Shown here piece after piece: positions 1-29,508 of a DNA stretch of 29,508 bases. The notes under the pieces were generated by a model. It worked only from the letters and a program-made list of their open reading frames with translations. It was not told where the DNA came from and did no database searches. The position numbers were made by a program, and so were the translations under genes. This DNA is from a virus. The stretch's first letter is position 1. Each line of letters opens with the position of its first letter. The stretch spans positions 1-29,508 of the IMG/VR virus record IMGVR_UViG_3300044695_001583. The stretch is one strand, 5' to 3'.

Positions 1-76
1 ATATCAAAATGCGGTTGAGAAACAATATGCGCCTAAGAATTTTAGTGATGTTATTAACGCATACGATAATTTATAA
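1..76 (+). CDS. 3' end of the coiled-coil head-region protein (copy of 29382-29457)
   Basis: This is the last 24 codons plus stop of the gene complete at 29071-29457, seen a second time because of the terminal repeat. It is not a separate gene. On the closed circle the gene is followed after 21 bases by the small cysteine protein at 98. Confidence 0.9.
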   Translation, partial: YQNAVEKQYAPKNFSDVINAYDNL

Positions 77-127
77 TAGTTAAATAAGTTTGAAATAATG
101 AAGGCAAGAAGACAGGAAATAAGAAAC
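1..127. repeat. Left copy of 127-bp terminal direct repeat
   Basis: These 127 bases are identical to 29382-29508. An exact repeat of this length at both contig ends is what a de Bruijn assembler leaves when it closes a circle with k = 127. The simplest reading is that this is the same DNA written twice and that the molecule is circular or circularly permuted, 29,381 bp long. A true short terminal repeat cannot be excluded from sequence alone. Confidence 0.95.
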
Positions 128-280
128 AGCCCGCGCGGTGGTAAGCGTGGTTGCTTATGTAAGAACAATACATACGATAGTAAGTGTTGTACGGGCGAAC
201 TACAAAACCAAGGAATAGGAAGCGATGTAACGCCACCGAACCCCGTACCACCCCCGCCGTTATGGTATCCGAAGCCGTAA
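98..280 (+). CDS. Small cysteine-containing protein of the head gene cluster
   Basis: A 60-residue basic protein with an N-terminal Arg/Lys/Gly-rich stretch (RGGKRGCLC), four cysteines arranged as CxC and CC within residues 19-31, and a proline-rich C-terminus (PPNPVPPPPLWYPKP). The four cysteines could bind a metal or form a small knuckle. That is inference. Similar short proteins with GCLC...KCC...GIG patterns recur, to my knowledge, in Bacteroidota phages and prophages, with no known role. It lies between two related coiled-coil genes in the protease-scaffold-capsid block, so a virion or head-assembly role is plausible. The ATG at 98 follows an A-rich stretch. Its first 30 bases are repeated at 29479-29508. 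Confidence 0.65.
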   Translation: MKARRQEIRNSPRGGKRGCLCKNNTYDSKCCTGELQNQGIGSDVTPPNPVPPPPLWYPKP

Positions 281-319
281 CAAAATGCAACAAAACTTTT
301 AAACTTTAATTAATATAAT

Positions 320-700
320 ATGAAAAACATTTTAGACAAAATAAACCGAGTGGACGAAATCCAAGCCAACAAAGTTGAGTTAGGTACGCACGAAGTTGAG
401 TTAAGTATTGTTACTGATTTTGAAAAAGCATATAACGAAGCGTTAGATTTACAAGCTAAAGCAGAAACTAACATAGTTAACTATAATGAATTAGCAAAAT
501 CAATTCAAACCGCATTAAACCAAGCGGGACAAAAGTTTTTAAGAGCAAATGCAATTTACCAAGAAATAGAAAAAATGTCAAAAGAATTAGGAGTTGAACC
601 TTCTAATATATTGAAAAACAAAAAAGAAACTATTTCAGTAGCTATAAAAGAAATAGACGGATATAATAAAAAATTAACGTCTAATAAAGTAAATATCTAA
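320..700 (+). CDS. Coiled-coil head-region protein, paralogue of 29071-29457
   Basis: A 126-residue, highly helical, Lys/Glu/Asn-rich protein without membrane segments. It is clearly related to the product of 29071-29457. Both start with an NILxKI pattern, carry an LGxHExELS motif near residues 21-31, continue with an AYN pattern, and have an E/DLG pattern in the last third. The pair is probably an old duplication separated only by the small Cys protein. It lies between the protease and scaffold genes, so it may be a minor head, scaffold-associated or prohead-core protein. No enzymatic motif is visible. The start ATG at 320 follows an AT-rich leader typical of Bacteroidota genes. Confidence 0.7.
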   Translation: MKNILDKINRVDEIQANKVELGTHEVELSIVTDFEKAYNEALDLQAKAETNIVNYNELAKSIQTALNQAGQKFLRANAIYQEIEKMSKELGVEPSNILKNKKETISVAIKEIDGYNKKLTSNKVNI

Positions 701-711
701 ATAAAAACAAA

Positions 712-1308
712 ATGAAAAATAGCACACTACTAGAAAAAATCAAATCTTTGCTTACAAGCGAAGTAAAGTTAGAACAAATGTTAATGGGTGACGGAGTTAC
801 CACAATCGAAGCAGAAACGTTTGAAGCAGGAAACGAAGTTTTTGTCGTAACTGAAGACGAACAAAAAATAGCCGTTCCCGTTGGAGAATACGAATTAGAA
901 GACGGACGTATTTTAGTTATCGTTGAAGAAGGGATTATTTCCGAGGTTAAAGAAAAGGTAGAAGAAGTAGAAGAAGAAGTTGCACCAACTGAAGAACCAA
1001 CCGAGGCAGCGCCCGAAGAAGAAATGAGCGCACCCGTTGCTACTCCTAAAAAAACAATCGAATCCATAGTTAAAGAATCATTCTTTGCTGAAATGGAAAA
1101 ACTACAAAAAGAAAACGACGAATTAAAATCGGAACTGGCTAAACTTTCCAAAGTTAACGCGTTCGCAAATGAAGCGACCGAACTTAGCGAAACACCTACC
1201 CCAATTTCATTTAATCCCGAGAATGAAGCTAAAACCGAACATATTAAAATCGGTTCAAAAGCACCACGCGGAATTATGGATTCCGTACTAAACAAAATGT
1301 ATAAATAA
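712..1308 (+). CDS. Probable capsid scaffold protein
   Basis: A 198-residue acidic protein. A compact N-terminal part (about residues 1-85, with a VGEYELEDG pattern) resembles the N-terminal region of proteins next to capsid genes in Bacteroidota phages. It is followed by a Glu/Pro/Ala-rich linker (about 85-120), a coiled coil (about 120-150, EMEKLQKENDELKSELAKL), and a short basic C-terminus. An acidic, helical protein just upstream of the major capsid gene and downstream of a protease fits a scaffold that binds capsid subunits through its basic tail. That role is inferred from position and composition. The gene is 15 bases upstream of the capsid gene. The 204-residue reverse-strand reading frame opposite it is a shadow. 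Confidence 0.7.
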   Translation: MKNSTLLEKIKSLLTSEVKLEQMLMGDGVTTIEAETFEAGNEVFVVTEDEQKIAVPVGEYELEDGRILVIVEEGIISEVKEKVEEVEEEVAPTEEPTEAAPEEEMSAPVATPKKTIESIVKESFFAEMEKLQKENDELKSELAKLSKVNAFANEATELSETPTPISFNPENEAKTEHIKIGSKAPRGIMDSVLNKMYK

Positions 1309-1323
1309 TTAAATTAAAAAAAA

Positions 1324-2256
1324 ATGCCAAATCCAACTATTTCAACGTCTTACGCAGGTCAATGGGCAGGTAAGTACGTTTCAGCCGCTTTATTAAGCGC
1401 ACCAACTATCGAGGGCGGCGGGGTTACCGTTATGCCTAACGTAAAATACAAAGCAGTTATCCAACGATTGGAAACAACTGATTTCCTTAAGGACGCAAGT
1501 TGCGATTTTCAACCTATTGGAACGGTTGATTTAACCGAGCGCGTATTGCAAGTAAAAGACCTTCAAGTAAATATGACTTTTTGTAAATCAGAATTTCATT
1601 CAACTTGGCAATCTATCGAAATGGGTTATTCTTCTTTTGACACTTTGCCTAAATCGTTTTCAGATTACTTAATCGCTTATGCCGCTGAAAAAGTTGCAGC
1701 CGCTAACGAGATTAACGTATGGCAAGGTAATGGCGGTCTTTCAGGTCAATTCGACGGGCTTTATTCAACTGCTTTGGTAGATGTTAATTTACCACCCGCG
1801 CAATTAGTTGCTTCAACTGCTATTAACGCAAGTAACGTTATTGCTCAAATGCAATTAGTATACGATGCTATTCCTGCAACACTTTACGGAAAAGCGGACT
1901 TAAAAATTTACGTATCTCAAAACGTTGCTAAGGCTTACGTTGCTGCTTTGGGTGGTTTCGCGGTTGCGGCTACTTCGAATTCAGGGGTTAACGCTCAGGG
2001 TACAATGTGGTATAACAACGGCGCGTTAACTTTTAACGGGTTGCCTATCTTTATGGCTAACGGACTTCCTACGGATTCAATGATGGCTACAACTACTTCT
2101 AACTTATACTTCGGTTGTTCTTTATTGAGCGATACGCAAGAAGTTAGAGTAATTGACACTTCGGCTACTTTAGGCGATGACAACGTAAGAGTTGTTATGC
2201 GAATGGCAGCGGGTGCGCAATACGGAGTTATCGAAGATATCGTAATTTACGGATAA
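1324..2256 (+). CDS. Major capsid protein
   Basis: A 310-residue protein of HK97-like size, forming the icosahedral shell. It starts PNPTISTSYAGQWAGKYV and is rich in Ala, Gly, Thr and Val. It contains the DLTERVLQVKDLQVN and FCKSEFHSTW segments that I associate with capsid proteins of Bacteroidota siphoviruses, and ends in a beta-rich VRVVMRMAAGAQYGV segment. Support comes from position (after protease and scaffold), composition and the strong terminator directly downstream (2279), which would give an abundant, separately ended transcript. The ATG at 1324 follows an A-rich run. No separate processed N-terminal delta domain is obvious, consistent with an independent scaffold gene. Confidence 0.85.
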   Translation: MPNPTISTSYAGQWAGKYVSAALLSAPTIEGGGVTVMPNVKYKAVIQRLETTDFLKDASCDFQPIGTVDLTERVLQVKDLQVNMTFCKSEFHSTWQSIEMGYSSFDTLPKSFSDYLIAYAAEKVAAANEINVWQGNGGLSGQFDGLYSTALVDVNLPPAQLVASTAINASNVIAQMQLVYDAIPATLYGKADLKIYVSQNVAKAYVAALGGFAVAATSNSGVNAQGTMWYNNGALTFNGLPIFMANGLPTDSMMATTTSNLYFGCSLLSDTQEVRVIDTSATLGDDNVRVVMRMAAGAQYGVIEDIVIYG

Positions 2257-2278
2257 TCCACATAACCAAAATATAACG

Positions 2279-2310
2279 GGGTGGTGGATAAAACTGCCAC
2301 CCTTTTTTTT
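2279..2310 (+). terminator. Rho-independent terminator after the capsid gene
   Basis: GGGTGG (2279-2284) pairs with CCACCC (2297-2302), with further G-T pairs possible inside the loop, followed by eight T (2303-2310). It lies in the 76-base gap between the capsid gene and the next gene and probably ends part of the transcripts there. Confidence 0.88.
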
Positions 2311-2332
2311 AACATTTAAAAACTAAAATAAA

Positions 2333-2893
2333 ATGAGTTGCGATATATTACACGGACGCGAGGAGCAATGTAAAGACGCGGTAGGTGGATTAAGAAACAT
2401 TTACGTACTTAATTACGGGCTTTACGACGAAACCGACATTACTTATTCTGCTACGGCAGGATTAACCGACCTAATCACGGGTATTTCTTTACCCGCTTTG
2501 TCTTCTATTTACAAATTTGAATTAAAAGGTACAAACTCCTTCGAAACGACTATTACAAGTTCGCGTGAAAACGGAACTACGTTCTTCGAACAAGTATTAT
2601 CTATTCAGTTAAAGAAACAAGACGCGATTACTCACAAAGAAATTAAATTGTTATCTTACGGACGTCCTAACATTATCGTTGAGACAAACGCGGGGCAATA
2701 CTTTATCGCTGGATTACTTCGCGGAATGGACGTAACTGCGGGAACTATTTCTAACGGAACGGCGTTAGGAGATATGAACGGGTACTCTTTGACCTTTACA
2801 GGGCAAGAGGTTACGCCTGCTAACTTCCTAGATGCTGCAACCGAAGCGCAATTAGTTACTTTGCTTAACTCTCCATCGGTAGTTAATTCTTAA
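2333..2893 (+). CDS. Probable major tail (tube) protein
   Basis: A 186-residue, beta-rich protein. Recognisable features are SSRENGTTFFEQVLSIQL (about residues 77-94), THKEIKLLSYGRPNIIV and a C-terminal YSLTFTGQEVTPANFLD segment. These match a widespread Bacteroidota phage structural family usually found beside the capsid gene. The beta-rich build and small size fit a tail-tube subunit. Terminators on both sides (2279 and 2916) suggest it is expressed at its own high level, as expected for a tube protein. The position next to the capsid and before the portal is unusual, because the other tail genes are at 20617-28466. It could also be a head decoration protein. Confidence 0.6.
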   Translation: MSCDILHGREEQCKDAVGGLRNIYVLNYGLYDETDITYSATAGLTDLITGISLPALSSIYKFELKGTNSFETTITSSRENGTTFFEQVLSIQLKKQDAITHKEIKLLSYGRPNIIVETNAGQYFIAGLLRGMDVTAGTISNGTALGDMNGYSLTFTGQEVTPANFLDAATEAQLVTLLNSPSVVNS

Positions 2894-2915
2894 AACGTTG
2901 TTTCATAACGTTAAG

Positions 2916-2937
2916 GGGGTGGCGACACCCCTTTTTT
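2916..2937 (+). terminator. Rho-independent terminator after the tail-tube-like gene
   Basis: A perfect 6-bp stem GGGGTG (2916-2921) / CACCCC (2926-2931) with a GCGA tetraloop of the stable GNRA type, then six T (2932-2937). Confidence 0.92.
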
Positions 2938-2972
2938 ATTGCACAAAAAAACGGATTACTAGTTATATTAAT

Positions 2973-3305
2973 ATGATAGTAGTTCAAGAACAATTAACAA
3001 GCCAAACCTTTAACTTTATTCCGCGCTACGGAACGCCAGTTACGTTGGAGTTAACAGGCGAAAACACGAACGTAACCCAAGTAGTTGCGGGTACGTTTAC
3101 GGCAGGGGCTTACGTTTACGACTTTAGCGGAATTTTACCTACGGAAGAAAACCAATTTTATTGGGCGGTAATTAAAGACGGAGTAGGAAACCTACTATTA
3201 AAAGAGCGTATGTTTTGCACGAACCAACCGATAGACACTTTTTCGGTTAACGACGGGCAATTTATAAGCAATACCACAACTAACGACTTTATAATGTATG
3301 AATAA
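2973..3305 (+). CDS. Small beta-rich structural protein (head/tail region)
   Basis: A 110-residue protein, beginning MIVVQEQLTSQTFNFIPR, rich in Thr/Val/Phe and probably a beta sandwich. It contains a YDFSGILPTEENQFYWAVI pattern and no catalytic motif. The reading frame is open back to a TTG at 2898, but that would run through the terminator at 2916. The ATG at 2973 with its A/T-rich leader (TTATATTAAT) is the sensible start. It ends 8 bases inside the portal gene, so the two are translationally coupled. It could be a minor virion, neck or fibre-attachment protein. The function is not recognised. Confidence 0.65.
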   Translation: MIVVQEQLTSQTFNFIPRYGTPVTLELTGENTNVTQVVAGTFTAGAYVYDFSGILPTEENQFYWAVIKDGVGNLLLKERMFCTNQPIDTFSVNDGQFISNTTTNDFIMYE

Positions 3306-5097
3306 CGTTCACGTTTTACAATTAGCGGAATACCAACAACCCGTATTGCAGGAAAACTCTCGCGATGCGTGGGTAGGTTGGGGAGAAAATAACGATTACT
3401 TCGATTACCTTATAAGTAGGTACACGAATTCAACCACGAACGGGGCTATTATAAACAACGTAAGCCGTTTAATATACGGCAAAGGTCTTAGCGCCTTAGA
3501 TGCTTCCCGTAAGCCTAACGAGTACGCTCAAATGATGACCTTATTTAGTAAGGATTGCGTACGTAGAATGGTATTCGATAGGAAGTTATTCGGGCAATTT
3601 GCTATTCAGGTACACTACAACGACAAGCACGATAAAATATTAAAGGCTTACCATATACCAGTAAATTTATTACGTGCGGAAAAATGCAACGACAAAGGCG
3701 AAATAACAGGTTATTATTATTCGGATAATTGGGAAGACGTTCGCAAGTTTCCACCTACGCGGTTTAACGCGTTTGGATTCTCCAAAGACAAAGTAGAAAT
3801 AATGTTCGGTAAACCTTACGGGGTTGGAATGAAGTATTACGCTTTTCCCGATTATCAGGGGTCGTTACCCTACGCAGTTTTGGAAGAAGAAGTAAGCGAC
3901 TATTTAATTAACGAGGTACAAAACGGATTTAGCGGAACTAAGGTTGTTAACTTTAACAACGGAGTACCTTCGGAAGAACAACAGGATTTAATTAGCCAAA
4001 AGGTATTAAACAAGTTAACGGGTTCTAAAGGGCAAAAAGTTATCGTTGCTTTTAACTTAAACGCGGAATCTAAAACCACGGTAGAAGATATTCCATTAAA
4101 CGATGCGCCCGACCATTACACGTATTTAAGCGAGGAATGTTTACGCAAAATAATGTTAGGGCACAACGTTACTTCTCCTTTGTTGTTTGGTATTGCTTCT
4201 TCCAACGGATTCAGCTCAAACGCGGACGAACTACAAAACTCGTTTGTATTGTTTAACAATATGGTTATTAAGCCTTTTCAAGATGAAATCTTAGAAGCCT
4301 TTGATAATATATTAGCGTTTAACGGAATAGCCTTAAAACTATTCTTTAGAACCTTAAAGCCGCTTGAATTTACCGACTTAGAAAACGTAACAACTCAAGA
4401 ACAAGTAACGGAAGAAACGGGAGCGGATGCAACCGAACTTAAAGCACAAAGCACCGAAGAACAAATAGCCTTAGCATTACAGGAATTCGGAGAACAACCG
4501 CAGGAAAACTGGCTATTAATAGACGAAGCGCCAGTAGATTACGACACGGACGAAGAAGAAAACAAAACGCTTAAAGGCGAAAAAAGTTTATTTAGTCGTT
4601 TAGTTGAATTGGTTAATACGGGGGTTGCTTTTCCTAACGCGAAGTCCGAGCAAGACGAAATTGTAGAAGGCGTTAAATTTATTACCCGTTATGTTTACGA
4701 AGGCGAAGACGGAGGGAAAAGCGGTAAGATGCGCCCGTTTTGTAAGGTAATGAAAAGCGCGAAAAAGATTTACCGAAAAGAAGACATTATAAGAATGGGT
4801 AAAAGCGTAGTTAACGGATTCTATGTAAACGCGGAAGGCGAAGAAATAGGCTTTGGGCCACGTGGTAAACTTACTTACGATATTTGGTTATATAAAGGCG
4901 GGCCAAATTGTCACCACCGATGGAATAAACAGGTTTACGCGCAGTTTGATAGTCGTTTTGGAATAGACGTTAATAGCCCGAACGCTAAACAAATAGCCGT
5001 TAAAAAAGCGGAAAAATTGGGATACGAAATAAAAAATAACGCATTGGTTTCGACACGTCCGATAGATATGCCGAACCGAGGATTTTTACCTAAATAA
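3298..5097 (+). CDS. Portal protein with fused C-terminal MuF-like Cys/His domain
   Basis: A 599-residue protein. Residues 1 to about 360 form the portal, the dodecameric ring at the capsid vertex through which DNA enters. Visible marks are WGENNDYFDYLI (28-39), SRLIYGKGLSALD (56-68) and the late portal signature VTSPLLFGIASSNGFSSNADEL (291-312) followed by VIKPFQDEI. Residues about 360-425 are an acidic linker. Residues about 455-555 form a separate domain with RPFCKVM (479-485), KIYRKEDI and GGPNCHHRW (534-542). This resembles the C-terminal part of MuF-type minor head proteins as found in Bacteroidota prophages, and may bind metal through Cys481, Cys538, His539 and His540. Typical portals are 400-500 residues. 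No separate MuF gene was seen, so the fusion may supply both roles. Confidence 0.85.
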   Translation: MNNVHVLQLAEYQQPVLQENSRDAWVGWGENNDYFDYLISRYTNSTTNGAIINNVSRLIYGKGLSALDASRKPNEYAQMMTLFSKDCVRRMVFDRKLFGQFAIQVHYNDKHDKILKAYHIPVNLLRAEKCNDKGEITGYYYSDNWEDVRKFPPTRFNAFGFSKDKVEIMFGKPYGVGMKYYAFPDYQGSLPYAVLEEEVSDYLINEVQNGFSGTKVVNFNNGVPSEEQQDLISQKVLNKLTGSKGQKVIVAFNLNAESKTTVEDIPLNDAPDHYTYLSEECLRKIMLGHNVTSPLLFGIASSNGFSSNADELQNSFVLFNNMVIKPFQDEILEAFDNILAFNGIALKLFFRTLKPLEFTDLENVTTQEQVTEETGADATELKAQSTEEQIALALQEFGEQPQENWLLIDEAPVDYDTDEEENKTLKGEKSLFSRLVELVNTGVAFPNAKSEQDEIVEGVKFITRYVYEGEDGGKSGKMRPFCKVMKSAKKIYRKEDIIRMGKSVVNGFYVNAEGEEIGFGPRGKLTYDIWLYKGGPNCHHRWNKQVYAQFDSRFGIDVNSPNAKQIAVKKAEKLGYEIKNNALVSTRPIDMPNRGFLPK

Positions 5098-5098
5098 A

Positions 5099-5599
5099 AT
5101 GGCAGAAGCATTACTAATAACAAGAGACGATTTAGTTCGATTTACCGCGCTAAACGGAAACATAGACACCGATACTTTTATTCAATGGATTAAAGTTGCG
5201 CAGGATATCCATATACAGCAATACACGGGTACGCAACTACTCGAGAAAATCAAAGCGGATATAGTTGCTTCAACTTTAGCAAACCCTTATTTAGATTTAG
5301 TTGAAACCTATTTAAAGCCTATGTTAATACATTGGGCTATGGTTGAATACTTACCTTTTATGGCTTACACTTTAGCGAACAAAGGAATTTTTAAACATAG
5401 TTCTGAGAACGCGCAAAACGTAGAAAAAAACGAGGTTGATTTTTTGGTAGACAAACAAAAATATTTAGCGCAAAACTACACCGAGCGGTTTATTCAATAT
5501 ATGTCTTTTTCGGGTAACACGTTTCCTGAATACTATTTAAACACGAACTCGGATATTTACCCGAACTCGGATTCAAATTATAGCGGATGGGTAATATAA
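5099..5599 (+). CDS. Head-tail connector (head completion) protein
   Basis: A 166-residue mostly helical protein starting MAEALLITRDDLVRFTALNGNID. The segment with FIQWIKVAQDIHIQQYTGTQLLEKI (about 28-52) and LKPMLIHWAMVEYLPFMAYTLANKGIF resembles adaptor proteins of the gp6/gp15 type in Bacteroidota phages. These bind the portal ring and close the head after packaging. It starts one base after the portal stop. The C-terminus is Asn/Ser/Tyr-rich and probably flexible. The assignment comes from position, helical build and family resemblance, not from a catalytic motif. Confidence 0.65.
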   Translation: MAEALLITRDDLVRFTALNGNIDTDTFIQWIKVAQDIHIQQYTGTQLLEKIKADIVASTLANPYLDLVETYLKPMLIHWAMVEYLPFMAYTLANKGIFKHSSENAQNVEKNEVDFLVDKQKYLAQNYTERFIQYMSFSGNTFPEYYLNTNSDIYPNSDSNYSGWVI

Positions 5600-5685
5600 A
5601 GAAGGAATACACGCCTAAAAAAAGCAACGTTATTAAGTTGCAGAAACTAATTAAAAAGCTAAACAATGGCAATAAAGATAAGTGA
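5587..5685 (+). CDS. Very small basic protein, overlaps both neighbours
   Basis: A 32-residue open frame with ATG at 5587, starting MGNIKKEYTPKKSNVIKLQ, that bridges the 66-base gap between the connector and the fibre-like gene. It overlaps them by 13 and 20 bases. Eleven of 32 residues are Lys and there are no acidic stretches, so DNA, RNA or capsid binding is conceivable. It fills exactly the space otherwise left untranslated in a tightly packed genome. No function is recognised and it could be spurious. Confidence 0.5.
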   Translation: MGNIKKEYTPKKSNVIKLQKLIKKLNNGNKDK

Positions 5686-6280
5686 GTTAACTCCAAAAGC
5701 GGATATATTAAGTGCAACCGATTTATTTGAAATTTCGGAAGACACGCCAGACGGATATTTAAGTAAAAGCATAACGGGACAAGAAATTTTAGATGCTATT
5801 CCTATTCCAACGTTAAACCCCGAAATGATTGGTAGCGTTGTCGGTTCGGGAATAATGGGTATAACTAATCAAATAAGCGCGTCCGTTTTAATTCCTTCGG
5901 GAACGATTTCAACAAACAAAACAATTTATATAAAAGCATTTATTGAGCGAAGTATTATTACAGGCGCGGGTGCTTCGAATTTTCGTTTTTATGTAAATAC
6001 TTCAAATAGTTTAACAGGCGCAACGTTACTTGGTTCGGGTGGTTCAATGGCATCGTCAACAAAAATTCAAAGATTTGAACGAAACATTTTCTTTGACGGA
6101 ACGAATCTAAATTTATTCTTAACAAGTACAAGCGCGACAACCGATTACAGCGTAAGCGGAATAAGTTTAATAGGGTTCAACCCTGCCGTAGATAATTACC
6201 TAATTTTTGCCGTTCAACACACAACATCTTTGACTGACGTTGCAGCGTGGAAAAAAACAAACATACAATTATATGATTAA
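5666..6280 (+). CDS. Putative tail fibre / receptor-binding protein
   Basis: A 204-residue protein. The N-terminus has the MAIKISELTPKADIL...TDLFEISE pattern, which I associate with virion-attachment ends of Bacteroidota phage fibres and appendages. The rest is a Ser/Thr/Gly-rich beta region (about 60-204) with short repeats of the TSNSLTGATLLGSGG and TSTSATTDYSVSG type, suggesting a beta-structured knob. It lies just before the lysis cassette, a common place for host-recognition genes. The protein is short for a fibre and may act as a tip attached to another fibre. No lyase or hydrolase motif is visible. The function is inferred from architecture and position. Confidence 0.5.
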   Translation: MAIKISELTPKADILSATDLFEISEDTPDGYLSKSITGQEILDAIPIPTLNPEMIGSVVGSGIMGITNQISASVLIPSGTISTNKTIYIKAFIERSIITGAGASNFRFYVNTSNSLTGATLLGSGGSMASSTKIQRFERNIFFDGTNLNLFLTSTSATTDYSVSGISLIGFNPAVDNYLIFAVQHTTSLTDVAAWKKTNIQLYD

Positions 6281-6473
6281 TTTAACCACCATTTCGAACG
6301 GGTTCGTAATGCGCGAACTCGAATACCTATTGGAAGGCGAAGCGGAAATTTTAGACGAAACACAGGCGCACGTACCTACCGACCGAGGGGTAATTTTCTG
6401 CGATATCACGATGAGCGTTAACGAAAACACTTACACGAATATAAACGATTTCTTAACGGCTTTATATGCGTAA
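6273..6473 (+). CDS. Small hypothetical protein between fibre and holin
   Basis: A 66-residue acidic protein starting MINLTTISNGFVMRELEYLL. The frame is open to a TTG at 6240, but the ATG at 6273, overlapping the end of the fibre-like gene by 8 bases, is the better start. No membrane segment, signal peptide or catalytic motif is seen. Its end overlaps the next small gene by 8 bases. It may be a fibre chaperone or accessory virion protein, given its place directly behind the fibre gene, but nothing in the sequence proves that. Confidence 0.55.
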   Translation: MINLTTISNGFVMRELEYLLEGEAEILDETQAHVPTDRGVIFCDITMSVNENTYTNINDFLTALYA

Positions 6474-6633
6474 CCATTTACAAGGACTATCTTTACTTTA
6501 TCATTTATTCGCCTACTCCGCAGTAATGCTTACAATTTTTGAAGCGCCTTACAATTTTATTAAATTATTCGCAGTTGCTTACGGAGCTTACGTTACGTTT
6601 CAACTTTTTGACTTTTACCAAAATGAACACTAA
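6466..6633 (+). CDS. Small membrane protein upstream of the holin
   Basis: A 55-residue open frame with ATG at 6466, starting MRNHLQGLSLLYHLFAYSAV. One long or two short hydrophobic segments cover about residues 7-50. It overlaps the previous gene by 8 bases and the holin ATG by 11, which continues the coupled-gene pattern and supports a real gene. Being next to the holin, it could be an antiholin or a lysis-timing membrane peptide. That is inference from location and hydrophobicity only. Confidence 0.6.
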   Translation: MRNHLQGLSLLYHLFAYSAVMLTIFEAPYNFIKLFAVAYGAYVTFQLFDFYQNEH

Positions 6634-7051
6634 AATTACAATTTTCTTCTTTTCGCTTTTTTCTATTTTATCGCCTGTTACGCCGTTAATAATAATAGCT
6701 ATTTTGTTTATATGGCTTGATATGTTTTTTGGTATATGGCGAAGCGTAAAATTAGGGGGTTGGAAGTCTTTTCGTTCCCGAAGGCTAAGTAATACCGTTT
6801 CTAAATCTTTTCTTTATTCGGGTGGTATTTTAGTTGTCTTCTTTTTAGAAAAATACGTTTTAGCGGATATACTAGGTTTATTCGTTTCGGTAGATTTAAT
6901 TTTAACCAAAGCGTTTACGTTTTTTTGTACGTTTATTGAAATTAAAAGTATAAACGAATCTTACGAAGACATCACAGGGAAAAACATTCTCAAAGCGTTT
7001 AAAGATTTTGTAACACGAAGCAAACAAGATTTAGATGAGTTCAAACCTTGA
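6623..7051 (+). CDS. Holin-like membrane protein
   Basis: A 142-residue protein, starting MNTKITIFFFSLFSIL, with about four hydrophobic segments (near 4-40 as two spans, 63-82 and 84-110), basic loops (RSVKLGGWKSFRSRRLS) and a hydrophilic charged C-terminus. This is the build of phage holins that open the inner membrane at a set time. The frame is open back to a TTG at 6539, but the ATG at 6623 removes an unlikely leader and overlaps the previous gene normally. The amidase starts 17 bases before its end. Location directly before an endolysin is the main support. Confidence 0.75.
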   Translation: MNTKITIFFFSLFSILSPVTPLIIIAILFIWLDMFFGIWRSVKLGGWKSFRSRRLSNTVSKSFLYSGGILVVFFLEKYVLADILGLFVSVDLILTKAFTFFCTFIEIKSINESYEDITGKNILKAFKDFVTRSKQDLDEFKP

Positions 7052-7688
7052 CATTGAAAAGATAATTCAAAAGCGTTTATCTAAAGGGCAATTTTTTGAA
7101 GAACCGAGCGACAAAACGCAAATTTATTTACACCACACCGCAGGCAACGGAAACGCGGAGGGGGTTTCTCGTTATTGGAATAGTAATGATTCTCAAATAG
7201 CGACTGCCTTTGTAGTTGGAGAAAACGGAACTATTGTACAATGTTTTTCTAGTAAGCATTGGGCTTGGCACTTAGGAATAGATTCGCAGGATTTTACAAC
7301 GCGTGGACTTCCTTATAAGAACCTAAATAAATTAAGCGTAGGAATTGAAGTTTGTAATTGGGGAATGCTCAAAGAAAAGAACGGAAAATTTTATAACTAC
7401 GTAGGCGGGGAAATAAACCCTTCGTATGTTACCACGTTAGAAACGCCTTACAAAGGGTACAAACACTGGTATAAATACACGGACGCGCAAATAGAAGCAA
7501 CGCGGCAACTTGTCACATATCTTTGCGAAATTTATGACATTCCGAAGGCCTATCGTAAAGAAATTTGGAGTTTAGATAACGAAGCGTTTAAGGGTACAAA
7601 GGGAATCTATACGCATAACTCCGTAAGAAAAGACAAAGCGGATATTTACCCTTGTCCGCGTATGATTAAAATGTTACAAAGTTTATGA
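7035..7688 (+). CDS. Endolysin: N-acetylmuramoyl-L-alanine amidase (amidase_2 type)
   Basis: A 217-residue peptidoglycan amidase that cleaves the bond between N-acetylmuramic acid and L-Ala of the stem peptide. The family pattern is clear: YLHHTAG (31-37) with the first zinc His, SRYWNSNDSQIATAFVV, KHWAWHLG (74-81), SVGIEVCNWG (101-110) and a late THNSVRKDKADIYPCP (193-208) carrying the remaining zinc ligands. No signal peptide and no separate cell-wall-binding domain are seen, so export depends on the holin. It overlaps the holin by 17 bases and the downstream lipoprotein gene by 4 (ATGA). Confidence 0.92.
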   Translation: MSSNLDIEKIIQKRLSKGQFFEEPSDKTQIYLHHTAGNGNAEGVSRYWNSNDSQIATAFVVGENGTIVQCFSSKHWAWHLGIDSQDFTTRGLPYKNLNKLSVGIEVCNWGMLKEKNGKFYNYVGGEINPSYVTTLETPYKGYKHWYKYTDAQIEATRQLVTYLCEIYDIPKAYRKEIWSLDNEAFKGTKGIYTHNSVRKDKADIYPCPRMIKMLQSL

Positions 7689-8152
7689 AATACTTAATAG
7701 CGATTTTAAGCGTTTTAACGCTACTTTCGTGTTCAAGTGAACGCAAAGCACAATACCACTATAAAAAGGCGCTTAAACACGGGCTAAAGGTTATTAGCGA
7801 TAGCGACACGATACGAATAACTACTTTAGATTCGTTTCCTGTAATAAAACACGATTCGATAGTTTGGGAAAAATTCATAACTACAAAAGACACGATTGTA
7901 AATTTTAAGAACGTTTATATACCTAAAACCCGTTTTCAAACTAGAATAGAATATAAAGAACGAGTTAAGACGTTACGAATAGAAGGTAAGACAAAATGGA
8001 AAACGGCGAAGGCTACTCAGGTTGTGAAATACCGCACAAATTGGTATGTAATTTTGATTGCTTTTGTACTTGGATTCGTCCTAAGATTTATTTTAAATAG
8101 CGCTTTTATTTCTAGGCTTAAATTATTCTTCCGATATTTCGGGCAAATTTAA
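7685..8152 (+). CDS. Candidate unimolecular spanin (lipoprotein with C-terminal membrane anchor)
   Basis: A 155-residue protein with a lipoprotein signal (MKYLIAILSVLTLLSC, lipobox LLSC, acylated Cys16), a periplasmic stretch of about 100 residues rich in charged and beta-prone segments, and one membrane helix near the C-terminus (about 119-137, WYVILIAFVLGFVLRFIL) followed by a basic tail. An outer-membrane lipid at one end and an inner-membrane helix at the other is the defining design of u-spanins such as T1 gp11, which fuse the two membranes in the last step of lysis. It sits directly after holin and amidase (ATGA overlap), as expected. No i-spanin/o-spanin pair was seen. The spanin role is inferred from topology. 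Confidence 0.72.
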   Translation: MKYLIAILSVLTLLSCSSERKAQYHYKKALKHGLKVISDSDTIRITTLDSFPVIKHDSIVWEKFITTKDTIVNFKNVYIPKTRFQTRIEYKERVKTLRIEGKTKWKTAKATQVVKYRTNWYVILIAFVLGFVLRFILNSAFISRLKLFFRYFGQI

Positions 8153-8155
8153 CGT

Positions 8156-9022
8156 ATGAATTTAATTAAACACGGGCGTAACGTCCACGAACTGCAACTC
8201 GACGGTAAGCAAGTTCACGTAGCTATGTTATCGGATTTACATTGGGATAACCCGCATTGCGATAGGGAACTACTAAAAAAGAACTTGGATTTCTGCAAAG
8301 AAAATAATATTCCCGTAGTTATTAATGGGGATTTCTTTTGTTTAATGCAAGGACGCGGGGATAACCGCCGTAACAAATCGGACATACGCCCCGAACACAA
8401 CAACGCGCGCTATTTGGATTCGATAGTTGAAACGGCGGTCGAATGGTTTTCTCCCTACGCGGATATTATCAAAGTTATCGGATATGGAAACCACGAAACC
8501 GCTATTATAAAATTTCAGGAAACGGACATACTTCAACGATTCGTTGACTTATTAAACTTTAAATGCGGTTCTAAAGTTCAAACGGGCGGGTACGGCGGTT
8601 GGGTTATCATTAAACAAACCTTTAACGGCAATGCGCAAATATCTACCAAGGTAAAATATTACCACGGGAGCGGCGGCGGTGGAGTAGTTACCAAAGGAGC
8701 GTTAAACCTTACCAGAGCGCTTGAAATGTACGAAGACTTTGACGTATTTACTATGGGTCATATACACGAAAATAGCTCACGTAACGACGTTAGGGAATGC
8801 GTTAACCATAATTCAAAGCAAGGTTACTCAATTAAGCAGCGCCAATTACATTTAATGTTAACAGGAACTTACAAAGAAGAATACGGAGAAGGCTCACACG
8901 GTTGGCACGTTGAACGAGGCGCACCACCAAAGCCGTTAGGAGGGCGAATATTAAAAATTGAGTGTAAAGAAATAGATAGAATGTTAATAAAAAATATAGA
9001 TTCGTTCAAGTTTCCTTTGTAA
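8156..9022 (+). CDS. Calcineurin-like metallophosphoesterase
   Basis: A 288-residue protein with the complete metallophosphoesterase motif set: SDLHWD (Asp27, His29), NGDFF (Gly58-Asp59), YGNHE (111-114), KYYHGSGGG (His170) and MGHIHE (201-204). These ligands hold two metal ions, usually Mn or Fe, for phosphoester hydrolysis. The substrate is unknown. Related phage enzymes act on nucleic acids, cyclic nucleotides or phosphoproteins. It is the last gene of the late block, 3 bases after the spanin candidate and before a terminator, so it would be made late with lysis proteins rather than with replication genes. The reverse-strand frames over it are shadows. Confidence 0.9.
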   Translation: MNLIKHGRNVHELQLDGKQVHVAMLSDLHWDNPHCDRELLKKNLDFCKENNIPVVINGDFFCLMQGRGDNRRNKSDIRPEHNNARYLDSIVETAVEWFSPYADIIKVIGYGNHETAIIKFQETDILQRFVDLLNFKCGSKVQTGGYGGWVIIKQTFNGNAQISTKVKYYHGSGGGGVVTKGALNLTRALEMYEDFDVFTMGHIHENSSRNDVRECVNHNSKQGYSIKQRQLHLMLTGTYKEEYGEGSHGWHVERGAPPKPLGGRILKIECKEIDRMLIKNIDSFKFPL

Positions 9023-9045
9023 ATTTGCACATAGCGTTTTGAATT

Positions 9046-9067
9046 GGGGTAGTAATACCCCTTTTTT
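9046..9067 (+). terminator. Rho-independent terminator ending the late block
   Basis: A perfect 6-bp stem GGGGTA (9046-9051) / TACCCC (9056-9061) with a GTAA tetraloop (GNRA type), followed by six T (9062-9067). It separates the late block from the early promoter region. The surrounding 9023-9271 gap of 249 bases holds this terminator and the promoter at 9205. Confidence 0.93.
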
Positions 9068-9204
9068 AGTTTATAGCCTTATTTTATTAGGCTTTTCGTA
9101 AGGTTATACCCTTACTTTTGTCGCCTATATCTCCTATATTTGCGACATTCCTTATTTAGAATCATTATAAATTATTGAAAAGTTAAAAAAAAATGTTAAA
9201 AAGC

Positions 9205-9235
9205 TTTGTAGATTGAAACTTAGTATTTATATTTG
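9205..9235 (+). promoter_or_regulatory. Early promoter 1, Bacteroidetes type
   Basis: TTTG (9205-9208), 19 bases, TATATTTG (9228-9235) matches the -33/-7 consensus of the Bacteroidetes primary sigma factor (TTTG, about 19-21, TAnnTTTG). A-tracts precede it (9185-9200). The first codon downstream is at 9272. The promoter is very similar to the one at 14763, including the flanking AGATT and the CGCTATG start context. Confidence 0.85.
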
Positions 9236-9271
9236 CGTATAGTTATTCACTAAACAATTAAAAAAAACGCT

Positions 9272-9481
9272 ATGAAAACTTACACGTTAAAACAAATTGA
9301 AACAGCATTATCAAATAAAGGGTTTTGTCCTTTTCGTTCTTATGGGGGAGGTATTACATCGTGGATATACGAACACGAAAACGGACATACAAAATTTTTC
9401 GCTAATGTAGACGAAGATTTATTAACTATTGATGGAATGCATCCAACACAGTGGTACGAATTAATTAAATCGGAATTGTAA
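9272..9481 (+). CDS. First early gene, small hypothetical protein
   Basis: A 69-residue protein, starting MKTYTLKQIETALSNKGFCP, with a mixed helix/strand pattern (FFANVDEDLLTIDGMHPTQWY). No known motif is visible. As the first gene behind early promoter 1 it is a natural candidate for a host-takeover or anti-defence protein, but this is position-based inference. Its start lies in the ACGCTATGRAAAC context shared with the genes at 9532 and 14817. Confidence 0.7.
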   Translation: MKTYTLKQIETALSNKGFCPFRSYGGGITSWIYEHENGHTKFFANVDEDLLTIDGMHPTQWYELIKSEL

Positions 9482-9531
9482 TTTTTTTAACGGGGGGTGC
9501 GCATCCGTAACGCACATTTAATTAAAACGCT

Positions 9532-9696
9532 ATGGAAACAATTATTAAAGCCTACGAGCAAGAGTTAAAAGACAATTACGAAGAACTACGCGACGCGTTC
9601 GGTTCGTTAGACGAAGCAACTCAAAAAGCCTTCCGCGAATGGATGGTTATGGAAGAATTATTAACCCGCTTAAACTTGAACAATGAAACTATTTAA
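9532..9696 (+). CDS. Small acidic helical protein, early region
   Basis: A 54-residue open frame with ATG at 9532, starting METIIKAYEQELKDNYEELR. It is predicted to be almost entirely helical and contains a TQKAFREWMVMEELL segment. The upstream leader (TTAATTAAAACGCTATGG) repeats the start context of the 9272 and 14817 genes. It ends 14 bases inside the next small gene. A GTGCG...CGCAC inverted repeat (9497-9501, 9511-9515) lies in front of it without a T-run, so it is not a terminator. The function is not recognised. Confidence 0.65.
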   Translation: METIIKAYEQELKDNYEELRDAFGSLDEATQKAFREWMVMEELLTRLNLNNETI

Positions 9697-9820
9697 GAAC
9701 TTATTTAACAGCTTAGACAACGAAGGTAAAATGATGCTTAACACCTTTGTAGAATTTATAACCTTAATTGGGTTATTTGTAATATCCCTTTTATTAATTG
9801 CTTATTTTATTATCTTATGA
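9683..9820 (+). CDS. Small single-span membrane protein, early region
   Basis: A 45-residue open frame with ATG at 9683, starting MKLFKNLFNSLDNEGKMMLN. An amphipathic N-terminus is followed by a hydrophobic helix (about 23-45, FVEFITLIGLFVISLLLIAY) that reaches the C-terminus. It overlaps the preceding gene by 14 bases and the following one by ATGA. This regular coupling is the main reason to call it a gene. Early single-span phage peptides often act at the host membrane, for example in superinfection exclusion, but nothing here proves that. Confidence 0.6.
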   Translation: MKLFKNLFNSLDNEGKMMLNTFVEFITLIGLFVISLLLIAYFIIL

Positions 9821-10128
9821 ACGTAGAAACCCATTACCCGTTAGCGTATTTTTACGCAGAAACTTTTGAAGGCGAATGTACCTTTGAATTATCCGTAGAC
9901 GAAGACAACGACTTAATAGTAACTATTTGCACGGCGGTTGCTTACCGAACCGACTTAGAAATAGAACTAGAACATATTTTAAACGACTATGATTTACAAT
10001 TAATTGCAGGCGAAATTTACGACGATTTATTGAACTCGGATTTACACGACGAAATAACTCAGGAAGGCTATAACAATAAAATTCAAAACGACTATGATAA
10101 CGGAAAAAACTCACGACGTGAAATATAA
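9817..10128 (+). CDS. Acidic hypothetical protein, early region
   Basis: A 103-residue, strongly acidic protein (many Asp/Glu, including ECTFELSVDEDNDLIV and LEIELEHILNDYDL). It starts as beta strands and ends as helices. The acidity recalls DNA-mimic inhibitors and anti-restriction proteins, which would fit the extreme loss of restriction palindromes in this genome, but no family is recognised. The ATG at 9817 overlaps the previous stop (ATGA). The gene overlaps the next one by 35 bases. Confidence 0.65.
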   Translation: MNVETHYPLAYFYAETFEGECTFELSVDEDNDLIVTICTAVAYRTDLEIELEHILNDYDLQLIAGEIYDDLLNSDLHDEITQEGYNNKIQNDYDNGKNSRREI

Positions 10129-10330
10129 CTTACCCGTTCAGATTAAATGGTGGCTTACTGGAGAAGGTTGGCTACATAGAAACGGACACTTTAACTTTAA
10201 TCACTATTGCAACGTAGTACACGCTAAATATGAAAAAATACGAAATAAAACACTATTATCAGGAACGACCGAACGCCCGCAGAAAAGTAACAATATCCGT
10301 TGTAGAAGCGTATTCCCCACACCACGCTAA
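10094..10330 (+). CDS. Hypothetical protein overlapping the gene at 10230
   Basis: A 78-residue frame from ATG 10094, starting MITEKTHDVKYNLPVQIKWW. The first 45 residues, rich in aromatic residues (IKWWLTGEGWLHRNGHFNFNHY), look like a real globular protein. The last 33 residues share DNA with the gene at 10230 in another frame and look less constrained (ending RCRSVFPTPR). Either both frames are used or the end of this one has drifted. No function is recognised. Confidence 0.5.
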   Translation: MITEKTHDVKYNLPVQIKWWLTGEGWLHRNGHFNFNHYCNVVHAKYEKIRNKTLLSGTTERPQKSNNIRCRSVFPTPR

Positions 10331-10388
10331 ATTAGTGCTAGATATTTGGGAAGGATTAATAATTAAAATAAAAGAACAATGCAACTAA
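10230..10388 (+). CDS. Small basic hypothetical protein, early region
   Basis: A 52-residue frame with ATG at 10230, starting MKKYEIKHYYQERPNARRKV. It has an N-terminal strand-rich part followed by a helix (HHAKLVLDIWEGLIIKIKEQ) with a believable beta-beta-alpha layout. It overlaps the upstream gene by 101 bases in a different frame and the downstream DnaA-like gene by 10 bases. The good composition and the coupled overlap downstream support it. No known family was recognised. Confidence 0.55.
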   Translation: MKKYEIKHYYQERPNARRKVTISVVEAYSPHHAKLVLDIWEGLIIKIKEQCN

Positions 10389-10786
10389 AAAATAAATTTA
10401 CCACACTAATCGAAGACAACGACCTACGCAAAAGATGCAGAAAACGGAAGTTTGTAAACCAACGCGGATACTTGATTAAATTAATGCGCGGGCACGGATT
10501 CAGCTATATTGAGATAGGCGAAATGTTAGGGCTTAATCACGCTACGTGCATCCACGCTTTTAACAATGCGAACCTTTGGGAATCCATAAACGACCGCCAC
10601 TTTTACAACGACACGGAGCATTTACGCGCCGCAATGAATAACTTTAAGGTTAATAGAACGATGCAAGATTTATACTTAGACGTTAAAAGCGCAGGGGGGT
10701 TAAAAGACCTTGAACATATTCAGGAACGAATAAGAAGGGGAGAATATCAAATAAATTTTATTTACGATGAACAAATATTGAATTAA
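10379..10786 (+). CDS. DnaA-domain-IV-like DNA-binding protein
   Basis: A 135-residue basic protein. Residues about 27-63 (RGYLIKLMRGHGFSYIEIGEMLGLNHATCIHAF) match the helix-turn-helix and the signature helix of DnaA domain IV, where a conserved D-H-[AST]-T-x-x-x-A pattern contacts DnaA boxes; here it reads NHATCIHA. The rest is helical. The AAA+ part of DnaA is absent, so this is a stand-alone binding domain that could mark the phage origin or regulate transcription. It lies just before the structured leader at 10771-10913 and the replication genes, which fits an origin-binding role. The function is inferred from the motif. Confidence 0.65.
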   Translation: MQLKNKFTTLIEDNDLRKRCRKRKFVNQRGYLIKLMRGHGFSYIEIGEMLGLNHATCIHAFNNANLWESINDRHFYNDTEHLRAAMNNFKVNRTMQDLYLDVKSAGGLKDLEHIQERIRRGEYQINFIYDEQILN

Positions 10787-10800
10787 TTAGTTATATTTGT
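10771..10800 (+). promoter_or_regulatory. Putative promoter -7 box inside an operator-like inverted repeat
   Basis: TATATTTG (10792-10799) matches the Bacteroidetes -7 box, but no good TTTG lies 19-21 bases upstream. The box is covered by a perfect 8-bp inverted repeat, ACAAATAT (10771-10778) and ATATTTGT (10793-10800), with 14 bases between the arms and 22 bases from arm to arm, about two helical turns. This is a typical spacing for a dimeric repressor or activator. The missing -33 element would suit an activator-dependent promoter. Confidence 0.45.
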
Positions 10801-10913
10801 ACACGGCTTCCTTCGACATTATAAAGCCTAAAAGTATTATTAACCCTGTTAATGAAGTAGAGGTCGAAGGCTACGGATTTAATGGGGTTTTTTATTGCTT
10901 AAAATTTAGACCA
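10801..10913 (+). promoter_or_regulatory. Structured leader before the replication genes
   Basis: If transcription starts near 10806, the first good ATG (10914) leaves a leader of about 110 bases. It holds CCTTCGAC (10810-10817) pairing with GTCGAAGG (10863-10870) and, nested inside, ATTAAC (10839-10844) pairing with GTTAAT (10848-10853). GGGG plus a T6 run follows at 10884-10893, and its GGGTT can alternatively pair with AACCC (10842-10846). The arrangement could be an attenuator or an origin element. The stretch is also an open frame from a TTG at 10797, so extended translation is a less likely alternative. Confidence 0.4.
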
Positions 10914-11594
10914 ATGGCTAAAGACAAAAATGGGTTTGTATTGTATAAAGACATTATACACACCGCAGAAAAATTAACCGACGAACAAGCGGGAATCTTG
11001 TTTAAACATATTTTAAGGTACGTCAACGACGAAGACCCCGAATGCGATTTTTTTACTGAAGTAGTTTTTGAACCGATTAAACAAGCGTTAAAACGTGATT
11101 TAGTTAAGTATGAAGAAACTTGCATAAAGCGTAGTGAAAATGGTAAAAAAGGTGGTAGACCTAAAAACCAAGAGGAAGCAAATAAACCAAATGCTTTTTT
11201 AGATAAGCAAACAAAAGCAAAAAAAGCCGATATAGATAGTGATATAGATATAGATATAGATATAAATAATACAAAGTTTAATTTTTTAGAATCTTTAATT
11301 AATTACGGATTCGATAAAGAGTTAGCAAAGGAATGGTTAAAGGTTCGTAAGGCTAAAAAAGGAGTAAACACCAAAACAGCGTTTAATTCATTTATTACCG
11401 AAGTAGAAAAAAACGGACAAGATAAAAACTTAATTTTGAAAACTTGCGTAGAACGTTCTTGGAATGGTTTTAACTCCGATTGGTTACCAACAAATAAATT
11501 TAACGAACTATCGGACGACCTGCAACAAACCGCTAACATACTGGCGAAGTTAAATTATAAGGTAGACCCTAAAAAATATTCAGATGATAACTAA
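10914..11594 (+). CDS. DUF6291-like replication-region protein
   Basis: A 226-residue protein starting MAKDKNGFVLYKDIIHTAEK. Residues 1 to about 85 match the DUF6291 pattern (LTDEQAGILFKHILRYVNDEDP...EPIKQALKRDLVKYEE) with RSENGKKGGRPK at the end, common in replication loci of Firmicutes and Bacteroidota phages. A low-complexity Asp-Ile linker follows, then a helical C-terminal domain (about 125-226). The layout resembles replication initiators with an N-terminal DNA-binding part and a C-terminal helicase-loading part, but that is inference. The start is the ATG at 10914 after AAAATTTAGACC. A TTG at 10797 in the same frame would cross the leader hairpins. It overlaps the ATPase gene by 11 bases. 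Confidence 0.7.
   Translation: MAKDKNGFVLYKDIIHTAEKLTDEQAGILFKHILRYVNDEDPECDFFTEVVFEPIKQALKRDLVKYEETCIKRSENGKKGGRPKNQEEANKPNAFLDKQTKAKKADIDSDIDIDIDINNTKFNFLESLINYGFDKELAKEWLKVRKAKKGVNTKTAFNSFITEVEKNGQDKNLILKTCVERSWNGFNSDWLPTNKFNELSDDLQQTANILAKLNYKVDPKKYSDDN
11229..11264. repeat. GATATA hexamer repeat, possible origin iterons
   Basis: Six successive hexamers, five GATATA and one GATAGT (second position), encode the Asp-Ile linker of the DUF6291-like protein. An AT-rich stretch follows directly (to about 11310). The 6-base unit changes length without shifting the frame. Confidence 0.8.
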
Positions 11595-12465
11595 ACAAGG
11601 AGATTCATTACAATACTTACTCGATTATAAAGAGGGTAAAATTAAACGCGGGTTAAAAATAGATTGCCCGTTAGACGAATGTTTAAGGTTTAAACCTAAG
11701 CAACTAAACATAATTCTAGGACACGATAACGTAGGTAAAACTTATTGGGTATTTTGGTACTTCTTAGTTCTCGCATTAAAACACGGACTTAAATTCTGCA
11801 TATGGTCGGGGGAAAACCAAAAAGGGCAAATACTCCGCGACCTTGTTCAAATGTATTCAGGCGAACCATTTAAGAACCTAACTATTAATCAAATTCAAAG
11901 TTATTGCGCTTACCTAGAACAATTCTTTTACTTCGTGGATAATAGCAAACTTTACAAGCCGTTGGAACTTTTGGAAATCTTTGCTAAATCAAAATGCGAT
12001 GTCGGTTTAATAGACCCGTTCACTGGGTTAGATAGGGAAATGACATACGAAGGAAATTATACCTTTATGAATAAGGCACGGGAGTTCGTAAATAAAACAG
12101 GAATGACTATTTACATAAACACGCATCCAAATACGGAAAGTGGTAGGAGCGCGAATTTATACACGGACGGCGATTTTAAAGGACATTTGAAACCACCGTT
12201 AAAAGACCATATCGAAGGCGGCAAAGCGTTCTTAAACCGATGCGACGATATGTTTGTTATTCACCGCCTAATTAAACACGAAACAATGAAATACAACACA
12301 ATGATAGGAGTTGAAAAAATTAAGGATATGGAAACAGGCGGGAAGCACACGGGATTAAACGAGCAAATTTTATGTAATTTTAATTCGGGTTTGGGTTTTG
12401 AAGTTTACGGAGTTAACCCGCTCAAAGATATGCGAACACCAAAGAAAAATAATATACCTTTTTAG
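11584..12465 (+). CDS. RecA/DnaB-like P-loop ATPase, probable replicative helicase or loader
   Basis: A 293-residue protein with a RecA-fold ATPase. Walker A is GHDNVGKT (46-53), a SGEN segment follows strand 2 (75-78), Walker B is VGLIDPF (140-146), and THPNT (180-184) sits where DnaB-family proteins place a catalytic sensor. It lacks the DnaB N-terminal domain and is shorter than a full replicative helicase (about 450 residues), so it may be a minimal helicase or a recombinase-like ATPase. The C-terminus KKNNIPF resembles the tip of single-strand-binding proteins. It sits directly after the DUF6291-like gene and before the methyltransferase, in the replication block. Confidence 0.75.
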   Translation: MITKQGDSLQYLLDYKEGKIKRGLKIDCPLDECLRFKPKQLNIILGHDNVGKTYWVFWYFLVLALKHGLKFCIWSGENQKGQILRDLVQMYSGEPFKNLTINQIQSYCAYLEQFFYFVDNSKLYKPLELLEIFAKSKCDVGLIDPFTGLDREMTYEGNYTFMNKAREFVNKTGMTIYINTHPNTESGRSANLYTDGDFKGHLKPPLKDHIEGGKAFLNRCDDMFVIHRLIKHETMKYNTMIGVEKIKDMETGGKHTGLNEQILCNFNSGLGFEVYGVNPLKDMRTPKKNNIPF

Positions 12466-12467
12466 TT

Positions 12468-12755
12468 ATGGACGATTTTACAATACTTAGAAGCCAAGTT
12501 TTAATTTCTTTTACATACGCTAAAATACAAAGCAGTTTAGACGAAATAAAGACGAAGCACCCAAACCGAACGGACTTAATTAATTCAATGGAAGAAACGT
12601 TAGAAAATTTACAGGAAGTTAAGTTATCGTGGAATCAATTCGAGCAGGAATTCAGGGCAATGCGCCAAAACGGATACCGAACGGACTTAATTAACTTAGA
12701 CCTTCGGGAAGAAAATAACAGGCTCAAAGCCGAACTAAACGCAATAAGATTTTAA
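12468..12755 (+). CDS. Coiled-coil hypothetical protein
   Basis: A 95-residue helical protein starting MDDFTILRSQVLISFTYAKI. Heptad-like spacing covers most of its length and it ends in a leucine-zipper-like EENNRLKAELNAI. A repeated phrase, NRTDLINS (about 33-40) and YRTDLINL (about 71-78), suggests internal duplication. It starts 2 bases after the ATPase gene and ends 1 base before the methyltransferase. It may be a dimeric accessory factor of replication. No family is recognised. Confidence 0.65.
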   Translation: MDDFTILRSQVLISFTYAKIQSSLDEIKTKHPNRTDLINSMEETLENLQEVKLSWNQFEQEFRAMRQNGYRTDLINLDLREENNRLKAELNAIRF

Positions 12756-12756
12756 G

Positions 12757-13842
12757 ATGATAAAAGTAGGAAGCGACTTTTCGGGAGTAGGCGCATTTAA
12801 CCAAGCATTAATGAGATTAGGTATTGATTACGAAGAAGTTTTCGCTTGCGATATGAACAAATACGCAAGACAAACATTTATAGATAATTACAAAGAACCT
12901 AAATATTATCCAACTAACGTTTATGAACGCGAAATACCTTTGGAATCTTTAGATATTTATATGACTTCGCCACCTTGTCAAGCATTTTCATTGGCTGGCA
13001 AACGATTAGGAAAAGACGATAAACGCGGAATTTTGTTTTTTAATTCTTTGGAGTTTATTCAGGTAAACAAACCGCGATATTTTATATTTGAAAACGTCAA
13101 AGGATTACTTTCGGACGATAACGGAAAAACATTTAACGAATGGGTAAATTTACTTGGTGGAAAATCGGTTAACGGATTGCCCGTATTATTTGCTTACGAA
13201 GATTCAGTACCTTACCATTTATATTGGAAAGTGCTAAACGCAAAAGAACACGGAGTACCACAAAACCGAGAACGAGTTTTCTTAATTGGCATTCGAGATA
13301 ACAAAGACAATAATTTTAGATTTCCAGTTGAAGAACATTTAACCAAACGATTAAAAGACGTATTGGAAGAAAACGTAGAAGAAAAGTATTTTATAACTCA
13401 AAAGAAAATTAATTATCTTAAAAGAAGTAATGAGACAGGTTGGGGTAAAAATTTTATTGAAAAACCAAAAGAAATAGCCTATTGTATTGATGCTTCTTAT
13501 TATAAAGGAGGAAGAAGCGCAACGGTTATTAAAACCAAATGTAAAAGATTAAATGAAACGTTAGTAAAAAACGAATTGACTAAAGGAGAACCAAAAGCAA
13601 TAGATACTTATAATAAAAAAGTTCAAGATAACGCACCAACTTTAACCGAACCGCACCACAACACCACACGACTTTGGGACGGATATAAAATTAGACGTTT
13701 AACACCGCGCGAATGTTTCAGGTTAATGGATTTTCCCGATTCTTTTATTTGGACTTGTTCGGATTCGCAAGCCTATAAACAAGCGGGTAATTCAATAGTT
13801 GTCAACGTACTTTATAAAATATTAAAAAATCTAAATTTATGA
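12757..13842 (+). CDS. C5-cytosine DNA methyltransferase
   Basis: A 361-residue enzyme that transfers a methyl group from S-adenosylmethionine to carbon 5 of cytosine in a DNA recognition site. Ordered motifs are complete: motif I DFSGVGAF (7-14), motif IV SPPCQAFSLAG (71-81, nucleophile Cys74), motif VI FENVKG (111-116), motif VIII QNRERVFLIG (169-178), motif IX in the RRLTPRECFRLMDFP segment, and motif X QAGNSIVVNVL (342-352). The target recognition region lies about 190-310. No cognate endonuclease of a type II pair is obvious, so it is probably a solitary phage methylase protecting phage DNA. The site cannot be read from the sequence. Stop and next start overlap (ATGA). Confidence 0.95.
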   Translation: MIKVGSDFSGVGAFNQALMRLGIDYEEVFACDMNKYARQTFIDNYKEPKYYPTNVYEREIPLESLDIYMTSPPCQAFSLAGKRLGKDDKRGILFFNSLEFIQVNKPRYFIFENVKGLLSDDNGKTFNEWVNLLGGKSVNGLPVLFAYEDSVPYHLYWKVLNAKEHGVPQNRERVFLIGIRDNKDNNFRFPVEEHLTKRLKDVLEENVEEKYFITQKKINYLKRSNETGWGKNFIEKPKEIAYCIDASYYKGGRSATVIKTKCKRLNETLVKNELTKGEPKAIDTYNKKVQDNAPTLTEPHHNTTRLWDGYKIRRLTPRECFRLMDFPDSFIWTCSDSQAYKQAGNSIVVNVLYKILKNLNL

Positions 13843-14354
13843 GGTGCAAAAACTGTAAAGCCGAATTTACCCCCGTTCGATTTAATCAAAAATACTGTTT
13901 TGATAGTGATTGCGTTCGTGTTTGGGTAGAATCCGAAAAGGAAAAACAATGGAAGAAAAAAAAGAAGGTACTTAAAGACGAACTTCAAACCGTACAGGAA
14001 TTAACCAAACTGGCTCAGGTCGTATTTAACAAGTACATAAGGCTACGGGACAAGGATAAACCTTGCGTAAGTTGCGATAAGCCGTTAGGAAGTAAATACG
14101 ATGCAGGACATTATTTTAGTAGTGGAGGGCACAAAACCGTAACTTTTAACGAAGATAACGTACACGCGCAATGCGTAACGTGCAATCAGCACAAACACGG
14201 AAACCTTTTAAACTACCAACTCGGAATACAAAAAAGAATTGGCGCGGGTGGTTTAATAGAACTCCACGCAAAAGCATACGAAACGAGAAAATTTACACGG
14301 GAAGAACTCAAAGAAATAATAGAAACCTACAAAGAAAAAATTAAAGCGTTATGA
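13839..14354 (+). CDS. ninG: NinG-like recombination nuclease
   Basis: A 171-residue protein of the lambda NinG (Rap) family. It has an N-terminal zinc ribbon (CKNC 3-6, Cys20, Cys25), a basic helical linker (about 31-60), and an HNH-like centre with CVSC (76-79), AGHYFSSGGH (89-98) and a CVTCNQHKHGN pattern (112-122). Rap acts on branched recombination intermediates such as D-loops and Holliday junctions. It lies in the same early block as the ERF/exonuclease pair, which it would complement. It overlaps its neighbours by ATGA at both ends. The gene symbol follows the family. The exact substrate here is not shown. Confidence 0.85.
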   Translation: MRCKNCKAEFTPVRFNQKYCFDSDCVRVWVESEKEKQWKKKKKVLKDELQTVQELTKLAQVVFNKYIRLRDKDKPCVSCDKPLGSKYDAGHYFSSGGHKTVTFNEDNVHAQCVTCNQHKHGNLLNYQLGIQKRIGAGGLIELHAKAYETRKFTREELKEIIETYKEKIKAL

Positions 14355-14734
14355 ATGAATCAGTATTATTTAATTACCTAAAGGAAAACTATTTTCCCGA
14401 CTTAGAACAAAGCACGAACCAATTTTCAAAGTGGGATTGTTATTCTCCAACTACAAAAACACGAATTGAGTTAAAATGTAGGAAAAAACATTACCCTAAC
14501 TTAATTCTAGAAAAAATAAAGTACGTAGATATGATTAAACGCTACGTAGAAAAAGACGAAAAGCCAGTTTATATAAATTCAACCCCGAACGGGATCTTCG
14601 CTTTTGATTTACGAAATATTAAACCAGTTTGGATAACCGATAACCGTATGCCTCAAACAACGGACTTCGAAAATATAGCGCCTATCGAAAAGACTTACAC
14701 GCTAATAAATATCGAAGAAGGAAAAAAAATTTAG
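14351..14734 (+). CDS. Small PD-(D/E)XK-like nuclease candidate
   Basis: A 127-residue protein with a weak but complete restriction-fold core. Asp29 is in KWDCYSP, and RIELKCR (38-44) supplies the ExK pair Glu40 and Lys42 after a strand-turn-strand. KKHYPNLILEKIKYVDM follows, as in nuclease-fold proteins that begin MNESVLFNYLKENY. It could be a Holliday-junction resolvase, a small endonuclease or a nicking enzyme. It contains the only GATC seen in the genome (14593-14596). It follows the NinG-like gene with an ATGA overlap and is the last gene before early promoter 2. The family assignment is inferred from the motif. Confidence 0.55.
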   Translation: MNESVLFNYLKENYFPDLEQSTNQFSKWDCYSPTTKTRIELKCRKKHYPNLILEKIKYVDMIKRYVEKDEKPVYINSTPNGIFAFDLRNIKPVWITDNRMPQTTDFENIAPIEKTYTLINIEEGKKI

Positions 14735-14763
14735 AAAAATGTTAGAAAAATGTTAGAAAAAGT
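14731..14763. repeat. Three 11-bp repeats with phased A-tracts upstream of early promoter 2
   Basis: TTAGAAAAATG at 14731-14741 and 14742-14752, then TTAGAAAAAGT at 14753-14763. The A5 tracts recur every 11 bases, close to one helical turn, so their bends should add up. The third unit runs into the -33 box of the promoter. It probably acts as an UP-like or curved element. Confidence 0.8.
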
Positions 14764-14793
14764 TTGCAGATTAAAATAATATGTTTATATTTG
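14763..14793 (+). promoter_or_regulatory. Early promoter 2, Bacteroidetes type
   Basis: TTTG (14763-14766), 19 bases, TATATTTG (14786-14793), with the same spacing and boxes as the promoter at 9205. Flanks are also shared (AAATGTTA upstream, AGATT after the -33 box). It reads into the recombination operon beginning at 14817. Confidence 0.88.
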
Positions 14794-14816
14794 TATATAA
14801 TTAAAATATATACGCT

Positions 14817-15344
14817 ATGAAACATTTATTTAAGTCGTTGGCAGCCTTCCAACAGGAAGTACCCGTAATTCACAAAGGTACACAAGGCTACGGTTATTCT
14901 TACGCAGATTTACCGAAGATTTTTGAAGTAGTTAACCCGCTACTAAATAAACACGGATTAGGATTCACGCAGTTACTCGACACTAAAGAAGGAATCGATT
15001 ATATTGCTACGGTTGTTTTTCACGTCGAAAGTGGCGAAACCTTAGAATCTAAAGTAGCCATTCCGCAGGTAATATTAAAAGGAATGAACGATTACCAAAG
15101 TTTCGGAAGCGGGGTTACTTACTTCCGTCGATACGCTTTGAGTTCGGCGCTTGGATTAGTTACGGACAAAGACACGGACGCTTCGGGCGAACAAGTAAAA
15201 CCAGAACCGAAGAAACCTACCATTGATAATAAAAGACTTGGTAAGGCGTTAGAAATGATTGCAGACGGCAAATATACTAAGGAAGAATTAATACAAAATT
15301 TTGCCTTAACTGATTCTCAAACCAAATTACTTGAAAACGTATGA
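14817..15344 (+). CDS. erf: ERF-family single-strand annealing protein
   Basis: A 175-residue recombinase that coats single-stranded DNA and anneals complementary strands. The ERF pattern is clear: GYGYSYADLPKIFEVVNPLLNKHGL (about 24-48), a central IATVVFHVESGETLES, and YQSFGSGVTYFRRYALSSALGL (about 93-114), ending with TDKDTDASGE. A Pro/Lys-rich linker (about 125-137) leads to a short helical C-terminus. It is the first gene after early promoter 2 and is followed with an ATGA overlap by the exonuclease, giving a Red-like two-component recombination system for repair, concatemer formation or gene exchange. Confidence 0.93.
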   Translation: MKHLFKSLAAFQQEVPVIHKGTQGYGYSYADLPKIFEVVNPLLNKHGLGFTQLLDTKEGIDYIATVVFHVESGETLESKVAIPQVILKGMNDYQSFGSGVTYFRRYALSSALGLVTDKDTDASGEQVKPEPKKPTIDNKRLGKALEMIADGKYTKEELIQNFALTDSQTKLLENV

Positions 15345-16012
15345 AAGTCCGATGTTCTCAAATTGGTAAGATAATGACTAACCCCCGCAAGTCGGGGGAA
15401 GTCCTAAGCCAAACAGCAAAAACCTACGTGCAAGACCTTGTCTTAGAAGAAAAGTACGGAATACGAAAAGAATTTAGTTCACGTTACACGGATAAAGGAA
15501 ACGAAGTAGAAGACCTGTCGATAGCCTTAGTTAACGAGGTACTAAATTACAAGTTCATTTACAAGAACGACGAACACTTTAATAACGAATGGTTAACAGG
15601 AACTCCCGATGTAAACACGGACGAAGTATTAATAGACGTTAAAAGTAGTTGGGATGCTTCTACGTTTCCGTTCTTTGAAACTGAAATACCAAACAAAGAT
15701 TACTTTTACCAACTTCAAGGGTATATGTGGTTAACGGGCAAAACGGAATCCGTATTAGCGTATTGTTTAATCGACACCCCGTTAGAAATGGTAGAAGACG
15801 AAGTAAGGCGCGCGCATTGGAAATTACACCTAATCGACGAAAACACGGAACTAAGAAACGAAATAGAATCTAAGCACAAATTTAGCCATATACCAAATAT
15901 CCGCAGGGTTAAATATTGGTTTATTCAACGCGACGAACAAGTAATAGAAGCAATTAAAGAACGCGTGGAGCTATGCCGCGAATACTATAACCTATTAATG
16001 AAAGCAATATGA
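15341..16012 (+). CDS. YqaJ / lambda-type exonuclease
   Basis: A 223-residue nuclease of the PD-(D/E)XK exonuclease family that digests duplex DNA from 5' ends to leave single strands for the ERF protein. Visible residues are RCSQIGKIM (4-12, family N-terminus), TDKGNEVE (Glu57), GTPDV (Asp90), IDVKSSW (Asp99, Lys101) and YFYQLQGYMW (121-130, including Gln124 and Gln126). These make up the full YqaJ core. Its position behind the ERF gene confirms the assignment. Its stop overlaps the next start (ATGA). Confidence 0.9.
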   Translation: MKVRCSQIGKIMTNPRKSGEVLSQTAKTYVQDLVLEEKYGIRKEFSSRYTDKGNEVEDLSIALVNEVLNYKFIYKNDEHFNNEWLTGTPDVNTDEVLIDVKSSWDASTFPFFETEIPNKDYFYQLQGYMWLTGKTESVLAYCLIDTPLEMVEDEVRRAHWKLHLIDENTELRNEIESKHKFSHIPNIRRVKYWFIQRDEQVIEAIKERVELCREYYNLLMKAI

Positions 16013-16221
16013 ATATAACACACGAAAACGAAGCAAAACACGAAGACACGGTATTAATGGCAGTAATGACAAAGTACCACGAACGGAGTAAACGCGGGAT
16101 ACGAAAATACGGAACGAATTTAGATAGAAAAGACGTTGATTTATTAGGGTGGTTAAACCATTTACAGGAAGAATTAATGGACGCAACGTTATACATTGAA
16201 AAACTAAAAAAGGAAATATGA
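16009..16221 (+). CDS. Small MazG-like (all-alpha NTP pyrophosphohydrolase-like) protein
   Basis: A 70-residue helical protein starting MNITHENEAKHEDTVLMAVM. The segment RKYGTNLDRKDVDLLGWLNHLQEELMDATLYIEKL (about 32-66) carries the KYG and the EExxDA pattern that in phage MazG-like proteins marks the metal-binding helix of nucleotide pyrophosphohydrolases. It is shorter than MazG and lacks part of the second metal helix, so it may work as a dimer or bind rather than cleave. Such proteins clean nucleotide pools or lower alarmone levels. It is the third gene of the recombination operon, with ATGA overlaps at both ends. Confidence 0.5.
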   Translation: MNITHENEAKHEDTVLMAVMTKYHERSKRGIRKYGTNLDRKDVDLLGWLNHLQEELMDATLYIEKLKKEI

Positions 16222-16439
16222 AGGCAACACTTGAATTTAACCTACCCGAAGACGAAGCGGAATTTTATTGCGCGAACAAAGGTACGGCTATGTTAAACGT
16301 TCTTTGGGAACTTAAACAGGAACTCCGTAGCTTACGAAAGTATGCGGAGTTAAAAGAAAACCAATATGATATAGTGGAAAAGATAGAAGACTTCCTATTT
16401 AGAAGTTTAGAAGGGCACGAAATAAACCTAGACAAATGA
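16218..16439 (+). CDS. Small acidic hypothetical protein common in phages
   Basis: A 73-residue protein starting MKATLEFNLPEDEAEFYCAN. The pattern of LEFNLPED, then a Trp-Glu-Leu helix (VLWELKQELRSLRKYAEL), recurs in many unrelated siphovirus genomes as an uncharacterised protein of about 70-110 residues beside recombination and replication genes. A helical dimer is likely. It overlaps both neighbours by ATGA. No function is known to me. Confidence 0.7.
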   Translation: MKATLEFNLPEDEAEFYCANKGTAMLNVLWELKQELRSLRKYAELKENQYDIVEKIEDFLFRSLEGHEINLDK

Positions 16440-16684
16440 AGTACGGAATAATCTTTTTAAGCGCGTTAATAATCGAAATATGTTCAACGTTTTACATTAG
16501 ATACGTTTCGGAAGCAAACACGTTAGGAATGCTATTCTTTGCTTTTATTAGTCCGTTTCTCGGTTTACCTTTCTCAGGGTATATGGTTGACTCGGAAAAT
16601 TGGAACGAACGAATTAAAATGGCTTTCTCGTTAGCCTTTGGATATGTAACGGGAGTAATAATAGTAATAAATTTAATTAAGTAA
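16436..16684 (+). CDS. Small membrane protein in the recombination operon
   Basis: An 82-residue protein with hydrophobic segments near 3-22, 29-50 and 62-81, thus two or three membrane helices, and a charged loop (MVDSENWNERIKM, about 51-63). No lipobox is present. Its place among early DNA-metabolism genes suggests a role in membrane takeover or exclusion of other phages, which is inference. It begins by ATGA overlap and ends 1 base before the SSB-like gene. Confidence 0.65.
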   Translation: MKYGIIFLSALIIEICSTFYIRYVSEANTLGMLFFAFISPFLGLPFSGYMVDSENWNERIKMAFSLAFGYVTGVIIVINLIK

Positions 16685-16685
16685 T

Positions 16686-16922
16686 ATGGAAACAAAAGTA
16701 AACACGGGAGCAATTTTTAAGAACGACAAAAAACAAGGCAACCAACCTGATTACCGAGGTAAGGTAAACGTAAACGGCAAAGAAATGGAAATAGCCCTTT
16801 GGGTTAAAGAATCTAGTAAAGGGTTAAAGTATTTTTCGTGTTCATTTGGCGAGCCTTACGTGAACGAAACCCCGAAACAAGTTCACACGCAAATAATTGA
16901 AAAAGACAATTTACCCTTTTAA
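16686..16922 (+). CDS. Mini SSB-like OB-fold protein
   Basis: A 78-residue protein starting METKVNTGAIFKNDKKQGNQ. Short strands around KVNVNGKEMEIALWVKESSKGLKYFSCSFGEP suggest a small OB or beta-barrel fold of the kind seen in phage proteins next to recombination genes. The C-terminus EKDNLPF closely resembles the acidic tip of bacterial SSB (DDxxPF), which docks repair and replication partners. It may bind single strands or act as a decoy or adaptor for the host SSB network. It is much shorter than a standard SSB (about 110-170), and the assignment rests on layout and the tip. Confidence 0.55.
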   Translation: METKVNTGAIFKNDKKQGNQPDYRGKVNVNGKEMEIALWVKESSKGLKYFSCSFGEPYVNETPKQVHTQIIEKDNLPF

Positions 16923-16924
16923 TT

Positions 16925-17134
16925 ATGTTTATCGACGATAACAGTTTACGGAAGGAGTTAAAAGAAATTCTACTTACGAAAACACGAAACCAAGTTGTAA
17001 AGGAAATAAAGTCCAAAGGTTTAAAAATGCACCAGTACACAATAGACCGCTTTTTAAGTGGCGCACTGGTAAGCATAAAAACGTTAAGAACTTTAGACGA
17101 GTACGTGTACCGAACGCAAAAAGGTTTTAAGTAA
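16925..17134 (+). CDS. Small HTH-like regulator candidate
   Basis: A 69-residue basic protein starting MFIDDNSLRKELKEILLTKT. The segment TRNQVVKEIKSKGLKMHQYTIDRFLSGALVSIKTLRTLDEYV (about 20-61) has the helix lengths and the SxxTLxxLDxY ending of small phage repressor-like helix-turn-helix proteins. It is the last gene before the terminator at 17141 and just ahead of the sigma-factor promoter at 17173, so it could control that promoter. This is inference. No full lysogeny repressor with a dimerisation or cleavage domain was seen. Confidence 0.55.
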   Translation: MFIDDNSLRKELKEILLTKTRNQVVKEIKSKGLKMHQYTIDRFLSGALVSIKTLRTLDEYVYRTQKGFK

Positions 17135-17140
17135 AGAAAT

Positions 17141-17167
17141 ACCCCGCCGTAAAAAGTGGGGTTTTTT
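17141..17167 (+). terminator. Rho-independent terminator ending the recombination operon
   Basis: ACCCCGC (17141-17147) pairs with GTGGGGT (17156-17162) with one G-T pair and an 8-base loop, followed by a T-run to 17167. It separates the early operon from the sigma-factor promoter 6 bases downstream. Confidence 0.88.
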
Positions 17168-17172
17168 GTGAA

Positions 17173-17204
17173 TTGTTATGTTTAGAATTTAATTATTATA
17201 TTTG
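17173..17204 (+). promoter_or_regulatory. Promoter for the sigma-factor / late-control operon
   Basis: TTG (17173-17175), 21 bases, TATATTTG (17197-17204), a Bacteroidetes-type promoter with a slightly weak -33 box. It lies between the terminator at 17141 and the sigma-factor ATG at 17221. It lacks the A-tracts of the other two promoters, so it may be weaker or regulated. Confidence 0.75.
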
Positions 17205-17220
17205 ACGACAAACTAAGCAA

Positions 17221-17754
17221 ATGGAATGGCTTAAAATAGTAGCAAAAGACCACAAAGAATGGGTTAAACTCGTTCAAAGTTTCGGCGAAGACTTTTTCGC
17301 TGAGGACATAGTACAGGAATCTTACCTAAGATTACACAAATATTGTAAACCTGAAAACATTATTCAAGATGGGCAAATTAATAAAGGTTTTATGTATTTT
17401 GTGTTACGCAATCTTTACCTATTACATATTAAAAGCGAAAAGAAGAATGCAATGGTAAGCCTAAACGAGTTAGCCGTATTAAAAGACGAACCCACCAACC
17501 TAACTAAAGAAGAATCTTTTTCAGCATTACTTAGTAAGATACACGAAGAAGTGGATAGTTGGCACTGGTATGATAAACAATTATTCACAATCTACAAAGA
17601 CACGGATTTAAGCATACGGGATATAGCAAAAGAAACCACAATAAGTTCTAGTTCTATTTTCAACACGTTAAAAAACTGCAAAAGCAAAATAAAGGCGAAA
17701 TTTAAAGAGGACTACGAAGACTACAAAAACGAAGATTACGAATTAATTAAATAG
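17221..17754 (+). CDS. Phage-encoded RNA polymerase sigma factor (sigma-70 / ECF-like)
   Basis: A 177-residue protein. A region 2 pattern lies at about 25-75 (FFAEDIVQESYLRLHKY, then FMYFVLRNLYLLHIKSEKK), and a region 4 helix-turn-helix at about 118-160 (LSIRDIAKETTISSSSIFNTLKNCKSKIK), joined by an acidic linker. Regions 1 and 3 are absent, as in small ECF-type factors. It would redirect host RNA polymerase to phage promoters. Being first in the block that leads into packaging and virion genes, it probably turns on late transcription. Its own promoter is of host type (17173). The acidic tail (EDYEDYKNEDYELIK) may bind polymerase. Confidence 0.85.
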   Translation: MEWLKIVAKDHKEWVKLVQSFGEDFFAEDIVQESYLRLHKYCKPENIIQDGQINKGFMYFVLRNLYLLHIKSEKKNAMVSLNELAVLKDEPTNLTKEESFSALLSKIHEEVDSWHWYDKQLFTIYKDTDLSIRDIAKETTISSSSIFNTLKNCKSKIKAKFKEDYEDYKNEDYELIK

Positions 17755-17757
17755 ATT

Positions 17758-18345
17758 ATGAAATTTGTAAAAAATATTAAATATTACACGGGAACGGTTT
17801 ACGAATGGAATCTACCTACGGGGCATACTTGTCCTTTTGCTTTGGAATGTCTTGTAAAAGTAAATAAAGAAACAGGTAAATTTGAAAACAAATCAAACGC
17901 TTACAAATGTTATGCGGCAAGTCCCGAAAGATTTCCTGCGGTAAGGAACCACCGTTGGAATAATTACGAATACGTTTTGGAAGGAAATAAGCCTATTTTA
18001 CCTAAAGATTGTAAGGCGGTTAGGATTCACGCGAGTGGGGATTTTTTTAATCAGTCGTATTTCGATATGTGGTTGGAAATAGCAAAAGAAAACCCAAATA
18101 TTGAATTTTGGGCGTATACTAAAAGCCTTATATATTGGGTTAAAAGAATAAACGATATTCCTGAAAATTTAGTTTTAACGGCAAGTTACGGAGGCAGAAA
18201 TGATGAGTTAATATCAAAGCATAATTTAAAACATTCTATTGTAATTCAGGAAATAAAAGAAGATATGCCAATAGATTATAATGACGATTATGCAAGATTA
18301 AAAAATGTAAACTTTTATTTATTAGATAACTTTAAAAAAAAATAA
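17758..18345 (+). CDS. GP88-like protein of unknown function
   Basis: A 195-residue protein that resembles the mycobacteriophage gene 88 family. Marks are TCPFALEC (Cys25, Cys31) with a further KCYAA (Cys51), AVRIHASGDFFNQSYFDMW (88-105), FWAYTKSL (117-124) and LTASYGG (140-146). The three cysteines near the N-terminus recall metal or cluster binding and the rest looks like a TIM-barrel or Rossmann core, but no enzyme activity is established for the family as far as I know. It follows the sigma factor by 3 bases and precedes the packaging genes, so it is co-expressed at the early-late switch. Confidence 0.7.
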   Translation: MKFVKNIKYYTGTVYEWNLPTGHTCPFALECLVKVNKETGKFENKSNAYKCYAASPERFPAVRNHRWNNYEYVLEGNKPILPKDCKAVRIHASGDFFNQSYFDMWLEIAKENPNIEFWAYTKSLIYWVKRINDIPENLVLTASYGGRNDELISKHNLKHSIVIQEIKEDMPIDYNDDYARLKNVNFYLLDNFKKK

Positions 18346-18346
18346 A

Positions 18347-18754
18347 ATGGGAAGACCAAGAAAAAAACAAGCGGAAGGATTAGGCGACACGGTAGAAAAC
18401 ATTTTAGAAGCTACTGGGATTGCAAAAGTAGCAAAATGGGTAATGGGCGAAGACTGCGGATGCGACGAACGTAAGAAAAAATTAAACGAACTTTTTAGGT
18501 ACAAGAAACCCGAATGTTTAACGGAAGACGAATACACCTACCTAGATAAATTTTATAACAGCGGTACGGGTACGGTTATTCCAAGTACCCAAATTGAACT
18601 ACTAAAGATTTATAACCGAGTAATGCGCGAAAAAATGCAACCTACTTCGTGCCCTTCGTGTCTAAGGGAAGTAGTTAATAAATTAAATCAACTTTACGCA
18701 GTATATAAAGAAGAAAAAGATGCCACTACCGAAGCCAACACCGAAGGAGAATAA
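18347..18754 (+). CDS. Cysteine-containing protein of the packaging region
   Basis: A 135-residue protein with a basic start (MGRPRKKQAEGLGDTVENIL), then GIAKVAKWVMGEDCGCDERKKKLNELF (about 24-50) and a second cysteine group PTSCPSCLREVV (about 99-110). The CGC and CPSC pairs could form a zinc site. The pattern is, to my knowledge, widespread and conserved beside small terminase genes of Bacteroidota phages, yet uncharacterised. It may help DNA recognition in packaging. It starts 1 base after the GP88-like gene and overlaps the next small gene by 35 bases. Confidence 0.7.
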   Translation: MGRPRKKQAEGLGDTVENILEATGIAKVAKWVMGEDCGCDERKKKLNELFRYKKPECLTEDEYTYLDKFYNSGTGTVIPSTQIELLKIYNRVMREKMQPTSCPSCLREVVNKLNQLYAVYKEEKDATTEANTEGE

Positions 18755-18896
18755 AAAAGAATTCGTTATGCGTTGTATGTCGGACGAAACAATGGTAAAA
18801 GAATTTCCCGAAACCGACCAACGTTTAGCAGTTTGTTCGTCTACGTTTGAAGAATCTAAACTATCAAAACACGAAACCAATGGGAAGACCAAATAA
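18720..18896 (+). CDS. Small conserved protein of the packaging region
   Basis: A 58-residue frame with ATG at 18720, starting MPLPKPTPKENKKEFVMRCM. It has a family-like core: a Pro/Lys start, then FVMRCMSDETMVKEFPETDQRLAVCSS with two cysteines. Similar proteins (MPLPKP...F..RCM.D..M..E.P...QR.AVC) are familiar to me from many Bacteroidota prophages and phages next to portal or terminase genes. It overlaps the genes on both sides (35 and 17 bases). The role is unknown. A virion-head or packaging accessory is plausible from context. Confidence 0.75.
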   Translation: MPLPKPTPKENKKEFVMRCMSDETMVKEFPETDQRLAVCSSTFEESKLSKHETNGKTK

Positions 18897-19320
18897 AATA
18901 GATAGCCCCGAACACCTTTGGGAATTATTTAGGGATTATAAAAGCCAAGTAAAAAACAACCCTATCTTAAAACATACTTTTGTAGGTAAGGAAGGTAGAA
19001 GCGAATATAGCGAACTCGAACGACCTTTAACCATAGAAGGCTTCGAATGTTATTGCGCAGACTTAGGAATAATTCAAGACCTATCTAATTATTTTGCGAA
19101 TTCGAATAATAGATATAAACGCTTTTCAACTATCATTACGCGCATACGTAAGGAAGTACGCACCGACCAAATCGGCGGGGGTATGGCGGGAATCTATAAT
19201 TCAAGCATAACCGCACGATTAAACAACCTAGTCGAAAAGAAAGAAATTACAAACGTAGAACAACCACTATTTACCGATGTTTCGGAAAACGACGGCGATA
19301 AACAAAATACTGAGTCTTAA
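18880..19320 (+). CDS. terS: Terminase small subunit
   Basis: A 146-residue protein starting MGRPNKIDSPEHLWELFRDY. It matches the Bacteroidota small-terminase pattern (YKSQVKNNPILKHTFVGKEG, then ERPLTIEGFECYCADLGI), in which an N-terminal helix-turn-helix selects phage DNA for cutting and a helical body forms a ring. The frame is open to a TTG at 18847, but the ATG at 18880 gives the expected MGRPNK start. It overlaps the large subunit by 44 bases, a strong sign of coupled translation. Confidence 0.85.
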   Translation: MGRPNKIDSPEHLWELFRDYKSQVKNNPILKHTFVGKEGRSEYSELERPLTIEGFECYCADLGIIQDLSNYFANSNNRYKRFSTIITRIRKEVRTDQIGGGMAGIYNSSITARLNNLVEKKEITNVEQPLFTDVSENDGDKQNTES

Positions 19321-20437
19321 AAAACGTGTTAAGATTATTCAAGGTGGAACTTCGGCGGGTAAGACGTTTGGGATTATTCCTGTATTAATTGACAAGGCAG
19401 CGCGACACGAAGGAATAGAAATAAGCGTAGTAGCGGAAACGATACCGCATTTAAGAAGGGGCGCATTAAAGGACTTCCTAAAGATAATGAAGTGGACGGG
19501 TAGATTCTTTGAAGACAGGTTTAATAAGTCGTTACTCCGTTATGAGTTCGCAAATGGTTCGGTAATAGAATTCTTTTCCGCAGATGATTCGAGTAAACTA
19601 CGTGGAGCAAGGCGCGATATTCTTTATATAAACGAATGTAATAACGTTACCTTTGATTCTTATAATGAGTTGGCTATACGAACACGGAAGGAAGTTTATT
19701 TAGATTTCAACCCCGCTAACGAATTTTGGGTACACAAAGAATTAAAGAACGAACCCGATTCGGACTTTCTTATTTTAACTTACAAAGATAACGAAGCCTT
19801 AGACCAATCAATTATAGACCAAATCGAAAAGAACAAAGAGAAGGCTAAGACAAGTTCTTATTGGGCTAACTGGTGGAAGGTTTACGGAGAAGGTCAATTA
19901 GGAATGCTCGAAGGGGTAGTGTTCTCAAATTGGAAAACTATTGACACGATACCACAGGAAGCAAAGTTAATCGGAATAGGACTAGACTTTGGATATACGA
20001 ACGACCCGACCGCGATAATAGAAATATACAATTACAACGGGCAACGAATAGTTAACGAAGTAGCCTACCAAACAGGATTACTAAATAGCGATATCGCGAA
20101 ACTTCTACCTAAACACGTAATAGTATACGCGGATTCTTCCGAGCCCAAATCAATCGACGAAATTAAACGCCACGGGATAACGATTAAAGGAGTAACCAAA
20201 GGTAAGGATTCAATAAACTACGGAATAGATGTTATGCAGCGTAACGAATACTTAGTTACTTCGAACAGCGGTAATTTGATTAAAGAATTACGCGCGTATG
20301 TTTGGGATACCGACAAACAAGGCAACCGACTAAACAAGCCTATTGATTTTAATAACCACGCTATCGACGCTTTTCGTTATCACGAAATGGAAACCCTAGG
20401 GATAGGCTCAAACTACGGAAGGTATGCAATACGATAG
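19277..20437 (+). CDS. terL: Terminase large subunit (packaging ATPase and nuclease)
   Basis: A 386-residue motor that pumps DNA into the prohead and cuts concatemers. The ATPase shows Walker A GGTSAGKT (23-30), Walker B DILYINE (114-120, catalytic Glu120) and the coupling motif YLDFNP (141-146). The RNase H-like nuclease shows GLDFGYTNDP (Asp237), VIVYADSSEP (Asp286) and NHAIDAFRYHE (Asp364), the three metal-binding acids. Length is at the short end for the family but both domains are complete. It overlaps the small subunit by 44 bases and the next small gene by 14. Confidence 0.95.
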   Translation: MFRKTTAINKILSLKKRVKIIQGGTSAGKTFGIIPVLIDKAARHEGIEISVVAETIPHLRRGALKDFLKIMKWTGRFFEDRFNKSLLRYEFANGSVIEFFSADDSSKLRGARRDILYINECNNVTFDSYNELAIRTRKEVYLDFNPANEFWVHKELKNEPDSDFLILTYKDNEALDQSIIDQIEKNKEKAKTSSYWANWWKVYGEGQLGMLEGVVFSNWKTIDTIPQEAKLIGIGLDFGYTNDPTAIIEIYNYNGQRIVNEVAYQTGLLNSDIAKLLPKHVIVYADSSEPKSIDEIKRHGITIKGVTKGKDSINYGIDVMQRNEYLVTSNSGNLIKELRAYVWDTDKQGNRLNKPIDFNNHAIDAFRYHEMETLGIGSNYGRYAIR

Positions 20438-20606
20438 TACGAACGATATGCAAGTAATGATTACTCGAGTTGAGCAATATATACACGAACGAACAGGCAA
20501 ACGAGTTAAGATTGTATTTAACAATATGCAAAGGTTTACCGCTCACTTTGATATGTTAATTAAGGCACACGAACACGTTGTGAATTACAAAAACACGAAT
20601 AAATAG
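20424..20606 (+). CDS. Small hypothetical protein after the terminase
   Basis: A 60-residue frame from ATG 20424 (MQYDSTNDMQVMITRVEQYI); an internal Met at 20448 is an alternative start. It is helical with a basic centre (HERTGKRVKIVFNNMQRF) and no cysteine. It overlaps the large terminase by 14 bases and ends 10 bases before the tail chaperone. It could be a minor tail or packaging accessory. No family is recognised. Confidence 0.55.
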   Translation: MQYDSTNDMQVMITRVEQYIHERTGKRVKIVFNNMQRFTAHFDMLIKAHEHVVNYKNTNK

Positions 20607-20616
20607 TTTAATAAAT

Positions 20617-21321
20617 ATGAAGTTAGAAATAAACGTTCCAAGTTCAATTAACGAAATACCTTTAGTTAACTATCAAAAGTTTCTGAAGTTGCAACAAAGT
20701 TCCAACGACGAAGAATTTATAGCTCAAAAAATGATTGAAATATTTTGTGGTATTCAATTAAAGGACGTTGTTAAAATGAAACTAATAAGCGTTAACGAAT
20801 TAATACTACACTTTACAAATATATTCGCAGAAAAACCAACTTTTAAACCAACGTTTAAGATTGGCGAAATTGAATTCGGGTTTATTACCGACCTAGAAAA
20901 TATTAGTTTTGGGGAATACGTAGACTTAGATAATTACTTAGCGAAGTGGGACGATTTCCACAAAGCAATGGCGGTAATGTACCGACCTATTAAAATACGG
21001 AATAAAGATAAATACGAAATAATCGAATACACAGGAGCAAGCGAATACGCGGAACTAATGAAGTACGCGCCAATGGACGTAGCAATATCCGCTTCGGTTT
21101 TTTTTTGGACTTTAGGAAGCGAGTTGTTAAACGCTACCCTAAACTATTTGGAGACGCAGTTAAAGGCGATGAGCAAGAACGAACAAGCGACTTTAGCGCG
21201 CGAACTCAATTCGGGAAAAAGTGGGGGTGGTATAGCTCAATCTATGGACTTGCTAAAGGAGACCTTACAAAGTACGACGAAGTTGTTAAATACGGGTTAT
21301 ATAAATGTCTCACCTATTTAA
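20617..21321 (+). CDS. Tail assembly chaperone, short (G-like) form
   Basis: A 234-residue protein starting MKLEINVPSSINEIPLVNYQ. The N-terminal part (PLVNYQKFLKLQQSSNDEEFIAQKMIEIFCGI) and the centre (FGEYVDLDNYLAKWDDFHKAMAVMYRPI) match tail assembly chaperones of Bacteroidota siphoviruses, which coat the tape measure protein before the tube forms around it. After residue 163 the in-frame tail continues for 71 residues. At that point a T9 run offers a -1 shift into a second frame, giving a longer form. It is the first tail-module gene, 10 bases after the previous stop. Confidence 0.8.
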   Translation: MKLEINVPSSINEIPLVNYQKFLKLQQSSNDEEFIAQKMIEIFCGIQLKDVVKMKLISVNELILHFTNIFAEKPTFKPTFKIGEIEFGFITDLENISFGEYVDLDNYLAKWDDFHKAMAVMYRPIKIRNKDKYEIIEYTGASEYAELMKYAPMDVAISASVFFWTLGSELLNATLNYLETQLKAMSKNEQATLARELNSGKSGGGIAQSMDLLKETLQSTTKLLNTGYINVSPI

Positions 21322-21380
21322 CGTTTGAACAGGAAAAGAACGAAATCGAAATAATGGAAATTAAAAAGAGCTACAAATGA
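20617..21380 (+). CDS. Tail assembly chaperone, long (GT-like) frameshift form
   Basis: A -1 ribosomal shift on the T9 run (21098-21106) joins residues 1-163 of the chaperone to the 91-codon frame 21105-21380, giving about 254 residues. The shifted part holds GKKWGWYSSIYGLAKGDLT and VVKYGLYKCLTYLTFEQEKN, the expected T-part pattern of lambda-like GT proteins (GWYSxxYxLA, then a LTxLxxExxK helix). That frame has no good start of its own, only a TTG inside the slip site. Its TGA overlaps the ATG of the next gene (ATGA at 21377), the overlap style used throughout the genome. The long form normally recruits tail tube subunits. Confidence 0.82.
21098..21143 (+). promoter_or_regulatory. Programmed -1 frameshift signal (T9 run, spacer, stem-loop)
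   Basis: The nine T at 21098-21106 provide the heptamer T TTT TTT (21099-21105) in the zero frame. After a 5-base spacer a stem-loop follows: TTTAGG (21111-21116) with CCTAAA (21138-21143), and AGCG (21118-21121) with CGCT (21132-21135), giving ten base pairs with a small internal loop and a 10-base loop. Slippery run, spacer length and hairpin fit the classic stimulatory arrangement. Confidence 0.82.
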
Positions 21381-21832
21381 ACGGATACTATTCTTTATTA
21401 GATGAACTTAGAACCCACTTTAACGCGGATGCGTTGGTTAACACCGTTTCCCAAGGTTCAATTTTTAACGTGGATTTAGGTAAGCAAACTATATTTCCTT
21501 TGGTTCACATAATGGTTAATCAGGTTACTTTTAACGATAACGTAATGACCGCTAACGTTACTTTAATGGCTATGGATAACGTAAGCCAACGAAAAGAAGA
21601 AGCGCCCGACTCGTTCGAAACAGCGGATAACGAAATAGACGTTTTGAATACGCAACTTGCAATATTAAACCGAGCGTTTGAAATGCTTAAACACGGGAAT
21701 ATATGGGATAACCTTTACCAGTTAAACGGAGCGCCAACGTGCGAACCATTTATAGAACGCTTTGAAAATTACTTAGCAGGTTGGGGGATGACCTTTGACG
21801 TAGATTTTCCAAACGATATGACACGTTGTTAA
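21377..21832 (+). CDS. Tail completion / terminator-like protein
   Basis: A 151-residue protein starting MNGYYSLLDELRTHFNADAL. It has a helix-then-beta layout (TIFPLVHIMVNQVTFNDNVMTANVTLMAMDNV) as in tail terminator or minor tail proteins that cap the tube, and a C-terminal LAGWGMTFDVDFPNDM segment. I associate it with proteins next to the chaperone in Bacteroidota siphoviruses. Its start overlaps the long chaperone form by ATGA, and the next gene begins 1 base after its stop. The exact role is inferred. Confidence 0.55.
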   Translation: MNGYYSLLDELRTHFNADALVNTVSQGSIFNVDLGKQTIFPLVHIMVNQVTFNDNVMTANVTLMAMDNVSQRKEEAPDSFETADNEIDVLNTQLAILNRAFEMLKHGNIWDNLYQLNGAPTCEPFIERFENYLAGWGMTFDVDFPNDMTRC

Positions 21833-21833
21833 G

Positions 21834-22355
21834 GTGGATAAAGAACTTCAACAAAAAGCCTTAGAAGAATTTCGAGACTATGTAATTAAACATAGCCAAT
21901 CAAACTTACGCAAGAAAAAAAGCACGGGTAATTTAAGTAAAAGTTTAAGCGCTGAAGTAAAGGTAATGCCGAATTCAATTCGTTTCTTTTTTGAAATGGC
22001 GGAATACGGATTTTACCAAGATAAAGGAGTTAGCGGAACACGGAAGAAATATAACACGGAATTTAGGTACACTACCAAAGCGCCACCCCCGAAGGCGTTC
22101 GACAAATGGATAGTACGAAAAGGAATAGCGCCACGAAATAAAGGCGGGCAATTCTTGTCTAGAAAATCTTTACAATTTGCTATGTCACGTTATATATTTG
22201 TCAACGGGATTAAACCTAGTTTATGGTTTACAAAACCTTTTGAAGAAGCATTTAATAATTTACCAACTGAATTAATAGACGCCTACGGGTTGGAATCCGA
22301 AGAGCTATTTGACACTATAATGAAAGAAAATTTTAACAGTTATGCCGATAAATAG
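21834..22355 (+). CDS. HK97 gp10-like tail / head-tail joining protein
   Basis: A 173-residue basic protein beginning at a GTG (21834), starting MDKELQQKALEEFRDYVIKH. The segment LRKKKSTGNLSKSLSAEVKVMPNSIRFFFEMAEYGFYQDKGVSGTRKK (about 25-72) has the layout of HK97 gp10-type proteins, with a helix, the turn TGxLxxSL, two strands and the YGFYQDKGV loop. Those proteins finish the joint between head and tail or cap the tail. Near the end, FTKPFEEAFNNLP is also typical. GTG is used because no ATG is near. The gene ends 14 bases inside the next one. Confidence 0.65.
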   Translation: MDKELQQKALEEFRDYVIKHSQSNLRKKKSTGNLSKSLSAEVKVMPNSIRFFFEMAEYGFYQDKGVSGTRKKYNTEFRYTTKAPPPKAFDKWIVRKGIAPRNKGGQFLSRKSLQFAMSRYIFVNGIKPSLWFTKPFEEAFNNLPTELIDAYGLESEELFDTIMKENFNSYADK

Positions 22356-23433
22356 AATATTTGCACGAAGCCCGTTTTTAATTGAGGTTAACGAAGTAGG
22401 GCAATCAGGAAGTAAAATAGAATTATTTATATACAGGAACGGAAACGCCCCTTCGTTTTTTCCTGAATATACTTTACAAAAATTAATCCCCTCGAGTAAC
22501 AACGTTCAAAACCTATATAATATTTCTCCGTATTTAATGGAGCAAATTAAACACGAAACCGTTTCTCAAAACTATTCAACCGATTCGGGGGTATGGAATA
22601 TAGACAACTATATTAAAGTAGATGTAAAGCGTTATAAGTTAGTTTTAAGTACCTACGTTTTATTAGACACGACGACCTATTGGGCGTTTGACGGCTTCGG
22701 TTATTACTCGCAAGGGTTCAACCCTTTACACGTTGGCGTTATGCCCGTACACTTAGACCCAAAAGATTATTACTATTGGGTTGACACAAATAATAACCCC
22801 GCAGTTAATCAATTAGAACGAGCGGGTACGTTTACGGCTTATTTAAGGTCGGGAAGAACAATAAGGTACACTCAATTTCAAACGGGTTTAACTTATTCGT
22901 ATTCCGTTACTACGGACAACGTGTTTAACCTTTATCGAGTTTATCCAAGTTATTTTTTAACAGGAAACAAAGTAGAAGTTTTGGTAGGTAGTACGGTTGT
23001 TTGGGAAGCAAATTTTTACCCAATAGAAGAATGTAGGTACGATGTAATTACGTTGGATTTTATAAATATGTACGGAGCTTGGCAGCGTGAATTTATGTTT
23101 AAAGCGTCTTACGAAAGTTTAAGCACGAATACTACGGAGTTTAATTTAATGCAAACAATGGGCTTATTTGGGGCTTACAATACGGAGTTAAACCAACGAC
23201 AAGCGTTTAATACTAACGGTACAATAAGCTACCGAGTTAATACGGGGTGGGTAGACGAATCTTTTAACTCAAATATTCAACAACTTTTATTGAGCGAACG
23301 AATTTTATTAAATAACGAACCCGTTAAAATGAAAACAAAAGAATTCGATAAACAAAAGAATATAAACAATAAAACAATTAATTACGTTTTGGAATTCGAG
23401 CAAAGTACCGACCTAATTAATAACGTTATCTAA
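22342..23433 (+). CDS. Tail tip / distal tail structural protein
   Basis: A 363-residue beta-rich protein starting MPINRIFARSPFLIEVNEVG. It is rich in Tyr, Asn and Thr, with a series of strand-turn units (SGKIELFIYRNGNAPSFF-like start, later YFLTGNKVEVLVGSTVVWEAN) and a C-terminal NKTINYVLEFEQSTDLINN. The build and the place between completion proteins and the 810-residue protein suggest a baseplate or distal tail ring component. No hydrolase motif is seen. Its stop shares one base with the next start (TAATG). Confidence 0.55.
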   Translation: MPINRIFARSPFLIEVNEVGQSGSKIELFIYRNGNAPSFFPEYTLQKLIPSSNNVQNLYNISPYLMEQIKHETVSQNYSTDSGVWNIDNYIKVDVKRYKLVLSTYVLLDTTTYWAFDGFGYYSQGFNPLHVGVMPVHLDPKDYYYWVDTNNNPAVNQLERAGTFTAYLRSGRTIRYTQFQTGLTYSYSVTTDNVFNLYRVYPSYFLTGNKVEVLVGSTVVWEANFYPIEECRYDVITLDFINMYGAWQREFMFKASYESLSTNTTEFNLMQTMGLFGAYNTELNQRQAFNTNGTISYRVNTGWVDESFNSNIQQLLLSERILLNNEPVKMKTKEFDKQKNINNKTINYVLEFEQSTDLINNVI

Positions 23434-25865
23434 TGAAAAGGCAAGTACGCATATTTGTAAAAACGCAGTTTGAAACTAAGAGCCTAGATTTATTTAACGA
23501 CGAATCTATTGAAGTAAATTCTACTATTCAAAATATACAGGATATTAGTAAAACGTTTACGGATTTCTCGCAGTCGTTTACGATTCCCGCAAGCGCAAAT
23601 AATAACGCGGTTTGGCAATACTTCTACGAGAACTCCTTAAATAGTTCGATTAATTACCAAGAACGATTAGAAGGATACATAGAAATAGATAGTACGTTTT
23701 TCCGCAGGGGTAAAATCCAAATGGAAAAGAGCCAACTAAAAAACGGACAACCAAATAATTATACGATAACTTTTTACGGAGACGTAACCACGTTAAAGGA
23801 TTTAATAGGCGAAGACCTTTTAACCGACCTTGACTATACAACCATAAACCACGATTACACGTTTAACGAGGTTTTTGATAGGGTACAAAATTACCTAACG
23901 GATTTCGATGTATGTTACCCGCTCATAACTTCTAATCGAATATGGGAGTATTTAAGTACGCAGCCGAATAGTAGCGTTCCAAACTGGCTAGTTCCTTTTA
24001 TGGGTGGAACTGCAAACGATATACATACGAACACGGGCGCAATAGATTACCGTGAATTATTTCCTTCAGTACGTGTAAAATCTATTTTTGATATTATAGC
24101 GCTGCAATACGGAGTAACTTTTACGGGAGCGTTTTTAAACGATTCGCGTTTTACTCAGGCGTATTTATGGTATAAAAATAAAAACAATTTTGAGTTTAGC
24201 GGGCAACCAAAACAACTTGACTTCGACACTGTAATAAGTTTTTTTACCCCAACTTACCCGCTTAATTTTTACGTTAATACTTCGTTAAACCAAATTACAA
24301 CTCCGTTTTTTAACGGCGCTACGTGGATGAATCACGTAATATTGTTAGACGTTACTTCGGTAAGTTCTCCTAGTACGACTTATTGGATAGACACCTACCG
24401 AAACGGAGCGTTATTTTCTACAACACAGGGAACGGGAACGGCTATTTATGGGCTCGCTAACGTTACAAATGTTCAAGGGTTAAATGATATTTATGAATTT
24501 TACATACGTTCTAATTTTCCTTTAACGTTTGATTCGGAAATACAATACGAAATAACATATATAACCCCCGCGAACCCAACTCCAACAACTGAATTTATAC
24601 GATATTCAAATATTACGTTAAACCTTTCGGCTTTTACAGACTTAGCGCAATTAGCGCCACAAATGAAAGTAACCGATTTTATTACAGGAATATTAAAACA
24701 ATTTAATTTAACGTGTTTTAGCACAGCGCCAAAAACTTACGAAATAGTCCCTTTGGATGATTGGTACGGAGCAGGGGCGGTAATAGATATAACCGAGTTT
24801 ACGGATAAAAACGAAATAGGAATAGACCGCGTTAAACTTTACAAAAAAATAGGGTTCGCGTTTGAGCAATCTAACTCGTTAATGAATAAAGCCTTCTTTG
24901 AACAGGGGTTAAAGGAATACGGAAACACGGAATACCAATACCCATACGATGGTGGGGAGTTTACTATTAAAGTTCCTTTCGAGAATCTTTTATTTAATCA
25001 GTTTACGCATTCGGGAACTCCAACGGGTTTACAAGTTGGCTATTCGTTAGATAGTTCCTTTGCGCCTTACATTCCTAAGCCGTGCTTACTTTACAAATAT
25101 GGCGGGGTAAATATCGCAAGCCATATACACTTTACGGATGGAAGTAGTTTATTCCAAACCAACGACTATACAATGTTCGGGCAGGATTTAACGGATAACG
25201 GGATAAATTATTCTACAAACTTTGCGCCTGAAACTTCTTCTTATTGGCTTACTCCGATTCAACAAAGTATATTCGCCACGTATTATTTTCCTTATTTGAC
25301 TAACTTATTTAATCCAAAAAATAGGCTAACAACTATTAAGGCGAATTTACCCGTTTCAATTTTAACAGGGTTACGTTTAAACGACCGCTTAATTATTCGC
25401 GATAAACGTTATATAATTAACGAAATGAAAACGAACCTAGTAAGCGGGGAAAGTACGTTTCAATTACTTAACGATTTTATGCCAGTACTTCCTGCGATAG
25501 TTGTTAACACTTCGCTAAATACACCTACTTCGCCACCGCCGCCACCCGTACCAATTGTAGGAGTTCCGATTACGTTTCCTAACTTACCACCAAACAAAGG
25601 CAACGTAATACAAGCCACGTTTTCAAGTTCTAACCCCGATGTTATTTTACCCGCGCCAATTACAAGCAGTCAACGGGTTACGTTTACGCTTCCTGATGTA
25701 ATAGGAAACGAAGAACGAATAACCGAAGAAGCGGATTTAAGAATAACGGAAGACGGCAGACAATTAGTAACGGAAAGTTTTAACGATGTAATAAACATAA
25801 CAATAACTTTTGAAGGAGAAGACGGCAGCGAACAAAACCAAGACATAATTATAATAAGGAGATGA
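23433..25865 (+). CDS. Large tail tip / tail-associated protein
   Basis: An 810-residue protein, probably the tail hub or tip that meets the host surface. The N-terminal part (VRIFVKTQFETKSLDLFNDESIEVNSTIQNIQDISKTFTDFSQSFTIPAS, about 4-53) matches proteins I know from Bacteroidota siphoviruses. The middle is a long beta region with an LNLTCFSTAPKTYEIVPLDDWY segment. A polyproline linker (SPPPPPVP) follows near 690-700. At 763-782 an 8-residue motif repeats (ITEEADLR, ITEDGRQL, VTES), known from ends of some phage appendage proteins. No peptidoglycan hydrolase motif was seen. It overlaps the next gene by ATGA. Confidence 0.6.
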   Translation: MKRQVRIFVKTQFETKSLDLFNDESIEVNSTIQNIQDISKTFTDFSQSFTIPASANNNAVWQYFYENSLNSSINYQERLEGYIEIDSTFFRRGKIQMEKSQLKNGQPNNYTITFYGDVTTLKDLIGEDLLTDLDYTTINHDYTFNEVFDRVQNYLTDFDVCYPLITSNRIWEYLSTQPNSSVPNWLVPFMGGTANDIHTNTGAIDYRELFPSVRVKSIFDIIALQYGVTFTGAFLNDSRFTQAYLWYKNKNNFEFSGQPKQLDFDTVISFFTPTYPLNFYVNTSLNQITTPFFNGATWMNHVILLDVTSVSSPSTTYWIDTYRNGALFSTTQGTGTAIYGLANVTNVQGLNDIYEFYIRSNFPLTFDSEIQYEITYITPANPTPTTEFIRYSNITLNLSAFTDLAQLAPQMKVTDFITGILKQFNLTCFSTAPKTYEIVPLDDWYGAGAVIDITEFTDKNEIGIDRVKLYKKIGFAFEQSNSLMNKAFFEQGLKEYGNTEYQYPYDGGEFTIKVPFENLLFNQFTHSGTPTGLQVGYSLDSSFAPYIPKPCLLYKYGGVNIASHIHFTDGSSLFQTNDYTMFGQDLTDNGINYSTNFAPETSSYWLTPIQQSIFATYYFPYLTNLFNPKNRLTTIKANLPVSILTGLRLNDRLIIRDKRYIINEMKTNLVSGESTFQLLNDFMPVLPAIVVNTSLNTPTSPPPPPVPIVGVPITFPNLPPNKGNVIQATFSSSNPDVILPAPITSSQRVTFTLPDVIGNEERITEEADLRITEDGRQLVTESFNDVINITITFEGEDGSEQNQDIIIIRR

Positions 25866-26047
25866 GTTATATAAATCAAATAGTGCAACTATTACAAGTT
25901 GCGGAATTCTTAGGCGAACACGAATATATTGAAATAGCAAAAGGTAAATACAAACTAAACGATAAAATTAAACCAGCGTACAAACAAATGCTACGCGAGT
26001 TATATATAAAAAAACTAAATAGAAATGTCGGAAAAACGAACAATTGA
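25862..26047 (+). CDS. Small hypothetical tail-region protein
   Basis: A 61-residue basic helical protein starting MSYINQIVQLLQVAEFLGEH, ending in a Lys/Arg/Asn-rich tail. It overlaps the large tail protein by ATGA and reaches 23 bases into the tape measure gene. It might be a tape measure-associated factor, but only position supports that. Confidence 0.55.
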   Translation: MSYINQIVQLLQVAEFLGEHEYIEIAKGKYKLNDKIKPAYKQMLRELYIKKLNRNVGKTNN

Positions 26048-28466
26048 ACTTGAAATAGTAGACAACGTAAAATCTTTAAAGTCTCAATATAAAGATGCGG
26101 TTGCGGAATTACAAAAGGTAAGTGCCGCATACGGAGAAACGAGCGACGAAGCTATAAAAGCAGCAAAAAGCGCCGCGGATTTAAAAGACCAAATCGGATT
26201 TACTAACGATTTAGTTTCTTCCTTTAACCCCGACGCTAAATTTGATTCATTAACGAAATCTTTTGGCGGGGTTCTAGACGGATTCCAAGCGGTTGAAGGC
26301 GGGTTAGGTTTACTCGGTATTGAAAGCGAAGGAGTTCAACAGGCTATGTTACGCGTTCAAAGCGCTATGGCGTTTTCCCAAGGTTTACAGGGGGTAATGG
26401 AAGCCAAAGATTCATTTAAGCAATTAGGCGCAAATATTAAAGACGTTTATTTACAAATCTTTAAAAAGAACGCGGCAACGGCGGCGGGTTCGGCAGTCGA
26501 TAAAGCGAGCGCAGTTACAACGGGAGCGCAGGCGGTTGCTTCAACGGGTTTGGCAACGGCTCAAACAGGCGTAGCGGTTTCGACAAACGTAGCAAGCACT
26601 TCAATGAAATTATTTCGTATTGCTTTAATCGCTACGGGAATAGGCGCTATCGTTATATTACTAGTATTACTTATTACAAACTTTGACAAGGTATCCGCCG
26701 CGGTAATGTGGGCGCGTGAAAAGTTCGAAAAATTAGGAACGGGGGTTAAGATAGCTATTGCGATAATGTTTCCGTTTATTGGTATTATTTACGGAGTAGT
26801 TAAAGCGCTCGAAGCAATGGGGTTCGTTGACGATGTAAAGACCGCTAAACTAAAAAAGAACGCCGAAGCGCACACGGAAGCCGTTGTAAAATCTGCGGAT
26901 AAACGAGCAGCGGCAATTAAAAAAGAACAAACCCAAAACGATTTAAAAGCGCAACGCGAAATAGATTTAGCGAAGGCTTCGGGAAAAGCAACCTACGAAA
27001 TGGAGTTATCTAAATCAAAATCGCACCTTGCAAGTGGGCGAATTTATTTAGAAGTACAAAAAGCTAAAATGAAGGCAATCCAAGCCGAAATAGATTTATT
27101 ATTAGCAACAGAAGACCAAGATTCGGATAGGTATAAAGCGTTAAAAAAACGAGCGGAAGGAGTTCGTAAAATAATGGACGAGCAATACAAAGACAACGTA
27201 GACACGAACCAAGCCATTAAATTAATGGAAGCCGCACACCAAAAGGAAATGGCGGACAAGGCTAAGGCAGCGGGGGATAAAGCTAAACAAGCCGCAGACC
27301 AAAACCGCAAATCATATATAGATAACCTAAAGAAACAAAACGAAGACCAAGCGAAGTTAGCAGAAGAAGCCGAAAACCAAAAACTTGCGTTAATGGAAGA
27401 CGGAATAGACAAAGAAAAGGCGCTTCGACAAGACGCGTTTAACGACTATCGCGACAACTTTTTAAAAGAACGTACTCAGGAAGAACAAGCCGCGTTAGAT
27501 AAACAATTTGCAGACGGTAAAATAAGCCGCGAACAATATAACAAAGCGGTAGAAGAATTAAGAATAAACGCGGAAACTAAACTAACGGAGCAAGAACGCG
27601 CAATACTTTTAGGAGCTAAAGACATTTTGAACAAAGACTTGTTAGCAATCGACGACAAGCACAACGCCGAAGTATTAAAACGTACGGAAGATTTTCAAAA
27701 GAAAATGAAGGAAGACGAAAAGAAACGGCAAGAAGATTTTTTAAACCAAGTTGAATCTTTAGAAGAACAAAACTACCAAGCAAGTTTAAGCGACCAAGCC
27801 CGTGAACTTTATTTACTAGAAGAAAAGTACGCGGAAATGGAGCGATTAGCAAAAGGCAACGCGGACGCAGAAAAAACAATAGCCGAAGCCAAAGGACGCG
27901 ATAAAGCAGATATAGATAAAAAATACGAAGAAGAAGAAGCGGCAAGAAAAACGGCAGCTATACAACGCAACGCGGATTTAGCAAAGTCGGGGTTAACTAT
28001 GATTTCAGACCTTACGGAGTTGTTTGGTAAGAAAGGAGAAAAGCAAGCGCGTAAAGCCTTCCAAGTTAAAAAGGCGGCAAGTATAGCCAGCGCGTTAATA
28101 GACACCTTCCTAAGTGCGCGTTCGGCTTATTATTCGCAATTTACACCTATTCCCGACCCAAGTTCCCCCGTTCGTGGTGGTATCGCGGCGGGTATTGCCG
28201 TTGCAAGTGGTTTAATCGGAGTAGGTAAAATAGCTTCGCAAAAGTTTGAAGGCGGCGCGGTTACAGGCGGCGGGGATACGGGCGGTGGTGATGTCGGCGG
28301 CGGCGGTGGTGGTATGAAAGCGCCTTCGTTTAATGTTGTGGGTAATAACGGGTTAAACCAATTAGCGCAATTACAACAACAACCTACGCAAGCCTACGTA
28401 GTTAGCGGGCAAGTTAGCAGCGCCCAAAGTTTAGATAGAAACCGCGTACAAAACGCAACACTTTAA
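26025..28466 (+). CDS. Tape measure protein
   Basis: An 813-residue protein that sets tail length and is ejected into the host with the DNA. It begins as helical repeats (about 1-190), has two hydrophobic segments (about 197-219 and 241-262, LIATGIGAIVILLVLLITNF and VKIAIAIMFPFIGIIYGVV) that may insert in the host inner membrane, then a very long charged coiled coil (about 280-690, Lys/Glu/Ala/Gln), and a Gly-rich C-terminus (about 755-770). By the usual ~1.5 Å per residue the tail would be roughly 120 nm, a rough estimate only. No lysozyme or peptidase domain is visible. Reverse-strand frames over it are shadows of the skewed codon use. Confidence 0.9.
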   Translation: MSEKRTIELEIVDNVKSLKSQYKDAVAELQKVSAAYGETSDEAIKAAKSAADLKDQIGFTNDLVSSFNPDAKFDSLTKSFGGVLDGFQAVEGGLGLLGIESEGVQQAMLRVQSAMAFSQGLQGVMEAKDSFKQLGANIKDVYLQIFKKNAATAAGSAVDKASAVTTGAQAVASTGLATAQTGVAVSTNVASTSMKLFRIALIATGIGAIVILLVLLITNFDKVSAAVMWAREKFEKLGTGVKIAIAIMFPFIGIIYGVVKALEAMGFVDDVKTAKLKKNAEAHTEAVVKSADKRAAAIKKEQTQNDLKAQREIDLAKASGKATYEMELSKSKSHLASGRIYLEVQKAKMKAIQAEIDLLLATEDQDSDRYKALKKRAEGVRKIMDEQYKDNVDTNQAIKLMEAAHQKEMADKAKAAGDKAKQAADQNRKSYIDNLKKQNEDQAKLAEEAENQKLALMEDGIDKEKALRQDAFNDYRDNFLKERTQEEQAALDKQFADGKISREQYNKAVEELRINAETKLTEQERAILLGAKDILNKDLLAIDDKHNAEVLKRTEDFQKKMKEDEKKRQEDFLNQVESLEEQNYQASLSDQARELYLLEEKYAEMERLAKGNADAEKTIAEAKGRDKADIDKKYEEEEAARKTAAIQRNADLAKSGLTMISDLTELFGKKGEKQARKAFQVKKAASIASALIDTFLSARSAYYSQFTPIPDPSSPVRGGIAAGIAVASGLIGVGKIASQKFEGGAVTGGGDTGGGDVGGGGGGMKAPSFNVVGNNGLNQLAQLQQQPTQAYVVSGQVSSAQSLDRNRVQNATL

Positions 28467-28487
28467 CCAAAATTAAATTAATAAGTT

Positions 28488-29069
28488 ATGAGAATTATCG
28501 AACTGATTATAGACGAAAACGACGAACAAAGCGGAATAGACGCGGTAAGCGTTGTAAAATCCCCTGCAATCGAAGAAAACTTTATAGCGTTAAATAAACA
28601 CGAAATAGAACTCAAAGAAGTTGACACGGAAAAACGTATTTTAATGGGCGCGGCGTTAGTTCCGAATAAGCAAATTTACCGACGCAACGGTAAGAACGAA
28701 GAATACTATATTTATTTTAGTTCGGACACGATTAGAAAAGCAAGTGAATTATTTTTAATGCGTTCAAACCAAAACAACGCTACCTACGAACACGAAAAAA
28801 AGTTAAAGGGTTTAAGCGTAGTTGAAAGTTGGATAATAGAAGACGAAAACAAGGACAAATCAAACCTTTACGGATTCGACTTACCAAAAGGTACTTGGAT
28901 GATTTCAATGAAGGTAAATAACGACGAAGTTTGGAACGATGTTAAAGCAGGCAAAATAAAAGGCTTTTCTATAGAAGGTTACTTTGCGGATAAATTTGAA
29001 ATGAGCGCCGAAGAACACGAAGCCAACGAAGTGATAAACGAACTTAAAAAACTATTAAACATAAAATAA
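28488..29069 (+). CDS. XkdF-like prohead protease
   Basis: A 193-residue protein matching the XkdF-type putative phage serine protease family. It starts MRIIELIIDENDEQSGIDAV. VSVVKSPAIEENFIALNKHEIEL (about 21-43) and LMGAALVPNKQIYRR (about 52-66) are the family N-terminal part. Later elements are NATYEHEKKLKGLSVVESWI (candidate catalytic His within TYEHE), KGTWMISMKVNNDEVWNDVKAGKIKGFSIEGYF (about 143-175, with the serine of GFSIEG). It would cut scaffold or capsid ends during head maturation. It sits 21 bases after the tape measure and 1 base before the coiled-coil gene. Confidence 0.8.
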   Translation: MRIIELIIDENDEQSGIDAVSVVKSPAIEENFIALNKHEIELKEVDTEKRILMGAALVPNKQIYRRNGKNEEYYIYFSSDTIRKASELFLMRSNQNNATYEHEKKLKGLSVVESWIIEDENKDKSNLYGFDLPKGTWMISMKVNNDEVWNDVKAGKIKGFSIEGYFADKFEMSAEEHEANEVINELKKLLNIK

Positions 29070-29070
29070 A

Positions 29071-29457
29071 ATGAGTAACTTAAACAACATCCTAAACAAA
29101 ATAGGAAAAATCGAAGCAATCCGCGAAACTAATCTAGGTAAACACGAAATCGAATTATCGGATTACGTTGAAGTTGTAGGCGCTTATAATTCTTTAGAAA
29201 AAAATTACAATACTATATTAAAACAAATTTCAGGCGCTAAGAGTGAATTAAAAAAAGCTATTTCATTAATACAAGAACAACAAAATTTAACTAATAATTT
29301 TAATTCTAATTTATTAGATTTTGAAAAAAAAGCAAAAGATTTAGGAATAGATTGGAAAAACGCGATGCCCGAATTTATTAGATATCAAAATGCGGTTGAG
29401 AAACAATATGCGCCTAAGAATTTTAGTGATGTTATTAACGCATACGATAATTTATAA
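29071..29457 (+). CDS. Coiled-coil head-region protein, paralogue of 320-700
   Basis: A 128-residue helical protein starting MSNLNNILNKIGKIEAIRET. It shares the LGxHExELS motif (near 22-30) and overall layout with the product of 320-700, and KHEIEL is also present in the protease immediately upstream. A long coiled coil covers about 40-100, and the end (YAPKNFSDVINAYDNL) is less charged. The genomic pair and the shared motif suggest a head-assembly role, perhaps as substrate or partner of the protease. The last 76 bases are those seen again at 1-76. Confidence 0.72.
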   Translation: MSNLNNILNKIGKIEAIRETNLGKHEIELSDYVEVVGAYNSLEKNYNTILKQISGAKSELKKAISLIQEQQNLTNNFNSNLLDFEKKAKDLGIDWKNAMPEFIRYQNAVEKQYAPKNFSDVINAYDNL

Positions 29458-29508
29458 TAGTTAAATAAGTTTGAAATAATGAAGGCAAGAAGACAGGAAA
29501 TAAGAAAC
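29382..29508. repeat. Right copy of 127-bp terminal direct repeat
   Basis: Exact copy of positions 1-127. It contains the end of the coiled-coil gene and the start of the small Cys protein. It marks the join of the circular map. Confidence 0.95.
29479..29508 (+). CDS. 5' end of the small cysteine protein (copy of 98-127)
   Basis: First ten codons of the gene complete at 98-280, cut by the window end. It is the same gene read across the circle junction. Confidence 0.9.
   Translation, partial: MKARRQEIRN

Follow-up and report, generated by a model that had tools for sequence, protein, structure and literature searches.

A large family of aquatic tailed phages, probably infecting mainly Bacteroidota, appears on balance to make a putative tail-chaperone pair of the G/GT type by slippage of RNA polymerase on an obligate run of at least nine Ts, with the ratio of the two products set at the mRNA level and not at the ribosome. 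We base this reading on comparative sequence analysis of one such gene, which lies in a single virus record of 29,508 bases (the window; Table 1). The comparison of relatives confirms that the gene encodes two products, a G-like protein and a longer fusion with a T-like domain read from the −1 frame, and that both G and T are conserved. As for how the second frame is reached, programmed transcriptional slippage on U9 emerges as the most likely mechanism, with −1 ribosomal frameshifting as its main rival.

Table 1. Features of the G/GT-like locus and its surroundings (positions are those of the window)
Feature	Position	Strand	Details
Window			Single virus record, 29,508 bases
Terminase large subunit	19277..20437	+	Upstream context
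G-like 0-frame ORF	20617..21321	+	234 aa; residues 1-163 common to fusion product
T9 homopolymer, slip site	21098-21106	+	Codons GTT TTT TTT TGG in ORF 20617-21321
T_TTT_TTT heptamer	21099-21105	+	Inside T9, −1 slip phase
−1 frame, T-like domain	21105..21380	+	91 codons + stop TGA 21378-21380
Hairpin	21111..21143	+	Arms 21111-21116/21138-21143 and 21118-21121/21132-21135; spacer 5 nt
+1-frame TAG	21113..21115	+	Third codon past slip; ends one-base-deletion products
Next gene	21377..21832	+	ATG overlaps −1 frame TGA; PHROG 30964, annotated unknown
Tail tape measure protein	26025..28466	+	Downstream context; phrog_1506, E 2.6e-7

Comparative evidence for two products from one gene

IMG/VR was searched with G and with T, together with a few MAG contigs and one cultured phage, and the loci counted are those in which profile searches located both G and T. 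At least 578 relatives of G were found in IMG/VR. No search filtered on the T run, and the one protein-level pattern that covered the site (FFYHLGND) did not force TTT. Because some contigs occur in more than one locus, 395 distinct regions serve as the count where regions are compared. All loci belong to one homologous family and are not independent, a relatedness that the parsimony counts given below address only in part.

We found that T lies in the −1 frame relative to G in 371 of 372 loci, and in the exception (L195, scored as "same frame") G is split into two frames upstream, with the slip-proximal piece again −1 to T. Among more distant loci, T was −1 in 162, and setting aside a suspect plasmid record among them (L384) leaves 161 further loci; T was +1 in two others (L383 and L385), both from one suspect plasmid record. 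The T run measured at least nine in all 532 loci (371 + 161), shorter runs being confined to the two suspect plasmid records. Taken together, these counts exceed what chance would give, which is not true of the T9 or the hairpin taken alone, and they bear out the 91-codon −1 frame that the initial annotation had described.

Both domains show the marks of conserved proteins. G carries invariant RP and LG positions, and T opens with FRxR immediately past the slip, followed in order by WGWY, LAxGD and EKN. Among relatives, the 0-frame tail past the slip can be as short as 16 or as long as 84 codons, whereas T holds steady at 80-92; differences between relatives fall on 0-frame third positions before the slip and on T-frame third positions after it. 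Under synonymous recoding, a −1 frame open across the 71 shared codons has a probability of ~0.01. A +1-frame stop occurs at codon 3 or 4 in 239 of 250 relatives. The overlap between the −1 stop and the next gene's start, noted earlier for the window, is indeed there, and the same ATGA overlap recurs in 145 of 248 relatives.

The fusion, made of residues 1-163 plus the 91-residue −1 frame, would measure ~254 aa. Its T-like domain is predicted to be helical (AlphaFold model, pLDDT 84). Among predicted viral proteins in BFVD, ten entries (226-267 aa) combine matches to the G model and to the T model in one chain, and we therefore regard the fusion as supported as a natural protein. The entries are A0A516L611, A0A516L5A8, A0A6J5N0W0, A0A6J5N3F3, A0A6J5SVK3, A0A6J5MY57, A0A6J7WDG4, A0A6J7WJY4, A0A6J7XA66 and A0A385E737; in some cases they may derive from long-read assemblies. 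Among Bacteroidota genomes, a match was present in 2 of 395, one of them the seed genome itself.

The same chains bear on whether T is instead a protein of its own, made by re-initiation or from an internal start with no frame transition. This is very improbable: besides the ten single-chain proteins, 240 of 250 regions hold no T-frame ATG between the slip and WGW, and conservation of the −1 frame begins right at the slip, with FRxR. Its one foothold is phage P12024S, whose annotation gives the T end an ORF of its own with an ATG overlapping the G stop, although the T9 and the −1 frame are present there too. The arrangement that the initial annotation had named as contrary to its proposal, with the two frames as distinct genes that each have a good start, was thus not found to be conserved among the relatives.

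Length and conservation of the T run

The T9 of this genome proves nothing when considered alone, since a run of this length has a probability of 0.29 given the encoded V-F-F-W and this genome's codon usage. Its meaning comes from the relatives. In the 371 loci, run lengths were T9 (339), T10 (31) and T12 (1), and in the 161 further loci T9 (139), T10 (21) and T11 (1). Fewer than nine Ts were seen in none of the 395 distinct regions, although a −1 ribosomal heptamer needs only seven. T_TTT_TTT, already recognized in the window and correctly placed for a −1 shift, stands in phase in 395 of 395 regions, with no non-T heptamer seen.

On a tree of 393 tips, no change fell on the seven core positions (−1 to +5 of the run), 3 and 4 fell on the flanking run positions, and 47 on each of the bases that border the run. 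Wherever parsimony infers the loss of a flanking T, the loss is offset on the other side (7 of 7) and the run stays at nine or more. Specifically, the 3′ T is lost in L375, L387, L392 and L438, where the run starts one base earlier, and the 5′ T is lost in L442, L446 and L449, where the run extends 3′. Conserved residues in both frames around the site explain part of this conservation of the flanking Ts.

A more pointed comparison is offered by codon 163, where a third-base change of TTT to TTC alters neither protein as long as the −1 frame reads TTA or TTG; a TTC there would keep U_UUU_UUC as a slip heptamer. This change was found in 0 of 343 such cases (T in 343 of 343, 0 changes), whereas a matched doubly silent control site, T-frame codon 14, has 104 T, 83 C and 51 changes, and 35% of the Phe codons upstream in G are TTC.

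Long T runs are also strongly under-represented in the coding sequence of the window phage and its relatives, long A runs less so. Across 870 other genes of these loci, T≥9 runs numbered 2 against 30.6 ± 3.8 expected from synonymous shuffles, and A≥9 runs 17 against 62.9. T7 is avoided in every codon phase (observed/expected 14/41, 7/19 and 37/76), whereas A7 in slip phase is not (159 observed versus 144 expected). This pattern of avoidance is consistent with slippage that occurs in any frame and favors T, as reported for the E. coli RNA polymerase (PMC6260861), although replication errors could contribute to it as well.

Two database records depart from the rule of nine, and both contain a relative of the window phage twice in a "plasmid" of 66-67 kb. 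CP045836.1 (Lysinibacillus pakistanensis LZH-9; L383 and L385) has T8 in both copies, ~33 kb apart, and NZ_CP040811.1 (Escherichia fergusonii pEF06; L384) has T7 and a broken G; the flank of the slip site is common to the two, and the run length differs. Because the records disagree and the E. fergusonii one has a broken G, we treat T8 and T7 as probable homopolymer miscalls. The two-copy content, the disagreement and the broken G point to long-read assemblies, and both "plasmids" look like assembled phage DNA, perhaps contamination, not host plasmids.

These records also provide a reason to consider the T9 as a phase-variable DNA tract, in which T8 or T10 copies of the DNA would switch between G and GT. 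Replication readily slips on T9 tracts, and two records do hold T8 or T7. However, no contig (0) has G and T fused in one frame, and the deviating records look like one phage in two disagreeing plasmid assemblies, which leaves this reading scarcely credible.

The downstream hairpin

The initial annotation had presented a stem-loop, beginning 5 nt after the slip, as the last part of a complete frameshift signal, and had proposed RNA folding as a check. The stem-loop itself held up: it is the minimum-energy fold of the short segment, at −8.2 kcal/mol. However, its z-score of −1.2 to −1.4 is within chance (18-27 of 200 shuffles fold equally well), and when 46 upstream bases are added the predicted fold changes to another.

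Its role as part of the signal fared worse. Among the 26 distinct sequences of the window clade, pairing is kept in 92% of pair cells, and 11 sequences have all ten pairs; among 155 sequences from outside it, pairing is kept in 54% of cells, and 3 sequences have all ten pairs. Within the window clade no compensatory pair changes were seen, the changes being one-sided. Where the arms lie, both frames are conserved coding sequence, and the hairpin is probably a by-product of this double coding. Restricted to one clade, lacking covariation and disfavored by both folding z-scores and pair counts, the stem-loop is rejected as a stimulator.

Nor did we find a conserved downstream stimulator of any other kind: the hairpin is lost outside its clade, and the mean downstream z-scores of 60 representatives lie near 0 (−0.36 for 40 nt, −0.16 for 60 nt and −0.12 for 100 nt). 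Such stimulators are common in programmed −1 ribosomal frameshifting but not obligatory. Upstream, a conserved nascent-RNA hairpin of the kind that could aid transcriptional slippage was likewise absent (mean z −0.05), an Rfam search gave no match, and no terminator was found at the T9 on the coding strand.

Transcriptional slippage as the favored mechanism

Programmed −1 ribosomal frameshifting on U_UUU_UUU in the style of lambda G/GT, with or without a downstream hairpin, is a possible alternative, though a distinctly less probable one than slippage of the polymerase. The heptamer is in the correct phase, a hairpin is predicted in the window clade, and there is a lambda-type precedent, reviewed in PMC5009743. 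The direction of the shift is also uniform, which PMC3711429 takes, as a heuristic, as a sign of ribosomal shifting; the orthologues are −1 throughout, which is not the pattern that this heuristic assigns to transcriptional slippage, and we consider this the strongest counter-argument to our preferred mechanism. If G must exceed GT, however, selection would disfavor the opposite arrangement whichever model holds.

What ribosomal shifting leaves unexplained is the detail of the site, namely, the absence of runs of 7 or 8 Ts, the compensation of flanking-T losses and the lack of the doubly silent UUC. In E. coli, U_UU.C tetramers are better shifters than U_UU.U ones, and IS elements provide natural examples of U_UUU_UUC (PMC4066793). 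Among relatives using the ribosome, UUC or other efficient heptamers would be expected, though not as a defining feature; UUC was found in 0 of 343. U_UUU_UUU is itself only a modest shifter in E. coli according to PMC5009743, and the hairpin is neither conserved nor covarying.

Slippage of the RNA polymerase is favored because the run never falls below nine, flanking losses are offset, TTC is absent and T runs are avoided elsewhere, and also because the conserved downstream structure usual for ribosomal shifting is missing. Published work provides a fitting background. Tn with n > 8 is listed as a realignment motif (PMC3711429), nine As or Ts slip efficiently in vivo and the RNA-DNA hybrid spans 9-10 bp (PMC5009743), and poly(T) is preferred by the E. 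coli RNA polymerase (PMC6260861). The same enzyme is able to slip at 7 Ts (PMC6260861), and a sharp threshold of nine is therefore not to be expected from every polymerase.

In the proposed mechanism, some of the transcripts would arise by slippage of the host RNA polymerase on the T9, a run that corresponds in length to the RNA-DNA hybrid of 9-10 bp. One extra U (a U10 mRNA) would put T in frame with G and yield the fusion; a U9 (or U12) mRNA would yield G, and translation of a U8 (or U11) mRNA would end at the TAG in the third codon past the slip. If the pair acts as in lambda, G may bind the tape measure in many copies while the rarer GT recruits the tail-tube protein; in lambda-like pairs, neither protein is part of the virion. 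Both mechanisms could contribute, and some ribosomal shifting is plausible here, T_TTT_TTT being a known E. coli slip heptamer. A weak match of the ORF at 17221-17754 to RNA polymerase sigma factors (PHROG 1740 and 1190; E ~1e-3) was also observed, and a sigma-like protein would fit the use of the host polymerase.

The junction SASVFF-LDFR is predicted to be identical under both mechanisms, so that mass spectrometry of the fusion would show the fusion and not the mechanism, barring products with an added Phe. A single synonymous change, in contrast, separates the transcriptional from the ribosomal model. If polymerase slippage is indeed at work, the mRNA differs from its DNA template, a difference that would be visible in RNA-seq of infected cells or in aquatic metatranscriptomes. 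Annotation tools that seek a ribosomal heptamer plus stem-loop would misdescribe this G/GT-like family, whose members are now filed as hypothetical proteins.

Putative function and gene context

We consider the G/GT-like pair to be probably a tail assembly chaperone, on the basis of its two-product architecture, its structural-gene context and weak matches to PHROG 166 and to the folds of annotated chaperones. The PHROG 166 ("tail protein") matches reach E 0.0028 at best, BFVD fold matches to annotated chaperones have a probability of 0.35-0.60, and a distant fold match was obtained with Flavobacterium phage 6H. Searches of G and T against Pfam, NCBIfam and PDB sequences gave nothing credible, and a PDB fold search gave no match at E ≤ 0.001. 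Since no curated chaperone family was matched by either protein, we keep both "chaperone" and the "lambda-like T part" of the initial annotation as putative names: what stands of the latter is a conserved second domain fused to a G-like protein, with a tape measure gene downstream.

The frame transition could also be real and the protein pair something other than a tail chaperone, a rather unlikely reading that is compatible with either slip mechanism. In its favor, beyond the empty Pfam, NCBIfam and PDB searches, the G-like ORF matches PHROG 32199 (E 4e-12), a family annotated as of unknown function, and the gene adjoins the terminase several genes upstream of the tape measure. The two-product −1 architecture, the structural-gene context and the weak tail-protein and chaperone fold matches speak against it.

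The G/GT-like gene directly follows the terminase, with the tape measure ~4.6 kb and several genes downstream, unlike the lambda-type order. A position directly before the tape measure is typical for G/GT but not strictly defining. Because the gene lacks that position, we describe the putative chaperone as functioning in the manner of G/GT, without assigning it to that group.

Other genes of the window provided two further observations. The first and last larger ORFs (320-700 and 29071-29457) encode similar-looking proteins with NILxKI...E...LGxHExELS and are perhaps neighboring paralogues if the genome is circular. For the product of the ORF at 28488-29069 (193 aa), the matching PHROGs carry the names DNA methyltransferase and head maturation protease; its location close to the capsid genes makes protease seem the better name.

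Comparison with known systems

The phage G/GT ratio has been described in terms of ribosomal frameshifting (−1, −2 or +1). Transcription, to which the comparisons point here, would mean that a different machine can set the same protein ratio, as in the case of dnaX. In the open-access literature, to the extent that its text was available, we found no report of transcriptional slippage for a tail chaperone.

Like lambda gpG/gpGT, the present pair shares an N-terminal part, adds a C-terminal domain from the −1 frame and is encoded among phage structural genes (PMC5009743). Unlike lambda, where the second frame is reached by −1 ribosomal frameshifting, the slip here probably occurs in transcription, judging from the sequence comparisons; an invariant T≥9 homopolymer takes the place of a heptamer, the gene adjoins the terminase instead of directly preceding the tape measure, and no sequence relation was found between the two.

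The transcriptional precedents come from bacteria. In Shigella flexneri mxiE, as proposed here, one inserted U joins two overlapping ORFs into a longer product (PMC1088944), and the U run is likewise a T9 (PMC6260861); mxiE, however, encodes a transcription activator of a secretion system, whereas the gene studied here encodes a phage protein that is probably functional in its unslipped form too. Thermus thermophilus dnaX (A9) also uses a nine-base homopolymer to obtain two functional proteins from one gene (PMC1088944 and PMC5009743), except that slippage gives the shorter product there and would give the longer one here.

Among cultured phages, the Nonlabens (Persicivirga) phages P12024S and P12024L are relatives. 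Their G is ~24% identical, and their annotation lists two hypothetical proteins and mentions no frameshift, yet these relatives have the same gene order, the T9 and T in the −1 frame.
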